A stretch of DNA of 64,000 nucleotides, from assembly GCA_037481875.1 (NCBI GenBank), contig JBBFKY010000002.1, positions 353,264-417,263 of the forward strand. Reading direction: 5' to 3'. The position numbers were made by a program, and so were the translations under genes. This stretch comes from Desulfosoma sp. (GTDB taxonomy: Bacteria; Desulfobacterota; Syntrophobacteria; Syntrophobacterales; DSM-9756). A model generated the notes under the pieces. That model did no database searches. It saw nothing but the letters and a program-made list of their open reading frames with translations, and had not been told where the DNA came from. Below, one piece after another: positions 1-64,000 of this stretch. Numbering within the stretch: the stretch's first letter is position 1; the number at the start of each line of letters is the position of its first letter.

Positions 1-238
1 GCAGCCCTTTAAGCTCATCGATCATGCGGTCCACCGTGGTTTTGACCGCTTCCTCGGCTTGAACCTCCAGCACCAGATGCATGCCTCCCTGAAGGTCTAA
101 ACCAAGATGAATCTTGTCGTCCGGAAGGACACCGTGCCACCATTGAGGTAATGACACAGGTAAGGACGGCAAGAGATAGACGATCGAGGCACCAAGCACC
201 AAAGCCACTAGAATGGCTCGCCACTTCAGGTCTTTCAA
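1..238 (-). CDS. secD: SecD protein-export membrane subunit, N-terminal part (cut by window edge)
   Basis: The first 79 codons are visible. Reading from a TTG at 238 preceded by GTAGGAGG, the protein begins MKDLKWRAILVALVLG, giving one N-terminal transmembrane helix. The periplasmic segment then carries the SecD hallmark LGLDLQGGMHLVLEV at about residues 45-59, followed by AEEAVKTTVDRMIDELKG. SecD works with SecF and the YajC partner to pull translocating proteins through SecYEG using the proton gradient. yajC lies 205 bp upstream on the same strand, the classic yajC-secD order. The non-ATG start is supported by the Shine-Dalgarno spacing and by the lack of a usable ATG in this frame. The rest of the gene is beyond position 1. 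Confidence 0.87.
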   Translation of the reverse strand, partial: MKDLKWRAILVALVLGASIVYLLPSLPVSLPQWWHGVLPDDKIHLGLDLQGGMHLVLEVQAEEAVKTTVDRMIDELKGL

Positions 239-443
239 CCCGAATCCTCCTACGCTGCAGAATACCTGGAAAAAAGCGGGATCAACGGAACCGCCGACCC
301 CGCCACTATAGCCTCATGACGGCCGCACCCTCTCCCTATGGCACGCACACCGCCACTCTACTGACATGGCACCGGCAAAAAGCCATCATGCCTTAAGAAA
401 GCCGAACCGGCATCGGTCACAAGCGTCCTTGCTCGGTACGCGT

Positions 444-806
444 CTACGCCTTCTCCTCTTCTTCGTCCCTGGTCTCACCTCGGGACAGCAAGCCGGCAAT
501 GTACCCCCGCTGCACCTTCACTCGAACCTTGTCGGCGATTTCCAAGGTGACTACGGAATCCGTCAAGCCAGTAATTCGGCCGTGGATTCCTCCCTGGGTC
601 ATCACCACATCGCCTTTACGAAGGTTTTGAAGCATCATACGATGCTCTTTCTGGCGCTTTTGTTGGGGACGAATCAAAAGGAAATAAAAAATCACCACCA
701 TCAGAATCAATGGGAGAAAAGCCGTAAGACCTCCACCGGCCGCTTGGCCCCCTCCGCTTTGCTGCCCCGCTGTTCCCATCGCATGGGCCATGCTCACCCA
801 ATTCAT
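444..806 (-). CDS. yajC: YajC preprotein translocase subunit
   Basis: A small inner-membrane accessory of SecDF. From the ATG at 806 (preceded by CGGAGGAGTCC) the protein has a Gly/Gln-rich start, one transmembrane helix (FLPLILMVVIFYFLLIRPQQK) ending in the family signature RPQQKRQKEH, then the conserved cytoplasmic tail with LRKGDVVMTQGGIHGRI and VRVKVQRGYI. It ends in an acidic tail. The open frame extends 30 codons further upstream, but the internal ATG has the ribosome site and gives the usual family length of about 120 residues. It lies between tgt and secD on the same strand. Confidence 0.95.
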   Translation of the reverse strand: MNWVSMAHAMGTAGQQSGGGQAAGGGLTAFLPLILMVVIFYFLLIRPQQKRQKEHRMMLQNLRKGDVVMTQGGIHGRITGLTDSVVTLEIADKVRVKVQRGYIAGLLSRGETRDEEEEKA

Positions 807-892
807 GGACTCCTCCGTTTCCCTTTTTCCGATTAACGAACAAACACCCCCATCAAACAATCGAGCCTTTAAACGATATTTCGCGGACAATG

Positions 893-2017
893 TCAATCTG
901 CTATCGGCTCCTCGCCCCGACGTCGCTCATAAAATTCCCTGCGAAACTCCTCAAAGCTTCCTTGAAAAACGGCTTCCCGAACGGCTTTCATGAGATGCAG
1001 AAAGTAATGAAGATTGTGAAGTGACAAAAGTCGATACACCAAAAGCTCCTTGGCCATGAAAAGATGCCTCAGATAGGCCCGTGAAAACGTACGGCATGTG
1101 TAGCATGAGCATTCCGACTCAATGGGCCGGGGATCGTCCGCATAGCAACTGTGTTTGATCTGCAAGGCTCCCCAGGACGTAAAAACCATGCCGTTGCGAG
1201 CATTTCGAGTCGGCACCACGCAATCGAACATATCAATACCGCGCCGAACCCCTTCCACCAAGTCTTCCGGCATTCCGACGCCCATGAGGTACCGAGGTTT
1301 GTCGTGAGGCAGTTCCGGAACCACGGTGTCCAGCACCTCCAACATAACCTCCTTGGGTTCTCCCACCGCCAAGCTTCCTAGAGCATAACCGGGAAAATCC
1401 ATGTCCGTGAGCGCCTTCACACAAGCATGTCGCAACTCACGAAAAACGCCTCCCTGCACAATGGCAAAGAGCAGTTGGTCCTCCTTCTTATGAGCCTCGC
1501 GACATCGCGAGGCCCATCGAACCGTTCTTTCCATGGAGAGCCGCGTTTCTTCCCAACTCAAGGGATAAGGCGTGCATTCGTCAAAACACATGGCAATGTC
1601 GGATCCGAGAAGCTCTTGAATTTCTATGCAGCTTTCCGGGGTGATTCGATGGCGAGACCCGTCGATATGGGATTGGAACGTGACACCATCTTCATCAATG
1701 GTGCGAATGGTGGCCAGACTAAAAACTTGAAAACCCCCGCTGTCCGTAAGAATCGCCCCTGGCCATGCCATAAACGCATGCAAGCCCCCGAGGCGGGCGA
1801 TTCGCTCGGCTCCAGGGCGCAGAGACAGATGGTAGGTGTTACCTAGAATGATACGAGCGCCCAGAGAAAAGACTTCGTCTGGAGATAGACTCTTGATGGT
1901 GGCCTGAGTGCCCACAGGCATGAATACAGGGGTGTCCACAGGGCCGTGAGCGGTATAAAGACAACCGCAACGCGCTTGACTTTTCGAATCTTCGGCTAAA
2001 ATTTCAAAATGCTTCAT
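893..2017 (-). CDS. tgt: tRNA-guanine (queuine/preQ1) transglycosylase
   Basis: Exchanges guanine-34 of GUN-anticodon tRNAs for preQ1 in queuosine synthesis. The TIM-barrel enzyme shows TPVFMPVGTQATIKSLSP near the N-terminus, the catalytic segment ILTDSGGFQVFSL, the second active-site region DCVVPTRNARNG, and the C-terminal zinc site CSCYTC followed by a His in RAYLRHLF. Its length of about 374 residues is normal. A start at 2035 overlaps the queA stop; MKHFEILAED from the ATG at 2017 fits the family N-terminus better, although its ribosome site (GGGGTG) is weak. queA lies immediately upstream, so two consecutive queuosine steps are co-transcribed. Confidence 0.97.
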   Translation of the reverse strand: MKHFEILAEDSKSQARCGCLYTAHGPVDTPVFMPVGTQATIKSLSPDEVFSLGARIILGNTYHLSLRPGAERIARLGGLHAFMAWPGAILTDSGGFQVFSLATIRTIDEDGVTFQSHIDGSRHRITPESCIEIQELLGSDIAMCFDECTPYPLSWEETRLSMERTVRWASRCREAHKKEDQLLFAIVQGGVFRELRHACVKALTDMDFPGYALGSLAVGEPKEVMLEVLDTVVPELPHDKPRYLMGVGMPEDLVEGVRRGIDMFDCVVPTRNARNGMVFTSWGALQIKHSCYADDPRPIESECSCYTCRTFSRAYLRHLFMAKELLVYRLLSLHNLHYFLHLMKAVREAVFQGSFEEFRREFYERRRGEEPIAD

Positions 2018-2027
2018 TCCCACACCC

Positions 2028-3083
2028 CTAAACAATCAACATGGCGTCCCCGTAGCTAAAGAAGCGGTAGCCTCTGCGTATGGCTTCCCGGTAAGCGGCG
2101 AGAATCTTTTCGCGGCCCGCAAAAGCCGAAACCAAAAGAAGAAGGGATGTTTTGGGCAGATGAAAATTGGTGATCATTGCATCGACCACGCGGAATACAT
2201 ATCCAGGATAGATATAGTGATCGCATTCGCCGGACACGGCCGTCACCTCCCCGAAACGGCAGGCCGCCCATTCCAGCGTGCGTACCACAGTCGTTCCTAC
2301 GGCGATCACGCGCCTTCCTTCCCTTTTCGCCCTTTGAATGGCCTCTGCCGTCTCCCGGCTCACCCGCACCACTTCCGAGTGCATGATATGGTCTCGAATG
2401 TCTTCCGTGCGCACCGGAGCGAAGGTGCCAAACCCCACATGCAAAGTGATTCTCACAAGCTGCACACCTCGACAAACCAGGTCTTCGAGGAGTTCCTTCG
2501 TAAAATGCAGTCCTGCCGTCGGCGCCGCCACAGCCCCCGGTTCTCGAGCATAGACCGTCTGATACTCTTCTCGGTCCTCTTCCCTTTTCGGCACCTTGGA
2601 CCGTCGAATATAAGGCGGCAGAGGCACCCTGCCCTTCTTTTCCAAGAATTCCAAAATATTGTCATGATCAAAAACGATGTTCACCTGGCCGTTTTCAAAA
2701 CGACGAAGGACGCGAGCCGTAAGCTCATCCTCCAAAAGTAAGCGCAGCCCTTCCTTGGGCGGCTTTGACGATTTGAGCAGGCATCGATACCCTTCGATCC
2801 TTCCTTCCTGGGGCGGTTTGTAAGGGTCAAGCACCAGAATATCCACGCGCCCTCCGGTTTCCTTGACCCCAAGAAGTCGAGCGGGTACCACACGGGTGTC
2901 GTTCATGACCAAAAGGTCTCCGGGCTGCAGGTAGGAGCCAACATCTCGAAATTGCCGATGTTCCAACTCACCCGTTCGGCGATGAAGCACCATGAGAGCA
3001 CACCGGTCTCGAACCCGGCTGGGTGTTTGGGCCACAAGGTGTTCGGGGAGATCGTAGTCATAGTCTTGGAGTCTATAACTCAT
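2028..3083 (-). CDS. queA: S-adenosylmethionine:tRNA ribosyltransferase-isomerase
   Basis: Transfers and isomerises the ribose moiety of SAM onto preQ1-tRNA to give epoxyqueuosine. The 351-residue protein begins DYDYDLPEHLVAQTP and contains the family blocks PGDLLVMNDTRVVPARL, VAAPTAGLHFT and LHVGFGTFAPV, ending with DAMITNFHLPKTSLL and a GDAMLIV terminus. Its start codon directly abuts the stop of the upstream DUF2065 gene, and its end overlaps the longest tgt reading frame by a few bases. This indicates a tightly packed DUF2065-queA-tgt-yajC-secD transcript. Confidence 0.97.
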   Translation of the reverse strand: MSYRLQDYDYDLPEHLVAQTPSRVRDRCALMVLHRRTGELEHRQFRDVGSYLQPGDLLVMNDTRVVPARLLGVKETGGRVDILVLDPYKPPQEGRIEGYRCLLKSSKPPKEGLRLLLEDELTARVLRRFENGQVNIVFDHDNILEFLEKKGRVPLPPYIRRSKVPKREEDREEYQTVYAREPGAVAAPTAGLHFTKELLEDLVCRGVQLVRITLHVGFGTFAPVRTEDIRDHIMHSEVVRVSRETAEAIQRAKREGRRVIAVGTTVVRTLEWAACRFGEVTAVSGECDHYIYPGYVFRVVDAMITNFHLPKTSLLLLVSAFAGREKILAAYREAIRRGYRFFSYGDAMLIV

Positions 3084-3281
3084 CTAGGGCCCTCCATGGC
3101 GACGCCCCAGGAAGACAAAAATGAGACCAAGGATCATAAGAACGGCGCCCAGAAGCCTCAATTGTCCCGTAGGAAGCGTGAGAATTTCCTGAAGCCATCT
3201 CTTCATTCGTTCGGGAAAAGCCATATAGGGCAACCCTTCAAGAAAAAAGAGAAGTCCCACCACGGTAAGAAAGTATTCCAT
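3084..3281 (-). CDS. DUF2065 (YjeT-like) small membrane protein
   Basis: A 65-residue protein with two hydrophobic helices: MEYFLTVVGLLFFLEGLPYMAFPE, then a short amphipathic loop (RMKRWLQEILTLPTGQLRLLGA) and LMILGLIFVFLGRR. The pattern of helix, F/P-rich turn, positively charged loop and second helix is that of DUF2065/YjeT proteins, whose function is unknown. A GTG at 3290 would add three residues but sits directly on the GGGAG ribosome site. The ATG at 3281 has correct spacing. The stop codon touches the queA start, so it is probably the first gene of this operon. Confidence 0.85.
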   Translation of the reverse strand: MEYFLTVVGLLFFLEGLPYMAFPERMKRWLQEILTLPTGQLRLLGAVLMILGLIFVFLGRRHGGP

Positions 3282-3664
3282 GCCGAACACTCCCGTTCAA
3301 TGCAGTCGTGGTTCCCCCACGGTCCCATGGGCCGGTCCAGACCTTTAAAGCTGTCCGGGAACGCACGATCACCGTCGCTTCGAATGCCATTTCACGGTAG
3401 GGCCAAGGCGGCGCCTCACTCCTATAAGCATGAAACCGATTTTTTTTCTTGGAGCGCGGGCCTTCGACCCGCTCATTCAGCGGGCGGGACACTTGCGCTC
3501 TCAAGGTAGATTCCCCTCAAGGACACGACCCTAGGCCCGATATGGCAATCACCCCAAGGGAACATCTTGGCACAAAAATCTGGATCGCCTATCATGCCAA
3601 CCTCGGTTCTGTAAAGAGGCAGAGCGAGTGTTTGTTCCCCGAAGCACTGTAGAGGAAGGGGTGT
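3282..3664. repeat. Intergenic region with a degenerate dispersed repeat copy
   Basis: A 383-bp stretch between the divergent DUF2065 and alr genes without a credible gene. From about 3354 to 3500 it holds a diverged copy of an element seen better at 51113-51285 and inverted at 41597-41778: a TGTCCG edge, GCCATTTC, a GC-rich core of the form GGGC..AAGGCGGCGCCTC, then a CCCGC/GCGGG stretch ending near a GCGCT motif. The promoters for both flanking genes must also lie here. No clear -35/-10 pair was identified. Confidence 0.45.
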
Positions 3665-4795
3665 ATGGCGTTAAACTGGGTGGAAATTGATCTGGCGGCC
3701 TTGAGGCATAACTTGGCGCAGGTACGGCACCGAATTGGGCCACAGGCCGGAATCCTTGCCGTGGTCAAATCGGACGCTTACGGCCATGGCATGATCCCTG
3801 TCGCTAAGGAATTGGCCAAGGCAAGGGTGGACCTTTTCGGTGTTAGTAAATGTTGGGAAGCTTCCAAACTGCGTTCGGCCGGTATTTCACAGCCTATACT
3901 GGTCCTGGCCGGGATAGAACCAGCGGACGCACCGACCGTGATCCAGCAGGATCTTCGTCCCGCCGTTTATCGATTGGACCACTGCCGATTGTTGGAGCAG
4001 GCGGCTCAAGAAGCAGGTAAACGGGTGCACATCCATGTCAAGGTTGATACGGGTATGGGGCGCCTGGGTGTGCCCGTGCATGAGTTGGGACTGTTTCTGG
4101 AACAATTGGCCGGCCTGAAACATGTGAAGGTGGAAGGTGTTTTTTCCCATTTAGCCACATCCGATGAGGCCGACAAGGCTTTCAGCCATGAACAATTGCG
4201 AAAGTTTCGCAGTGCCCTTCAAATGTTCCACGATCGGTCCATTCCGTTCCAGTACGCCCATGTGGCCAACAGCGGTGCCGTTCTCGACATTCCCGAAGCC
4301 CATTATCAGTTGGTAAGGCCGGGAATCATGCTTTATGGGTCGGCGCCTTCCGATGAAATTCTGTATCCGGTACCGCTTCGGCCCGTCATGGCCTTGAAGA
4401 CCAAAATCCTTCAAGTCAAATGGGTGCCGGCGGGTTACAGCATCGGGTACGGACGTACCTATGTCTGTTCCAGTCCGACACGTATTGCGACCATCGCCGT
4501 CGGTTACGATGATGGGTATCCCCGTGTCCTTTCCAACCGCGGTGAGGCCCTGGTGCGCGGCGTACGAGTGCCCATCGTTGGAAGAGTTTCCATGAATCTG
4601 ATCACCTTGGATGTTTCCCATGTGCCGCAAGCCTCAGAAGATGACGAGGTGGTCCTTTTGGGAACTCAAGGAACCGAAACCATCACGGCGGAAGAAATCG
4701 CCCGAAAGGCACACACCATCAGCTATGAAATCTATTGCGCCATCGGCAAGAATCCTCACCGTCTTTTTCTGAATGGCTCCGGCGATCTTGCCTAG
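3665..4795 (+). CDS. alr: Alanine racemase
   Basis: PLP-dependent racemase that supplies D-alanine for peptidoglycan. The 376-residue protein starts MALNWVEIDLAALRHNL. The PLP lysine is in AVVKSDAYGHG (about K35), and VDTGMGRLGV and VRPGIMLYG form the barrel pocket. SIGYGRTYV carries the catalytic tyrosine of the second domain, and VGRVSMNLITLDV follows. The start has a weak purine-rich site (AGGAAGGGGTGT). argS begins 74 bp downstream on the same strand, so alr, argS and the SPOR gene may be co-transcribed. Confidence 0.96.
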   Translation: MALNWVEIDLAALRHNLAQVRHRIGPQAGILAVVKSDAYGHGMIPVAKELAKARVDLFGVSKCWEASKLRSAGISQPILVLAGIEPADAPTVIQQDLRPAVYRLDHCRLLEQAAQEAGKRVHIHVKVDTGMGRLGVPVHELGLFLEQLAGLKHVKVEGVFSHLATSDEADKAFSHEQLRKFRSALQMFHDRSIPFQYAHVANSGAVLDIPEAHYQLVRPGIMLYGSAPSDEILYPVPLRPVMALKTKILQVKWVPAGYSIGYGRTYVCSSPTRIATIAVGYDDGYPRVLSNRGEALVRGVRVPIVGRVSMNLITLDVSHVPQASEDDEVVLLGTQGTETITAEEIARKAHTISYEIYCAIGKNPHRLFLNGSGDLA

Positions 4796-4869
4796 GGAGC
4801 TTCGGCGCATTATAAAGGCACGCTTCGTTAGTGAGGCGCTATGTTTCTTTGTCAAGGAGGGCTGTTATC

Positions 4870-6543
4870 ATGACTCTTGTGCGATCCCGGCTTCAGGCCA
4901 TGCTTGAGCAAGCGGCTCGATTGCTTCTCATGGATCAAGGTCTTAGTCCCGAAGAAGATCCGGTATTGGAGCTTGAAATTCCAAAAATTGCCGATCACGG
5001 TGACTATGCCACCAACGCCGCCATGGCCCTGACTCGGTTGCTCAAAAAAAACCCTAAAATCATTGCTGATGAACTGGTGCAACGGATGGAAGGCCGTGAG
5101 GCTCTTGTGGCCAAAACGGAAATCGCCGGTCCAGGGTTCATCAATTTCTTCGTTCGGCCCGACGTCTGGGGCGGGATTTTAGAGACTATTCACGAGGAAA
5201 AAGAAGCTTACGGCCGACAGACTTTTGGCGCGGGCATTCGGGTTCAAGTGGAATTCGTCAGCGCCAACCCCACAGGGCCGCTCCATATCGGTCATGGTCG
5301 AGGAGCCGCCGTCGGGGATGTGTTGGCCAACATTCTCAAAACCTGCGGCTACACCGTGGACAAAGAATACTATATCAACGATACCGGAAAACAAATGGAC
5401 ACTCTGGGCCGCAGTCTATATCTGCGTTACCTGGAATGCTTGGGAATGCCGGTGGATTTTCCCGACGATCATTATAAGGGCGATTACATGAAGGATCTGG
5501 CCAGGGAAGTGGTCGAACGGTTTGGGAATCGGTACGCATCGGTGCCGGAAAAGGAGGCTTTGCCTTTCTTTTCCCAATATGCCGGAGACCGTATTTTGGA
5601 AGGAATCCGTGAAGACTTGGAAGTCTTCGGGGTCATCCACGATGTGTGGTTCAGCGAAAGAACGCTTCATGAAAACGGTGCCCTGGAAAGCACCATCGAG
5701 GCCCTTGAAAAAAGCGGCCTGATCTATGAACAGGATGGGGCCAAATGGTTTCGCAGCACGGCCTACGGTGATGAAAAAGACCGGGTGGTAATACGGGCCA
5801 ACGGCATCACCACCTATTTCGCTGCAGACCTGGCTTATCATAAAAACAAATATGATCGAAACTACGATTTGGTCATTGATATTTGGGGAGCCGATCATCA
5901 CGGGTATGTGCCTCGAATGATGGCGGGAGTGCAAGCTCTGGGACGACGGCCTTCGGACCTTCGCATTATCCTTGTGCAGCTTGTCAATCTGCTTCGCGGC
6001 GGAAAACCTGTAGCCATGTCTACGAGAGCCGGGGAGTTTGTCACTTTGCGGGAGGTTGTGGACGAAGTCGGCAAAGATGCCGCTCGCTTCCTCTTCCTCA
6101 TGCGCCGCTCCGACAGCCCTCTGGACTTTGATTTGGAAACAGCGAAAAAACACAGCAGTGAAAATCCCGTCTACTATGTCCAGTATGCGCATGCGAGGCT
6201 GTGCAGTGTCTTTGAGGTGGCGGAGGAAAGAGGCATCCCCACCTCTTGGCAGACCCTACCCAACCTCCATCGCCTGACGGAACCTACGGAATGGGAGCTC
6301 ATGAAACAGTTGGGCGAATTTCCGTATGTGTTGGAAACCGCCGCCCGAAATCTGGAACCCCACCGTATTCCCTATTACCTGATGGATCTGGTTTCCGCGT
6401 TTCATAGCTACTACAACCACAATCGCATTTTGGGCGACGACCAGGAACTGACTCAAGCTCGACTTTATTTGGCCGACGCTGTTAGAACGGTCATTCGAAA
6501 CGGGCTGAATGTCCTGGGAGTGTCAGCACCTCAGAAGATGTGA
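4870..6543 (+). CDS. argS: Arginyl-tRNA synthetase
   Basis: Class I aminoacyl-tRNA synthetase. From the ATG at 4870 (AAGGAGG eight bases upstream) the protein has 557 residues. It has the Add-1 tRNA-recognition domain at the N-terminus, the HIGH-type motif in SANPTGPLHIGHGRGA, VIRANGITTYFAADLAYH, and IWGADHHGYVPRM. The KMSKS loop is the degenerate AMSTRAGEFVTL typical of ArgRS. The alpha-helical anticodon-binding domain ends in LNVLGVSAPQKM. The open frame begins 13 codons earlier, but the internal ATG carries the strong ribosome site. Confidence 0.97.
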   Translation: MTLVRSRLQAMLEQAARLLLMDQGLSPEEDPVLELEIPKIADHGDYATNAAMALTRLLKKNPKIIADELVQRMEGREALVAKTEIAGPGFINFFVRPDVWGGILETIHEEKEAYGRQTFGAGIRVQVEFVSANPTGPLHIGHGRGAAVGDVLANILKTCGYTVDKEYYINDTGKQMDTLGRSLYLRYLECLGMPVDFPDDHYKGDYMKDLAREVVERFGNRYASVPEKEALPFFSQYAGDRILEGIREDLEVFGVIHDVWFSERTLHENGALESTIEALEKSGLIYEQDGAKWFRSTAYGDEKDRVVIRANGITTYFAADLAYHKNKYDRNYDLVIDIWGADHHGYVPRMMAGVQALGRRPSDLRIILVQLVNLLRGGKPVAMSTRAGEFVTLREVVDEVGKDAARFLFLMRRSDSPLDFDLETAKKHSSENPVYYVQYAHARLCSVFEVAEERGIPTSWQTLPNLHRLTEPTEWELMKQLGEFPYVLETAARNLEPHRIPYYLMDLVSAFHSYYNHNRILGDDQELTQARLYLADAVRTVIRNGLNVLGVSAPQKM

Positions 6544-6594
6544 AAAGACAGGATTGAAAGGACCTGGACGCCCAAGACCTGAAGAGTTTCGACC

Positions 6595-7353
6595 ATGAGT
6601 CGCCTCAAAGAACGCATTCAACAGTATGAGGAAGAGAACGATCGCCGTTGGATTCGTATTCACCTCACTGGGGTTCAGGCTTTTCTTTGCGTGGTGGTTT
6701 TCTTTCTTTCCATGACCTGTGTGTTTGTGGCAGGTCTTTTGACTGGTCGAGGTGTTTCCAAAGAATCGCGTGAATCCTTAACGGTAACGGGAACCTTTTA
6801 TCGTCTTTTGGGATTGCGTTCGTCCTCGGAAGAACCTGTGGACAATGCTTCCGAAACATGGATTCCCGCAGAGAAGATTCTGGCTTCTTTGGAATCGGAA
6901 AGAGAACTGGCTACAGGCCAAAAGCCGACTTCCGGCCCGGCATCACCAACAGTCGCCGCCTCGTCCGCCCGTCTCCGTCGTGTCCCGGATCCGCAAGCGC
7001 CGGCAAACACTGCCGGTGAGGCGGAACAGCCCGCTCTTTCTTCGGTCCCGCAAGAGGAAGCTTCGGAGACGCCGCCGCCTGCGCCAACTTCTTCTGAAGC
7101 CTACGCTATCATGGTGGCTTCCATGCGCCGACAGGAAAACGCGGTGGCCTTGACGGAACGGCTGAAGAAAAAAGGTTACAAGGCCACCATGGAAAAGATC
7201 GCCGTAAACGATCAGGATGTGTGGTATCGTGTGATTTTAGGAGGATTTGAATCCAGACAAAAAGCCCTGGAGCATGCGGCTCGGCTCAACAAGGAAGAAC
7301 AACTCCAGGCGATCGTCATTCGCCGCGAAAGTTCCGGATCCACGGAGAATTGA
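6595..7353 (+). CDS. Membrane-anchored SPOR-domain protein
   Basis: A 252-residue bitopic protein. A charged N-terminal cytoplasmic segment of about 25 residues leads into a single transmembrane helix (FLCVVVFFLSMTCVFVAGLLTG). A Pro/Ala/Ser/Glu-rich periplasmic linker follows, and then a C-terminal SPOR domain of about 75 residues (YAIMVASMRRQENAVALTE ... WYRVILGGFESRQKALEHA). SPOR domains bind denuded glycan strands at the septum, so a cell-division or cell-wall role is expected. It lies 51 bp after argS in the same direction. A second SPOR protein, rlpA, is at 12517-13317. Confidence 0.85.
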   Translation: MSRLKERIQQYEEENDRRWIRIHLTGVQAFLCVVVFFLSMTCVFVAGLLTGRGVSKESRESLTVTGTFYRLLGLRSSSEEPVDNASETWIPAEKILASLESERELATGQKPTSGPASPTVAASSARLRRVPDPQAPANTAGEAEQPALSSVPQEEASETPPPAPTSSEAYAIMVASMRRQENAVALTERLKKKGYKATMEKIAVNDQDVWYRVILGGFESRQKALEHAARLNKEEQLQAIVIRRESSGSTEN

Positions 7354-7439
7354 AGGGCCTCTCGTGCCCACCCAATCCTCAAAAGCCCCCTGCAGGGCCG
7401 GCACGACGTGGAACCCGTCCCGCCATCAACGGAAAATTC

Positions 7440-8573
7440 TTAACGAACGTGACGCCCTGTATCCCGAGCTGCTACCTCGTAGCGACCCAAAATGGAGTGC
7501 GCCGTCTGCATGGCTTCTTCACCATAAAATTTAATGTAATGCTGTACGCTGGTGCTTTCAAAACCCCGGTAGCTTTTGTGTTCCCCTCCAAAACCCGGAT
7601 CAAACGTCTCCATCCCATGACTTATGGCGTAGCGAATAGGCTCATAATAGCACACTCCGAAGTGAAGAAACGGTATTCGATCGTAACTGCCCCAGTACCT
7701 TCCATAAAGATGCCGACCTTTGTAATAAAAGACGGCCATGGCCAAAAGATCTCGGCCTTTGTGAGCGACCGAAAAGAGAAGGCGATGCCGGAACAGACGC
7801 CCGAGCAGATGAAAGAAACGGCGGTTCAGAAAAGGTCGAATGTCATGACCCATATATTTTCTCCAGGTCAGGCAGTACAGGTCGAACATGATGTCATAGT
7901 ATTCTTCGGGAACATCTTCTCCGGGCATCATGGTCAATCGAATCCCTTCCGCCTGAAGGTCACGCATTTCGCGACGAATCTTATGGCGCCGTGAAGCCCG
8001 AAAATTCTCCAGAAAATTATCAAAGCTTTGGTAACCCTTATTGTGCCATAAACAGTATTCGCTTCTAAGCCCGACAAACCCCTTGCGCAGCAAGGTTTCA
8101 TGAATCCCCCGGGAAGCATCTGAAAAGAAATAGATACGCCATGTGGCAAAGCCTCGCGTTTCACACACGAAATCAACATATTCCGAAACAACGTCATAAA
8201 TTCTTGCGGCATCCTGTTCCGAACCGTAAAGAAATCGGTAGGCGGGCACGGGTGTGAGAGGCACGGTAGCCATAAGGCCGACATAGTACGGAAAGCCGGT
8301 CAGTTCCCCGAGAAAACGCAGCAGACCGCCGTCACCAAATTCGACCCAGGGTCGAGTCCTTTCGTAAAGCGGCGCGATGGCTACCAGCTGCCCATCGTCA
8401 TAGGCCAAGATGTGTCGAGGTATATAACCCCGTTCCGGACTCAACACACCGGATCGTTCCAGGGCATAAAGGTACTCCCACTCCATCATCGGAGCCGCCT
8501 GTCGACTCAGGCGATTCCAGACGGCCGGATCCACCCGTTCCACGCCAGAAACCATTTCAAATCGCACAGCCAT
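7440..8573 (-). CDS. GNAT/FemAB-fold acyltransferase of the COG3146 (DUF482) family
   Basis: A 377-residue cytosolic protein matching the 'peptidogalycan biosynthesis'/DUF482 family. Visible family blocks are WNRLSRQAAPMMEWEYLYALE, LYERTRPWVEFGDGGLLRF, a Tyr- and Phe-rich middle (MFDLYCLTWRKYMGHDIRPF), LLAMAVFYYKGRHLYGRYWG, and the C-terminal signature FDPGFGGEHKSYRGFE. Homologues are predicted N-acyltransferases with a tandem GNAT fold; the substrate is not established. The gene is divergent from the M20 peptidase gene and convergent with the SPOR gene. Its ATG is at 8573. Confidence 0.82.
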   Translation of the reverse strand: MAVRFEMVSGVERVDPAVWNRLSRQAAPMMEWEYLYALERSGVLSPERGYIPRHILAYDDGQLVAIAPLYERTRPWVEFGDGGLLRFLGELTGFPYYVGLMATVPLTPVPAYRFLYGSEQDAARIYDVVSEYVDFVCETRGFATWRIYFFSDASRGIHETLLRKGFVGLRSEYCLWHNKGYQSFDNFLENFRASRRHKIRREMRDLQAEGIRLTMMPGEDVPEEYYDIMFDLYCLTWRKYMGHDIRPFLNRRFFHLLGRLFRHRLLFSVAHKGRDLLAMAVFYYKGRHLYGRYWGSYDRIPFLHFGVCYYEPIRYAISHGMETFDPGFGGEHKSYRGFESTSVQHYIKFYGEEAMQTAHSILGRYEVAARDTGRHVR

Positions 8574-8739
8574 AGTGCTTTGTCCCTCGCCGTGTCTTTG
8601 TGGTGCCAGGATCCTATTCCAGGACCTCGATCAGGTCAACGGCAGGAAGATTCTTTGCGAAGCCGACAAAAGGTTGTATGGTGCGCTATGGCTCAATCGA
8701 GCTCAAAACAATCCCTGCATTCAAAAGGAGCGGATCTCG

Positions 8740-10110
8740 ATGAATCTATCGGATGTTTTTCAAAAGATCGACACCAATCTGGACCGGTATGTCAGAGAGC
8801 TTAAAGAGCTTTTGGCCATTCCCAGTGTCAGTACGTACTCTCACCATCGCAGCGATGTACGCCGCGCCGCCGAATGGGTCCTCAACCATTGTAAGCGCAT
8901 AGGTCTGGAAGCTCGACTTCATGACACAGGGGGACATCCCGTGATCACGGCGTCGCGATGCCCCCATCCGGATCGTCCGACCCTGCTTATTTACGGGCAT
9001 TACGACGTGCAACCTGTGGAACCAGAAGAAGAATGGAACACAGCGCCCTTTCAGCCAACAGTACGAGATGGTTTCATTTATGCTCGCGGAGCCAGCGACG
9101 ACAAGGGACAGTTTTTCACTTACCTCAAAGCTTTGGAAGTGGTGCTGGCCACGAAGGGAGACCTGCCCATCAATGTCAAGATCTTGGTGGAAGGCGAAGA
9201 AGAAATTGGGAGTCCCCATCTAGACGCTTTTTTACGCAAAAGCCGAGACACGCTTAAAGCGGATGCCATCGCCGTTTCCGACGGTGCCCAGTTTTCAGAG
9301 ACTGTTCCCGCCATCACTTACGGCCTGCGCGGCCTCTCTTACCTGGAACTCATTGTTCAAGGACCTCGAACCGATCTCCATTCGGGAAGTTTCGGCGGCG
9401 TGGCTCCCAATCCTATTCATGCCCTGGTAACTCTTCTGGCTCAATTGAAAAACCCCGATGGAACCATCGCCATTCCAGGATTCTATGACTCCGTAGCCCC
9501 CTTGGAACCGTGGGAGCGGGAGGCCATGAGAGCCCTACCCTTCGACGAAGACAAGTTAAAAGCCTATCTGGGATTGTCTTTTCTTTGTCAAGAACCGGGG
9601 TACAATGCCCTGGAATCCAAAACCGCTCGACCCACTCTGGATATTAACGGCATCTGGGGCGGGTTTTCGGGAGAAGGTGCTAAGACCGTGATTCCAGCCA
9701 AGGCAGGCGCCAAGGTGAGTATGCGCTTGGTGCCGCATCAAAAGCCGCAAGAAATAGCCGAACTTTTTGTTCGTTACGTCATGCAACTATGCCCCAAGGA
9801 AGTGCAGCTTCAGGTGAAGGCCCTACACGGGGCCGATCCCGTGCTGGTTTCCAGGGATCTGCCTCAGGTACAGGCGGCGGCTCGAGCCATAGAAAAGGGC
9901 TTTGGAGTGTCCCCCGTGTTCATTCGCGAAGGAGGGTCCATTCCCATCGTCAATCTCTTTCGGGAGGTCTTGGGACTGGAGGCGATTCTTCTTATGGGAT
10001 GGGGGCGCCCTGACGATGGAGCTCATGCTCCCAATGAACGGTTTGCACTGAAGGATTTCAAGAACGGTATTCGTTCCGCGGCGGCACTCTTTTTCGAAAT
10101 GTGGGAGTGA
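8740..10110 (+). CDS. M20-family dipeptidase/metallopeptidase
   Basis: A 456-residue di-zinc exopeptidase of the M20 (ArgE/DapE/CPG2/dipeptidase) superfamily. Metal and catalytic motifs are LLIYGHYDVQPVE, RGASDDKGQ and EGEEEIGSP, with the later His ligand in the C-terminal part (WGRPDDGAHAPNE). The dimerisation domain begins near LRGLSYLELIVQGPRTDLHSG. The closest match is the cytosolic non-specific dipeptidase-like subgroup. The ATG at 8740 has AAAGGAG nine bases upstream. The longer open frame back to 8575 runs into the divergent neighbour and has no ribosome site. Confidence 0.92.
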   Translation: MNLSDVFQKIDTNLDRYVRELKELLAIPSVSTYSHHRSDVRRAAEWVLNHCKRIGLEARLHDTGGHPVITASRCPHPDRPTLLIYGHYDVQPVEPEEEWNTAPFQPTVRDGFIYARGASDDKGQFFTYLKALEVVLATKGDLPINVKILVEGEEEIGSPHLDAFLRKSRDTLKADAIAVSDGAQFSETVPAITYGLRGLSYLELIVQGPRTDLHSGSFGGVAPNPIHALVTLLAQLKNPDGTIAIPGFYDSVAPLEPWEREAMRALPFDEDKLKAYLGLSFLCQEPGYNALESKTARPTLDINGIWGGFSGEGAKTVIPAKAGAKVSMRLVPHQKPQEIAELFVRYVMQLCPKEVQLQVKALHGADPVLVSRDLPQVQAAARAIEKGFGVSPVFIREGGSIPIVNLFREVLGLEAILLMGWGRPDDGAHAPNERFALKDFKNGIRSAAALFFEMWE

Positions 10111-10125
10111 GGCGGCCGCTGACGC

Positions 10126-10419
10126 CTAATGGCGGTCGCCTTCATAAATCACCAGAGGCTGTTCGTCTCCGTAAGCGGCGCGGATTTCCTCCAGAAGCTG
10201 GTTTGTCGCCTGCTCGATGCGGGTCACATCCTGCTCGCTTACATTTTCTTCTGTCACATGCTGCAAGGATTCCTTAAGGCGAAGGAATTGCTTAATGATT
10301 TCCGGACGAATCTTGCCCTCGCCTAGATGATTGTTCAGGTCCAAGATGGTGTTTACGCAGCTTTCCACCCGCGCTCGAAAGTGCTTGGAACGCTGCGTTT
10401 TGCCACCGCGACGGAACAT
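10126..10419 (-). CDS. Small helical hypothetical protein
   Basis: A 97-residue soluble protein, basic at the start (MFRRGGKTQRSKHFRARVES) and then largely helical with regularly spaced hydrophobic residues (TILDLNNHL, QFLRLKESLQHV, RIEQATNQLLEEI), which suggests a helical hairpin. It has no cysteines or membrane segment and was not recognised. It lies 20 bp after the zinc-ribbon/receiver gene on the same strand and probably shares its transcript. The end is 16 bp from the convergent dipeptidase stop. Confidence 0.65.
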   Translation of the reverse strand: MFRRGGKTQRSKHFRARVESCVNTILDLNNHLGEGKIRPEIIKQFLRLKESLQHVTEENVSEQDVTRIEQATNQLLEEIRAAYGDEQPLVIYEGDRH

Positions 10420-10439
10420 GCGAATCCAGGATTTACCGA

Positions 10440-11090
10440 TCAGAGTTGCCCCCTTTCTTCCAAAGCCTCTTTGAAGATTCGATAAAAACTTCGAGCTTTC
10501 TTCATCTCGCTTTGCAGGACGGGTTGCATTCTTGGCAGATCGTTTGTGTGAATGATCAAATCAGCTTCCTTACGAAATGCAGCCATGGAATCCATGGTGC
10601 GGTCCCAAGGGCTCAGAAGACAGACAAAAAGGTTTCGGCGCTGAGCCATGGGAAGGGTTTTTAAAAAATCCACAATCACATGACGCCGGTCCCTCTCGTT
10701 TACGGGTTCTTCCAGAACCAGCACTTCGTAACCGCCCTGGCGCAGTCGCCGTACCGTACGATCCGGATCGTCTTCTACATAGGTCTGAAAGCCCATGTCT
10801 TTCAGACCTTGAATCAGCACAGGTTGTCGTTGAGGTTCAACACAGACCAGAGCCGCTCTGACATCCTTTTCCAAAATGTCCAGGAAAGCATCGTCATAGC
10901 CGGTATCCACCTCCGGGAGATCCTCTTGAGCCTGTGCCAGGGTGCTCGAAGATTGTTCCACAGCCCCGCGCACAAGGATGGTGTTTCGGCATCGAGGACA
11001 CTGGACTCGAAAGGACTTTCCTGAAGGAATTTTTTCCTCAGGCAGGCTCAAAGACGTGTGGCATTGTTCACAGGTGATTTTCACGGGCAT
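10440..11090 (-). CDS. MJ0042-type zinc-ribbon protein with receiver-like domain
   Basis: From the ATG at 11090 the protein has 216 residues. The N-terminus is a zinc ribbon of the MJ0042/zinc_ribbon_5 type: ITCEQCHTSLSLPEEKI ... VQCPRCRN, with four cysteines. After an acidic linker comes a domain of about 120 residues with alternating strands and helices (ALVCVEPQRQPVLIQGLKDMGF, YEVLVLEEPVNE, LFVCLLSPW, ADLIIHTNDL) that resembles a CheY-like receiver. The phosphoacceptor position appears to be in LVLEEP, with Glu rather than Asp. This suggests a phosphorylation-independent regulator, though the function is unknown. An upstream extension to 11120 is possible. Confidence 0.72.
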   Translation of the reverse strand: MPVKITCEQCHTSLSLPEEKIPSGKSFRVQCPRCRNTILVRGAVEQSSSTLAQAQEDLPEVDTGYDDAFLDILEKDVRAALVCVEPQRQPVLIQGLKDMGFQTYVEDDPDRTVRRLRQGGYEVLVLEEPVNERDRRHVIVDFLKTLPMAQRRNLFVCLLSPWDRTMDSMAAFRKEADLIIHTNDLPRMQPVLQSEMKKARSFYRIFKEALEERGQL

Positions 11091-11191
11091 CGCCCCTTTT
11101 GTGCTCTCAAGTGCATCCAACTTCCTTTATTGGAGCCTTCCTTGTGTTTTTAAGCCATCCTAAAGCCCGAGGTCAACCCGCAACATGGGGC

Positions 11192-12520
11192 TTAGACTCG
11201 CTTTTTGTGACCAAAGGGGCTACGAACCTGAACAGAGCGGGCATGGGCTTCCAAGCGCTCCAAGGATGCCAAAGCCATCACAGCGGAAGCGTCTCGTTGA
11301 AAAGCTTCTTGAGTATAAGACAGCACGGTGGTTTTCTTGTAAAAGGTTTCCACCCCCAAAGCCGAGGCAAACCGGGCCGTGCCGCTTGTGGGCAACACAT
11401 GATTGGGGCCTGCAAAATAATCCCCTAAAGCTTCCGGGGTGTGGAATCCCATGAAGACCGCTCCGGCATGCTGCACGTAAGGAAGCAACGACCAGGGATC
11501 TTCCACAAGAAGTTCCAGGTGCTCCGGGGCCAAACGATTGGCCACTTCCACCGCCTCATGCAAGGTCTGTGTTTGAATAACGGCCCCATAGCGAGCCAAA
11601 GCTTGGCGAGCGATTGCGTGTCGAGGAAGATCGGCGGTTTGTCTTTCCAAAGCGGCCGGAACTTCCAAAGCCAGTTGAGCATCGTTGGTAATGCACACGG
11701 CGCTGGCCATGGGATCGTGTTCAGCTTGGCTCAAGAGATCCGCCGCCACGTACTGAGGATCAGCTGAATGATCAGCGACCACCACCACCTCGCTGGGCCC
11801 TGCAAAACCATCTATACCCACACGACCTGCCACCATCTTTTTGGCCAATGTGACGTAAATGTTTCCCGGCCCGACCAGAACATCTACAGGGGCCACACGT
11901 TTTGTGCCATAAGCCAAAGCGGCGACCGCCCAAGCACTGCCGATTCTATGAACGCGGTGAACGCCCGCTTCTCGCGCCGCTACAAGAAGATAGGGATTGA
12001 GTGTGCCGTCTCGACGCGGCGGCGAAACCATGGCGATATCTGAAACACCCGCCACCACGGCTGGCACGGCGGTCATGAGCACCGTGGAAACCAAAGGTGT
12101 TTCCCCTCCTTGCCCTCCCGGCACATACAAGCCGGCGGCTTTGACAGGCCTCACAAGTTGTCCCATGTAACACCCGTCTGAACGCGTCATGAACCAGGAT
12201 TTTTGCTTCTGATTTTCATGGTAGGCATAAATATTGTCTCGCGCTCGACGTATAACGTCCACCATGGCAGGATCCGCCGCCTTGTAGGCTTGATCGATTT
12301 CTTCGGAAGACACGGTCAGATGGTCCGCGGAAAATTCCGGGGCATCATACACCCGCGTAAACCGCACCAAAGCCTCATCCCCTTCGTGCCTTACAGCTTC
12401 GATCATTTCATGAACCCGTTGCTGCACTTCGGGATCCACGGTCACCTGTCGTCCCGTCACCACATCGAAAAACCGTTCGGCTTCCGCAGAAGGATATGTC
12501 CACACCGGTACCATTTTCAT
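11192..12520 (-). CDS. hisD: Histidinol dehydrogenase
   Basis: Zn- and NAD-dependent enzyme for the last two steps of histidine synthesis. The 442-residue protein contains [14 protein letters not shown], the NAD-binding [22 protein letters not shown], the zinc-binding [14 protein letters not shown] and the C-terminal LAPEHLEL plus [16 protein letters not shown]. The start overlaps the rlpA stop (CAATGA). A second ATG two codons in, at 12514, has better spacing from GGAGGG, so the true start is uncertain by two residues. No other his genes are nearby apart from the unrelated tRNA synthetase hisS. Confidence 0.97.
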
Positions 12521-13317
12521 TGGCCCTCCAGAGCGATCACAAAGGAGTCACTAAATCCGTTTCGCCGGAATGTTTCCACGGACTGCATGGCTTGATCCAG
12601 ATCCCTATAAAAGCCGACTTGAACTCTGTAAAAAGTGGATCCATTGACGGACGCAACCCGCACGGCGACGGAGCCATACCGCTTGTCCATTTCCTTTTTG
12701 AAACGATGCGCATTGTCGGCATTTTGAAAAGAAGCCACCTGAACAGCGAAAGGTCCCAGGCGATAGGGTCGCACCGGTTCCACTTGCCATGAAGGAGCGG
12801 ATCCTGCCACATAAACCGGATTGGTCACGCGAACGGCTTCCACCACAACGGGGGCGGTGCCCACGGTGTGAATGCCGAGAGCTCGTGCCGCTTCGTAAGA
12901 TAGATCGATAACGCGCCCGGCGACAAAGGGACCGCGGTCGTTGATGCGAACGATAATGGAGCGGCCCGTTCGTTTGTCTGTCACTTTCACATGGGTGCCG
13001 ATGGGAAGAATCTTGTGAGCGGCGGTCATGGCGTACATGTTGAAAGGCTCGCCGCATGCCGTAGGTCGACCGTGAAAGTCCGGACCATACCAACTGGCAT
13101 ACCCTTCCTCACGAAAGCCTTCGGCGCTGGGAATAGGGTAATACCACACGCCGTTGATCTGGTAAGGTTTTTGAGTGCCCAGAGGCGGGGGGGATCCCGG
13201 AGGGGTAACGCCTGGGGAAGGCGGCTTTTTCGGCGCACAGCCCGCCCCGATCAAAGCGACGAGGATCAGCGCAACCCCTAAAGCTTTCGATGCCCCTTGC
13301 ACCGTCACGCGCCCCAC
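12517..13317 (-). CDS. rlpA: RlpA-like septal ring lytic transglycosylase lipoprotein
   Basis: A 266-residue predicted lipoprotein. The signal peptide ends in a lipobox (LIGAGC), followed by a Pro-rich linker. The double-psi beta-barrel domain shows [33 protein letters not shown] and [18 protein letters not shown]. The C-terminus is a SPOR domain ([18 protein letters not shown] ... [15 protein letters not shown]). RlpA cleaves denuded glycan at the septum. The start overlaps the upstream DRE-TIM gene by 13 bases, and the stop overlaps hisD. Confidence 0.93.
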
Positions 13318-15152
13318 GAACGTCCGTTCTTTTCCATTTCTTCCATTTTGGCCAGGTCTTCAAAGCGGATATCAATGCCCAAAATGCCCACGATTTCTTC
13401 AAGCTCATTGCGAATAGGAGCCGAAACCGTGATGCACAGGGCTCCCGTATACCGGGATGTATAAAAGTCCGTAATGTGCACCTTACCGTCCCGCATAGGT
13501 TCAATAAACCAAGGACGATCCGAAAGGTCTTCACCCACCTGAGCGGCTTCGTATTTGGCACGATCCACGATATGGACAATGTTTCGAGTGATCTTTCGGC
13601 CTTCGGCATCCGTGACGTAAACGTACTGAATAAAGGGGTTGAGTTCCAGAAGCGTTTGCAACACGGGTTCTTGCAAAGATGGGTCCATGCTCTTGATGGC
13701 CGCGTTTTCCACCACTTCCGCCACCAGGTGAGCAGCCAGAGATCGGGCCCTCTCTTTGAGCCGATCAAATTCGCTCACGAAGAATTCCGGCAGGTACCGT
13801 CGTGCCCATCGTTCCAATTCCTCGTTGGAGATGGATGTGGTGCGTCCCGCCGCATATTCTTCCATGACTCGTTTGTGAATCTTGACAATACCCGGATGGC
13901 GCTTATCAAGCCTTTGGTCTCCCGTCAGCTTGAGCCGATTGTTGACCCAGTAAGCGATACCGGCCACACCCGATTTGTCGGTAATGATGACGCTCACAGG
14001 CCGTTTCAAAAGACGCTGTGTATCAAAAATGTTATAAATTTCTTCGTCTTTGACCAGCCCATCCGCATGAATGCCGGCTTTTGTGGCGTTGAAATCTTCC
14101 CCGACAAACGGATAATTGGGTGGAATACGATATCCTAGTTCTTTCTCAAAATATTGCGCCGCGTCGGTGATGGCCGTTGTATCAATGCCATCCATGGACC
14201 CTCGAAGGCCGATGTATTCAATGAGCAGTCCCTCGATGGGCGCGTTGCCGGTCCTTTCTCCAAAACCCAACAGGGTGCCGTTGGCGCCGCTGCATCCGTA
14301 AAGCCAGGCCGTGGCGGCACATACCAAGACTTTGTGAAAATCGTTATGCCCATGCCATTCCAACAGATGTCCCGGAACCCCCGCTTCGTCGATGAAAGCT
14401 CGAACCAGTTTGGGCACACTGCGCGGTAAAGCGGCTCCCGGGTATGTCACCCCGAAACCCATGGTGTCGCACAGCCGAATCTTGATGTCGATCCCGCTTT
14501 CTTCGCGAAGCTTCATGAGCTCTATGGCAAAGGGAATACAAAATCCGTAGGTGTCGGCGCGGGTTACGTCTTCAAAATGACATCTTGGCCGAATCCCTTT
14601 TTCCAGAGCGACCTTGACAATGGACAGATATTTTTCCAGGGCTTCCTTACGGGTCATCTTCATCTTGAGAAAGATGTGATAGTCGGAAACAGACGTGAGA
14701 ATCCCCGTTTCCTTTAACCCCGCATCCACCACCAGCTGAAGGTCCGCAGGGACGGCTCTCACCCAACCCGTGATTTCAGGATACCTGTACCCTTTGGCTA
14801 GGCAAGCTTCCAGAGCTCGACGATCTTTATCCGTGTAAAGAAAAAACTCGGACTGTCGAATCACGCCGTGAGGCCCGGCCATACGGTGGAGGAACTCAAA
14901 GATTCGAACGATCTGCTCCACGGTATAAGGAGGTCTCGCCTGCTGCCCATCTCGAAAGGTCGTGTCTGTAATGAAAATGTCTTCCGCCGGGTCGATGGGC
15001 AGCAGTTTGTGATCGAAATCGATCTTCGGTACTTCCACATAAGGAAAAACATTCCGCATGAGATTGGGTTCAGAAACATCCACCAAGCGGTGATGCCAAA
15101 ACGAAGAATGTTCGTGGTCAAGGACGCGTTTCTTTTCGTTCCACCGGGCCAT
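13305..15152 (-). CDS. DRE-TIM (Re-citrate/homocitrate synthase-like) enzyme fused to a C-terminal Cache-like domain
   Basis: A 615-residue protein. Residues 1 to about 430 are a pyruvate-carboxyltransferase-type barrel: the DRE motif in [13 protein letters not shown] (D63-R67-D68), [19 protein letters not shown], the metal-binding [26 protein letters not shown] and [11 protein letters not shown]. This subfamily includes the Re-citrate synthases of anaerobes and proteins mis-named histone-lysine methyltransferase. Residues about 455-600 look like a small-molecule-binding PAS/Cache domain ([57 protein letters not shown]). No membrane helix separates the two parts, so the sensor domain would be cytosolic. 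It may allosterically control the synthase. The acceptor substrate is inferred. Confidence 0.8.
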
Positions 15153-15158
15153 GGAGGT

Positions 15159-16985
15159 TTATCTCCCCTCTTTTTCCACCCTGATACACAATTCCAACAA
15201 CTGGTTCACATCCGGTTCCGACGGCGCCCCGCTCATGAGGCAGGTGGCCTTTTGAGTTTTTGGAAAGGCGATCACATCCCGAATGGATGCAGACCCCGTC
15301 ATGAGCATCACAAGGCGGTCGAAACCAAAGGCGATCCCGCCGTGAGGCGGCGCGCCGTACTGGAGAGCGTCCAGAAGAAAACCGAATTTTTCTCGAGCTT
15401 CCTGCTGACTGATACCTAGAGCCGCAAAGATTTTCTTCTGCACATCTTCACGATGAATTCGAATGCTTCCTCCTCCGATTTCCGTGCCGTTAAGCACCAA
15501 ATCGTAGGCGCGGCTGCGTACCTTGAGCGGGTCGTTTTCCAAAAGATCCATATCCTCTTCCAAGGGGGATGTGAAGGGGTGATGCACCGCCACATAGCGT
15601 TTTTCGTCCGGATCCCACTCGAGGAGAGGGAAATGGGTGATCCAACAGAAACGATACTCCCCTTTGTGAACCAGGCTCAACTGTTGGGCCAGACGAAGAC
15701 GAACGTTCCCTAATGTTTCATGCACGACCTTTGATTGATCGGCCATGAAAAACAAGATATCTCCAGGTTGAGCCTCCATCTTTTCCGTGATGGCGTCTCG
15801 CAGCGACGGATCAAGGAACTTGGCAATGGGCGATTGCCATCCATCCGGCTGCAGCTTGGCCCAAGCCATTCCCTTGGCGCCGAATTCCTGAGCGTAGTGC
15901 ACCAAGTCGTCCAAGTCCTTTCGAGAAAGGCGCCCGCCCTCGGGAATTCGAAGGCTTTTCACCAGACCTCCACGTTCCACGGCCTCTCGAAACACGCGAA
16001 ATTCACAACCTTTGACCAGGTCCGTCAGATCCGTCAGTTCCAATCCGAAACGCAGGTCCGGTCGGTCCGTTCCATAGCGGTCTATAGCCTCGCGGTAGGA
16101 AAGACGCGGAAACGGTATGGAAAGCTCCAGTCCTAAAAGGTTCTTGAACAAGTTGGAAATCCACCCTTCGATCAGGGCGTAGACGTCCTCTTCTTCAATG
16201 AAACTCATCTCCAGGTCCAACTGGGTGAACTCAGGCTGGCGATCCGCTCGAAGATCCTCATCCCTGAAGCATTTCACAATCTGCATGTAGCGTTCAAGGC
16301 CGGCCACCATGAGCAGCTGTTTGAAAAGTTGAGGCGACTGGGGCAAGGCGTAGAACTTGCCGGGGTTGACACGAGACGGCACCAAGTAGTCCCGAGCGCC
16401 TTCCGGTGTGCTCTTGGTGAGCACCGGGGTTTCCACTTCGATAAAACCCCTTTCGGCGAAATAGTTTCGCGTCAGAAACGCCGCTCGATGTCTCAGGCGC
16501 AGATTGGCCTGCATACAAGGCCGGCGCAAATCCAAGTAACGGTACTTTAACCGAACACTTTCACTGGCTTCCGTGTCATCTTCGATAAGAAACGGAGGTG
16601 TTTTGGCCACATTGAGAATTTTTAAGCAAGAGACCAGAACCTCGATATCCCCTGTGAGCAACTTGGGATTGGCCATCCCTTCAGGACGCCGGCGCACTGT
16701 GCCTCGAACTGCAATCACGTATTCATTGCGTAAGTCGTGCGCCGTCTCATGGGCCACGACGTCCGCTTGAGGGTCAAAGACTATTTGGGTGATGCCTTCG
16801 CGGTCTCTCAGATCCACAAAGATCAAGCCGCCATGATCTCGGCGCCTCTGCACCCAACCCATCAATACCACTTCCAGGCCCGTATGATCCAGCCGCAGAC
16901 TGCCACAGTCGTGGGTGCGGCGCCATCCATTCAACGACGATAAATCCAAGCTTTGGGTTTCTAGAGATTTTGCCTGCTGATCCAC
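15159..16985 (-). CDS. aspS: Aspartyl-tRNA synthetase
   Basis: Class IIb synthetase of bacterial length (608 residues). It has an OB-fold anticodon-binding domain ([25 protein letters not shown]), motif 2 ([19 protein letters not shown]), a GAD insertion domain (residues about 290-400) and the class II motif 3 region [26 protein letters not shown] is the Asp-specific pocket. Six bases separate its end from the start of the DRE-TIM gene. It follows hisS with 46 bp between them, so the three are probably one transcription unit. The sequence alone does not show whether it is discriminating or also charges tRNA-Asn. Confidence 0.97.
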
Positions 16986-17031
16986 TGCCCGCTCCTATGC
17001 ACTCTTCGTTACATCATCCATCAAGGAAAAT

Positions 17032-18303
17032 TCATGTGTTTTTGAAAGTTCGATGTGCCCCGAAAAACCTGACCACATTTTCAAGCGCAATTTCCGTCTG
17101 TTCTTTGGCCGCCATGTGTCGCACCGTCACTCGACCCTTTGCCAACTCCTCTTCACCGACAATGACCACATAAGCCGCCCCCAGCTTGTCAGCTCGACGC
17201 ATCTGGCTCTTGAGGCTTCCTCCCCCGTGGGCCAATTCCACGGCAACACCCTGCGCGCGCAAATCTTGGGCAAGCCGAAAGGCCTCGGTCACCGGTTTCT
17301 CCCCAAGAATGGCAATAAAAACATCGGGTTTCTTGAAATCCAGGGTTTCCTCCTGTTGCAACAAAAGAATGATGCGTTCCATGCCGATGGCAAACCCGAT
17401 GCCCGGCAGATCCGGACCTCCAAGATCACGCATCAGGCCGTCGTAGCGCCCGCCGCCTCCCACGGCGTTTTGGGCTCCAAGACGATCTGTGATGACCTCA
17501 AAGGTCGTGCGCATGTAATAATCCAACCCCCGAACCATTCGTGGATCTACGGCATAGGATACCTGAAGATGGGACAAATAGTGTAAAACCTTGTCAAAAT
17601 GTCGGCGACATGCCTCGCACAAATACCGCACAAGTTCGGGAGCATCGTTGAGAGCCTCACGGCATCGGTCCACTTTACAATCAAAGACCCGCAAAGGGTT
17701 CACGTGGCGACGCCGATCACAATCGGGACAAAGTTGTGATGCCCTGTCCTGAAGAAACGTTTTTAAGTCGTCCCGAAACAAAGGGCGACATTTGGAACAT
17801 CCCAAGGAATTGACATGAAGTCCAATGTCCTTGAGGCCGATACGCTGCAGGAAGTCGCACAACATGGCCATGACTTCGGCGTCCAACAAGGGATCGTCAA
17901 TGCCAAACACTTCGGCGTCAATCTGGTGAAACTGTCGGTATCGCCCCTTCTGCGGCCTTTCATGGCGAAACATGGGGCCGATGGTGTAGAATTTTCGAGC
18001 CGATGGATCCGCTTGAAGATTGTGCTCGATGAAGGCCCGAACCACCGACGCGGTTGCTTCCGGACGCAGAGCCAACCATTGGCCTTTGCGGTCCTGGAAA
18101 GCATACATTTCCTTTTCCACAATATCCGTGCTTTCCCCGATGCTGCGAGCGAAAAGCTCCAATTTTTCCACAATGGGTGTTCGTATTTCACGATACCCAT
18201 AAAGCTCCAGGACTTCCCGAGCCGTCGTTTCAACCTTTTGCCACCAGTGAACGGCATCCGGTAAAATGTCGTTCATTCCGCGAATCGCTTGCACTCGTTC
18301 CAC
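17032..18303 (-). CDS. hisS: Histidyl-tRNA synthetase
   Basis: Class II synthetase of 423 residues. It starts MERVQAIRGMNDILP and carries motif 1 (REIRTPIVEKLELFARSIGE), motif 2 (FRHERPQKGRYRQFHQIDAEVFG), the histidine-specific RGLDYYMRTTFEV and AVGGGGRYDGL, motif 3 (PGIGFAIGMERIILLL) and a C-terminal anticodon-binding domain (DVFIAILGEKPVTEAFRLA). It is the first gene of the hisS-aspS-DRE-TIM-rlpA-hisD series, so a promoter is expected in the 440-bp gap upstream. Confidence 0.97.
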   Translation of the reverse strand: MERVQAIRGMNDILPDAVHWWQKVETTAREVLELYGYREIRTPIVEKLELFARSIGESTDIVEKEMYAFQDRKGQWLALRPEATASVVRAFIEHNLQADPSARKFYTIGPMFRHERPQKGRYRQFHQIDAEVFGIDDPLLDAEVMAMLCDFLQRIGLKDIGLHVNSLGCSKCRPLFRDDLKTFLQDRASQLCPDCDRRRHVNPLRVFDCKVDRCREALNDAPELVRYLCEACRRHFDKVLHYLSHLQVSYAVDPRMVRGLDYYMRTTFEVITDRLGAQNAVGGGGRYDGLMRDLGGPDLPGIGFAIGMERIILLLQQEETLDFKKPDVFIAILGEKPVTEAFRLAQDLRAQGVAVELAHGGGSLKSQMRRADKLGAAYVVIVGEEELAKGRVTVRHMAAKEQTEIALENVVRFFGAHRTFKNT

Positions 18304-18742
18304 ACCTCACCCTTCCGCTTCGCTCTCTGGGCTTTTCACCAGAGCCCGTGAGCGGGAAAAATAGCATGCTGTTTCCACGACTCCAATCTCAAATCATAAA
18401 AGGTTTCCTGTAGAAAACGGTCCCAGCAAAGTCAAGGAAAACCTGGAATCCGGCAGGTCCGGCCGGTCTTATCCCTTATAGGGGCGCACCGGTGTATGCG
18501 CCCCATATTCCCCCACCGACCATGGTCTTTCGGGGCGGACACGTGGGGCCGCCCCTACGGATGGTGTGCGTTCGCTTCTGCTCCTTTCAAAAGGTCTAAA
18601 AGTTCCTGTCGGTTCCTGCTCATCTAAAGATTTCGAAAACCCAACCTATCGTCAAAGTCTTGACTGCGTAACAAAATCCTTTACACTGCAGACAGTGGTC
18701 TCACGGCAACCCACCACGGCCTTTGAAGGCAAGGAGCGGCGG
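18304..18742. repeat. Intergenic region with two GGGGCG hairpin repeats
   Basis: A divergent intergenic region between hisS and the response regulator. It holds two adjacent hairpins of a dispersed family: GGGGCGCA (18481-18488) with TGCGCCCC (18497-18504), and GGGGCGG (18532-18538) with CCGCCCC (18549-18555), the latter followed by TAC. Related hairpins lie at 28355-28382 and 35209-35234. Neither is followed by a T-run, so they are not simple terminators. Promoters for both flanking genes should lie here but were not resolved. Confidence 0.5.
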
Positions 18743-20137
18743 ATGGAGTCACAGGTACCTCTGAGCGATATCCTCGTTGTGGATGACACTCCGGAAACCC
18801 TGCAATTGATCGTGGAAGGACTCCAGGAAGAAGGTTACCGAGTGGACATGGCTTCCAGCGGCATGGAAGCCGTCAAGAAAGCGTCGCAACATACCTACGA
18901 CATCGTTCTCACGGACTTGGTCATGCCAGGTATGGACGGCATGCAGGTCCTCGCCCATTTCGCCGAAAATTATCCCGAAACGGCCGTGATCGTTTTGACC
19001 GGTTATGCCACTATTGAAACGGCCGTGGAGGCCATGAAGCGTGGAGCTTTTGACTACCTCACCAAACCGGCCAAGTTGGATGAGATTTTGGTGGTTTTGG
19101 AGCGAGCCAGGGAATTTCTTGCTCTGCGTTCGGAAAACGACCTTTTGAAATCCCAACTTCAAGCCCGGTACGGCTTTGACAAAATCATCGGCCAAAGTGC
19201 GGCGATGCAGTCTATCTACCGCATTATTGAACGTGTCGCCAGAACCGACACCACTGTCCTCATCACAGGAGAAAGCGGTACCGGCAAGGAACTCATTGCC
19301 AATGCCATTCACTACAACAGTGAACGCAGGGATAAACCTCTGGTGCCCATCAACTGTGGGGCCATTCCAGAAGAACTTCTGGAAAGCGAGCTTTTCGGCC
19401 ATGAAAAAGGAGCTTTCACCGGAGCTCTCAGGGACCGCAAAGGCCGATTTGAATTGGCTCACCAAGGCACGGTGTTTTTGGACGAAATCGGGGATATGAG
19501 TCCCAAACTGCAAGTGAAGTTGTTACGGTTCCTGCAAGAAAGAAAATTCGAGAGAGTGGGTGGATCTCGTACCATTGAAGTCGATGTGCGTATCATTGCC
19601 GCCACAAACAAGGATTTGGAAAGCGCCGTGAAAAACGGCGCTTTTCGAGAAGACCTTTATTTTCGACTGAACGTGATTCCTATTCACGTCCCGCCCTTGC
19701 GTCAACGCGAAGGCGATGTCCCCATCCTCGTACAGCATTTTCTTCGTCTGCACTGCCAGAAAAAGGGATTATCCTTGAAGAAAATGGCGAAGGAAGCCCT
19801 GGAATGTATGGAATCCTACGATTGGCCGGGAAATGTTCGGGAACTGGAAAACCTCATTGAACGCTTGGTCATTCTCACAGAAAATGACGTTATTCACCTC
19901 CAAGATTTACCGGAACGCCTTCGAAAAGTCGCCCCGAAACCCACAACCCCTTCGATTGAAATTGGCGAAGAAGGCATCGACCTTAAACAGGTCCTTGAAG
20001 ATCTGGAAAATAAACTGATCCTTGACGCTCTCAGAAAAGCCGGCGGTGTCAAAAATCAAGCCGCCAAGCTTCTGGGGCTCAACCGCACCACCCTTATTGA
20101 AAAATTGAAGAAAAAACAGTTAGACCTGCACGCGTAA
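18743..20137 (+). CDS. NtrC-family sigma-54-dependent response regulator
   Basis: A 464-residue transcription activator. The N-terminal receiver has [10 protein letters not shown], the phosphoacceptor Asp in [14 protein letters not shown], and [18 protein letters not shown] with the conserved Lys in DYLTKPAK. The central AAA+ domain has Walker A GESGTGKE, the sigma-54-contacting GAFTGA loop, Walker B ([11 protein letters not shown]) and the arginine-finger region. A Fis-type helix-turn-helix ends the protein ([20 protein letters not shown]). The ATG at 18743 has AAGGAG at ideal spacing. The longer frame back to 18566 has no such site. No cognate histidine kinase is adjacent, so the partner must lie elsewhere. 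Confidence 0.93.
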
Positions 20138-20490
20138 AACTCCCCTCTTACTACCGCAACTAATTATGCCAGCTGGTCTGGGTGTCTCACAGAGCTCTCG
20201 GGTTCCCGCCTTTCATGCCCAAAACGCTATAGAAACGCCATTTTGGCGTCACACCTTCGTCACCTTCACCAACTAACAGGCTTTGCCAGAAGCCTTCGGC
20301 CGTCGACGGAAGCCCAAAAAGAACTCTGAAGCTTCAAGAAACGATGGCTGAAACGATGCTCCAACGCCCGTAACTGCAGAGGAAAGGGGGTGACGAAAGA
20401 TTCTTGAATGACTCGTGGATCTTAAGCTCATAAGCACCATAAAGGAACTGTCTCACAGTCACAAACACTTGTTTCAGGAGGCGTAAAGGC
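20138..20490. other. Intergenic region, no gene seen
   Basis: A 353-bp stretch between the response regulator and the secreted PHP-like gene. It contains a small perfect hairpin, ACGCCA (20235-20240) with TGGCGT (20244-20249), without a T-run. A good ribosome site (CAGGAGGCG) lies just before 20491. A sigma-54 promoter (GG-N10-GC type) for the next gene was looked for but not convincingly found. Confidence 0.4.
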
Positions 20491-22314
20491 ATGGAATTCA
20501 GAAAGAAATTCCTTTCCGTGTTCGTAGCGGCTTTCATCACACTGGCTCTTATGCCATCCGCTTTCGGCGGCCACCTTCAAAAAAATCCCGGGAAATGGCT
20601 GACGGGCGATTTTCATCAGCACACTTACTTCACAGACGGTAGCTGGCCCATGAATGATCTGGATTCAGAGGGAAAACCCGTGATGAGTGCATTGCCGTTT
20701 CCCTTGCCCTCCGGTTACAAACAAGGCGTTTTGCCCACAGGGTACCGTTTCGGTCTTGATTTTCAGGCTAATTCCGAACACGGCGGCAAATTCAAACGCG
20801 ATGGATTCGGAAAGAACTGGAACACCTATAGCCCTAACCCGATTCTCGGGGATGGTGCCGGTGCCGGCGCCACCGATATGTGGCGCTGGCAATCGTTGAT
20901 TCCCACCTCAGACATTCCCGGGTACACCGCCGCTTCGTATTTGGGAGCCTATGATTGGTTGACGCAGATTCGGGCCAACTACCCGGACAAAATCACCATA
21001 ACCGGTTTGGAGTGGAATGTTCCCGGTCATGAACACTGCAGTACCGCGATTATCGCGAAAGATGCTCTTCCCATCGCCGAATTTGAATATCGTTTTGACA
21101 GTAGAGACACTGACGGCACCTTGACTACGACCACTGCCACGATCATGGGATGGACAGGAAAAAAGCAAGATAGCGAATACACGCTCGCTTACCCTGAACT
21201 TGGACTGAGCGCTGCTCACGAAAAGGCCATTGATGCCGTCAAGTGGATGCAAGCAAACCACCCGACAAGCGCTTGGATGATTCCGGCCCACCCTGAACGC
21301 CGGGGTTGTGGCGGTGTGGACAACCAGGGTTACACGATTGCAGCCTTTCGTGACATGAATGACAACGGTCCAACGGTGGCCTTCGGCTTCGAGGGAGTTC
21401 CCGGGCATCAAAAATCTTCGCAGCGTGGGGAATTCGGAGACTCGTCCTGTGGGAACGGGACCTACGGAGGTGCAGGAATTTACATAGCTCAGGTAGGCGG
21501 CCTTTGGGACAACCTCTTGGCAGACGGACGTCGTTTCTTCACCTATTCCAATTCGGATTTTCATGATACACGCAATGATTTCTGGCCTGGAGAATATCAG
21601 AAAACCTATGTAAAAGTCAAAAGTAAAGGTCCGAAAAATAATATTGTCACTGAACAAGATATTGTCGATGCATTACGATCGGGTAATTCTTTCTCCGTGA
21701 GTGGCGACTTAATCAATGAACTGGACTTCAGAATTTTCCCTGGAAACTCCGTAAAAAACCAAAGCGACTCGAACAGTGCCACGATGGGTGAAACCTTGTA
21801 TGTGGGCAAAGGGGAAAAAATCACCATACTCATCAGGTTCAAATCCCCGCCTTCCAACAACTGCCAAGCCGGAGTTAACGCCTCTGAGAACTTTAACTGC
21901 GCTGACTTTCCTCCGGTAGTGCACCATGTGCAATTGATCCAGGGTTTCGTTCGACCGACGCGAGCGGCAAAATTTCTTGCGGATGGCGTAACCCCAAATC
22001 CGGAGTACAATGCGATAGACCCAACGGTGGCCCGTGTCGTCAAGGTTTTTGACGCAACTTCTTGGTGGACCGATGCTGAAGGGTACACAACCATGACGTA
22101 CACGGTCCCGCACGTTCTGCAGGACATGTTTTTCCGCATCCGCGGCACCAACCTCGGTTATAACGTGGTCAAGCAGGATGCCAACGGCAAGGTGATTTAC
22201 GGAACCGATGAAATGGGGAACCCGTTAAGAAATACTCCCGGCACCAACAACGCGGATATGGCCTGGCAAGACCTCTGGTTCTATTCAAACCCAATCTTCG
22301 TTACCGTAAGGTAG
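20491..22314 (+). CDS. Secreted PHP-like metallohydrolase domain protein
   Basis: A 607-residue exported protein. The signal peptide is KKFLSVFVAAFITLALMPSAFG, with cleavage near residue 26. The mature N-terminus has a PHP-type metal motif, GDFHQHTYFTDGS (H42, H44), then FQANSEHGG, EWNVPGHEHC, MIPAHPERRG and the late NSDFHDTRND, all consistent with a multinuclear metal site. A beta-rich C-terminal part of about 200 residues follows. PHP domains are usually phosphoesterases; secreted members of this kind have no assigned substrate. Ten cysteines or so could form disulfides outside the cytoplasm. The last 58 bases are duplicated at 26051-26108. Confidence 0.75.
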   Translation: MEFRKKFLSVFVAAFITLALMPSAFGGHLQKNPGKWLTGDFHQHTYFTDGSWPMNDLDSEGKPVMSALPFPLPSGYKQGVLPTGYRFGLDFQANSEHGGKFKRDGFGKNWNTYSPNPILGDGAGAGATDMWRWQSLIPTSDIPGYTAASYLGAYDWLTQIRANYPDKITITGLEWNVPGHEHCSTAIIAKDALPIAEFEYRFDSRDTDGTLTTTTATIMGWTGKKQDSEYTLAYPELGLSAAHEKAIDAVKWMQANHPTSAWMIPAHPERRGCGGVDNQGYTIAAFRDMNDNGPTVAFGFEGVPGHQKSSQRGEFGDSSCGNGTYGGAGIYIAQVGGLWDNLLADGRRFFTYSNSDFHDTRNDFWPGEYQKTYVKVKSKGPKNNIVTEQDIVDALRSGNSFSVSGDLINELDFRIFPGNSVKNQSDSNSATMGETLYVGKGEKITILIRFKSPPSNNCQAGVNASENFNCADFPPVVHHVQLIQGFVRPTRAAKFLADGVTPNPEYNAIDPTVARVVKVFDATSWWTDAEGYTTMTYTVPHVLQDMFFRIRGTNLGYNVVKQDANGKVIYGTDEMGNPLRNTPGTNNADMAWQDLWFYSNPIFVTVR

Positions 22315-22877
22315 TGCATTCACTCTAAAATCGGGCGGGGAATCCATGAAGGTTTCCCGCTCGAGACTTACTCCTAGGGTTTCCCTCTAACTATGGCTGA
22401 CCAGCCGTAATGGCTTAATACGGTTCTAGAAAGTGCGTTATTAGGATAGCCCGTTAAGGTTTTATTCAACCCTAAGCTTCTCTAAGTCTCTCCCAAACGT
22501 CTCTATTAACCTTGGAGCCCCAGAACCTTCAACACAGCCACGATCAGGACTGAATTCTCAAAAGTCGCAGGATCTTGAAGGAACCTGCAGGAACATAACT
22601 CCTGGCAACGCCTCCTGGCTGATTTCGGTTCTGCATTGGCCGCACAAGCACGTCGGTGTATACATGACCGGTTCTGAGGCGTAAGGGGGCCGCAAGATAT
22701 GCGGCAAGGTCGGTTGAAGGGAATAAGAACTGTGCAAACAACCGTTATTGGCTTGTTCTTGATAGCTTACATCGGAGTGGCTTTGGGAAGGATTCCCGGT
22801 CTGGCTTTGGATCGAACGGGTATTGCCCTCTTGGGGGCCATGGCCATGGTGGCCATCGGCGCCATGAACACGAACGA
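22257..22877. repeat. 621-bp direct repeat, left copy
   Basis: Appears identical to 26051-26671 (offset 3,794 bp), by visual comparison. It spans the last 58 bases of the PHP-like gene, the full intergenic region (including a GCGGGGAA/TTTCCCGC hairpin near 22334-22360) and the first 179 bases of the transporter gene. Sequences diverge immediately outside both ends. Together the two copies bracket a 3,173-bp island. Confidence 0.95.
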
Positions 22878-22884
22878 GGATTAG
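22699..22884 (+). pseudogene. Truncated 5' copy of the anion transporter gene
   Basis: The first 60 codons match the intact transporter at 26493 exactly, from MRQGRLKGIRTV through AMNTNE. The frame then leaves the repeat and hits a stop at once (GAT TAG). The ribosome site AAGGGGG and the start are intact, so a 61-residue truncated peptide with one membrane helix could still be made. It is a by-product of the duplication that created the 621-bp repeats. Confidence 0.9.
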
Positions 22885-23122
22885 ACCTCCAGTGGACTAC
22901 CATTTTAAAGGCAATAAAGGCAAGTAGAGTGGAGCACGACCGTTCTCGTGCCAGGATCTCAATGGGTCTTGTTCTCCGTCGGAATCCCTTGTTGAGCCTT
23001 TCCATCATGTTGGTCGTTCTCAACAAAATCCATGCTTCTTCAGGGAAGTTGAAAGAAGTCAGGCAGGCTTCCAGGCCCTTTTCCAAACATGCGATGGCGG
23101 ATGGTACATCTTTTTCCCACAC
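22880..23122 (-). pseudogene. IS256-family transposase C-terminal fragment
   Basis: About 80 codons resemble the C-terminal part of IS256/Mutator transposases: WEKDVPSAIACLEKG, FNFPEEAWILLRTTNMMERLNK, EFRRRT-type sequence here GFRRRTRPIEILA, ERSCSTLLAFIAFKM, HWRSNP. The catalytic DDE residues upstream are missing. The 3' end stops exactly where the left 621-bp repeat begins, so the junction cut through this gene. The 5' side passes directly into a phage-like fragment on the other strand. It is inactive. Confidence 0.8.
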
Positions 23123-23124
23123 CT

Positions 23125-23495
23125 GCCCAACTCCTGGCGCAGAAACAGGCGTCCCTCAAGCAGGGACAGGAACTGGCGGACCAGCTCAAGAAAATTGCGC
23201 CGAGCGGCGGGCTGCATGACCTCACCATGGACGAGCTGTAGGAGATGGCCAAAGCCAAGGGCGTCTCCCTCAACATGACCAAGCAGAACGTGTTCGACCA
23301 GCTCGACGAGTTGGAACCCGATGTCGATTACAAGGCGCTTCAAGGGTTGACCCTGATCGACGCCAAGGAGAAGTACCACATCGGCCTGCCAAGAACAAGC
23401 AACAGCTTGGCAAGGCGCTGGAAAAGACGGCCGGTGACCTGCCTGTCGCGGCTACGACGCTGACAGGGGAACGGCGGAAAAGGCGAAACAGGTAA
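23125..23495 (+). pseudogene. Decayed phage-like protein fragment
   Basis: Reading the plus strand from about 23125 gives QLLAQKQASLKQGQEL, a TAG inside DLTMDEL*EMAKAKG, then SLNMTKQNVFDQLDELEPD and YKALQGLTLIDAKEKYHIG. A frameshift near 23389 leads into KNKQQLGKALEKTAGD and a TAA at 23493. The style (charged, helical, GLTLIDAKEKY) is like C-terminal segments of phage head or portal-associated proteins, but the family was not firmly identified. One nonsense change and one frameshift make it a pseudogene. Confidence 0.5.
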
Positions 23496-23596
23496 AGATG
23501 AGATCTGTTTAACGGCATTGCGCTCGGCCGCCATGAAGCGAGGAAGCGAAGCGACCGAGCGGGCCGGCCGACTGTAGCGAGTTGTTAAGGTGCTAG

Positions 23597-24409
23597 TCAT
23601 GACAATTGAACTTCCTCAACTGATGTATATAGTTTATGCCAGTGATTCTGTCTGATTCTAAATTTCGTTCCGTGGTTATGCCCCGTTCGCGCATCAAAAT
23701 CCACCAGAACTACGCCTTCTTCAATACATTTTAGAAAACCATCAAAAGAAAAGCCAGACAAAACTAAAAGTTTCATGTACTTAAAGAACTCATGTCTCTG
23801 TTCGACTTTAGTGTCTGCTATCACGTAGAAGCAATTCTTGACCTTGGCCCCTATTTGATATCTCAAGTCATCTAATCCCCAATATGGTTCAGGGTTAAGA
23901 GGGCCAAGACCCACCCGTTGTTTAACAGATGCTAACCAGTTGGCAATTTCTGGATTGCTCCTATCAACTTGAGATGCGTCAAACACAAAACGAAGCTTTC
24001 CTTGCTTTCTATCTAAGACCAATCGGAATCCTCGGTTTGTAAAACTTACTGCACTTGTCGTTGATCTGAAGCTCTTTTCGGTTTTTGGGTACTTTCTTCC
24101 TGCTTCTTTGTGTTCCCATCCGTACAGAGGTAGCAAAACATTTGTTACTATCTTGGAAGCTTGGGGAGAAGGCTCTATGTGCTTTAGTGTAACCAGAGAC
24201 CTCGTGTGCAAGCGCTGACCTTTGAGTTCCCACTCCTGCATATTGGGAATGGGAAGATTGTTTTCCTTAAGCTCAAGTAGATTCTCTAAAGTATTGCCGA
24301 CAGCACCATCGTTACGGGTGTCTATGGTATTCTTGACACTACTATGCCAGGAGCTTGCGCTAATCTCACGGATCGCCTCTATCAACTCAGCTTTGGTATA
24401 GAGCTTCAT
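23597..24409 (-). CDS. MvaI/BcnI-family restriction endonuclease
   Basis: A 270-residue Type II endonuclease. From the ATG at 24409 the N-terminal region has GNTLENLLELKE and then EWELKGQR (E61-L-K63), the ExK part of the PD-(D/E)xK active site in the MvaI/BcnI fold. Further blocks are LPLYGWEHKEAG, GFRLVLDRKQGKLRFVFD and NPEPYWGLDDLRYQIGAKV, and the C-terminal GVVLVDFDARTGHNHGTKFRIR matches the family's His-rich end. Relatives cut CCWGG or CCSGG as monomers. The start overlaps the methyltransferase stop by four bases (ATGA), implying coupled translation with the endonuclease made second. Base composition is clearly more AT-rich than that of the neighbours, a sign of transfer. Confidence 0.85.
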   Translation of the reverse strand: MKLYTKAELIEAIREISASSWHSSVKNTIDTRNDGAVGNTLENLLELKENNLPIPNMQEWELKGQRLHTRSLVTLKHIEPSPQASKIVTNVLLPLYGWEHKEAGRKYPKTEKSFRSTTSAVSFTNRGFRLVLDRKQGKLRFVFDASQVDRSNPEIANWLASVKQRVGLGPLNPEPYWGLDDLRYQIGAKVKNCFYVIADTKVEQRHEFFKYMKLLVLSGFSFDGFLKCIEEGVVLVDFDARTGHNHGTKFRIRQNHWHKLYTSVEEVQLS

Positions 24410-25326
24410 CTCGGTGGCCTCCAGAAATCCAAGAGATACTCGAACGTTGTGCCCATGGTGATGTAATTGCTCGGCCATCCGAATATGCCTACGTTGTTTA
24501 CAATATTGGTCCTATCCCAAATGATGATGTTCCTGAGCTCATACCCTCTCTTTCGCAGCTCCTCGATAAGAGCGACATGAATTGTGATACGCCGATCTTC
24601 CCACCACATATCAGGGACGTTGATAACACAACGACCCTTTGGTCTTAGCAAGGGCAATAATGCCTCAAAGATGTCTCCCATAGCTTTGGTGTACTCTTCA
24701 AGCGGCATAGTGCCCAAATCGCGCGGGTCTTGTGAGTATTGCTCGATTCTTCCTAACTGTTCATTGCGTCTGTCACGTCTAGACTTGTTGAGACGCTTTC
24801 TATTCAACAGGTTAGCATAAGGAGGAGAAGTCCAAATTAAACTGACCGTTTCAGGGTCTAAGTAGGCTGGAATATTTCTTGCGTCGTCTTGAATAGCTAA
24901 TTGCTGAGCAGTGTTGAACAAGTTATTAGAAGCCAATCGTTTTACGCAAAGATCAATATACTTTTCTTGAAGGTCAAACCCGATCGCATTTCGATTTAGA
25001 TCTCGCGCTGCTACCAGTGTCGTACCACTTCCCACGAATGGGTCAAGGACAAGTTCGCCTTGGTGCGTAAAGAGACCGATCACTCTTTTCGAAAGGGCAA
25101 TTGGGAAAGTAGCGGGATGGACGTTTTTGTCTCTAATGTCCCTGCCCTCATAAACGAACTGCCACACCCCAAGCTGACACTTGATCCACTGCTTTGCGGT
25201 CAAACAATTTATGTGATTGGGTGGGCATGCGCAGGTTCTTGTATAGCCAATCGGTATCTTGGAACGATAGAGACTTTGGGATTCGCTTACGAAGAGCGGC
25301 AAGGCTAAAGTTTCGTTTTGACTCAT
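24406..25326 (-). CDS. DNA (N4-cytosine or N6-adenine) methyltransferase of the RM pair
   Basis: The modification partner of the endonuclease. From ATG 25326 it has 306 residues. Motif X-like HPATFP (about 70-75) and SAM-binding motif I LDPFVGSGTT (about 95-103) come before the catalytic motif IV TSPPY (166-170). The target-recognition part presumably follows. This X-I-IV order differs from the TSPPY-first order of common beta-class N4 enzymes such as those paired with many CC-N-GG systems. TSPPY itself points to N4-cytosine methylation. A GGAGG site lies about 11 bases upstream of this ATG; starts at 25344 or 25329 are possible. A Cys cluster near the N-terminus (CACPPNHINC) is notable. Confidence 0.85.
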   Translation of the reverse strand: MSQNETLALPLFVSESQSLYRSKIPIGYTRTCACPPNHINCLTAKQWIKCQLGVWQFVYEGRDIRDKNVHPATFPIALSKRVIGLFTHQGELVLDPFVGSGTTLVAARDLNRNAIGFDLQEKYIDLCVKRLASNNLFNTAQQLAIQDDARNIPAYLDPETVSLIWTSPPYANLLNRKRLNKSRRDRRNEQLGRIEQYSQDPRDLGTMPLEEYTKAMGDIFEALLPLLRPKGRCVINVPDMWWEDRRITIHVALIEELRKRGYELRNIIIWDRTNIVNNVGIFGWPSNYITMGTTFEYLLDFWRPPR

Positions 25327-25389
25327 CACCAAATTCGCCTCCATGTTAACCGATATGAGACAACAATGTGAGACAATCTGTGACTTCCT

Positions 25390-25656
25390 CCCCACCCCTA
25401 AAGGGGTGGGGCTTCCTGGCGACGGCTGCATGCACCCGCCAGGTAACACCGGTACAAACGACCCTTTTTGACCCGTTACCGGAGGGTCTCCCGGAGGGCA
25501 CCGTCACTTCCGTCCCGACTACTCCAGGGGCAGGGCTTTTTCTAAGCCGCGGTCCTTGGAGATACTTGCACAAGCCTACACTCAGACAGAAAAAACAACC
25601 TATTTTCCCTTTTCAACCCGACCGCCGCTCTGATCCCGTCCCCTAAAGGAGACGGG
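25390..25656. mobile_element. Possible IS200/IS605-derived remnant bounded by two TAAA-loop hairpins
   Basis: Two similar stem-loops lie about 245 bp apart in the same orientation: CCCCACCCC-TAAA-GGGGTGGGG (25390-25411) and CCCGTCCCC-TAAA-GGAGACGGG (25635-25656, one mismatch). Both are followed by a CTTCC run. Such hairpins resemble the subterminal structures of IS200/IS605 elements and of small palindrome-associated elements derived from them. No tnpA or tnpB frame is present. The assignment is from pattern only. Confidence 0.35.
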
Positions 25657-25711
25657 TCTTCCCGCGGTGGGTTTGTAAATGTATCGTGATTCTGAACCCC
25701 ATTCTTGCAGA

Positions 25712-26020
25712 CTTTCAATACGCTCCTAGCAAAAGCGTATCCTCCAACGATGTTGTGCGGAGGACTGCATGCATGTGGCTGTGCTCTCGATACGCTCCAA
25801 TCAAAAGCGTGTCCTGCAACATTATTTAACGTTGTAACCTACGATGTAAATAACCAACTTTCAATACGCTTCAAACAAAAGCGTATTCTGCAACTTTTTT
25901 CACTCGGTAGTGCTTTCAATACGCCCCAGCAAAAGCGTATCCTGGAACTGTGGTGGATTTGCGGGTTCCTGACGGCCCGTACACTCTCAATACGCTTCAA
26001 ACAAAAGCGTATCCTACAAC
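25712..26020 (-). CRISPR. Degenerate orphan CRISPR array, five repeats
   Basis: Five related repeats lie at 25712-25748, 25784-25820, 25858-25894, 25913-25948 and 25984-26020. They are 37 bp long (one is 36), with spacers of 35, 37, 18 and 35 bp. Read on the minus strand each starts GTTGCAGGATACGC or a variant and ends GCGTATTGAAAG, the ATTGAAAG 3' handle typical of type I/III repeats. Each contains the palindrome ATACGCTT...AAGCGTAT with a seven-base loop. Repeats differ from each other at 2-7 positions and one spacer is half length, so the array is decayed. No cas gene is in the window. Confidence 0.65.
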
Positions 26021-26050
26021 CTTTACACAAAACTTTTTACACCACCCGGC

Positions 26051-26671
26051 TATGGCCTGGCAAGACCTCTGGTTCTATTCAAACCCAATCTTCGTTACCG
26101 TAAGGTAGTGCATTCACTCTAAAATCGGGCGGGGAATCCATGAAGGTTTCCCGCTCGAGACTTACTCCTAGGGTTTCCCTCTAACTATGGCTGACCAGCC
26201 GTAATGGCTTAATACGGTTCTAGAAAGTGCGTTATTAGGATAGCCCGTTAAGGTTTTATTCAACCCTAAGCTTCTCTAAGTCTCTCCCAAACGTCTCTAT
26301 TAACCTTGGAGCCCCAGAACCTTCAACACAGCCACGATCAGGACTGAATTCTCAAAAGTCGCAGGATCTTGAAGGAACCTGCAGGAACATAACTCCTGGC
26401 AACGCCTCCTGGCTGATTTCGGTTCTGCATTGGCCGCACAAGCACGTCGGTGTATACATGACCGGTTCTGAGGCGTAAGGGGGCCGCAAGATATGCGGCA
26501 AGGTCGGTTGAAGGGAATAAGAACTGTGCAAACAACCGTTATTGGCTTGTTCTTGATAGCTTACATCGGAGTGGCTTTGGGAAGGATTCCCGGTCTGGCT
26601 TTGGATCGAACGGGTATTGCCCTCTTGGGGGCCATGGCCATGGTGGCCATCGGCGCCATGAACACGAACGA
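26051..26671. repeat. 621-bp direct repeat, right copy
   Basis: Matches the left copy at 22257-22877. It begins inside a 3' fragment of the PHP-like gene (stop at 26106-26108) that is severed from its gene, and runs into the intact transporter gene. The CRISPR-like array ends 30 bp before it. Confidence 0.95.
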
Positions 26672-27758
26672 AGCGATGGATGCTATTGACATTCCTACCA
26701 TTCTTCTCCTCTACGGCCTGATGGTTCTTTCCGCTCAATTCCGTCTTGCCGGCTTTTATACCTGGACGGCTCTTCGAATCGCCGGTTGGTTGGATCATCC
26801 CAAACGTTTTCTTTTGTCGCTTATGCTGATCACGGCCGTTTTTTCCGCCGTTCTGGCCAATGACATCGTTTGTTTGGCTTTCACTCCGGTGCTTACCGTG
26901 ACCCTGGCTCGAAAGTCTCTCAACCCGGTCCCCTTTCTCATCGCTGTTGCCGTTGCCAGCAATATCGGTTCTGCGACCACCATCATCGGGAATCCACAGA
27001 ACATGCTTATTGGACAAGTGGGTCAACTGGACTTTCTGAACTTTTTTCTCTGGAATATACCCGTCGTGGGGATTTCGTTGTCGGCCGCGTACGGATTGAT
27101 CGTTCTTTTGTCCCGCAACCGAACCGTTTTGAAAGAACCTCTTCCTCAAGAGGCTCTAAAAGAAGCCTGGCCTTCCTTTGACGGCCATCAGGCTCGCAAG
27201 GGTCTTTTCTACACAACGCTGCTCATTGTTCTTTTCTTCTCGCCTGTTCCAAGACATGTGACGGCTCTGGCCGTGGCGGGATGCCTCCTCTGCAGCCGCA
27301 GAATGAAAACCCGATCCATCCTTGGGCTCGTGGACTGGCATCTCATCACTCTCTTTTGCAGCCTTTTCATTCTCGTCGGTGCCGTGGAGAAAGCGGGGCT
27401 TCCCCGCATGCTCATGGACAGTTTGAACCATCACACGGTGCACATCACAAACCCATACCTGCTCACTTTGATCTCCGCGCTCCTTTCCAACCTGACGAGC
27501 AATGTGCCGGCGGTCATGCTTCTTTCCAAATTCCTTCCGGCACATGCCGACGAGCTTTGGTACATTCTCGCCGCCTCCAGCACCTACGCGGGAAACCTGG
27601 TGACCATCGGCAGCATCGCCAACCTTATCGTGATCGAAGAAGCCGCCGTCCTTGGCGTGACCATCTCTTTCAAGGAACATGCACGATACGGGATCCCTAT
27701 CACCCTGGCATCCCTAGCAGCGCTTTGCTTCTGGATCTGGCTTTCAAAACCTTTTTAG
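26493..27758 (+). CDS. ArsB/NhaD (YbiR-like) anion transporter
   Basis: A 421-residue polytopic membrane protein with about 11-12 hydrophobic helices. Hallmarks of the ion-transporter superfamily are the half-site motif NIGSATTIIGNPQNMLIG and its pseudo-repeat SNLTSNVPAVMLLSKF with AGNLVTIGSIANLIV. ANDIVCLAFTPV is the first hairpin region. This is the YbiR/ArsB-like group; the substrate (arsenite, carboxylate, sulfate or other anion) cannot be read from sequence. The ATG at 26493 has AAGGGGG nine bases upstream. The 3' end overlaps the convergent isochorismatase-like gene by 15 bp. Its first 179 bases are duplicated at 22699. Confidence 0.85.
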   Translation: MRQGRLKGIRTVQTTVIGLFLIAYIGVALGRIPGLALDRTGIALLGAMAMVAIGAMNTNEAMDAIDIPTILLLYGLMVLSAQFRLAGFYTWTALRIAGWLDHPKRFLLSLMLITAVFSAVLANDIVCLAFTPVLTVTLARKSLNPVPFLIAVAVASNIGSATTIIGNPQNMLIGQVGQLDFLNFFLWNIPVVGISLSAAYGLIVLLSRNRTVLKEPLPQEALKEAWPSFDGHQARKGLFYTTLLIVLFFSPVPRHVTALAVAGCLLCSRRMKTRSILGLVDWHLITLFCSLFILVGAVEKAGLPRMLMDSLNHHTVHITNPYLLTLISALLSNLTSNVPAVMLLSKFLPAHADELWYILAASSTYAGNLVTIGSIANLIVIEEAAVLGVTISFKEHARYGIPITLASLAALCFWIWLSKPF

Positions 27759-28313
27759 AATGGGCAGAGCCTGTCGAAATTGGGGTGTTCCGGCTCGATT
27801 CAGCCATTCAAAGGTGATCATTTCCGTACTGGTGATGACAGCTCCGGCTTTGTCCAACCGTTGTAACCCGATGGAACGGTTGTGTTCGCTGCGGCTGGTG
27901 ACGGCGTCACTGACCACATGAACCGTATATCCTAGACGCACCCCGTGCGCTCCCGTATGAAAGATACACACATGCGTTTCAATACCGGCAAGAATCAGGG
28001 TCTTACGTCCGCATGCGGCAACTGTCTGAGCCATGGCCTCGTTTTCAAAACAGCTGAATTCCAACTTATCCAGGATGAGGGGGTCAGAAACCTTGGACGT
28101 CAGTTCTGGAAGGAACGGCCCAAGCTTTTCGGCGTTGTGCTGAGAGAAAAGCACGGGAACATGCAGTACGGCGGCCATGTCCAGCAGAGCCGTGACGTTT
28201 CGGACCACGTCTTCTTTGTGAACACAGAGATCCAGCATCACTTTCTGCAAATCCACCAGGAACAACAGACTGTCTTCTGGACGAACGAATTGAGCATGTA
28301 CGTTGTCGCTCAT
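27744..28313 (-). CDS. Isochorismatase-family cysteine hydrolase
   Basis: A 189-residue protein of the isochorismatase/nicotinamidase superfamily. SLLFLVDLQKVML has the catalytic Asp, LDKLEFSCFEN has the conserved Lys, and LILAGIETHVCI has the nucleophilic Cys, preceded by the cis-peptide region. It resembles the YcaC/isochorismatase-like hydrolases of unknown substrate. ATG at 28313 follows AGGAGGAGCC. The 3' end overlaps the transporter gene tail-to-tail. Confidence 0.87.
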   Translation of the reverse strand: MSDNVHAQFVRPEDSLLFLVDLQKVMLDLCVHKEDVVRNVTALLDMAAVLHVPVLFSQHNAEKLGPFLPELTSKVSDPLILDKLEFSCFENEAMAQTVAACGRKTLILAGIETHVCIFHTGAHGVRLGYTVHVVSDAVTSRSEHNRSIGLQRLDKAGAVITSTEMITFEWLNRAGTPQFRQALPILKRF

Positions 28314-28354
28314 GGCTCCTCCTCGTGATCACCCCTCTTCAACCAAGAAACATA

Positions 28355-28382
28355 TTGGGGCGGCCCCCTATATCCGCCCCAA
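28355..28382. repeat. GGGGCGG hairpin repeat
   Basis: A perfect inverted repeat, TTGGGGCGG (28355-28363) with CCGCCCCAA (28374-28382), loop of ten bases. It belongs to the same family as the hairpins at 18481-18555 and 35209-35234. No T-run follows on either strand, so a terminator role is unlikely. Confidence 0.55.
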
Positions 28383-28492
28383 ACAACCATGCCCTTTGGC
28401 AGATTTCGGAGCGCACACCACCGTGCGTTCTCCAATTTAAATCTCAGCGGCCGATAGAACCATCGGTGACCTCAGACCTCGCACAACCATTC

Positions 28493-29440
28493 CTAACACT
28501 TCCAAGAACCGCTCCAAAACCTGTAAGAAAGATTAACCCCGTTGGGATGCGCCTCCCCGTTTTTAGACTCAAACTGGGTATACTCCGTTCGCAAGTCGGA
28601 AACCCTCCATACCTTCTTCGATCATTAGAGTCTGTATACCAAGATCCATGGCTCAGGCGTTCCAGCGGACACCGACACCGACGCGAAACATGACTCGACT
28701 ATCGGCTGGTCCAGAGAGTCCGCTGTCAAACCGGGAAAAGATGATTCATTAAGAAGGTCATTTACCTCCAGATCCATCCGGTCCTTCACTTTATGTTCAG
28801 CCCCGATAGTGATTGGCCGGAGATCTTTCCAGTTTTTGTTCTTGGTGGCACTGGTTAGGCGCCACGAACAGCATCCTCATCATTGATTGTGACTTCGCAA
28901 TAACTGATCCATCCATTCGAATGGCACCCAATTCCACTAAAAGTCAATCCATTGGGGTGAAGGGCCCACACCCCAAAAGAGCACGTCCGGAAGGCCAACC
29001 CAGGCTTCGGCTCCGGTGCCCTTAAATCAGGGGGAAGCGGCGGGTAGAAAAAGCCTCGATGTTGAAGCCGCAAACTTTGTGAATTCTGCCTCACCATCGA
29101 GGTGTTGTTTCACTTTGCTGGGATAAAACGCTCCCACAGCCAACCAATCCATAGGTTTCAGGTGCCGCCCAAGTCTGAACCCGTAGCCGAAGGCGTTCTT
29201 TTTAAGGTCGTTGTCTATATCCAGAGAATTGGTGCTGGGATCGTTCCCGTTCGCCGAAAAACCAAGAGCTTTTCGTCTGGTACGAAAGCCGCCTAAAACA
29301 AAAGGTGCCGTTGCATAGATTTTTTACTTCAGGGTGGAGTCCAGCCACATGACTTCAACGCAGGCAGCCATGGACGCCTTGTGATTGGCCTTGATCGCCA
29401 CGTTAGAATTAAAGCTCAAGATCTGAATCACAACACTTAA
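28493..29440 (-). pseudogene. Decayed FadL/OmpP1-type outer-membrane porin gene
   Basis: No frame is open through this stretch, but pieces on the minus strand assemble into a FadL-like barrel. In order they are SFNSNVAIKANHKASMAA (about 29360-29420), YATAPFVLGGF, AFGYGFRLGRHLKPMDWLAV, GAFYPSKVKQHLDGEAEF (about 29085-29140), then ITIGAEHKVKDRMDLEVND (about 28760-28815), PGLTADS, MFRVGVGVRWNA, and finally NGEAHPNGVNLSYRF (about 28516-28560) with the C-terminal Phe of outer-membrane proteins. Several frameshifts and stops separate the pieces. FadL proteins import long-chain fatty acids or aromatics, which fits the nearby acyl-CoA cluster. The 5' third is missing or unrecognisable, and 29441-29698 holds no gene. 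Confidence 0.6.
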
Positions 29441-29698
29441 TTGTTGTCACGGCCCCACCAGTTTTCGTCGAATTCCTTTCAAGATTCCGGTCCCCAACCG
29501 GCCCGTCTTGACCACCTCATACTTCAAGGCATCGAAATGATCCCAAAGGCAACTCAAATTATGATCCCGTCATCACGTATTTGTGAGAATCTTGGGAATA
29601 CAGACTCACCCTAGCGAAGCCCCTAGAGGCGGTCAATGGGAAAGTGATAAAAAGAATGCGTTCCTAGGCCGTGCCAGCCACTCAAGAGAGGAGGTTTC

Positions 29699-30943
29699 AT
29701 GACAGCATCCGCGCGTCTAATCCAATGTCCTTATCGCCTGAAGAACCCTGTACGTCATTACGAGTGGGGAGAACGAGGCCCATCGGCCTTTATTGCCCGG
29801 CTTTTGAAAGTAACTTCTCTTGAAAAACGGCCCTATGCCGAACTGTGGGTCGGAGCCCACCCATCGGATCCATCGTTCTTGGAATTTCCCGACGGATCGA
29901 AAATGCCTTTACCGGAAGCCATTACCCGGTGGCCTCTGGAAATCATGGGGTCTCGAGTGACACAAGACTTCGGCGGCTCTTGGCCTTTTCTTTTCAAAAT
30001 CCTTTCTGCGGCGGAACCTCTTTCCATTCAAGCGCATCCAGACGCGACACAAGCTCGGCTTCTTCATTTACAGGACCCTCTTCACTACCCGGATCCCAAT
30101 CCCAAGCCGGAAATCGCGGTAGCACTTTCACGTTTTAAAGCTCTTTTGGGATTCAAACCTGTTGAAGGCTGGTATGAAGTTTTTCGAGTCTTCTCTGAAG
30201 TCGCCACCTTTTTAGAGGCCGATTCTCTTCATTCGGACCGAGGTTCGGGTTTCCTCAAAAAAGCCTTCTCTCGCCTGCTCAAAAAAGCCCAAAAGAATAA
30301 AGACGCCCTGGCTTTCACCGTTACGGCAACCGCCAAACGAATCCGAGAGGCTCCAGAACCTTTCGGAACCATGGCCGACCTTTTTCAGGAACTTATGGCA
30401 AAATACGGCCCCGCCGACGTCGGACTTCTCGTGCTGCTCTTCCTGAATCCCGTGGAACTTTTGCCAGGCCAAGCTATTTTTTTGGCACCAGGTCTTCCCC
30501 ACGCCTATCTTGCTGGAAACATTGTGGAATGCATGACCAATTCAGACAATGTGATTCGCCTAGGACTCACCCCTAAACACAAGGACTTCAACGCCATGCT
30601 CCAGGTGTTACACTTTGAACCTTACAAACCCCTTATCATGACACCAAGCCAGGGCTCGCATACAGCCTACAAGGTTCCCTGCGAAGCCTTTGAAATCCAC
30701 CGCTGGATCCTAAAGGCGCGGACGAAGATCCCCATGCAACGACCGGAAGGCCCGGAAATCCTTTTCATTATCCAAGGACGTGGTGAAATTGTCTGGAACG
30801 CAAACAATGCCACCGGCTCTATCCCCTACCACAAGGGGCAGTCTTTTCTCATCCCGGCCTTCCTTCCAGACTACACCGTGATCCCGCACACGCAGACCCT
30901 TGCCTTTACGGCGCAGGTCCCTTCGACAGCTTCTCGGCCGTAA
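29699..30943 (+). CDS. manA: Mannose-6-phosphate isomerase, class I
   Basis: A zinc enzyme interconverting fructose-6-P and mannose-6-P. The 414-residue protein has LKNPVRHYEWGERG at the start, AELWVGAHPSDPS, the zinc ligands in LSIQAHPDATQA and PKPEIAVALS, and FLAPGLPHAYLAGNIVECMTNSDNVIRLGLTPKHKD, which holds the third His and the catalytic Arg region. A C-terminal cupin follows. AGAGGAGG lies four bases before the ATG. It stands alone between the decayed porin gene and the convergent TetR gene. Confidence 0.95.
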   Translation: MTASARLIQCPYRLKNPVRHYEWGERGPSAFIARLLKVTSLEKRPYAELWVGAHPSDPSFLEFPDGSKMPLPEAITRWPLEIMGSRVTQDFGGSWPFLFKILSAAEPLSIQAHPDATQARLLHLQDPLHYPDPNPKPEIAVALSRFKALLGFKPVEGWYEVFRVFSEVATFLEADSLHSDRGSGFLKKAFSRLLKKAQKNKDALAFTVTATAKRIREAPEPFGTMADLFQELMAKYGPADVGLLVLLFLNPVELLPGQAIFLAPGLPHAYLAGNIVECMTNSDNVIRLGLTPKHKDFNAMLQVLHFEPYKPLIMTPSQGSHTAYKVPCEAFEIHRWILKARTKIPMQRPEGPEILFIIQGRGEIVWNANNATGSIPYHKGQSFLIPAFLPDYTVIPHTQTLAFTAQVPSTASRP

Positions 30944-31050
30944 AAGGTACTGATAAATGGGCTTGCATCCATGCGTGCACAAGCCGACTTTCTGCTCATA
31001 CGACCGATTTCTCTTGTTTCGGAAAGACGAGTTCCTTTTAAAAGGCTGCG

Positions 31051-31644
31051 TCACGACACAAGCATGCCGTGAAGAAAGAGATCGGCGATTTCCTGGACAA
31101 CTTCTTCCAAAGACAACGGCCCCTCAGGGTTAAACCAAAAGTAGAGCCAGTGCAGGGAGCTGATGAGAGAAAAGGTCATGACGGTGGGGTTGATGCGCCG
31201 AACGATTCCCTGATCCATCAAAGACACGAGAAACGCCCGCAACTGATGCACATTTTCTTTTTCCTTATCCAGGATGATCCGCTTTTTGTCTTCCGGCAGA
31301 TATTCCATATCGTGAAACAGGATTTTGTTGAAGTTCTCGTTTTTAAGGTAGGTTTTTGAATATTCTATAAGGATATCGGTTAATTGTTCCTTCAAAGATT
31401 TGTCGGAAGCAACATTGCGGGCAATGGCTCGACGCATGTTTTCCACCAGCTCATCGGCGGCCTCCGTGCAAATACGAAAAAGAATCTCTTCCTTGTTTCG
31501 AAAATGATGGTACAAGGCGGCCTTACTGATGCCGACGCGAGCGGAAATTTGTCGAGTACTGGCCGCCTCGTAGCCTTTTTCGTAAAAAAGCTGGCGGGCG
31601 GCCTTGAGGATCTCGGCCGCCGTATCTTTCCTGTCTTCCTTCAC
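31051..31644 (-). CDS. TetR-family transcriptional repressor
   Basis: A 197-residue regulator starting from GTG with AGGAAAGG upstream. The N-terminal HTH is classic TetR: AAEILKAARQLFYEKGYEAASTRQISARVGISKAALYHHFRNKEEILF. The ligand-binding domain resembles the TetR_C (FadR/AcrR-type acyl-CoA responsive) group with WLYFWFNPEGPLSLEEV near the end. It is the last gene of the long minus-strand acyl-CoA series, 24 bp after the acyl-CoA dehydrogenase. The shared palindromes at 40796 and 50944 are plausible operators for it, with an acyl-CoA as inducer (inference). Confidence 0.92.
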   Translation of the reverse strand: MKEDRKDTAAEILKAARQLFYEKGYEAASTRQISARVGISKAALYHHFRNKEEILFRICTEAADELVENMRRAIARNVASDKSLKEQLTDILIEYSKTYLKNENFNKILFHDMEYLPEDKKRIILDKEKENVHQLRAFLVSLMDQGIVRRINPTVMTFSLISSLHWLYFWFNPEGPLSLEEVVQEIADLFLHGMLVS

Positions 31645-31668
31645 GCAAAGCCTTTCCTGAAAGAGTTC

Positions 31669-32820
31669 TTAACCTTTTGCGTATTCCTTGAGCACGATCT
31701 TGGCGATGGTCATTTTTTCCGCTTCTTTCGTGCCTTCGTAAATTTCCAGGATCTTAGCGTCCCGGTAAAAGCGCTGCACATCGTATTCATCAATATAGCC
31801 GTAACCGCCATGGAGCTGCAATGCCTTGTCCGCCACCCACACAGCGGTTTCACCGGCGTAATACTTGGCCATAGCGCTTAATTTCGGGTCGATTCGTCCC
31901 TGGTCCACCATCCAAGCTGCTTTGTAGGTCAGTTGTCGAGCCAGCTCGATGCGTGTGGCCATTTCAGCAAGCTGGAACTGAACCCCTTGAAAATTGGCCA
32001 AAGGCTGCCCAAAAGCCGTTCGTTCTTGCACGTACTGCGCGGCCTTGTCCAAAGCCCCTTGGGCAAGCCCTACCCCTTGGCCGGCCACCATGGCGCGCGT
32101 GGTGTTGAAAAAGTCCATGAGCTGATAGAAGCCGTTGCCTTCCTGCCCCACCAGGTTTTCCACGGGAACCTTCACATCTTCAAAGCTGATTTCCGCCGTG
32201 TCGCTGGCGCGAATACCCATCTTGCCGTGAATCTTATTGCGCGTGATGCCGGGAGACTTGGCATCCACAATGAGCAGGCTGAAGCGCTTGTGGCGTGGAG
32301 CGTCCGGATTTGTGACACAAAAGACGCAAAAATAATCGCAGACCGTTCCGTTGGTGATAAACATCTTTTGACCGTTCAAAATGTAGTGGTCTCCTTCACG
32401 AACGGCTCTGGTACGAATACCCGCCACATCTGTTCCCGCATTGGGTTCCGTATAAGCGCCGGCGAAAATAATCTCACCTGAAGCCAACTTGGGAAGATAG
32501 GTTTTCTTCTGTTCTTCGGAACCGTAAAGGTAGATGTTTTCCGACCCAAAACAAGCGGCGGTGATCAGGCCGATGCCCATATCGATGCGACTGAATTGTT
32601 CGGTGATAATCGTGTTGGCCAGAAACCCTGCCCCCGCACCCCCATATTCTTCTGGTATCCATGCCCCGATGAATCCATATTCGCAGGCTTTTTTCCAAAC
32701 TTCACGTGGAAACTTTTCTTCCCGGTCACATTCCTTGGATACCGGAGTAAATTCTCGAACGGCGAATTTGTAAGCTTCTTCCTTCAAGATTTTAAGTTCT
32801 TCAGGCAGATCGAAGTTCAT
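31669..32820 (-). CDS. Acyl-CoA dehydrogenase (MCAD/SCAD-type active site)
   Basis: FAD-dependent oxidation of an acyl-CoA to a trans-2-enoyl-CoA, passing electrons to ETF. From the ATG at 32820 (AGGAGGGGAAG) it has 383 residues. It shows AYTEPNAGTDVAGI, ILNGQKMFITNG, GKMGIRASDTAEISFEDV, RTAFGQPLANFQGVQ, ALQLHGGYGYIDEYDVQRFYRDAKI and, at the C-terminus, LEIYEGTKEAEKM. The Glu in IYEGT is the catalytic base at the MCAD/SCAD position. The frame from 32868 overlaps the previous gene and lacks a ribosome site. It sits 20 bp after the second dehydrogenase. Confidence 0.95.
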   Translation of the reverse strand: MNFDLPEELKILKEEAYKFAVREFTPVSKECDREEKFPREVWKKACEYGFIGAWIPEEYGGAGAGFLANTIITEQFSRIDMGIGLITAACFGSENIYLYGSEEQKKTYLPKLASGEIIFAGAYTEPNAGTDVAGIRTRAVREGDHYILNGQKMFITNGTVCDYFCVFCVTNPDAPRHKRFSLLIVDAKSPGITRNKIHGKMGIRASDTAEISFEDVKVPVENLVGQEGNGFYQLMDFFNTTRAMVAGQGVGLAQGALDKAAQYVQERTAFGQPLANFQGVQFQLAEMATRIELARQLTYKAAWMVDQGRIDPKLSAMAKYYAGETAVWVADKALQLHGGYGYIDEYDVQRFYRDAKILEIYEGTKEAEKMTIAKIVLKEYAKG

Positions 32821-32839
32821 CTTCCCCTCCTTTGGGTCC

Positions 32840-33982
32840 TCAAATGAGTTGCATGCGCTTGGCCACAATGAGTTTCATCACTTCGGTCGTTCCCGCAAAG
32901 ATCGGAATCGGCCGCACATCGCGATAAAATCGACTTATAGGATATTCTTCCATGTACCCGTATCCACCGTGGAGCTGGACACATCGGTAGGCCACTCGGT
33001 TGGCCATTTCCCCGATCCAGGCTTTTCCCATGGAGACGTCCGTCACGATATCCTTTCCGGCCATGTGGTCGGCGATGAGACGTTCCAAAAAGGTACGCCC
33101 AAGCTTCACTTCTGTGGCCATATCCACGATGGTGAAAGCGTTGTGCTGAAAGGACGCTATGGGACGTCCAAAGGCCTTGCGCCCTCGAGCGTATTCCACG
33201 GTCATGGCGAGCATGGCTTCCGCCATGGCCTGGCCCATAATGCAGGCCATAAGACGCTCCTGCTGCAGGTGATCCATCATGTGGTAAAAGCCGCGGTTGA
33301 GCGTTCCCAGAAGATTTTCCGCAGGCACGCGGCAATCGTCAAAGATGAGTTCCGCCGTATCCTGAGCGTGCAGACCCATTTTTTTGAGCTTTCGGCCTCG
33401 CTGAAAACCGGGGGCTTCACGTTCCACACAAATGAGGCTGATGCCTTTGGCACCGGAATCCACAGCTCCTGTACGGCACGCCACAATGACCAGGTCCGCC
33501 AGAATGCCATTGGAAATAAAGGTCTTCTGGCCGTTAATGACCCAATGATTCCCAACCTTTTCGGCTCGAGTGCGAATGGAGGCCAGATCGGATCCCGCAT
33601 CGGGTTCGGTCATGGCCACAGCCAAGACGATTTCTCCTTGAGCCGCCCCTGGAAGCCATCGTTTCTTTTGTTCTTGAGTACCTAGGGCGGCGATATAGGG
33701 AGCTACGATGTCACTGTGCAACGGCGCCATCAAACTTACGGCCCCCGCTTTGGCCAACTCCTCGGTGATAATCACCGAATAGAGAAAATCCGCTTCACTT
33801 CCACCGTATTCTTCGGGAAGCCACGGGCACAAAAATCCGGCCTTTCCCATGGCCCGCCACACATCCCGGGAAACCATGCCCTCCTCTTCCCAACGCTCTA
33901 TGTGCGGCGCCACTTCCCGTTCCACAAATCTTCGAAAGGATTCACGAAAGATGTGGTGCTCTTCGCGATACAGTCCCTCCAT
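32840..33982 (-). CDS. Acyl-CoA dehydrogenase (catalytic Glu at the IVD/LCAD position)
   Basis: A 380-residue flavoenzyme. AMTEPDAGSDLASIRT, VINGQKTFISNGILADLVIV, LKKMGLHAQDTAELIFDDC, GRKAFGRPIASFQHN and VQLHGGYGYMEEYPISRFYRDV are standard. At the C-terminus the usual YEGT is FAGT, so the Glu base is absent there. Instead LQQERLMACIMGQAMAEAML supplies a Glu where isovaleryl-CoA and long-chain dehydrogenases carry theirs. This suggests a branched or longer acyl substrate, different from that of the adjacent dehydrogenase. Confidence 0.94.
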   Translation of the reverse strand: MEGLYREEHHIFRESFRRFVEREVAPHIERWEEEGMVSRDVWRAMGKAGFLCPWLPEEYGGSEADFLYSVIITEELAKAGAVSLMAPLHSDIVAPYIAALGTQEQKKRWLPGAAQGEIVLAVAMTEPDAGSDLASIRTRAEKVGNHWVINGQKTFISNGILADLVIVACRTGAVDSGAKGISLICVEREAPGFQRGRKLKKMGLHAQDTAELIFDDCRVPAENLLGTLNRGFYHMMDHLQQERLMACIMGQAMAEAMLAMTVEYARGRKAFGRPIASFQHNAFTIVDMATEVKLGRTFLERLIADHMAGKDIVTDVSMGKAWIGEMANRVAYRCVQLHGGYGYMEEYPISRFYRDVRPIPIFAGTTEVMKLIVAKRMQLI

Positions 33983-34228
33983 GCCTTCTCCCTTCCCTTG
34001 CGGTCACCGAGGGGGATTTCCCGGGTGATCCGTTCGCGCCTCTTATGCCGCACCCAAGGCGCGTTCGTCAACGCACGAATCCCACTGTGTTTGCCTCAGA
34101 ACGGCCATTTAGCTGGGAGCGCCGGCCTCCCCAGCCCGGCTGTGGTGCGGATCGGAGGCCCCTGCTTCCAGGAAAACCGTGAGCTTCCTTTATTGTCGGA
34201 CACCCTGAAAGCAGCCTAACAAGAAAAC

Positions 34229-35065
34229 TCAGCCCACTTCGGCCAGCGCATGGGAAAGAACCACGGCACGTTCCGTGGCCGCTTCAATCACATAGCGTCC
34301 ATCGCCCAGAGACCATCCACGTGTTGTGATGGTGTCTCCGGGATAAACCACGTCGGCGAACCGCACCTGAAAGGATTTGAAACGGGCCGGATCTCCGCTG
34401 CAGGCGCCTTCAAGGATCGCTCGAGTGGCAAAACCGAAAGTACATAGTCCATGGAGAATCGGTTTGGGAAAGCCGGCCGCTTCCGCAGCTTTAGGATCGA
34501 TATGCAAGGGATTCACATCCCCTGAAAGACGATAGATTGCCGCCTGGTTCGGCGAAGTTTTGTAGGAAATATCAAAGTCCGGACTCTTATCTTTCGGCAC
34601 CGCAATGGCCTCCGCCTTGGGCCCGGGATCGCCGCCCCAGCCACCAAGCCCACGACAGAAAAGGCTCATCCTCGTCTCACTGATCATCGTGCCTTCTTCG
34701 TCCTTGGTGAGCGTTTCCAGAACCACCAGGGCAGCCTTTTTCTTGTCATAGATGCCGCTCACCTTTACGGTACTTAGAAGCTTGCCCGAGGAAGGCAGAG
34801 GTCGGTGCAGCCGAATGGCTTCTTCACCGTGAAGGACTGTTTTGAGATCAATTTTCAGCCGATCCAAAACTTCAAAAAAAGGATGAAAAACAGGAATGAC
34901 CGCATAAGACGGGCAGACCTTGAGGCCTCCTGGAGTGCGTTCATACACATAGTCCAAATCCGATGCGCCAAAGCCGATGCCCAAATGGTAAAGAATGATA
35001 TTTCGCCAATGCATGGAATGTTCAAAAGGACCAAGGCTCAGCCCCACTTGACTGACATCAATCAT
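34229..35065 (-). CDS. MaoC-like (R)-specific enoyl-CoA hydratase
   Basis: A 278-residue double-hotdog protein like the hydratase-2 part of MFE-2. The N-terminal hotdog has MHWRNIILYHLGIGFGASDLDYVYE and PSYAVIPVFHPFFEV. The C-terminal hotdog carries the hydratase-2 motif YRLSGDVNPLHIDPKAAEAAGFPKPILHGLCTFGFA with the catalytic Asp and His. It would hydrate trans-2-enoyl-CoA to the (R)-3-hydroxyacyl-CoA, to be oxidised by the SDR encoded upstream. It is separated from both neighbours by 246-403 bp gaps but keeps the same strand as the rest of the series. Confidence 0.92.
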   Translation of the reverse strand: MIDVSQVGLSLGPFEHSMHWRNIILYHLGIGFGASDLDYVYERTPGGLKVCPSYAVIPVFHPFFEVLDRLKIDLKTVLHGEEAIRLHRPLPSSGKLLSTVKVSGIYDKKKAALVVLETLTKDEEGTMISETRMSLFCRGLGGWGGDPGPKAEAIAVPKDKSPDFDISYKTSPNQAAIYRLSGDVNPLHIDPKAAEAAGFPKPILHGLCTFGFATRAILEGACSGDPARFKSFQVRFADVVYPGDTITTRGWSLGDGRYVIEAATERAVVLSHALAEVG

Positions 35066-35468
35066 GGATCACCTCCTGGGAAAAATCCTTGTTCGCCGAC
35101 GCCCGGAATACGGGCTGTTCATCCCAAAAATCATTTCGATCGCCGGATCAAAAACCGAATCAGACGCCAAACCGCCACGGTTATTCCGTAACAAACCCGG
35201 GGCCTTTTGGGGCGGACACATCGGTCCCCCCTACAGTCCAGCCAGGCCATTCCCAAATCCACCCCTCACCTTACGATTTCCCCATTCACGATTTACGATT
35301 TCTCGACTTCGCCCTGTCACCTTCCAAGGCTGGCCGTTCCCAACATGCCGCCCGTTTTTTCGAGCGACACATCGGTCCGCCCTACAGTTCAGCCAGGGCA
35401 TTCCTTATTCCAGCGGGCGACTTAAGGACCTAATGAGTTACGATTTACGAGTTTACGAGTTCACACCT
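35066..35468. repeat. Intergenic region with two direct copies of a short GC-rich repeat
   Basis: 403 bp between the SDR and MaoC genes. Two copies of a block of about 40 bp lie at 35209-35247 and 35363-35402. Each contains GACACATCGGTCC, then CCTACAG and TCAGCCAGG or TCCAGCCAGG. The first also has the GGGGCGG...CCCCCC stem of the hairpin family. Between and after them are AT-rich low-complexity runs of TTTACGATTT/TTACGAG (about 35275-35310 and 35437-35462). No gene was seen. Confidence 0.6.
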
Positions 35469-36293
35469 CTACCAGCCACCTGTCACCTTAATCACCTGCC
35501 CGGAGACATAGTCGGAAAGGGGTGAGGCCAGAAACAGCATGACTCGAGCGGCCTCTTCGGGAGTTCCCGGGCGCCCCAGAGGGATCATCATACGGAAAGC
35601 TTCCAGCTGGTTTTTGGGCACTCCGATGGCGATCTTTTTGCCATTTTTTTCCAGCACTGTATCTTCGGCCTTGGGTTGGGTGAGTCGTGTTTCAATCCAG
35701 CCATAGGCCACGGCGTTCACGTTCACATTGAGTCGTCCCCATTCCTTGGCCAAGGTTTTGGTGAAACCCAAAATCCCAGATTTGGCTGTGGAATAGTTGG
35801 CCTGACCGGCGTTGCCGTCCGTACCCGCAACCGAACTCACGTTGATGATCTTTCGCATGACCACACGGCCTTGTTCCGCTTCCCTTTTGGCGTTTTCTCG
35901 AATGTATGGCGCTGCGGCCCTCACAATGCGAAAAGGAGCCGTGCAATGCACCTTGAGCATGGCTTCCCACTGCTCATCGGTCATTTTATGGACCACGGCA
36001 TCCCAGGTATAGCCTGCATTGTTGACGATCACATGGATGTCCGGCCCAAAGGCATCCACAGCGGCCTGCACGAACTTTTCTGCAAAGCCGTCGGCGGTTA
36101 CATCACCGACGACGGCGACGGCTTGCCCACCTCGACTTTGAATTTCTCGAACCACTTCCTGAGCCGGCTCCGCATCCAGATCGCTCACGACCACTTTGGC
36201 TCCCTCCGACGCAAAAAGCAATGCCGCCGCTCGACCAATGCCACGGCCGGCTCCCGTAATCAAACACACTCTCCCTTCCAGCATTTTTTCCAT
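35469..36293 (-). CDS. Short-chain dehydrogenase/reductase (3-hydroxyacyl-CoA dehydrogenase/FabG-like)
   Basis: A 274-residue classical SDR. The Rossmann motif is LITGAGRGIGRAAALLF, VVVSDLD gives acidic cofactor selectivity suggesting NAD, and INVSSVAGTDGNAGQANYSTAKSGILGFTK contains the Ser-Tyr-Lys catalytic set. NVNAVAYGWIETRL and DYVSGQVIKVTGGW end the fold. ATG at 36293 has GCAGGAGGG upstream; the frame from 36371 overlaps the ligase region without a site. By context it oxidises the 3-hydroxyacyl-CoA made by the MaoC hydratase. Confidence 0.93.
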   Translation of the reverse strand: MEKMLEGRVCLITGAGRGIGRAAALLFASEGAKVVVSDLDAEPAQEVVREIQSRGGQAVAVVGDVTADGFAEKFVQAAVDAFGPDIHVIVNNAGYTWDAVVHKMTDEQWEAMLKVHCTAPFRIVRAAAPYIRENAKREAEQGRVVMRKIINVSSVAGTDGNAGQANYSTAKSGILGFTKTLAKEWGRLNVNVNAVAYGWIETRLTQPKAEDTVLEKNGKKIAIGVPKNQLEAFRMMIPLGRPGTPEEAARVMLFLASPLSDYVSGQVIKVTGGW

Positions 36294-36388
36294 GGATTCT
36301 CCCTCCTGCTTCCCTTCCAGTGTTCTCCATCCATGATCGCTCTTGGTTTGTTCGCTTTCGTCTTGCTCCATGGAATCGCGAAATCCGC

Positions 36389-38044
36389 TTACATGCCTAG
36401 TTTCTTTCGTATATCCTTGCGCAGCTCTTTCTTGAGGATTTTCCCTACGGGATTTCGAGGAATGGCCTCCACGACTTCCAGGTGTTCCGGCAGTTTGTAG
36501 GTGGCCACGCCTTGTTCTTTCATGTAGCGAGTCAGATCTTCCAGAGTGATCGTCTGTCCGGGTTTAGGGACCACGTAGACGCAGGTTCTTTCCCCAAGGT
36601 TCTCGTCGGGCATGCCGACCGCGGCCACGTCCTGAACGGCCGGGTGAGCCAAAAGAACATTTTCCACTTCCTGAGCGCTGATGTTGTAGCCTCCTCGAAT
36701 GATGATGTCCTTTGCCCGTTCAAAGAACTTCAGGTAACGATCGCCGGAAATTTGAAAGAGATCGCCTGTGCGAAAATAACCTTCGGTGTCAAAAGCGTGA
36801 GCATTGAGATCGGGTCGTTTGAAATATCCGGGAATCACGTTGGGACCCCGGTAGAGCAGCTCCCCAACGGCCCCGTTTTCTGTGAGTTCTGTCCCGTCGG
36901 GACCCACCACCTTGGTTTGGACGAATTTGGCCATAGGGGTCGCCCATTCGACGCCGGGGACTCCGTAACGCGGCAGGTGATCCACACGAACCGCCATGTC
37001 CGGCACTTCTTGCACTCCGGAAACCAACGCCGTGCCTTCGTTCTGGCCCCAGATGTTTCCAATGTCCACATTCCAGCGTCTCTTGAATTCTTCCATGGAC
37101 CACAAAGAAGGAGGAGCCGATCCCACGGTGATCACGCGCACCGAACTTAAACCCACTCCCTGAGCCGCAGGATGTTTCAAGATAAGATTCACCACGGCCG
37201 GCACCAAAAGTGTGTACTGAATTCGTTCCTGAACCATTTGTTTAAGCAAAAGCTGAGGATCAAAGGGATGGTGCAAGACCACGGTTCCGCCGAAACGTAG
37301 CCAGGGTACATAGACAGTGCCTATGGAAGCCATGTTGACCAAGGGACCGGCGGTGAGCATGATATCGCCGGGTTGCATGCCGCTTGCCAAAGCAATGGCT
37401 GCCTGACACCTCCAGTTGTTATGGCTCAAGGGGCATCCTTTGGGTTGAGCCTCCGTGCCTGAAGTCCAGCAGATGGTAAAAATGTCGTCGGCATCCACAC
37501 GAACAAGATTGAGGCTCGGATCCGGCTTTTCCTGAATCATCCGCCTTACGTCGTCATAGGTATAAACTTTTTTGAGGGTCGGAACCTTTTGGGCCACTTC
37601 TTCGGCCATGGCTCGATGCTCAAAACCGTGAAACTGTTCCACGGTGATGATGGCCTTGGCTTCCGTGAGTTCCGCCACGTAGGCGACTTCTTTGGAGCGC
37701 CACTGCATGGGCATGGGAGAAATAACACCACCCGCTCGAGCAATAGCCAGGTAAAGCATGGCCAGTTCCCAGCAATTGGGTAATTGCACCAACACAATAT
37801 CGTCTTTGTCGATACCTTCGGAGCGAAGGGCGGACGCCGTCGCCTCCACCGCTCGATCGAAGTCAGCGTATGGGATACGTTCGGGCCTTGTTCCCAGGAG
37901 CGCTTCTTTGTTCAGAGGATCGATGATGGCCGTTGCCTCCGGCATATCACGGGCATGCTGCTTGAAATCATCCAAAAGGGTTCGGCTGCCCCAACAACCT
38001 TTGCGGGTGTATTCCTTGATGCGTTCGGGTGAGGCGAGAATCAA
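36389..38044 (-). CDS. AMP-forming acyl-CoA ligase
   Basis: ANL-superfamily enzyme activating a carboxylate through an acyl-adenylate. It has ICWTSGTEAQPKGCPLSH (P-loop-like A3 motif), IGNIWGQNEGTALV (A5), YFRTGDLFQISGDRYLKFFERAKDIIIRGGYNIS (A7/A8) and the C-terminal catalytic Lys in RNPVGKILKKELRK. The best start is a TTG at 38044 preceded by AAAGGAG; the ATG at 38098 lies inside the end of the thiolase gene. That gives about 551 residues. The A3 motif has SGTEAQPKG instead of SGTTGxPKG, as in several 2,3-dihydroxybenzoate/aryl or cyclohexanecarboxylate-type ligases. The substrate is unknown. Confidence 0.92.
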   Translation of the reverse strand: MILASPERIKEYTRKGCWGSRTLLDDFKQHARDMPEATAIIDPLNKEALLGTRPERIPYADFDRAVEATASALRSEGIDKDDIVLVQLPNCWELAMLYLAIARAGGVISPMPMQWRSKEVAYVAELTEAKAIITVEQFHGFEHRAMAEEVAQKVPTLKKVYTYDDVRRMIQEKPDPSLNLVRVDADDIFTICWTSGTEAQPKGCPLSHNNWRCQAAIALASGMQPGDIMLTAGPLVNMASIGTVYVPWLRFGGTVVLHHPFDPQLLLKQMVQERIQYTLLVPAVVNLILKHPAAQGVGLSSVRVITVGSAPPSLWSMEEFKRRWNVDIGNIWGQNEGTALVSGVQEVPDMAVRVDHLPRYGVPGVEWATPMAKFVQTKVVGPDGTELTENGAVGELLYRGPNVIPGYFKRPDLNAHAFDTEGYFRTGDLFQISGDRYLKFFERAKDIIIRGGYNISAQEVENVLLAHPAVQDVAAVGMPDENLGERTCVYVVPKPGQTITLEDLTRYMKEQGVATYKLPEHLEVVEAIPRNPVGKILKKELRKDIRKKLGM

Positions 38045-38070
38045 GAGGCTCTCCTTTTTGACCAAGTGGT

Positions 38071-39267
38071 TTAAAGGCCGAAGATACCGACACTGCACAC
38101 ACTGAACGATGGAATACCGCCCAGGTTATGGGTGAGACCCAAGCGGGGATTCGCAATCTGGCGCGGGCCGGCCCGATGCAACAGCTGGTTGTAAACCTCA
38201 TAGATCATCCGTATGCCGGACGCTCCGATGGGATGCCCGAAACATTTGAGTCCTCCATCGGATTGGCACGGAATCTTTCCTTCCAGTTCAAAAAAGCCGT
38301 CGTTAATGTCCCGAATGGCACGACCTCGTTCGGAAATCTGCAGGTCTTCATAGGTGACCAGTTCGGTAATGGAAAAGCAGTCGTGCACTTCAAGGACGCT
38401 CAATTCCTCGCGAGGTCTCGTGATCCCGGCTTCCAGATACGCCCTTTTGGCCGCTTCGGTGGTGGTTTTAAGGTAGGTGCCGTCCCAGCGTGTCGTCAGC
38501 ATCTCTTCGCCGGAGGTGGCGGCGATTTGGAGCGCTTTGACGAGCACAGGGGTTTTTCCTAAACCACGGGCCACATCCGGCGTGGTCACAATGGCAGCGG
38601 CCGCTCCATCACTGACACCGCAGCAATCGAACAAGCCCAAAGGCCAGGCGATGATGGGGGCTTTGACCACCTGTTCCGGAGAAACCTCTTTACGCAGGTG
38701 TGCCTTGGGATTTAACGCCCCGCAACGATGACTCTTAGAGGAAATCCTTGCCAAGGCCATTTTGCCTTCTTCCGGCGAAATGCCGTACTTGGCGAAGTAG
38801 CGTGTGGCCATGAGCGCAAAGCCGCCGGGCGCCGTAAAGTTAGGAAGAATGAAACGGTTCAAAGTGCCCATGGCCGTGTCGAAGCCGGGAAGACCTCCGT
38901 ACCCCGTATCTTTCAGCTTTTCCACCCCAAGGGCCAAGGCGATGCGGCAGGCTCCCGAAGCCACAGCGTAGCAGGCTCCACGAAAGGCTTCAGTGCCCGT
39001 GGCGCAAAAGTTTTCTACACGGGTGACGGGAATGCTTGGAAGTTTCAGCGCCTGCGCCAAGGGAATGGCGCTTTTGCCCACATTCACCTCATCGAAACAG
39101 GTGCCCAGCCAAGCCGCTTCAATCTCCTTCTTCTCTATGCCCGCATCCTGCAACGCTTCCGAGAAGGCTTCCACCATGAGGTCTTCGGCTCCATCGTTCC
39201 AGCGTTCTCCGAACCGAGTGCACCCCATGCCGATAATCGCCACTTTGTCTTTGATTCCTGTCGCCAT
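38071..39267 (-). CDS. SCP2-type thiolase (acetyl-CoA acetyltransferase)
   Basis: A 398-residue thiolase of the SCP-x/archaeal type. The nucleophile is C88 in VENFCATGTEAFRGA. The other active-site blocks are LEVHDCFSITELVTYEDL (H295) and KCFGHPIGASGIRM (H345), and the C-terminus is LTHNLGGIPSFSVCSVGIFG. It lies between the HMG-CoA-synthase-like/DUF35 gene (15 bp upstream) and the ligase gene. Archaeal and Bbs-type thiolases need a DUF35 partner protein for activity, and the fused DUF35 domain next door is the obvious candidate. Confidence 0.93.
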   Translation of the reverse strand: MATGIKDKVAIIGMGCTRFGERWNDGAEDLMVEAFSEALQDAGIEKKEIEAAWLGTCFDEVNVGKSAIPLAQALKLPSIPVTRVENFCATGTEAFRGACYAVASGACRIALALGVEKLKDTGYGGLPGFDTAMGTLNRFILPNFTAPGGFALMATRYFAKYGISPEEGKMALARISSKSHRCGALNPKAHLRKEVSPEQVVKAPIIAWPLGLFDCCGVSDGAAAAIVTTPDVARGLGKTPVLVKALQIAATSGEEMLTTRWDGTYLKTTTEAAKRAYLEAGITRPREELSVLEVHDCFSITELVTYEDLQISERGRAIRDINDGFFELEGKIPCQSDGGLKCFGHPIGASGIRMIYEVYNQLLHRAGPRQIANPRLGLTHNLGGIPSFSVCSVGIFGL

Positions 39268-39282
39268 GGTTCTCCCCCTTCT

Positions 39283-40743
39283 TTACTTACGCGCCGATGC
39301 CACAGGAACGGCCTTCCAGAAATAGGTGTGAAGGCCGCGCTGAGGGTCATGGTATTTGCGTCGAAGATGCAGTTCCACCGGCTGATCCACATGAAGGGAC
39401 TCCAAGGCGCAATCAGTGAAATCCAGCATCATGCGCCCTCCCCCTTCAAAGTCCACGATACCGTAGATCTGCGGCGGATCCAGGCAGAAAGCCAGGTTGT
39501 CTCCCGTGTAGCTGAAGATGCGACCGGGTTTATCGGAAAAAAGGTAAGGTTCCATCTCATCCACCGCCTGGCATTCTCCGATGGCACAGATGCGCTGGGG
39601 TGGAAACTGGGGCGTGCCGCACCGACGACACCGAGATCCCTCCAATCCCAAAATGGTCCGCCGATACCGCCACTGCACCGAGAGGGGTGTTTCCGCCTGA
39701 AATTCGCCTCGAAGCCCTGTTTCCACGGGGACCATTTCACGAAAGGCTAAAGCTTTTTCGTAAGAATCGAGCAGGGATCTGCGGGCCAAAAGGGATTCGA
39801 ATGTCCAGGCAGGTTTGAAAGAAGCGGCGGCTTCGGTGACCCGAAAGTGGAGCACATCCACGCCACTTCCGTATCCAACCACCAGGATGTGCTCTCCCGG
39901 GGAAGCCGATTCCAAAACGCGGCACAGCATGAGGAGGGGATGAGCCGTTCCAGTATCTCCCACCTGAGCCGCAAGAGAATCGGCCACCTTTTCGGCAGGA
40001 AGTCCCAGCTTGGCGGCAATCAAGCCGTGTTCCCTGGGATACGGGCAAGGGTAAATGACCGTAGAAAAAGCCTCTGGTGAGAGCTTTTCCCGAGCGAGAT
40101 AATCTTTGACGGCTCGAGGAATGAGCGACACATAGCCCTCGTCCCGAATCCAACGTTCTTCCCAGGATCGCGCTATTTTCTTCTCGTTTTCTCGAACCGG
40201 CCCTGGAAAATCGACACTTATGGATAAGGACCCCACCAGTTCGGCGAGAACACCATCGGATCCCATCAGGAGGGCCGCTGCACCGTCTCCGAAGAGGAAT
40301 TCTTCGGGACCGCCCATTTTGGCACGCCGTGCATCGGCCGCCACAGCCATCGCTCGCATCGAAGCCCCGCTCGCCACATGGGCGGCCGCTGCAAATACAG
40401 CCGATGTGCCGGCTCGGGTCGATCCCGTCACATCCAAAACGGTGGATGTTTCCGAGAGGCTTAAAGCCTCCCGTACAATGGCGGCGTTCTGACGTTCCGC
40501 GTAGGGGAATGTGGACGATGCGGCAAAAAGAGCGGTGCAGGCGGGATCGGGGTGAAACCGGCAGGCGTTTCGCGCCGCCGCAGCCGCCAATGTGATGGCG
40601 TCTTCGTCCGCACCCGCCACGGCCTTTTCCCCACCCCCTAGAGCCCATAGGCTGGGATTGATCCAGGCCATGGCTTTGGCGATCGTTTTCCTCTCCAAGC
40701 GATACCTGGGTAGAAACGCCCCGTAAGCAACAATGCCGACCAT
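39283..40743 (-). CDS. HMG-CoA-synthase-like protein fused to a DUF35 OB-fold/zinc domain
   Basis: A 486-residue fusion. Residues 1-305 follow archaeal HMG-CoA synthase (MVGIVAYGAFLPRYRLERKTI, AVAGADEDAITLAAAAA, VVGYGSGVDVLHFRV). The catalytic residues seem replaced: the Cys of EFACKAGT-like loops is Thr109 in DVTGSTRAGT, the Glu before the HPYA-type turn is Ser77 in ASSTFPYA, and the His-x-Pro position is Pro-Cys-Pro (about 232-234). Residues 365-480 are a DUF35 rubredoxin-like zinc site (C372, C375, C386, C391) plus OB fold. It heads the acyl-CoA operon, with the thiolase gene next. The likely role is an acyl-CoA-binding scaffold for the thiolase rather than an HMG-CoA synthase (inference). 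Confidence 0.85.
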   Translation of the reverse strand: MVGIVAYGAFLPRYRLERKTIAKAMAWINPSLWALGGGEKAVAGADEDAITLAAAAARNACRFHPDPACTALFAASSTFPYAERQNAAIVREALSLSETSTVLDVTGSTRAGTSAVFAAAAHVASGASMRAMAVAADARRAKMGGPEEFLFGDGAAALLMGSDGVLAELVGSLSISVDFPGPVRENEKKIARSWEERWIRDEGYVSLIPRAVKDYLAREKLSPEAFSTVIYPCPYPREHGLIAAKLGLPAEKVADSLAAQVGDTGTAHPLLMLCRVLESASPGEHILVVGYGSGVDVLHFRVTEAAASFKPAWTFESLLARRSLLDSYEKALAFREMVPVETGLRGEFQAETPLSVQWRYRRTILGLEGSRCRRCGTPQFPPQRICAIGECQAVDEMEPYLFSDKPGRIFSYTGDNLAFCLDPPQIYGIVDFEGGGRMMLDFTDCALESLHVDQPVELHLRRKYHDPQRGLHTYFWKAVPVASARK

Positions 40744-40795
40744 GAAAACCTCCTCCTTGGTTTCGAGTGCAAGAAACCCTTTTGGGCCACGTTCT

Positions 40796-40842
40796 AACCG
40801 AGCGCTCGTTCAGTTCCTGACAGACATGAAGGTGGATGTCAA
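40796..40842 (-). promoter_or_regulatory. Promoter/operator of the long acyl-CoA operon
   Basis: On the minus strand, TTGACA (40842-40837) is followed after 17 bases by CAGGAA (40819-40814). Then comes the imperfect palindrome AACGAGCGCTCGGTT (40810-40796), about 53 bp before the fusion gene. The same layout, TTGACG-17-CATGGA-palindrome, occurs at 50991-50944 before another acyl-CoA operon. The -10 is poor in both. A TetR-type repressor site overlapping the start of transcription is the natural reading. Confidence 0.6.
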
Positions 40843-40894
40843 GAAAAAGTTAGGGCTTGGGAGAATGAACGGGTCGGGGGTAGAATAGGAAAGT

Positions 40895-41449
40895 ATGGTA
40901 TCGCTTATGGGCACTAAGGGGTTCTCAATGGAGATGCGAAAACTCTCCATGGTTCAGGAAACGGCTTCGCATGTGCAGCAGGCCTGTCGCCTCTACGAGG
41001 CTCTGGGGGAGGAAATCCTTACCGATGAGCCTATAGCTCGAGCGCTGGAAGCCTACAGGGCGGCCATTCAAAGAACGCGAGCGGCTTTTGCCGATGCAGG
41101 CATCTTTGAAGCGTGCGGCGTCTGTGCGGCGCATGTTTTTGGAGGGTGCTGTTTTCCGGACATGGAATGGAACTATACGGTGGTGCATCTTCTCATCAAT
41201 CGATTGTTGGGTTGCCGGCTTCCCACGCGTCATGCCCACGAGGACCAGTGTCTCTTTCTCGGCGATAAAGGCTGCCTTCTTACGGCCAAGAACCATTTTT
41301 GCCTCAACTACTTCTGTCAGGACATTCAAAGAAAGCTCGGACCCACAACCATGAAGGCCATTCTTCAGGTGGTGGGAGCCGAAATCATGGCGGGCTGGCA
41401 CGTAGAACTTCTTCTCATGCACCGTTACCGCCCGGATCTCTTTGTCTAA
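40895..41449 (+). CDS. Cysteine-rich hypothetical protein, possible metal or Fe-S binder
   Basis: A soluble protein of 184 residues, or 173 if it starts at the ATG at 40928, which has AAGGGG six bases upstream. The N-terminal half is helical. The second half has clustered cysteines: EACGVCAAHVFGGCC, LGCRLPTRHAHEDQC, DKGCLL and HFCLNYFC, ten or so in 90 residues, interleaved with His and Asp. A mononuclear or Fe-S metal site is likely. The family was not recognised. It is divergent from the acyl-CoA operon, with the shared operator region between them, so co-regulation is possible. Confidence 0.72.
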   Translation: MVSLMGTKGFSMEMRKLSMVQETASHVQQACRLYEALGEEILTDEPIARALEAYRAAIQRTRAAFADAGIFEACGVCAAHVFGGCCFPDMEWNYTVVHLLINRLLGCRLPTRHAHEDQCLFLGDKGCLLTAKNHFCLNYFCQDIQRKLGPTTMKAILQVVGAEIMAGWHVELLLMHRYRPDLFV

Positions 41450-42184
41450 CACCTTTAATCGACAAAGTTCACACCACCGGAACGTCCTGCTTTTTTCGAA
41501 TTCTTGCCTTTCACAATCCTCACCGATCGCTGACCTTTGTACCCAAAGTCGAAGTCTTCCCTCAGCATGGTTCGTTCCGCAGCTAGAAGACCTGGCTAAG
41601 ATCTTCGCTGAAATCCCATTTTTCGCTGAGAACGGAGGTATTCCGCCCGCATACCCGGCGAGATCAAAGCCCGTGCCCGAAGGAAGGGACACAGTGTCAG
41701 GTTTGTAGGACCGAGGCGCCGCCTCGCCCCTCCCCTTGAGATGCCATGAAAGACCTTGGTCTAGGGGCTTTTCGGACAAAGTCCTTGGAACTGTTCCAAG
41801 AACTTAGAATGAGCCCGAGTTCCTTCTGAACCCAACTTTTCAGACCACCTGCAGCGCCGGGGCAATGGATGCGCCGGCCGGATCCATCCTCGCCCCGGTG
41901 CAACCCTGAGATGCGCTGATCTGCAACAGCACGGCGGTCAAGAACAACGTCGACCGGCTCCTGCAAGCACAAGTGATCTATCTGAAGCAGCGCCCGGTTA
42001 TCCCAACCACCCCCCCGTAACCCGTAGGGCGGATGAAGCGAAGCGCAATCCGCCATCATCCCCAGTACCCCCGTAGGGCGGATGAAGCGAAGCGCAATCC
42101 GCCATCATCCCCAGTACCCCCGTAGGGCGGATGAAGCGAAGCGCAATCCGCCACCATACACAACGAAACGGAATCCGCTTCCGC
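41450..42184. repeat. Intergenic region with an inverted dispersed element and a 49-bp tandem repeat
   Basis: 735 bp with no gene supported. 41597-41778 is an inverted copy of the element at 51113-51285; read on the minus strand it has TTGTCCGAAAA, GGTCTTTCATGGCAT, GGGGCGAGGCGGCGCCTCGG and CCTACAAA. 42024-42160 holds three tandem units of 49 bp, at 42024, 42073 and 42122. Each begins GTAGGGCGGAT and ends ATCCGCC, a hairpin with seven-base arms GGCGGAT/ATCCGCC, separated by CATCATCCCCAGTACCC-type linkers. Confidence 0.7.
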
Positions 42185-42928
42185 TTACCCCAAAAAGCGC
42201 AACGTCCCCATGAGCGCCGCCATGAGCCCGAAACCCAAGCCAATGGTCCATTGAAGCTGGGAAAACCGCTTGTCCATGGCCTGAAAGCGAGCGCTGGTTT
42301 CACGTTGCAGCGCCTCAAAACGAGCGTTGGTTTCACGTTGTAGAGCTTCAAAACGAGCATTGGTTTCACGTTGCAGCGTTTCAAAACGAGCGCTGATTTC
42401 ACGCTGCAGAGCTTCAAAGCGCTTATCAACAACCTCAAAGAGGGTCGCGATTTCCCGCTGAACTGCCTCAAAACGCTTATCCATAGCTTCAAAGCGCTTA
42501 TCAACAGCCTCAAAGCGGGTGGCGATTTCCCGCTGAAGTGCCTCAAAGCGCTTATCCATGGCTTCAAAACGCTTCTCCATGGCTTCAAAACGCTTCTCCA
42601 TGGCTTCAAATCGCTTATCAACAGCTTCAAACCGGGCGATCATTTCCCGCTGCAGCGACTCAAAGCGCTTTTCCATCGCTTCAAAACGCTTTTCTGAAGC
42701 GTGAAAATGAGCAATTTGAATTTCCCTGAAGGCTCGCAGCTCTTCCTCGACCCGAACCACCCTTTCCATCAGGGAAAGTTCCCGGGCGCGCTGTTCGTTT
42801 TCTTTCACAAACGCTGCGAGTTTTTCCGAGAAAAGTTCATCTACCTTTTCTCGAAAAAGCTGTTCCACACTCTGCGCGATCCAATCCTTCACTTCCCTTT
42901 CGCTCAGAGACGATCCGGGGAGGCTCAT
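42185..42928 (-). CDS. Tail-anchored coiled-coil protein with seven-residue repeats
   Basis: A 247-residue protein. Residues 1-75 form a charged N-terminal region (REVKDWIAQSVEQLFREKVDELF). Residues about 78-222 are an almost perfect heptad series of the form EAMEKRF, EAVDKRF, EALQREI and EALQRET, predicted to form a long parallel coiled coil. The C-terminus is a single membrane helix (IGLGFGLMAALMGTLRFL). The DNA shows matching 21-bp-type repetition, so heptad number may vary by slippage. It resembles the tail-anchored coiled-coil proteins common in Desulfobacterota and cyanobacteria; no function is known. It is flanked on both sides by the GTAGGGCGGAT hairpin repeats. Confidence 0.75.
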   Translation of the reverse strand: MSLPGSSLSEREVKDWIAQSVEQLFREKVDELFSEKLAAFVKENEQRARELSLMERVVRVEEELRAFREIQIAHFHASEKRFEAMEKRFESLQREMIARFEAVDKRFEAMEKRFEAMEKRFEAMDKRFEALQREIATRFEAVDKRFEAMDKRFEAVQREIATLFEVVDKRFEALQREISARFETLQRETNARFEALQRETNARFEALQRETSARFQAMDKRFSQLQWTIGLGFGLMAALMGTLRFLG

Positions 42929-43540
42929 GGAACAGGCTCCTTCTTTTGGTGTGATTTTTCAAAACCTTACCACCTGTTTCTCTCGCTGACAAGATCGCCC
43001 GAACTCGTGCCACTGTGGATGCAAAAATCAGCCATTTCCCCTCCAACCCGCACCCGCAACCCGTAGGGCGGATGAAGGCGAAGCCGGAATCCGCCATTAT
43101 CAAATACCGAGCGTTATCAGACAAAACCACTCCCCCCACCACCTGGCTCAACCGCCACCCGATCATCTTGTGCCTTGACACATGACGCAACGACTCCATT
43201 CTCAATTGGCGGATTCGGGTGGGGCATTTTGTGTGGGGCTTTCCGAGCGGTGCATTCTGGGCGGCGCATTTCGCTTCGTTTCATGCGCCCTACGCTTCAT
43301 GCGCCCTATGCAGCAGGTGCCGTACGGGATGGGTGGCGCATTCCGGCTTCGCCTCCATGCGCCCTACGAGGTTCGGGGTTGGGTAGGATGGTGGCGAACA
43401 CGGCTGTAGGCTGTAGGGCTGATGAAGGCGAAGCCGGAATCCGCCACCACCCGCCAGAAACACCCCCGTAGGGCGGATGAAGGCGAAGCCGGAATCCGCC
43501 ATCATACACAACGAAGTGGAATCTGCTCGGTGATGTAAAA
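42929..43540. repeat. Cluster of GTAGGGCGGAT hairpin repeats, both orientations
   Basis: Copies on the plus strand lie at 43063-43095, 43413-43445 and 43468-43500, and inverted ones at 43263-43293 and 43335-43367. Each has the form GTAGGGCGGATGA-(AG)GCGAAGC-(C/G)-ATCCGCC, or with GCGCAT/ATGCGCC arms. They are the same family as the 49-bp tandem units on the other side of the coiled-coil gene. Short open frames here are made of the repeats and were not called as genes. Confidence 0.75.
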
Positions 43541-43542
43541 AG

Positions 43543-43610
43543 TTTTGTATAAAATTTTAAACGGCAATGGTTGAAAGGCGGAAATTTTACACAAAATGCT
43601 TGACACTACC
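43543..43610. mobile_element. Possible IS256-type terminal inverted repeat remnant
   Basis: TTTTGTATAAAATTT (43543-43557) and AAATTTTACACAAAA (43582-43596) form an inverted repeat with one mismatch. The second arm continues into TGCTTGACACTACC. Ends of the form TTACACAAAAT..TTGACACTACC occur in IS256-family elements, so this may be a leftover end. No transposase lies here; a transposase fragment of that family is 20 kb away at 22880-23122. An operator palindrome is the alternative. Confidence 0.35.
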
Positions 43611-43878
43611 GAGTTTTCGAACGTCTTGCCGGCGTCGTCAGCCCGAGTCTGTCACAAATTCCGGTTAAGAAGCTCCTATAAGTTTGAAAAAGGAAAGAAT
43701 ACCTGCAGATAACAGATCACTCCTGCAGACCTGCCATGGCCCGTCGCTGATTTTGGTCGTTAGACCTGAGTTTCCTCCGGCTTGAATAAATCCTCACCTT
43801 TTCATGGCCTTGCCCGGTCCATGGTTAGGGAGCGCCGGGGGGCTTGCTACATCCGTTCTCAGTTAAGTCTCCGGCCGG

Positions 43879-43900
43879 AACGGCAGAGTTGCCGTTTTTT
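43879..43900 (+). terminator. Rho-independent terminator upstream of the SPFH gene
   Basis: AACGGCA (43879-43885), loop GAGT, TGCCGTT (43890-43896) and a T-tract to 43900. It lies 69 bp before the SPFH start and points towards it, with no gene upstream on this strand for over 2 kb. It therefore either ends a small untranslated RNA or acts as a leader attenuator. The rest of 43611-43969 shows nothing else. Confidence 0.6.
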
Positions 43901-43969
43901 CTTAAAGTCTCTTTCATATTTTGCCGTTGATTATCCCGTAAGGCTGGCTCACACATGAAAGGATGCTTC

Positions 43970-45094
43970 ATGGGAACGAACAATGTGGTTTTTTTGGAAG
44001 CCATCGAGTGGTTTGATCCTTCAGGCAAAGACATGCTTCATCGCATCCCTGAGGAAGGATCGGGAGAAATCAAGTTCGGGGCCCAGTTGACCGTGCGCGA
44101 AAGTCAAGTGGCGGTCCTTTTTTACCAAGGGAAAGCCGTAGCGGCTTTCGGTCCCGGCCGTCACACACTCAAAACCGCCAACATTCCCATTTTAACCAAG
44201 CTTTTGAGTCTTCCTTGGGCTTTCACCAGCCCGCTTCGAGCGGAAGTCTATTTCGTCAACACCAAGACCTTTACCAACCTCAAATGGGGCACTCGAGATC
44301 CTGTAGCCTTTCGAGATGCCGCTTTGGGGCTGGTTCGTCTTCGAGCCCACGGTGTGGTCAATGTGCGTATTGTGCAGCCGGTTTTGTTCATCAACCGACT
44401 CGTAGGCACCCTAGGTCGATTCACCACGGAAGATGTGGAAGAATACCTGAGCCGCGTTATCGTGTCTCGACTGAACGACCTTATGGGTGAAGAACTCACA
44501 AGCCTTCTCGATCTACCCGGCCGCTACGACGCTTGGGCAGAAAAGCTCAAGGCACGCCTCGCAGAAGATGCCTCTCATTTCGGCATGGCCCTCACGCATC
44601 TCTACATCAATGCCATCACCCCTCCCGAAGAAGTCCAACGGGCCATCGACGATCGAAGCAAGCTGGGTGCCTTTGAGGACTTAAACAAACTTTTGAAACT
44701 TAAGGCCGCCTCGGCCATGGAAAAAGCTGCGGAAAACCCGGGAACAGGCGGCGAAGCGGCTGGAATCGGTTTGGCTTTCATGATTCCAGGCCTCATGGCC
44801 GAAGCCTTTCGAGAACACAAACCCTCAGACCGCCACAGCGCCCCGGGACCTCAATGCCCGGACTGCCACAGTTCTGTTCCTGAAAACGCTCAGTTTTGCC
44901 CTCACTGCGGACATCAGCTGGTGGTTTTCAATCAGTGCCCTTACTGCAGCAAGAACCTGTCTCCTACCGCCCGCTATTGCCCACGGTGCGGGAATGCGGT
45001 GTCCAAAGAGGTCTTGGAAAAGAAATGCCGACACTGCGGAGCGTCCAACCTTCCCCAAGCTGTTTTTTGCGATCAGTGCGGTGAAAGGCTTTAA
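43970..45094 (+). CDS. SPFH-domain protein with C-terminal zinc ribbons (YdjI/virion-core-like)
   Basis: A 374-residue protein. After MGTNNVVFLEAIEWFDP comes the SPFH core (GAQLTVRESQVAVLFYQGKAVAAFGPGRHTL, AEVYFVNTKTFTNLKWGTRDPV). Unlike eukaryotic flotillins it has no N-terminal membrane anchor. A Gly-rich hydrophobic stretch (AAGIGLAFMIPGLMAEAF) precedes three CxxC-type zinc ribbons: CPDCHSSVPENAQFCPHCG, CPYCSKNLSPTARYCPRCG and CRHCGASNLPQAVFCDQCG. ATG at 43970 has AAAGGA at good spacing. The next gene, also a zinc-ribbon protein, overlaps its end, so the two probably act together. Confidence 0.87.
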   Translation: MGTNNVVFLEAIEWFDPSGKDMLHRIPEEGSGEIKFGAQLTVRESQVAVLFYQGKAVAAFGPGRHTLKTANIPILTKLLSLPWAFTSPLRAEVYFVNTKTFTNLKWGTRDPVAFRDAALGLVRLRAHGVVNVRIVQPVLFINRLVGTLGRFTTEDVEEYLSRVIVSRLNDLMGEELTSLLDLPGRYDAWAEKLKARLAEDASHFGMALTHLYINAITPPEEVQRAIDDRSKLGAFEDLNKLLKLKAASAMEKAAENPGTGGEAAGIGLAFMIPGLMAEAFREHKPSDRHSAPGPQCPDCHSSVPENAQFCPHCGHQLVVFNQCPYCSKNLSPTARYCPRCGNAVSKEVLEKKCRHCGASNLPQAVFCDQCGERL

Positions 45095-46325
45095 AACCCA
45101 CATACATCATCCCTGCCCTCAATGCGGCGGCTCTGTGACCCTGGAAGATACAGACAGAATCTTTCAGTGCCCTTTCTGTCGCGTTCGGCTCGCCTTTCAA
45201 GCGACACCGCATTTCACCTATGTGCTTCCGGCCAAAAACGTTAAGCCTCTTCACCCTCTGACTTATCTTCCCTATTGGCGGTTTCGAGGTTTCACGTTTG
45301 TCTTGGACACTCAGAAACTTCACCATCACATTCTCGATGTGAACACCGCTGCCGCGACAGTGTGCGGTATTCCTTCATCCCTTGGCCTTCGGCCTCAAGC
45401 CGTGCCCATGTCCTTCTATACGCCGATGATTCCCGGAACATTTCTTCAACCTCAGGTTTCCTGGAAAGGATTTCTCAAGTCCATGGGCCTCGGCCTCAAA
45501 AGCAGACTCAAAGAACCTGCGTCACAAATGACCTATCACGCCTTTATCGGCGAAAGTGTGAGTCTCATCTATGCTCCCTTTTTCAAGCAGCAAGGAAAGA
45601 TGCACGACGCCGTGACCGGCCGGGCCTTAAAACCATGGCCGGAAGAACTTTCCCGTGCCGTGGAGGGCACGAACCCTGAGTCCCGGCTGCATTTTCTTCC
45701 TACTTTGTGCCCTCGATGCGGCGGCGACATGGAAGGAGAACGGGACGCTTTGGTCCTTCGCTGTCAAACCTGTTCGGAATTTTGGGAAATGACCGAATGT
45801 GAATGGCACTCGCTGGAAGTGGCTTGGATTCCCGGGGGCACTCAGGAAACCGTCTGGGCCCCTTTTTGGGTCCTTGATGTGGCTGCCCAAGGATTTCCTC
45901 TGGAAACCTTTGATGATTTCCTCACCTTGACCCGAGCTCCCATCATCCGTATGACCAAAAAGGCCGAGACCCCATTTCATTTCTGGATCCCGGCCTTCAA
46001 AATCGCTCCTCAATTTTTCCTTCGTGCGGCCCGAGCCGCCACGGTCCATCAGCCCGACACCGTGACCGAACAAGCGGTCCCTTTTAAGGCCCTCTACCCC
46101 GTAACCCTTCCTTCCGTGGAAGCCTTTCAAGCATGCCCGATTCTTTTAGGTGCCTTTAGCCCTTCCAAAGAAGAACTCCTTCCCAAAATCCGCCAAGGCC
46201 GATTGGCCTTTCGAGGAAAAAGGCTGGCCTATGTGCCCCTAAGGCGCCTCAGTTCCGAATGGCTCATGGAACCCTTTGGCATCGCCCTTCCCATGCACAC
46301 ACTGCGCTGGGGCCGCACCCTCTAA
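45081..46325 (+). CDS. Zinc-ribbon protein partner of the SPFH protein
   Basis: About 414 residues from a GTG at 45081 that overlaps the SPFH stop by 14 bases. It has two zinc-ribbon units: an N-terminal CPQCGGSVTLEDTDRIFQCPFC and a central CPRCGGDMEGERDALVLRCQTC. Between and after are WR-rich soluble domains (YLPYWRFRGFTFVLD, APFWVLDVAAQGFPLETFDDF, HFWIPAFKIAP) that repeat a similar 'pathway to tryptophan-phenylalanine' pattern, suggesting a duplication. No membrane segment. The family was not recognised. An upstream ATG at 44994 would overlap the SPFH gene by 100 bases and is less likely. Confidence 0.78.
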   Translation: MKGFKTHIHHPCPQCGGSVTLEDTDRIFQCPFCRVRLAFQATPHFTYVLPAKNVKPLHPLTYLPYWRFRGFTFVLDTQKLHHHILDVNTAAATVCGIPSSLGLRPQAVPMSFYTPMIPGTFLQPQVSWKGFLKSMGLGLKSRLKEPASQMTYHAFIGESVSLIYAPFFKQQGKMHDAVTGRALKPWPEELSRAVEGTNPESRLHFLPTLCPRCGGDMEGERDALVLRCQTCSEFWEMTECEWHSLEVAWIPGGTQETVWAPFWVLDVAAQGFPLETFDDFLTLTRAPIIRMTKKAETPFHFWIPAFKIAPQFFLRAARAATVHQPDTVTEQAVPFKALYPVTLPSVEAFQACPILLGAFSPSKEELLPKIRQGRLAFRGKRLAYVPLRRLSSEWLMEPFGIALPMHTLRWGRTL

Positions 46326-46334
46326 AGCAACACC

Positions 46335-47987
46335 TTAGGAAAACAGACTCTGGTAGTGGCGCCGAAGATCCCTTTTGAGAATCTTTCCTGTAGGTGTTTT
46401 GGGTAAAGCCTCCACCACAACCACGGCCTTGGGCACCTTAAAACCTGCCAGCTCCTTTTTGCATAGGGCGACAATCTCTTCTTCCGTAATAGTTTCCCCG
46501 GCCTTGGGCACCACGATGGCGGTCACCGCCTCAATCCATTTGGGGTGCGGCACACCGATAACGGCCACTTCCGAAACACGCGGATTCTTGTAAATGACTT
46601 CTTCCACTTCACGAGTGGAGACGTTTTCGCCGCCTGTTTTCACCATGTCCTTTTTGCGGTCCACCACGGTGATGTAACGGTCTTGATCGTAGACGCCCAC
46701 ATCTCCTGAGTGAAACCACCCGCCGGCCATGGCTTCTTCGGTCTTGTCCGGATCTTTGAAATACATGAGCATGACATGAGGACCGCGGCCGCAAATTTCG
46801 CCGGGAATTCCGGGACCGACAATCGGACGACAGAGATCGTCCAAGAGGGCTGTTTCCATGTTCAGACCGCCCATACCGGCTGATCCCGGTTTGGTCAGCT
46901 GGTCGGCGGGTTTGAGAATCGTGTGATACGGTGAAAGTTCTGTTTGGCCGTAGTAATTATAGAGCCTTTGGCATGACGGAAGCCGACGCTGAATTTCCTT
47001 TAACACCTCCACAGGCATGATGGACGCCCCATAATATCCCTTCTGAACCGAGGACAGATCCCTTTTGTCAAAGTCAGGATGACGCAACAGCCCGATCCAT
47101 ACGGTGGGAGGTGCGAAAAAGACCGTGGCGCGATGTTCTTCGATCTTCTGTAAAATGGTCGGTATATCGGCCGTGGGGAGCAACACATTGGTGGCCCCAA
47201 GCCAGAAAAAGGGGGTCAGAAACACATCGCGCTGCGCACAGTGAAAGATGGGCAGTGCATTGAGGTTCACGTCCTGAGGACTGTATTCCCCATCCACGAT
47301 GCAACCCATGTATTGGGCCATAAGGGACTGGTTGGTGAGCACCACACCCTTGGGCAGGGATTCAGTCCCGCTTGTGTAGGTCATTTGCACAGGATCTTCA
47401 ATGTGCAGCTCCACCTCGGGCTCTTCAGCCGACTGGGCTTCCGCCCAAGAGTCGAAATCCAGCCAGCCTTGCGGAGCGGCACGACCCGCTCCCTGGTTGG
47501 ACCAGATCCGATGGGACACCGTTGGCATCTCCTCCAGAACTCCGTCCACAAGCTCAGCCAGTGCGTCTTCCACGATAAAAAACCTGGCTTCCGAATGGTT
47601 GATGCAATAGGCGATATCCTTGCCTCGAAGCAAATAGTTGATGGCCAAGTAAATGCCTCCAGCCTTGGCCGTGCCGAGCCATGTGAGCACATGATGAACG
47701 GTGTTGTGCGCCAAAATGGCGACGCGGTCAAAGCGCTTCAATCCCAGGGCCAAAAGCCCTTGAGCCACACGGTTTGTGGCCTCTTCCAGTTGCGCGTAGG
47801 TCAGGGTTTGGTCGCCGAAAATCAAAGCGGGCTTATCTGGATACCGATAAGCGCTGCGCCGCACGATGTCCGCGATTACCCAACGCGTGATTCTGTTGTA
47901 GCGCGATCGCAAAAAGGCGATGCTTTCCCGGTCGAACTGGTGAAAGTGTTTTTTGGCATCCTCGGTGAGCGGCCTTATGACTTTCAT
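46335..47987 (-). CDS. AMP-forming acyl-CoA ligase (second operon)
   Basis: A 550-residue ANL enzyme. A3 motif TYTSGTESLPKGVVLTNQ, A5 YNYYGQTELSPYHT, WFHSGDVGVYDQDRYITVVDRKKDMVKTGGENVS, and catalytic Lys in KTPTGKILKRDLRRHY. It resembles long-chain-fatty-acid and bile-acid-type ligases (FadD13/CaiC-like). ATG at 47987 has AGGAG seven bases upstream; the ATG two codons earlier sits on the site. It ends 10 bp from the convergent zinc-ribbon gene. It is the last gene of the minus-strand unit with the hydratase and the third ligase. Confidence 0.93.
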   Translation of the reverse strand: MKVIRPLTEDAKKHFHQFDRESIAFLRSRYNRITRWVIADIVRRSAYRYPDKPALIFGDQTLTYAQLEEATNRVAQGLLALGLKRFDRVAILAHNTVHHVLTWLGTAKAGGIYLAINYLLRGKDIAYCINHSEARFFIVEDALAELVDGVLEEMPTVSHRIWSNQGAGRAAPQGWLDFDSWAEAQSAEEPEVELHIEDPVQMTYTSGTESLPKGVVLTNQSLMAQYMGCIVDGEYSPQDVNLNALPIFHCAQRDVFLTPFFWLGATNVLLPTADIPTILQKIEEHRATVFFAPPTVWIGLLRHPDFDKRDLSSVQKGYYGASIMPVEVLKEIQRRLPSCQRLYNYYGQTELSPYHTILKPADQLTKPGSAGMGGLNMETALLDDLCRPIVGPGIPGEICGRGPHVMLMYFKDPDKTEEAMAGGWFHSGDVGVYDQDRYITVVDRKKDMVKTGGENVSTREVEEVIYKNPRVSEVAVIGVPHPKWIEAVTAIVVPKAGETITEEEIVALCKKELAGFKVPKAVVVVEALPKTPTGKILKRDLRRHYQSLFS

Positions 47988-48001
47988 CGGCATTCTCCTC
48001 T

Positions 48002-48278
48002 TTCTTCACGAGCGGCCTTGGGGCGCGATCCAAGGACTTCACATGGCACTTGCCGCGCGGAACACGCCCCCTGAGTGCTTTAGGAGCTTGTCTGACAATG
48101 GATGTTTCGCTGCAAGCGCGGGCGTCCCGCCTGCACAAAGAGCGGGCCCGAGACCTGCACTCCCAGAAAAAGACCGAATCTCAGGCTCTTAGGGGCGGAG
48201 GGTGCTCGCCCCTCTTTTGAGACGGTCTTCGGTGCAACCGGCATCGTCGTTTTTCGTACGAATTTCCATGGAAAGTTT
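48002..48278. repeat. Intergenic region with inverted-repeat-rich GC element
   Basis: 277 bp between the ligase and the hydratase genes. From about 48083 to 48250 it carries GCGCGGGCGTCCCGCCTGC, GAGCGGGCCCG and GGGGCGGAGGGTGCTCGCCCC palindromic pieces that look like the GC-rich modules of the dispersed element at 3354-3500 and 51113-51285, but diverged. No coding potential was seen. Confidence 0.4.
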
Positions 48279-49058
48279 CTAGACGAAACGGGGTGGCCTC
48301 TTTTCCACAAAAGCCTGGAGCCCCTCTCGGCCGTCGGCGTGTCGGGCACAGGCCACCAGGAAGCGGCGCTCCCATTCCGCCTGCTCCTCAAAAGACCTCT
48401 GAAACGATCCGTTCAACAGTTCCTTGACACAGGCAAAAGAATGGAGGGATCTGCAGACAAGATCCTGCAGCATTTTGAGGCTTTCCTCTCGAGCCGTGCC
48501 GTCGGGCACAAGGCGAGTCACCAACCCCCATTCCAAAGCCTTTCCCGCCGGAATACGTTCGTCAAAAACGGCAATCTCCAGGGCTCGAGCCAATCCCACG
48601 AGGCGCGGTAGAGAAAAGGTTCCTCCACCGTCGATACACAGTCCATTGGATGTGTAAGCTTGCTGGAAAAAGGCCGACTCCTCAATGACGCGAAAGTCGC
48701 ACGCCAAAGCCAACATGAACCCGGCACCGGCCGCCGCCCCATGCACAGCGGCCACCACAGGCTTGGGCATAGTTCGAATTTGGACCGCCAATCGATTCAA
48801 TTGCCCGGCCAGAACGTGCAAAGAGGTACCGGGATCATTGTTAAATTCCAAAGCCCATTTTAAGTCGCCTCCGGCACAAAAAGCCCGCCCTCGCCCGGTC
48901 AACAAAACGCCGCGTACGGATGGTTCCACCGCAGCATCGGTCATGGCATCGGCCAATTCGGTCATGAGCCCCAAATTTAAGGCGTTCAATTGCTTGGGAC
49001 GATTCATGACCACTTCCCGAATCGAACCGTGGTTTAGGACCTCCAGAAATTCAGGCAT
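48279..49058 (-). CDS. Enoyl-CoA hydratase/isomerase (crotonase family)
   Basis: A 259-residue crotonase. Oxyanion-hole motifs are GRAFCAGGDLKWAL and VHGAAAGAGFMLALACDF. In the active-site loop, QAYTSNGLCIDGGGTFSLPRLVG has an Asp where isomerases such as PaaG carry theirs, and the hydratase Glu pair is not evident. Isomerase or atypical hydratase activity is therefore as likely as standard enoyl-CoA hydration. It lies 70 bp after the upstream ligase on the same strand. Confidence 0.9.
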   Translation of the reverse strand: MPEFLEVLNHGSIREVVMNRPKQLNALNLGLMTELADAMTDAAVEPSVRGVLLTGRGRAFCAGGDLKWALEFNNDPGTSLHVLAGQLNRLAVQIRTMPKPVVAAVHGAAAGAGFMLALACDFRVIEESAFFQQAYTSNGLCIDGGGTFSLPRLVGLARALEIAVFDERIPAGKALEWGLVTRLVPDGTAREESLKMLQDLVCRSLHSFACVKELLNGSFQRSFEEQAEWERRFLVACARHADGREGLQAFVEKRPPRFV

Positions 49059-49128
49059 GAGGGCTCCTTCATCCTATGGACGCTTGAATTTTATGGTTGA
49101 AATTTACCGGCTAAAAACCGCTCGACTT

Positions 49129-50793
49129 TCACGCTCCGTAATGACCGGCATACTGTTCTCGAGCGACGCGTTTAGCAAATTTCCCCACACTTGTCTTGGG
49201 AATGGATTCCACAAATAGAACGTCGTCCGGAAGCTGCCATTTGGCGAAATGCGGCCGAATGAAATCCAAAATGGCTTCTTTGGTCACCGAACCCCTGGCC
49301 GCCTCCTTCACCACCACCAGGGCCAAAGGGCGTTCCTCCCATTTAGGATGGGGAATCCCGATGACCGCCGCCTCCAACACATCGGGATGAGCCATGATGG
49401 CGTTTTCCAGATCGATGGAAGAAATCCATTCTCCGCCGCTCTTGATGAGGTCCTTGAAACGGTCGGTGATTTTAAGGTACCCGTTGGGATCGATGGTGCC
49501 CGCGTCCCCGCTTCGCCAATAGCCGTCTTCCGTAAAAGATTCGGCGCTTCGGGGATCGTTGTAATAGGTCCGCGTGATCCAAGGGCCTCGAATGAGCACC
49601 TCTCCCACACTCTTGCCATCTCGCGGAAGAGTCTTGCCGTCCGGACCCAAGATCGCCACGTCCAGTCCCACCACGGGAAGCCCCTGCTTTTTTCGAAGCT
49701 CCCACCGCTCTTCTTCCGACAAATCCTTAAGCGAAGGCTTAAGATGGTTAATGGTGACGAGAGGAGCCGTTTCCGTAGCCCCGTAGGCGTGAATGACCTG
49801 AGCCCCACCCAACTCGAAGAAGCCTTTCATCAGGGCCAGGGGAGGTTCCGTGGCTCCACTGATCATACGTAACCCCGTAAGGTCCGGCTTGGCGGGCAGG
49901 TTTTTAATATGGTGCAGCATAGGCAGAAAAATGGCCGGAGCGCCGCAGGTGACGGTCACTTTTTGATCCACCAGCAAGTCGACCAAAGGTGATGGGTCTT
50001 CCATGGTATAGCGGCCCGGAAACACAAGTTTGGCTCCAAGCATGGGCCCGCAGAAGAACATTCCCCAGCCTTGAGCGTGGAACATGGGCACAAGTTGCAT
50101 AATAACATCGTTTTGAGTCATGTGCAGCGCCTGGGCAATAGCCAAAGTGTGCAGGTACATGGCTCGATGGGAATTGTAGACACCTTTAGGCTTTCCCGTG
50201 GTTCCCGAGGTGTAACAGGCCGTGCAGGCGGAGGTTTCATCAATCCAGGGAAATTCAAAGTCTTCGTCGCTTTCGGCGATAAGGGTTTCATAGTCGTAAG
50301 CCGCGGGAAAGGCGCTTTCACCCACCCCTTTGCCCACATCGTCCAAAACGATCAGTCCTTGCACCGTCGGGCATTCGGCGGCCAGAGGTTCCATGAGGGG
50401 TCTCAAGGATGCGGCCACCACCACGAATCGCGCTTCGCTGTGGTTGATCACATAAGTGCGCTCGGCAGCCGAAATGCGGGGATTAAGTTCCAAAAGCACC
50501 GCCCCGATTCCGGAAACGGCAAAATAAAGTTCCATGAAACGATGGGTGTTCCAGTCCAAGGCTCCCACACGGTCCCCTGGAGCCACTCCGAGCTTGGTTA
50601 AGGCCTTGGCGAGACGTCGCACGCGCCGGTCCACCTCGCCGTAGGTGCTTCGGTGCAACGTTCCGTCCAGGTTCCTGGAGACGACTTCCGTTTCGGGATA
50701 ATTTCTCGCAGCATGCTTTAAAAAGGTGATCAGGTTCAAGGGATAAGCGTCGTTGGATGTTGCAGGAAACCCTTTGATGATGTTCAAGGCCAT
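49129..50793 (-). CDS. AMP-forming acyl-CoA ligase (first gene of second operon)
   Basis: A 554-residue ANL enzyme of the medium/long-chain type. [71 protein letters not shown] (the EWIS variant typical of FadD-like medium-chain and aryl ligases) and the Lys in [10 protein letters not shown]. It is the first gene after the shared promoter/operator at 50944-50991. Two further genes follow on the same strand. The substrate is not determinable. Confidence 0.94.
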
Positions 50794-50943
50794 GAGCGCA
50801 CCTCCGACGTTTTCAAGGCGGGTTTTTCAGGGGGTTTTAACCGACACATTCTTTCACCGACTCTTGCGATCCTCACCTCCTTTGGGCCGTTTTCTTTCGG
50901 CAAACCACTGTACGTGTCTTTCGTCTCAATCTTTCTTTTCGCT

Positions 50944-50991
50944 AACTGAGCGCTCGTTCGGTTCCATGCCCCAAAAGTCTAAGGGCGTCAA
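50944..50991 (-). promoter_or_regulatory. Promoter/operator of the second acyl-CoA operon
   Basis: On the minus strand, TTGACG (50991-50986), 17 bases, CATGGA (50968-50963), then AACGAGCGCTCAGTT (50958-50944). Position by position this matches the site at 40842-40796, including spacing. It lies about 150 bp upstream of the ligase start. Confidence 0.6.
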
Positions 50992-51367
50992 GGAAAAAGA
51001 GAGCCATGATCTCCTCTTTGCTCAGTGCCCTTAAAGGTGGCTTTCTTTCCCGAAAAAAGGCCATCTTCTTTTCAAATAAGGGATGAGACGGGACGAAGGC
51101 CCTTTAGTAGCCTGTCCGAAAACTCTCAGTACCAGGGTCTTTCATGGCATTTCGTGGTAGGGGCGAGGCCGCGCCTCGGCCCTACAAAAACGAAACCGGC
51201 CCATTCACGGAGGGTGCGGGTTTTCTGCCCGCCGTTTGCGTGGGCGGCGCACCCGCGCTTCGAAGGAAAACTCCGCTCTTGAACACGCTCGCAGCACCTT
51301 GGTTCAGTAGAGTTTTTCCCGTTCTTCGAACTCTTTCGAAGACAATGGAAAATCCGTAAAAAGAAAC

Positions 51368-51401
51368 TTGACCAAAGTCCATACTTCCAGTTAACGTAAA
51401 G
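51368..51401 (+). promoter_or_regulatory. MerR-type operator in the promoter of the MerR operon
   Basis: TTGACC (51368-51373) and TAACGT (51392-51397) are separated by 18 bp. An imperfect palindrome CTTCCAGTTAACGTAAAG (51384-51401), centred on GTTAAC, overlaps the -10. The half-site ACGTAAA is like that of LiuR-type MerR regulators of branched-chain acyl-CoA genes. Autoregulation is inferred. Confidence 0.5.
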
Positions 51402-51420
51402 TGTAAACGGAGGGAAATCT

Positions 51421-51855
51421 ATGGCCAAGGACAACCAGAAATCAGAAAGGTTTTTCACCATTTCCGAATTGGCCGCTCAACTGGACATAAGCCCTAGAAC
51501 CATCCGTTTTTACGAGGAAAAAGGCCTCATCACCCCTCGGCGCACTCCGGGCAATCAGCGCGTCTATACGCTCAAGGACCGTGCGCGCCTCAAACTTATT
51601 CTTCGAGGAAAACGTTTTGGATTTTCCCTGGATGAAATCGCCGAAATGATCGGCTTAGCCGATACGGACATGGACGAAGCGGCCCAGATTCGAAAGAGCC
51701 TCGATTACGGCCGCAAAAAACTGAATGAAATTCGGGACCGCATGAAAGACCTCATTATTCTCGAACAGGACCTCTTGGCCGTACAGAAGAAACTCGAAAA
51801 ACGCCTAGAAGAACTGACAAGAGAGGACAAGGGCGGGGAGGAAACAAAACTATGA
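51421..51855 (+). CDS. MerR-family transcriptional regulator (LiuR-like)
   Basis: A 144-residue regulator with an N-terminal winged HTH (FFTISELAAQLDISPRTIRFYEEKGLITPRRTPGNQRVYTLKDRARLKLIL) and a C-terminal dimerisation coiled coil (SLDYGRKKLNEIRDRMKDLIILEQDLLAVQKKLEKRLEEL). No metal-binding cysteines, as in the LiuR/acyl-CoA-responsive subgroup. CGGAGGGAAATCT precedes the ATG. Its stop overlaps the ligase start by four bases (ATGA), so regulator, ligase and dehydrogenase form one operon. Confidence 0.92.
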   Translation: MAKDNQKSERFFTISELAAQLDISPRTIRFYEEKGLITPRRTPGNQRVYTLKDRARLKLILRGKRFGFSLDEIAEMIGLADTDMDEAAQIRKSLDYGRKKLNEIRDRMKDLIILEQDLLAVQKKLEKRLEELTREDKGGEETKL

Positions 51856-53354
51856 ATCTAAGAGAAATGTTGGATCGGAACGCCAGAAAATTCGCCAACA
51901 AAGAAGCGATCCGTTCTCAGGGGCAAGCCATGAGCTTTTCCGAACTCAAGGAGAAAGCAGAAAGGGCGGCAGCCGTCTTTCAGGCATATGGGCTTCGTCC
52001 CGGAGACACAGCCGCCGTGATGAGTCAGAACACACCCCACTTTGTCGTCGTGTTTTTTGGCCTTCAAAAAGCTGGCGTTGCAGTGGTTCCCGTCAATCAC
52101 AAGCTGGCACCTCCAGAGGTTCAATACATTCTGGAACACAGCAAGGCCCGTCTCTTCCTCTTTGACGGCGCTTTGGCGCACGTCGCGGAAGCCCTCTCCT
52201 TGCCCATCCCCGCCGTGTCCATGGACACTCCAGTCCCTCAAAGACCATTCCTCGAAGATTTACTGACCGATGCGCCGGCTTTGACACCTGTACCCGTGGA
52301 GGACGACGATACGGCTGAAATTCTCTATACAAGCGGGACGACCGGAAAACCCAAGGGCTGTGTCCTGACCCATCGCAGTGTGGTCATGGCCGCCATAACC
52401 GGCGCTTTGGCCTTGAAGATGGACGAGAAGGATCGCTTGCTCATGGCCATGCCCATCTGGCACTCTTCGCCGCTTAACAACTGGTTCCTAGGCGCTTTTT
52501 ACGTTGGTGCGACCACAATCCTTCTTCGTGAATACCACCCTCTCCATTTCCTTCAAACCGTTCAAAATGATCGGTGCACCGTCTATTTCGGAGCGCCTGT
52601 TTCCTATCTTCTTCCCCTTCAGATGGTTCCTAATTTTGACGATTTTGATCTCTCCTCCATGCGAGCTTGGGTCTACGGTGGAGGGCCCATTGCGCCCGAG
52701 ACCGTTCGAATTCTTCAAAAACGATACAAGAGCGACCGCTTCTATCAGGTCTACGGTATGACTGAAGCCGGACCTACAGGAACGATGCTTCCACCCGAAG
52801 CCCACGCCCATAAAGCGGGATCCATCGGGAATAAAGGCCTGCCCGGAACAGATCTTGTGGTCATGAAATCGGAAACAGAGGAGGCTCGTTTCGGGGAGAC
52901 CGGCGAAATCTGGATCAAAGCCGACTCCATGATGAAGGGCTATTTCAACGATCCTGAAGCCACGATAAAAGCCTTTCATAACGGCTGGTATCGCACCGGC
53001 GATGTGGCTCGCATCGACGAAGATGGATACCTCTTTATCGTCGATCGCCTCAAGGACATGATCATCACCGGTGGAGAAAACGTTTACTCCAAAGAAGTAG
53101 AAGACGCCCTTGCGGAACATCCCCAGGTCGCACAGGCGGCGGTGATCGGCACGGCCCATCCCGACTGGGGGGAAACGGTTACCGCGGTGATCGTTCCAGC
53201 CCCAGGTTCGCAACCCAACGCTGAAGAGCTTACGGCGTTTCTTCAGAGTCGGCTTGCCAAGTACAAGATTCCGAGAATCTTTCATTTCGTGGAGGCCTTG
53301 CCCCACACGCCCACGGGTAAAGTGATGAAGTACAAGCTGCGGGAAATGTTCTAG
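51852..53354 (+). CDS. AMP-forming fatty-acyl/acyl-CoA ligase
   Basis: A 500-residue ANL enzyme with [69 protein letters not shown] and a C-terminal Lys in TPTGKVMKYKLREMF. Of the four ligases in the window it is closest to short/medium-chain or aryl (MenE/4-coumarate-like) types. Its start overlaps the MerR stop, and the dehydrogenase begins 16 bp after its end. Confidence 0.94.
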   Translation: MNLREMLDRNARKFANKEAIRSQGQAMSFSELKEKAERAAAVFQAYGLRPGDTAAVMSQNTPHFVVVFFGLQKAGVAVVPVNHKLAPPEVQYILEHSKARLFLFDGALAHVAEALSLPIPAVSMDTPVPQRPFLEDLLTDAPALTPVPVEDDDTAEILYTSGTTGKPKGCVLTHRSVVMAAITGALALKMDEKDRLLMAMPIWHSSPLNNWFLGAFYVGATTILLREYHPLHFLQTVQNDRCTVYFGAPVSYLLPLQMVPNFDDFDLSSMRAWVYGGGPIAPETVRILQKRYKSDRFYQVYGMTEAGPTGTMLPPEAHAHKAGSIGNKGLPGTDLVVMKSETEEARFGETGEIWIKADSMMKGYFNDPEATIKAFHNGWYRTGDVARIDEDGYLFIVDRLKDMIITGGENVYSKEVEDALAEHPQVAQAAVIGTAHPDWGETVTAVIVPAPGSQPNAEELTAFLQSRLAKYKIPRIFHFVEALPHTPTGKVMKYKLREMF

Positions 53355-53370
53355 AACCGAAGGAGAAATC

Positions 53371-54615
53371 ATGTTTGAGTGTCTGCTGGATGAGAAGACG
53401 CTTCGATGGCGCGACGAAGTGCGGGATTTTGTCAAATCCGTGCCTCGCCAAATGATTCTGGACATGGATGCGGACAAGATCCGTTTTCCCAAAGAATTCC
53501 TTCAGGAAGCCGGGCGCAGAAACCTTTTAGGGTGCCGTTACCCCAAGCGATGGGGCGGCCGTGACATGGATTGGGTGAGCACCTGCGTGGCCATGGAGGA
53601 GGTCGGCGCGCTGGGCTATATTTTTGCGTGTACCTTCGGGGTTGGCGCCGAATTGGTTTGTGACGCCATTGTTCTTCACGGCACAGACACCCAAAAGGAA
53701 CGCTATGTCGCGCCTCTGCTCAAAGGAGAAATCTTTGCCGCCGAATGCCTGACGGAACCTCGAGGCGGATCCGACTTTTTCGGTACCACCACCACCGCGG
53801 TGGACAAGGGAGATTATTTCATCCTCAACGGTCAAAAGCGTTTCATTGTCGGCGGCGAAGGTGCCGATTATTTTTTGGTATACGCTCGCACAGATCCCAA
53901 GGCCAAACCCCACGAAGGAATCACTTGTTTTATCGTGGATCGAGGTCCCGGCGTGGAAACCGCCTATCACTACGGGCTCATGGGCTGCCGCGGCGGCGGC
54001 ACCAGCCGCTTGGTTTTTAAGGACGTGAAGGTTCCAAAGGAAAACATTTTGGGGCACCTCCATGGAGGTTTTGAAGTCTTCAAGACCATGATGATTCCCG
54101 AGCGTTTGGGCACAGCCGCCATGACCATTGGAGCGGCACGGCCGGCTCTTGAAGTGGCCACCGGGTATTCGACGCGTCGCAAAGCTTTCGGAAGACCTAT
54201 TCATGAGTTCCAAGGGGTCAGTTTCCAGGTGGCCGAAGCCGTGATGCTTTTGGACGCATCCCGCGCCATGGTGCATGCCACGGCCCAAGCTGTGGACCGC
54301 AAAGCACCCTCGGCCACGTTGCGACGTCTTATTTCGGAAACGAAAAAGTTTGTGACCGAATCCTGCCAAAAGGTGGTCCATAACGCCATGCAGGTGATGG
54401 GTGGCATCGGGTACACCACGGTTTTTCCTGTGGAACGTATTTATCGGGATCTGCGGCTGGCGTCCATATGGACCGGAACCAACGAAATCATGGCCACCAT
54501 TATCGCCCATGAATGGTACAAGGAATACTGGGCCATGAAAGAAGCACGCCTGACGCGTGATGTGGAACGAGACGCCCCCGGCGCCGACGACGTGGAAGAA
54601 AAGGTTTATGAGTAG
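53371..54615 (+). CDS. Acyl-CoA dehydrogenase (catalytic Glu at the IVD/LCAD position)
   Basis: A 414-residue flavoenzyme with ECLTEPRGGSDFFGTTT, ILNGQKRFIVGGEGADYF, GLMGCRGGGTSRLVFKDVKVP, RRKAFGRPIHEFQGVSFQ and VMGGIGYTTVFPVERIYRDL. The C-terminal motif is SIWTGTNEIM, so the MCAD-type Glu is Thr; MIPERLGTAAMTIG offers the Glu at the helix-G position instead. The C-terminus has an acidic extension (RDAPGADDVEEKVYE). It is the third gene of the MerR operon, 16 bp after the ligase (AGGAG before the ATG). Confidence 0.94.
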   Translation: MFECLLDEKTLRWRDEVRDFVKSVPRQMILDMDADKIRFPKEFLQEAGRRNLLGCRYPKRWGGRDMDWVSTCVAMEEVGALGYIFACTFGVGAELVCDAIVLHGTDTQKERYVAPLLKGEIFAAECLTEPRGGSDFFGTTTTAVDKGDYFILNGQKRFIVGGEGADYFLVYARTDPKAKPHEGITCFIVDRGPGVETAYHYGLMGCRGGGTSRLVFKDVKVPKENILGHLHGGFEVFKTMMIPERLGTAAMTIGAARPALEVATGYSTRRKAFGRPIHEFQGVSFQVAEAVMLLDASRAMVHATAQAVDRKAPSATLRRLISETKKFVTESCQKVVHNAMQVMGGIGYTTVFPVERIYRDLRLASIWTGTNEIMATIIAHEWYKEYWAMKEARLTRDVERDAPGADDVEEKVYE

Positions 54616-54685
54616 CGAGTGGACATGTGTATCCGCCCGCACTTACCGCCTTGCCGTCACAAGACGGCCCCAACCGGGGATGTCT

Positions 54686-55576
54686 TCATGGCTGCGAGGA
54701 TAAAGGAGGGGCAGGGGTATCAAGAAAGCCCATGCGGGTCCAATAACGCCCGTGGTGTACGTGCACTTCGATAGGGACTTGAAAAGCCGAGGACAAGACG
54801 GAACCGGAAAGCACCTGCTCTTTTGGGCCGCTGGCCACACAACGCCCATTTTGCAAAACCAACACATGAGAGAAAACGGGCATGATTTCTTCCAGATGAT
54901 GGGTGACCAAAACGAGGGTGGGTCCTTGAGGGTCCCGGCCCATGCGGTCCAGGGTTTCCAGGAGTTGTTCTCGAGCGACCATATCCAGCCCGGAACAGGG
55001 TTCGTCCAAGATGAGAAGCCTCGGACCAGCCATCAGGGCACGGGCGATGAGCACCCTTTGTTTTTCCCCCTGAGAAAGCACGCCGTAAGGGCTATGAAGA
55101 ACCGAGGCACAGCCCATGACTTCGGCAAGTCTTTCGGCCTTACGCTCGTCTTGTGAGGAAGGTTTTTCGAAAACGCCGATGGAAGCGAACTTCCCGCCGA
55201 TAATCAGGTCCAGGGGTTTTTGATGCGGCGGGACGTGTTCTTGCAGGAAAGATCCCACCCACCCGATTTCCTTACGTAATTCTCGAAGATCGACGGAACC
55301 GAACCGGCGTCCCAGCACTGTGATGGATCCTCGGGTGGGCCATAGATAGCCCGCGAGCAGCAAAAGGAGCGAGGTTTTTCCCGACCCATTGGCCCCCAGG
55401 ACCACCCAGTGTTCTGCAGGATTCAATCGCCAAGTGATATCGGTAAGAATGGATCGGCGAGATCGCACCAGGTGAACCCCTTCGAAGGCGATCCAGAGTC
55501 CCTGGTTTCCATTGTCCACGGTGTGTTCGAACTCCTGAGTTTTAGGCATAATCTGAGGGCCGGTCATTCTTTCCAT
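54686..55576 (-). CDS. ABC transporter ATP-binding protein (stand-alone)
   Basis: A 296-residue ATPase with Walker A GANGSGKTS, Q-loop VGSFLQEH, signature LSQGEKQR, Walker B LLILDEPCSGLD and switch His in LVTHHLEE. It resembles the COG1119/ModF-like molybdate-type ATPases. No permease or binding-protein gene is adjacent, so the partner must lie elsewhere or it works alone. The start is uncertain: ATG 55576 overlaps the upstream oxidoreductase stop by 13 bases, with a later ATG at 55549. Confidence 0.9.
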   Translation of the reverse strand: MERMTGPQIMPKTQEFEHTVDNGNQGLWIAFEGVHLVRSRRSILTDITWRLNPAEHWVVLGANGSGKTSLLLLLAGYLWPTRGSITVLGRRFGSVDLRELRKEIGWVGSFLQEHVPPHQKPLDLIIGGKFASIGVFEKPSSQDERKAERLAEVMGCASVLHSPYGVLSQGEKQRVLIARALMAGPRLLILDEPCSGLDMVAREQLLETLDRMGRDPQGPTLVLVTHHLEEIMPVFSHVLVLQNGRCVASGPKEQVLSGSVLSSAFQVPIEVHVHHGRYWTRMGFLDTPAPPLSSQP

Positions 55577-56568
55577 CGCACAACCACTTTGCCGAAATGT
55601 TTTCCTTCACGGACGTAAAGGTGAGCCGCCTCCACGTCCTGCACTGCAAAAATCTTATCCACGATGGGACGAACCGTCCCCTTTTCCAGAAGGGGCAAAA
55701 TCTCTTCTCGGCATCGCTGAATGACGGCCGTTTTTTCCGCGTGGGATCGGCTCCGCAGCACGGAACCGATGATTCGAATTCTTTTGGTCAAGAGTGGAGC
55801 CAAGGAACACGTCGCGTGGTGTCCTCCCATAAGCCCGATGAGCACAAGGCGGCCTTTGGAAGCCAGGATCTTTAAATGTTTTTCCAGATAGGGAGCTCCG
55901 ATGAAATCCAAAACGACATCCACACCTCGGCCCTGAGTCCAGGAAAGCACGGCTTCCGCGAAATCTTCGCGTGTGTACTGAATAACCAGGTCAGCTCCAA
56001 GCCAACGACATTTTTCAGCTTTCCAGTCACTACCGCAGGTGGTCGCCACATGGAGCCCATAGACTTTGGCCAACTGAATGGCAGCCGTCCCCACACCGCT
56101 TCCGCCGCCGTGCACTAAAAGCGTTTCTCCGGGCTTCGCCTTGGCTTCGTCAAAAATGTTGGTATGCGCCACCACGAAAACTTCGGCCGCCGCCGCTGCC
56201 TCCACAAAGGAAAGATTTTCCGGCACCGGAAGTAAATGATCGGCAGGTACAGCCGCATACCGAGCATAGCCGCCTCCAGCCACAATCCCAAAAACCCGAT
56301 CCCCTTCCGCCCAGGGAACATCCTCGGAACCCCGACGCACCACATACCCGGCCAAATCCAGACCGAGGATCGAAGAAGCCCCGGGTGGCGGAGGATACAA
56401 TCCGCGACGCTGCAACAGATCCGCTCGATTCACGGAAAAGGCTTCCACCTGCACCAACACTTCACCGGCCTTCGGCTCAGGCATGGGGACATGGCCCAAG
56501 CTCAAGGTATTCCAGCTCCCGGGCTCTCCGGTTTCCTCAACGAGCACAGCAGGCATCATCCTTTCCAT
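55564..56568 (-). CDS. PIG3-type NAD(P)H:quinone oxidoreductase (MDR family)
   Basis: A 334-residue zinc-independent medium-chain dehydrogenase. Starting MERMMPAVLVEETGEPG, it has VNRADLLQRRGLYPPPPGASSILGLDLAGYV as in PIG3/zeta-crystallin, the nucleotide motif LVHGGGSGVGTAAIQLAK, and VVLDFIGAPYLEKHL. The ATG at 56568 shares a base with the radC stop (TGATG), indicating coupled translation. The much longer frame up to 56871 runs antisense-like through radC and is rejected. Confidence 0.92.
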   Translation of the reverse strand: MERMMPAVLVEETGEPGSWNTLSLGHVPMPEPKAGEVLVQVEAFSVNRADLLQRRGLYPPPPGASSILGLDLAGYVVRRGSEDVPWAEGDRVFGIVAGGGYARYAAVPADHLLPVPENLSFVEAAAAAEVFVVAHTNIFDEAKAKPGETLLVHGGGSGVGTAAIQLAKVYGLHVATTCGSDWKAEKCRWLGADLVIQYTREDFAEAVLSWTQGRGVDVVLDFIGAPYLEKHLKILASKGRLVLIGLMGGHHATCSLAPLLTKRIRIIGSVLRSRSHAEKTAVIQRCREEILPLLEKGTVRPIVDKIFAVQDVEAAHLYVREGKHFGKVVVRWKE

Positions 56569-57248
56569 CAGCCTATCTCCCCTTTTTCTGCAAAGGAATA
56601 ATAGCGGTCTCCCGCCAGGATGATGTGGTCGTGCACGGTGATATCCAGATCTTGCAGCAGGCGTTTGAGCTTCAAGGTCAGTTGCCGGTCCGCGGCGGAA
56701 GGTTCCGGGTCCCCGCTGGGATGGTTGTGTGCGAAAATGACGGCCGTCGCTCGATGCTTCAAAGCGGCTTCCACCACCAGCCTGGGAAAGACGGCCGTGC
56801 GATTCACGGTTCCTTCCTGAATGCGTTCCACAGCGATGAGCCCGTTCTGGCTGTTGAGAGCCAACAGGCAAAACACCTCGACGCGTTCCGCTTCAAAATG
56901 TCCCTTGAGGTATTCCACTGCCTCCTGGGTCGAACTAAGGGTCTTTACCGATCGCCAGCGATCCTTTCGGTAGCGCTCCACAAGCCGTGGGATCAAGGCC
57001 AGGAGCATGGCCGAATGGATCCCGATGCCGGAGACGGCGGTGAGTTCTTTTGGCGAGGCATCCAAAACGGCGGAAAGGGAATGAAAATGCTCGAGCAGCG
57101 CTTTGGCCGTCGGTTTTACATCGCGTCTGGGAATGGCATAGGTCAGCAAGAGCTCCAAGACTTCATGGTCGTGAAAGGCGTCCAAACCTCCCGTCAAGAA
57201 GCGTTCTCGAAGACGTCGACGATGTCCTTCAGCTCCCAAAGCGGTCAT
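56568..57248 (-). CDS. radC: RadC-family JAB-domain protein
   Basis: A 226-residue protein with N-terminal helix-hairpin-helix-like region (LTGGLDAFHDHEVLELLLTYAIPRRDVKP, LTAVSGIGIHSAMLL) and a JAB/MPN domain with metal motif HNHPSGDPEPSAADRQLT and upstream Glu in VEVFCLLALN. Despite the name, RadC is not established as a repair protein; a DNA metabolism role linked to mobile elements is suspected. It overlaps mlaC by 20 bases upstream and quinone oxidoreductase downstream. Confidence 0.95.
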   Translation of the reverse strand: MTALGAEGHRRRLRERFLTGGLDAFHDHEVLELLLTYAIPRRDVKPTAKALLEHFHSLSAVLDASPKELTAVSGIGIHSAMLLALIPRLVERYRKDRWRSVKTLSSTQEAVEYLKGHFEAERVEVFCLLALNSQNGLIAVERIQEGTVNRTAVFPRLVVEAALKHRATAVIFAHNHPSGDPEPSAADRQLTLKLKRLLQDLDITVHDHIILAGDRYYSFAEKGEIG

Positions 57249-57882
57249 TTTTCTCTAACTCGGCCACTTTTTGTTTGAGGGAGTCCAAAAGATCGTTCAC
57301 CGATCGATTCACCAGAAAACTTTCGAATTGCGACCGGTAGTTACTTACGTAGCTGATGCCTTCAATGACCACGTCGTAAACCATCCATCGGTCGCCGCTT
57401 TGAATCATGCGGTATTCAACGACCACATCCTGATTCTGGTACCGCACCCGCGTCTTGACAAGAGCAAAGCGGCCTTCCACACGCTCTTCCTCGTAGCGCA
57501 CAACCTCATCTTCCCCGCACGTATAAGTGTCCACCTTTCCAATATAGGTAAAGTACAAAAGATCCTTAAAAAGGCTGACAAATTCCGTTCGCTGTTCGGG
57601 ATTTAGACTTCTCCAGTGTCGGCCCAAAGAGCGTTTCGCCGCCTCTTCAAAATCCACATATTCCATGGCAATGGACCGAACGGCTTCACGTCTTGCCTTG
57701 ATGTGTTCCGGACTGTCCGTTCCGCATGTATGCAACACATGAAGCGCCCGTTCGGTCGCGTTCTTGATGACGTCCGTGGGCTTGGTTTGAGCCGGTGCCG
57801 ACGACACAAACCAAAGCACCGCAAAAGCCACCATAAGCACCCTTATGACAACCCGCATTTCCCCTCGCTCCTGGCTTTTCAT
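57229..57882 (-). CDS. mlaC: MlaC-like phospholipid-binding periplasmic protein
   Basis: A 217-residue exported protein with a signal peptide (VVIRVLMVAFAVLWFVSSAPAQ) and the Ttg2/MlaC fold: ARREAVRSIAMEYVDFEEAAKRSLGRHWRSLNPEQRTEFVSLFKDLL, VRYQNQDVVVEYRM, WMVYDVVIEGISYVSNYRSQF. It would carry phospholipids between membranes in the Mla pathway. The other mla genes are not adjacent. ATG at 57882 has GGAGG at good spacing; an alternative at 57858 is also possible. It is in a run with radC and the oxidoreductase. Confidence 0.92.
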   Translation of the reverse strand: MKSQERGEMRVVIRVLMVAFAVLWFVSSAPAQTKPTDVIKNATERALHVLHTCGTDSPEHIKARREAVRSIAMEYVDFEEAAKRSLGRHWRSLNPEQRTEFVSLFKDLLYFTYIGKVDTYTCGEDEVVRYEEERVEGRFALVKTRVRYQNQDVVVEYRMIQSGDRWMVYDVVIEGISYVSNYRSQFESFLVNRSVNDLLDSLKQKVAELEKNDRFGS

Positions 57883-57964
57883 GAACCTACCTCCCCATGA
57901 AATCTTCCCGACTTTGTGCCTTGTTAATGCACCTTATCATCTGTTGTAAAGACCTGTGAAACCT

Positions 57965-59131
57965 TCAGAGCACTTCAAGAAAGGCGCATTTAAGGTACCT
58001 CGTTTCCGGCATACCTAAGAGAACCGGATGATCCAAAGCCTGACCGCGTGCTTCCAAAAGCCTTAAGGATCTCCCCGCCGCTTGACCGGCTCGAAGCAGC
58101 ATCTCGTAAAAAGCTTCCTCTCGAAGGTGAAACGAACACGAACATGTGACCAAAAGGCCCCCTCGACGCAAAGCCAGCATGGCACGACGATTGAGGTCCG
58201 TATATCCCCTGACGGCATTGGGAAGCGCTTTCTTGGTCTTGGCGAAAGCCGGAGGGTCCATGATGATCACGTCGTAGCTTTCCCTTGGTGTCCGTTTCAG
58301 AAAATCAAGAACATCACTGACCTGAAAATGACATCGGTCCTTCAATTGATTCACCTCGGCATCCTTGGCCGCTCTTTTTACCGCATCCTGCGACGCATCC
58401 ACACCCAGGACCCGCACGGCTCCGGCCTGCGCCGCCACCAGGCTCCATAGCCCCTGATAACAAAACAAATCCAGCACCTCGGCTCCCACAACATAGCGAC
58501 GAAGAGCCTCTCGATTGTCCCGCTGATCCAAGAAGAGACCGGTCTTTTGCCCTTCCAAAAGATCCACCTGAACCGTCAAGCCGTGCACAGAAACGGAAAA
58601 CGAATGGTCCAGGGTTCCCTGAAGAATCCTTTTTTCCAGAGGCAAGCCCTCCAAAGCGCGGGCTGAGACATCGTTTCGAGCCACCACGGCGTGGGGCTGA
58701 AACAGACGCATGAGCGCCTCACAGACCATCGATTCCACGGCCGCCATCCCCGCCGTGGTCACTTGCATCACCCATGCCGAATCATAGCGATCCACCACAA
58801 GTCCCGGAAGCCCGTCGGATTCTCCATAAACCGCCCGGTAAACCCGTCGCCCTGGGTAAAGTTTCTCTCGAAAAGCCACAGCTTTTTGAAGTCTTTCGGC
58901 AAAAAAATCCGGCGACGGCACCATGTTCGATGGACCCACAAGGCGACAGGCGATCAGGCAATGGGGATTCACATAACCTGTGCCCCAATGCCGGCCCGAT
59001 GTGGACACCACCTGCACCCACTCCCCCGGTGTAAACATTTTCAGAGGACTTTCCACTTCATTGCTGAAAACCCAGCGATGCCCCTGCAAGAGCCGTCGTT
59101 CGCAGCTTTTGTTGATCACCAGTCCTTGCAT
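57965..59131 (-). CDS. rlmI: Class I 23S rRNA m5C methyltransferase (RlmI family)
   Basis: A 388-residue protein with an N-terminal PUA domain (LLQGHRWVFSNEVESPLKMFTPGEWV) and SAM-dependent methyltransferase domain: YGESDGLPGLVVDRY, LDQRDNREALRRYV, motif I EVLDLFCYQGLWSLVAAQAG, motif IV IIMDPPAFAKTK, and motif VI TCSCSFH with the catalytic Cys. RlmI methylates C1962 of 23S rRNA in E. coli; target here is by homology. The last base is 82 bp from mlaC. Confidence 0.93.
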   Translation of the reverse strand: MQGLVINKSCERRLLQGHRWVFSNEVESPLKMFTPGEWVQVVSTSGRHWGTGYVNPHCLIACRLVGPSNMVPSPDFFAERLQKAVAFREKLYPGRRVYRAVYGESDGLPGLVVDRYDSAWVMQVTTAGMAAVESMVCEALMRLFQPHAVVARNDVSARALEGLPLEKRILQGTLDHSFSVSVHGLTVQVDLLEGQKTGLFLDQRDNREALRRYVVGAEVLDLFCYQGLWSLVAAQAGAVRVLGVDASQDAVKRAAKDAEVNQLKDRCHFQVSDVLDFLKRTPRESYDVIIMDPPAFAKTKKALPNAVRGYTDLNRRAMLALRRGGLLVTCSCSFHLREEAFYEMLLRAGQAAGRSLRLLEARGQALDHPVLLGMPETRYLKCAFLEVL

Positions 59132-59171
59132 GGCGTCCTCTCCCGCTCACCCCACCTCGAAAATGTGAAAG

Positions 59172-59200
59172 CAAATAAAAAAAGCGCTCCCAAGGAGCGC
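59172..59200 (-). terminator. Rho-independent terminator of the small acidic-protein gene
   Basis: On the minus strand GCGCTCC (59200-59194), loop TTG, GGAGCGC (59190-59184) and a T-rich run ending near 59172. It lies 27 bp after the stop of the 59227 gene and 41 bp before the rlmI start, so it isolates the two. Confidence 0.8.
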
Positions 59201-59226
59201 CCGTAGCAGTCTCAGGCTGTGCCCCC

Positions 59227-59496
59227 CTAGCCGGCTTCGGAACGAATCGATTCCAACAAGATGCGATAATCTTCATAGATGCGGGCATCGCTTTCGATAA
59301 CTTCATACAAGTCATCCAAATCCATGGCGATTACGGCATCCTTGTCGGGCGCCTCTTCCTTGAGCTCAATCCAGATCCAATCCAGAAGCATCTCTTCAGG
59401 ATCGGCATAACCTTCCTCATGCTTATCCAAAATCCCGTCCGCAAGCTTGCGGTTGACTTTTTTCAAAGCCGCCTTGACAAACTCTTTCATCTCCAT
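59227..59496 (-). CDS. Small acidic hypothetical protein
   Basis: An 89-residue protein from the ATG at 59496 (GGAGG nine bases upstream). The start is basic (MEMKEFVKAALKKVNRKLADGI) and the rest is acidic and helical (DPEEMLLDWIWIELKEEAP, AMDLDDLYEVIESDARIYEDY). No cysteines or membrane segment; family not recognised. It is a single-gene unit with its own terminator. Confidence 0.75.
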   Translation of the reverse strand: MEMKEFVKAALKKVNRKLADGILDKHEEGYADPEEMLLDWIWIELKEEAPDKDAVIAMDLDDLYEVIESDARIYEDYRILLESIRSEAG

Positions 59497-59805
59497 ATCA
59501 CATCGCCTCCACATCCCTCGATAGGAAAAAACCTTTTTTCATGGCGAACAGCCTTCTTTATGAACCGACACCCTTTCGACCACGTCCCGTGAAAGGCCTT
59601 CTCACTCATTTTAAAAGCCTCCTCAATTTACAGCGGCCGACGCACAGCGCTTGATAGCGGATTTGATAAAGCTTTTCAACAAACAAACGCATTTGCTCAT
59701 GAGAAAAAACTCACGGATTTCCTTTTAGACCTTCTCAAGGCTGTGATAAACTTTTCATGTTGTTGTCCTCGAAATAATCCCTAAAGAAAGGAGCCGTCGG
59801 CGACC

Positions 59806-60459
59806 ATGAAAGAACGTCAATACGTGATTGATGCCATGACCATTCAGGATTCTTGGCGTCTTTTCAAAATCCTGGCGGAGTTTGTGGAAGGCTTTGAAAT
59901 TCTAGGGGATATCTATCCGGCCGTCTCTATCTTTGGGTCGGCCCGAGTGGGTCCGGGGGATCCCACGTATGAATTGACCGTGGAAATCGCCAAAAAATTG
60001 GCGCAGAACGGTTACAACATTATCACCGGGGGTGGTCCTGGAGTGATGGAAGCCGGCAACAAGGGGGCCAAGGAAGGTGGTGCGCATTCCGTGGGACTTA
60101 ATATCGAATTACCCATGGAACAAAAACCTAACCCTTATGCCGATGTGAGGATCAACTTCAAGTACTTCTTTGTGCGCAAGGTCATGTTTGTCAAATATGC
60201 TCAGGCTTACGTGGCCATGCCGGGAGGCTACGGAACCCTGGACGAAGTCTTTGAAGCTCTCACCTTGATTCAGACACGGCGCATCAAACCTTTTCCCATC
60301 ATTCTCGTGGGCAGCGATTATTGGGGGCCCCTGCTTCACTGGATGCGGCATACCCTGCTGCCTCGAGGCCTCATTTCTTCAGAAGACCCCGAGCTGGTCA
60401 TGCTGGCCGATGATGCGGATCAGGTCGTCAAGATCATCAAGAAATACGTCATTGTGTAA
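59806..60459 (+). CDS. LOG-family (TIGR00730) Rossmann-fold protein
   Basis: A 217-residue protein with the lysine decarboxylase-like/LOG motifs: VSIFGSARVGPGDPTYE, IITGGGPGVMEAGNKGAKEGG and the catalytic PGGYGTLDEVFEALTLIQT. LOG proteins hydrolyse nucleoside 5'-monophosphates to base and ribose-5-phosphate. Bacterial members of this subgroup act on AMP or cytokinin precursors, or are unassigned. AAAGGAG precedes the ATG. The 291-bp upstream gap, AT-richer than average, holds no gene. The 3' end overlaps RNase G by 11 bp tail-to-tail. Confidence 0.9.
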   Translation: MKERQYVIDAMTIQDSWRLFKILAEFVEGFEILGDIYPAVSIFGSARVGPGDPTYELTVEIAKKLAQNGYNIITGGGPGVMEAGNKGAKEGGAHSVGLNIELPMEQKPNPYADVRINFKYFFVRKVMFVKYAQAYVAMPGGYGTLDEVFEALTLIQTRRIKPFPIILVGSDYWGPLLHWMRHTLLPRGLISSEDPELVMLADDADQVVKIIKKYVIV

Positions 60460-61939
60460 GCGGAATGGGTTCGGCGGTCACGAATTCCAGGCGACCTTCG
60501 TCAGGAGCTGGATGGGCCGAAGCCTCGATGACGATTTCCTTTTTAAAATGTTCTTCCAAGGCTGTCAGGTCTTTTCTTTTACGGTTCAGAAGGTAATGGG
60601 CCACGTCGGCGGGGAGAGAAGCGCGCACTGCGATCACGTCTTCCCTAAGAAGCCCGTTCCAGATTTTTCGAAGGTACCATACGGCGGAAGTCTCCGTAGA
60701 ACGCACCATGCCGGTTCCCGAGCACAAAGGACAAGCTCGATAGGACCCGAGCTGAATACTTAAGCCGAGATGTTCCCGTGAAATTTCCAGAAGTCCGAAA
60801 GACGAAATCTTGCCCACTTTGACCTTGGCTTTGTCTTTTTTGACTTCCTCACGCAATCGTCGTTCCACGTTGCGGATATGCTGGGTCTGACGCATGTCGA
60901 TGAAATCCACCACCACCAGTCCCCCCAAATCCCGCAAGCGTAATTGACGTGGAATTTCTTCCGCCGCTTCCATATTGACTCGGTAAATGTTGTCTTCCTG
61001 AACCGTTTCTCGAGTCGCCTTGCCGGTATTGACATCGATGGCCACCAAGGCTTCTGTGCTGTCGATGACCAGATAACCCCCGGATTTAAGCGGCACCCTT
61101 TTTTGAAACAGCTGGTCGATCTGTTCTTCCAAATGAAACTTATTGAAAAGGGGGGCGTCCCCTTTGTAAAGCTTCACCAAGCGCTGATGCTTTGGGCTGA
61201 TGATACGAATGAATTCCTTGACCTGCCGGTGCACCTCGGGATGATCCACCAAGATGGATTTCATTCCCGGGTGAAAATAGTCCCGCACCACACGAACGGC
61301 CAAATCCCTTTCCCGATAAATCAAGGCAGGGGCTTCGGTTTCCTTGACCTGTTTGAGAATCCCTTCCCAGATACGAACAAGGTAGCGAAGATCCTTTTGA
61401 ATTTCTCGTTTCGTACGGTTTTCGGCCGCCGTACGCACAATGAGGCCCATCTCTTCCGGAACTTCCAGTTCCTGGACGATCTGCTTCAGTCTTTCCCGCT
61501 GGGTTTCGTCTTCGATCTTTCGAGACACCCCTCTTTGATTCTGGCCTGGAGCCAGCACCAGGTAGCGACCTGCCAGAGACACATAGGTTGTGAGGGCAGC
61601 CCCTTTATTCCCCACCTCTTCTTTGGTCACCTGGACCAAGACTTCTTGGCCTTGTCGAATCACATCCTGAATCTTGGGCGGCCCTTCAACTTCAACCGCA
61701 TAATAATCCGGATGGATTTCGCTCAAAGGAAGAAATCCGTTGCGTTCTCCTCCATAGTCCACAAAGGCCGCCTGCAAAGACGGTTGCACGTTGACGACGA
61801 TGCCCTTGTAAATATTGCCGACCACCTTGCCTCGAGTAGCCGTTTCAATGAAAAATCCTTCCAGGGATTGACCTTCCACAAGGGCAATGCGAACTTCTTC
61901 GGGATCGTGAGCGTTGATGAGTAAATGCTGTGTGGTCAT
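60449..61939 (-). CDS. rng: Ribonuclease G (RNase E/G family)
   Basis: A 496-residue endoribonuclease of RNase G length, lacking the RNase E C-terminal scaffold. The S1 domain is near the start (GNIYKGIVVNVQPSLQAAFVDYGGERNGFLPLSEI). Catalytic metal residues lie in ALVAIDVNTGKATRE and VVVDFIDMRQTQH, and the Zn-link is CPLCSGTG. It processes 16S rRNA and mRNAs. Its start overlaps the stop of the upstream HgdB-like gene by four bases, so they may be co-transcribed. Confidence 0.96.
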   Translation of the reverse strand: MTTQHLLINAHDPEEVRIALVEGQSLEGFFIETATRGKVVGNIYKGIVVNVQPSLQAAFVDYGGERNGFLPLSEIHPDYYAVEVEGPPKIQDVIRQGQEVLVQVTKEEVGNKGAALTTYVSLAGRYLVLAPGQNQRGVSRKIEDETQRERLKQIVQELEVPEEMGLIVRTAAENRTKREIQKDLRYLVRIWEGILKQVKETEAPALIYRERDLAVRVVRDYFHPGMKSILVDHPEVHRQVKEFIRIISPKHQRLVKLYKGDAPLFNKFHLEEQIDQLFQKRVPLKSGGYLVIDSTEALVAIDVNTGKATRETVQEDNIYRVNMEAAEEIPRQLRLRDLGGLVVVDFIDMRQTQHIRNVERRLREEVKKDKAKVKVGKISSFGLLEISREHLGLSIQLGSYRACPLCSGTGMVRSTETSAVWYLRKIWNGLLREDVIAVRASLPADVAHYLLNRKRKDLTALEEHFKKEIVIEASAHPAPDEGRLEFVTAEPIPLTQ

Positions 61940-63312
61940 AGGTTTCCGCGATAAGAGGTGCGCGTCTTCTGACGCTGCTGGGCTTGATAGATGAATGTTT
62001 TGAGAATCACGTGGCGGTTGGGTTGAGAGGTCCCGTCGTAGGGAGCGTCCACATAGGGAATACGCTTTTCCAAAAGCATAGGTTTAAGAACGGCCGAACA
62101 GATGGTGCTGGGCATACAGGTAAAGGGGAACACATTGACGATGCCGTCAAAACCTTCTTCCACGTAAGCCAAAGCCCCTCCGATACTCAAGGCGGCCTCC
62201 GTGCCGATCTCAAAGCTGAACAGACGGTCATTTTCTAAAAAACTCTCAATGTGCTTCACACTATGGTCCGGTTGAATATCCAGATGACGCAAAACGCGGG
62301 CGTACACTTGATGTTGCCGCCAGGCTTGGTATCGGTTTTCTATGCCCTGATGGATGACGGCCTTCGCCGCTCGAATGGCTTGGGCCTTTCGACCTTGACG
62401 CCACGCGTCGGCACACCGTTTCTTGGCCTTGCGCAGCCGTTCATAACTTACAAAATTGATCCATTCCGCAATGGAAGCGTCCACCACTTCGCCGCCATAA
62501 GCTTCGATCTGGCGAATAATGTTCTGGTTAGAGTCCGGATGACTCCTCAAGTAAATCTCACCGACAATACCGATCTTGGGCCTGCGAGGTTTTCTGTCAT
62601 CGATAAACGTGGCCGCCGTTTCAGCCACATCTTCCACCAAATCATAAAGCCGCGCAAAATCCCTTCGTGGCCCGTGAGTGACCACAGCCTTCTCCATGGC
62701 CTCAAGAGCCTCTTCCATAAAGGCGTCCGTCAAGCCCGGCCGTACTTCATAGGGACGAACCCGCCACACGATGCGGTCCAAAACGTCGGCAATCACCGAC
62801 GCCACATAAGCAACGCGACGAAAATAGCGCGCCTTTTTCTTGGGCAGTAAGCCGGCCACAGAATAGGCATCCGCCGTTGAAAGATAAGTGATTGGAATAC
62901 CACGGTATTCCGGAAACTGATCCAAAACGATTCTCTGAAACTTGTTGTACATGCCGAAACGACATGGACCATCCGATTCCGGGAGAAAATAGACGTAACG
63001 TTCCGGATCAAAGTCCTTACCCAAACGACGTTTTTCTTCTTGCAAAAAGTAAAGAATATCTCCCAGGGTCACCTGGCAGGGAAAGCATTCCTTGCCGGAA
63101 GTAAACTCCTTTCCCAACGCCAATCCCTTGTAGGTTTCCATCACCACGGCCGGCACACCAAAGGCGCGAAAGCTTGCCGCCAGAAGGCGTGTGCCGAAAG
63201 GGGTCATTTGAGGCAGCAGCAGAACACGACCGGTAACGTCAAAACGGTCCACACCCTCGTGCAATCGATCCAAAACCCTGTGCGATGCTTGCATGGAACC
63301 TTTCGAACCCAT
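61936..63312 (-). CDS. HgdB-like/DUF2229-type activase-related protein (C-terminal part of a split activase)
   Basis: A 458-residue protein corresponding to the C-terminal half of the giant 2-hydroxyacyl-CoA dehydratase activase family. Conserved cysteines lie in GKECFPCQVTLGD, SDGPCRFGMYNK and PFTCMPSTICSAVLKPML. Other blocks are KIGIVGEIYLRSHPDSNQNII and YVDAPYDGTSQ. In other genomes this region is fused to BcrA/BadF ATPase and DUF2229 domains. Here it starts 3 bp after the preceding fragment's stop. The Cys set could hold a [4Fe-4S] cluster as in HgdB. No dehydratase subunits lie within the window. Confidence 0.82.
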   Translation of the reverse strand: MGSKGSMQASHRVLDRLHEGVDRFDVTGRVLLLPQMTPFGTRLLAASFRAFGVPAVVMETYKGLALGKEFTSGKECFPCQVTLGDILYFLQEEKRRLGKDFDPERYVYFLPESDGPCRFGMYNKFQRIVLDQFPEYRGIPITYLSTADAYSVAGLLPKKKARYFRRVAYVASVIADVLDRIVWRVRPYEVRPGLTDAFMEEALEAMEKAVVTHGPRRDFARLYDLVEDVAETAATFIDDRKPRRPKIGIVGEIYLRSHPDSNQNIIRQIEAYGGEVVDASIAEWINFVSYERLRKAKKRCADAWRQGRKAQAIRAAKAVIHQGIENRYQAWRQHQVYARVLRHLDIQPDHSVKHIESFLENDRLFSFEIGTEAALSIGGALAYVEEGFDGIVNVFPFTCMPSTICSAVLKPMLLEKRIPYVDAPYDGTSQPNRHVILKTFIYQAQQRQKTRTSYRGNL

Positions 63313-63315
63313 CCC

Positions 63316-64000
63316 TTAATTGCTCAATTTTCCGGCCAGATCGTTCCAATCCGTCGAACCCAGCGAGCTTTCGTGAACGTTTTTGACCACGTTTCGAAAA
63401 GCTTCCACGCGCGTCAGAAGACCCGCCACGGCGCTATGCTCATCCAGTTCCAGAATCAAAGCTGGTTTGCGTTCCAAAATATGCCGGTAGAAATGTTCTA
63501 CAAAAGAATCCGGCCCACAACTGAAATTGCTCAAGTGAACTCCAAACCAATGAGGTGTGCGGGCGATTCTCTTGGCACTTTTTAGAATACGAGCGCCAAG
63601 CCCCCAGTACATGCGAGGGAAATCGCTCAGATCCTCTGGATCCACATCCAAAACATCCGCCGGAATCGCCCAGATACCCAGTCTGGCTAGGTGTCTTCCA
63701 AGCTTCAGGTTCAGGCGCTCGTCATAAAGATTGTAAGGACGACCTGTGACGATCCAGACAGGTTCCAAGGCCGGGACTCGAGAAAGGATGGCACGCCCCA
63801 CGTCATGGACACGTTTTCGAAACCATTGCTGATAGCCCCAAGCCGCACGCACCGCAGCCGCCACACGATCCCGATGGATCTTCCAAGACCTTGGCAAGGA
63901 TGCATACACCGAAGAGACCAGGGCATCGGGACCCTGCTTCATGAAAAGAGTCGGCCGAATCAAGCGGTCATCTGAAATGTTCAAGGCCGCCCGCACCACG
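63316..64000 (-). CDS. DUF2229 acyl-CoA dehydratase activase-related protein (runs off window)
   Basis: At least 228 codons, open to the window edge, so the real start lies beyond 64000. It has the DUF2229 signature VWIVTGRPYNLYDERLNLKLGRHLARLG and the cysteine-containing HLSNFSCGPDSF; ALILELDEHSAVAGLLTRVEAF is the family's C-terminal helical part. The BcrA/BadF ATPase domain would lie upstream. With the gene at 61936 it forms the split equivalent of a single 1400-residue activase. Confidence 0.8.
   Translation of the reverse strand, partial: VVRAALNISDDRLIRPTLFMKQGPDALVSSVYASLPRSWKIHRDRVAAAVRAAWGYQQWFRKRVHDVGRAILSRVPALEPVWIVTGRPYNLYDERLNLKLGRHLARLGIWAIPADVLDVDPEDLSDFPRMYWGLGARILKSAKRIARTPHWFGVHLSNFSCGPDSFVEHFYRHILERKPALILELDEHSAVAGLLTRVEAFRNVVKNVHESSLGSTDWNDLAGKLSN

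Follow-up and report, generated by a model that had tools for sequence, protein, structure and literature searches.

PhlABC is a known complex of DAPG-making Pseudomonas. In PhlACB, the PhlA subunit lacks the key Cys and Glu, the DUF35 protein PhlB ties PhlA to PhlC, and only residues of PhlC act; active enzyme was obtained solely from the whole operon (PMC6392133). OB-domain beta subunits are likewise indispensable in haloarchaeal ketothiolases, according to a review (PMC7137286). In Desulfotomaculum arcticum, the DUF35 protein 04021, seen in cells grown on acetone and isopropanol, adjoins the acetyl-CoA acetyltransferase 04022 (PMC8084838). As a possible relative of the gene pair described below, 04021/04022 is a lead only.

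The window, a stretch of 64,000 nucleotides from Desulfosoma sp., contains a gene that joins an HMG-CoA-synthase-like (HMGS-like) part to DUF35 in one chain. The uninterrupted frame (39283..40743) encodes 486 aa on the minus strand, as do all features located below with two dots, and the first-pass annotation had given the same frame, strand, and length. A Shine-Dalgarno-like AAGGAGGAGG lies ahead of its start (40749..40758). Residues 1-330 form the HMGS-like pseudoenzyme domain (39754..40743), recognized from the model against chain I of PDB 6ESQ and by PRK04262 (205 bits), and residues 355-482 form the DUF35 domain, a rubredoxin-like zinc ribbon with an OB fold (39298..39681). Pfam finds the C-terminal half of the KAS-III/HMGS fold and both DUF35 parts, the latter over their gathering scores (PF12172 23.5, cut-off 23.2; PF01796 36.3, cut-off 27.1). 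An AlphaFold2 model built with 47 family sequences reached a mean pLDDT of 89.7 and a pTM of 0.92. Apart from the domain linker, its weakest stretch, at about residues 181-190, is in the HMGS-like domain. Directly after this loop stands the motif WEERWIRD (residues 194-201, 40141..40164), in which W194, E195, E196, R197, W198, and D201 (6 of 8 residues) are invariant in alignment A1. The motif or the preceding loop may serve as an interface or a lid. In databases, such fusion proteins go by the names HMG-CoA synthase, 3-oxoacyl-ACP synthase III or OB-fold protein; the thiolase that accompanies them is labelled acetyl-CoA acetyltransferase. A pseudogene is ruled out by the intact frame, the conservation over phyla, and the reciprocal linkage with the thiolase.

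The archaeal HMG-CoA synthase of 6ESQ, with E82, C114, and the catalytic His, was taken as the reference for the catalytic triad. In the alignment with this enzyme, Ser77 (40513..40515) takes the place of the catalytic Glu, Thr109 (40417..40419) that of the nucleophilic Cys, and Pro232 (40048..40050) that of the catalytic His, which bears out the assignment of Ser77, Thr109, and a Pro-Cys-Pro near 232 proposed at first by eye. The register was also upheld by structure. VIA-align placed residues 1-339 of the model on 6ESQ-I (Z 47.0, rmsd 1.7 A, 334 aligned) and gave Z values of 44-45 with the PhlA chains, in agreement with Foldseek; because the model superposes on both 6ESQ-I and PhlA, the register has the support of structure as well as sequence. 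Among 141 distinct fused relatives, which were collected by similarity to this triad-less query, position 109 is never Cys, position 232 never His, and position 77 never Glu (but Asp in one). The check on conservation suggested for Thr109 and Ser77 thus had a divided outcome, since the residues themselves are not conserved (100 of the 141 have Leu or Gln at 109, and 128 have Thr at 77) but the absence of the triad is. An independent search, in which the archaeal HMGS model was run against 59 genomes of the phylum, likewise gave none over the cut-off; the long fused matches that were examined lack the triad. Separate MvaS proteins retain E/C/H. The Desulfosoma fusion itself scores below the HMG-CoA synthase cut-offs (PRK04262/NF003274, 205 vs 244 bits; TIGR00748, 148 vs 353 bits). 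HMG-CoA reductase (PF00368) was not found in the Desulfosoma genome and was present in five control genomes. An active HMG-CoA synthase is ruled out by the lost triad, the low scores, and the reductase-free genome, and the fusion almost certainly lacks this activity.

The DUF35 part has kept its metal site. The four zinc-ligand cysteines, 372, 375, 386, and 391 (39571..39630), are near-invariant and all present in 135 of the 141 relatives, as expected from the first reading of the sequence. The only sequence match of this domain to a solved structure is 6ESQ-E (5e-13). A homologue on a Sphingomonas plasmid (locus L130, 6001-7446) has C/T/S/D at the four positions and is, judged by these residues, a DUF35 protein without a zinc site.

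The SCP2-type thiolase is encoded 3' of the fusion (38071..39267; 398 aa; PRK06157/NF004810, 636 bits). Its Cys88 (39004..39006), its HDCF motif (295-298, 38374..38385), and His345 of a GHP (38233..38235) are each invariant in 95 of 95 homologues, confirming that C88, H295, and H345 are intact. HDCF is the motif of SCP2 thiolases; steroid aldolases are marked by YDHF/YDCY (PMC12329534). A gene for a similar thiolase lies 3' of the fusion on the same strand in 97 of 99 loci. The 59 genomes contain 40 thiolases that score above the NF004810 cut-off, and every one of them has a same-strand fusion at a distance of up to 3.5 kb (up to 360 bases in 37 cases), so that this thiolase never occurs without the fusion in the sample. 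Conversely, 44 of 47 fusions adjoin a thiolase; each of the remaining three is truncated by a contig end or situated at one. When relatives are compared two by two, the identities for the HMGS-like part, for DUF35, and for the thiolase correlate (0.76-0.85), although shared ancestry alone could produce such values.

We consider, with a probability of about 0.76, that the fusion serves an SCP2-type 3-ketoacyl-CoA thiolase as an obligate subunit that is itself non-catalytic. The HMGS-like part would be a pseudoenzyme paired with the thiolase as PhlA is with PhlC, and DUF35, joined to it in one chain, would staple the two together as PhlB does. Cys88, HDCF, and His345 of the thiolase would then perform all C-C chemistry, cleaving 3-ketoacyl-CoA to acetyl-CoA and a shortened acyl-CoA, and the HMGS-like domain could supply one wall of a composite CoA/acyl site as well as fix the assembly. 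The physical complex, acyl-CoA binding and channelling, this role at the CoA site, the direction of the reaction, and its substrate are what we infer for the pair. By sequence, each component has a counterpart in one and the same solved complex: the thiolase in 6ESQ-A (5e-52), DUF35 in 6ESQ-E (5e-13), and the HMGS-like part in 6ESQ-I (1e-26). The frames of fusion and thiolase are in register and separated by one TAA, so a read-through chain could be modelled. This tethered single-chain model of 890 residues, built with paired and unpaired homologues, gave a pLDDT of 85.6 and a pTM of 0.75, against the 0.5-0.6 that we estimate for two independent bodies, and docking is thus weakly favoured. The loop at about 181-190 is still poorly ordered in it. 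The initial proposal of a pseudoenzyme scaffold for the adjacent SCP2-type thiolase gains from the reciprocal linkage and the operon; its restriction to bacteria fails, since fused, triad-less homologues also lie beside thiolases on haloarchaeal plasmids.

Downstream of the pair are genes for an AMP-forming acyl-CoA ligase (36389..38098), a FabG-like SDR dehydrogenase (35469..36371), a MaoC/MFE-2 hydratase-2-like (R)-hydratase (34229..35065), two acyl-CoA dehydrogenases (32840..33982 and 31669..32868), and a TetR regulator (31051..31644). From their predicted functions, they are a full (R)-type beta-oxidation set. The operon would break down a carboxylic acid through CoA ligase, acyl-CoA dehydrogenase, (R)-hydratase, and SDR, followed by the thiolase with the fusion, under TetR control; it is the gene content that points to a degradative direction. 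The view that the pair acts in degradation and not in mevalonate synthesis is borne out by this operon and the reductase-free genome. A TetR-type palindrome, CTGAACGAGCGCTCGGTTAG, lies about 50 bases ahead of the fusion start (40794..40813) and is kept in close relatives. The 3.4-Mb genome has exactly two copies of it, and the second (50942..50961) precedes genes for a ligase (50793-49129), an enoyl-CoA hydratase (49058-48279), and another ligase (47993-46335). The TetR protein is the presumed binder of CTGAACGAGCGCTCGGTTAG, and the two operons are likely to form a two-operon regulon. Three imperfect operator-like palindromes were also seen at 42285-42399 within a coiled-coil ORF (42185-42928) and may be mere coding repeats.

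Gene order and fusions in other genomes connect the family with the same pathway. Many Bacillota loci have the order SDR-MaoC-fusion-thiolase, and in Desulfobacteraceae (loci L054, L056, L058, L063, L074) fusions of about 910 aa hold HMGS-like, DUF35, SDR, and SCP2 domains in one chain, as determined by a Pfam run on L056 for the SDR-SCP2 extension. This extension ties the fusion to the step before thiolysis. At L054, the extended fusion is adjoined by a MaoC-SDR-SCP2 protein. The MaoC-SDR-SCP2 domain set is that of peroxisomal multifunctional enzyme type 2 (MFE-2). In ten Actinomycetota-type loci (L007, L013, L015, L017, L018, L020, L026, L035, L044, L045; Pfam on the L015 copy), a B12-binding radical SAM protein is encoded just upstream of the fusion gene.

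Other roles can be proposed for the same set of domains. An acyltransferase moving the acyl group to a non-CoA acceptor, as PhlACB and CsATase do, is suggested by the three-part composition and by the PhlA chains being the nearest solved sequence relatives of the HMGS-like part. This reading is quite unlikely, because the thiolase has the HDCF and GHP of SCP2 thiolases in 95 of 95 homologues, with YD-M at that place in a MucC/PhlC-like Priestia protein, because its match to PhlC is weak (2e-18 to 2e-20) and much poorer than those to 6ESQ-A, SCP2 thiolase, and BbsB, and because the operon has the complete set for beta-oxidation and no polyketide genes. The motifs argue for thiolysis over CoA-independent acyl transfer by the Desulfosoma pair. 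The thiolase motifs bear also on a retro-aldolase complex. In Ltp2-ChsH2 and Sal-Shy, too, DUF35 is the partner of an enzyme with the SCP2-thiolase fold, but their hallmarks are YDHF/YDCY and, in Sal, the absence of the nucleophilic Cys (PMC12329534), whereas Cys88 and HDCF are intact here and an SDR is present to make ketoacyl-CoA. A retro-aldolase is extremely improbable and was rejected on HDCF in place of YDHF/YDCY.

The direction and the site of the chemistry could also differ from those assumed for the thiolase subunit. Thiolases are reversible and haloarchaeal two-subunit ketothiolases run synthetically (PMC7137286), so that acetyl-CoA might be joined to acyl-CoA with SDR and MaoC working in reverse; this condensing use is very unlikely with two acyl-CoA dehydrogenases and CoA ligases in the operon, and with ligase, enoyl-CoA hydratase, and ligase in the second TetR-operator unit, all of which point to acid degradation. 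It is unlikely, too, that the HMGS-like domain has gained a new active site from Cys233, His268 and/or Thr77, e.g., for thioester hydrolysis or transacylation. Cys233 (40045..40047) is found in 102 and His268 in 94 of the 141 relatives, both being conserved in the near family, Thr predominates at 77 as given above, and the near-invariant WEERWIRD indicates that the domain is under strong constraint. However, Cys233 is placed one residue past the His position, and both Cys233 and His268 are missing from outlying clades (L102-L109, L130-L133, haloarchaea) whose genes are paired in the same way. A replacement Cys/His in the same pocket is therefore ruled out for the family as a whole, and the non-catalytic thiolase subunit remains the preferred reading.

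Related loci are spread over Desulfobacterota, Actinomycetota, Bacillota, Nitrospirota, Chloroflexota, Spirochaetota, Myxococcota, and Alphaproteobacteria, as well as plasmids of Sphingomonas, Azoarcus, Novosphingobium, and Rhodococcus. The haloarchaeal plasmid homologues contradict the earlier idea of a purely bacterial variation. In Haloferax mediterranei (locus L140, 4986-6416), a fused HMGS-like/DUF35 gene lies beside a thiolase and phenylacetate (paa) genes, which makes this species a convenient host for experiments on the family. On a Priestia megaterium plasmid (locus L135, 4992-7770), separate genes for a triad-less HMGS-like protein, a thiolase-fold protein, and a zinc-ribbon protein stand beside NRPS genes and are probably a MucABC-like acyltransferase set. 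VceA/VceB of Sphingobium are described as a VAA-converting enzyme and a thioesterase, and no tie to the fusion family was found. In a tree with FabH as the root, the main clade of fusions (46 rows, 99/90) was apart from a group with PhlA-type proteins and intact synthases, near which a few fused or triad-less rows were found (L101, L103, L114, haloarchaea). The intact synthases were nested inside triad-less rows, and one single triad-less clade was not rejected by a topology test (p-AU 0.19). It is rather doubtful that the family is an old cross-domain class of ketothiolase subunits whose HMGS-like pocket was kept for ligand sensing or for a chemistry of its own with Thr77, Cys233, His268, and WEERWIRD; on this reading, catalytic HMG-CoA synthase may even have arisen among such triad-less subunits.

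An inert HMGS-like subunit is not new in kind, because PhlACB has been published and fused relatives exist in haloarchaea. What is new is the fused, reciprocally linked, cross-domain, and apparently degradative class with its regulon. No paper on the fused class, the PRK06157 pairing, the degradative operons or the SDR-SCP2 extension was found in mostly non-subscription literature, which is weak evidence of novelty. If the pair were recognized as a single thiolase of several subunits, annotations in a number of bacterial phyla and in haloarchaea could be corrected, and false mevalonate-synthase calls would cease. The pair also offers a simple test of why a thiolase retains an attached dead synthase, and relatives in which the chain continues directly into SDR and SCP2 allow a test of whether substrate is handed over in (R)-beta-oxidation.

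Among the known systems, PhlACB/PpATase and CsATase (Pseudomonas, Chromobacterium; PDB 5M3K, 9SKH) also have an HMGS-like subunit without catalytic Cys/Glu, a DUF35 with a Cys4 zinc site, and an active thiolase-fold subunit with Cys88. The Desulfosoma genes have the corresponding HMGS fold without Cys and Glu, a fused DUF35, and an adjacent thiolase-fold partner; they differ in the union of HMGS-like part and DUF35 in one chain, in the SCP2-thiolase motifs, and in an operon for beta-oxidation and not polyketide acylation. MucABC of Streptococcus macacae (PDB 9VBO), known by its PDB title as a multi-component acyltransferase complex, has C/E/Q for E/C/H in its HMGS-like member and looks like a further complex with an inert subunit, although its subunits are separate, unlike the fusion. 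In BbsAB, the benzoylsuccinyl-CoA thiolase (PDB 7PXP), the thiolase is related to that of Desulfosoma (1e-42), whose NF053628 score is far under the cut-off (157 vs 750 bits). BbsAB is degradative and has a zinc-finger DUF35 subunit; we know of no HMGS-like domain in it. The haloarchaeal ketothiolases BktB/PhaA combine a thiolase with an OB-domain beta subunit (PMC7137286). By gene order, BktB-beta is probably a 120-aa open frame and thus unfused, so Haloferax BktB-beta was rejected as a characterised fused member; a fused homologue does occur on the BktB plasmid, where paa genes adjoin it. The archaeal thiolase/DUF35/HMGCS complex (6ESQ) has the same three folds, each component matching its own chain by sequence. 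Its HMGCS has an intact catalytic triad, and DUF35 is a separate chain, whereas in Desulfosoma the triad is lost, the HMGS-like part and DUF35 are fused, and the genome is without HMG-CoA reductase.
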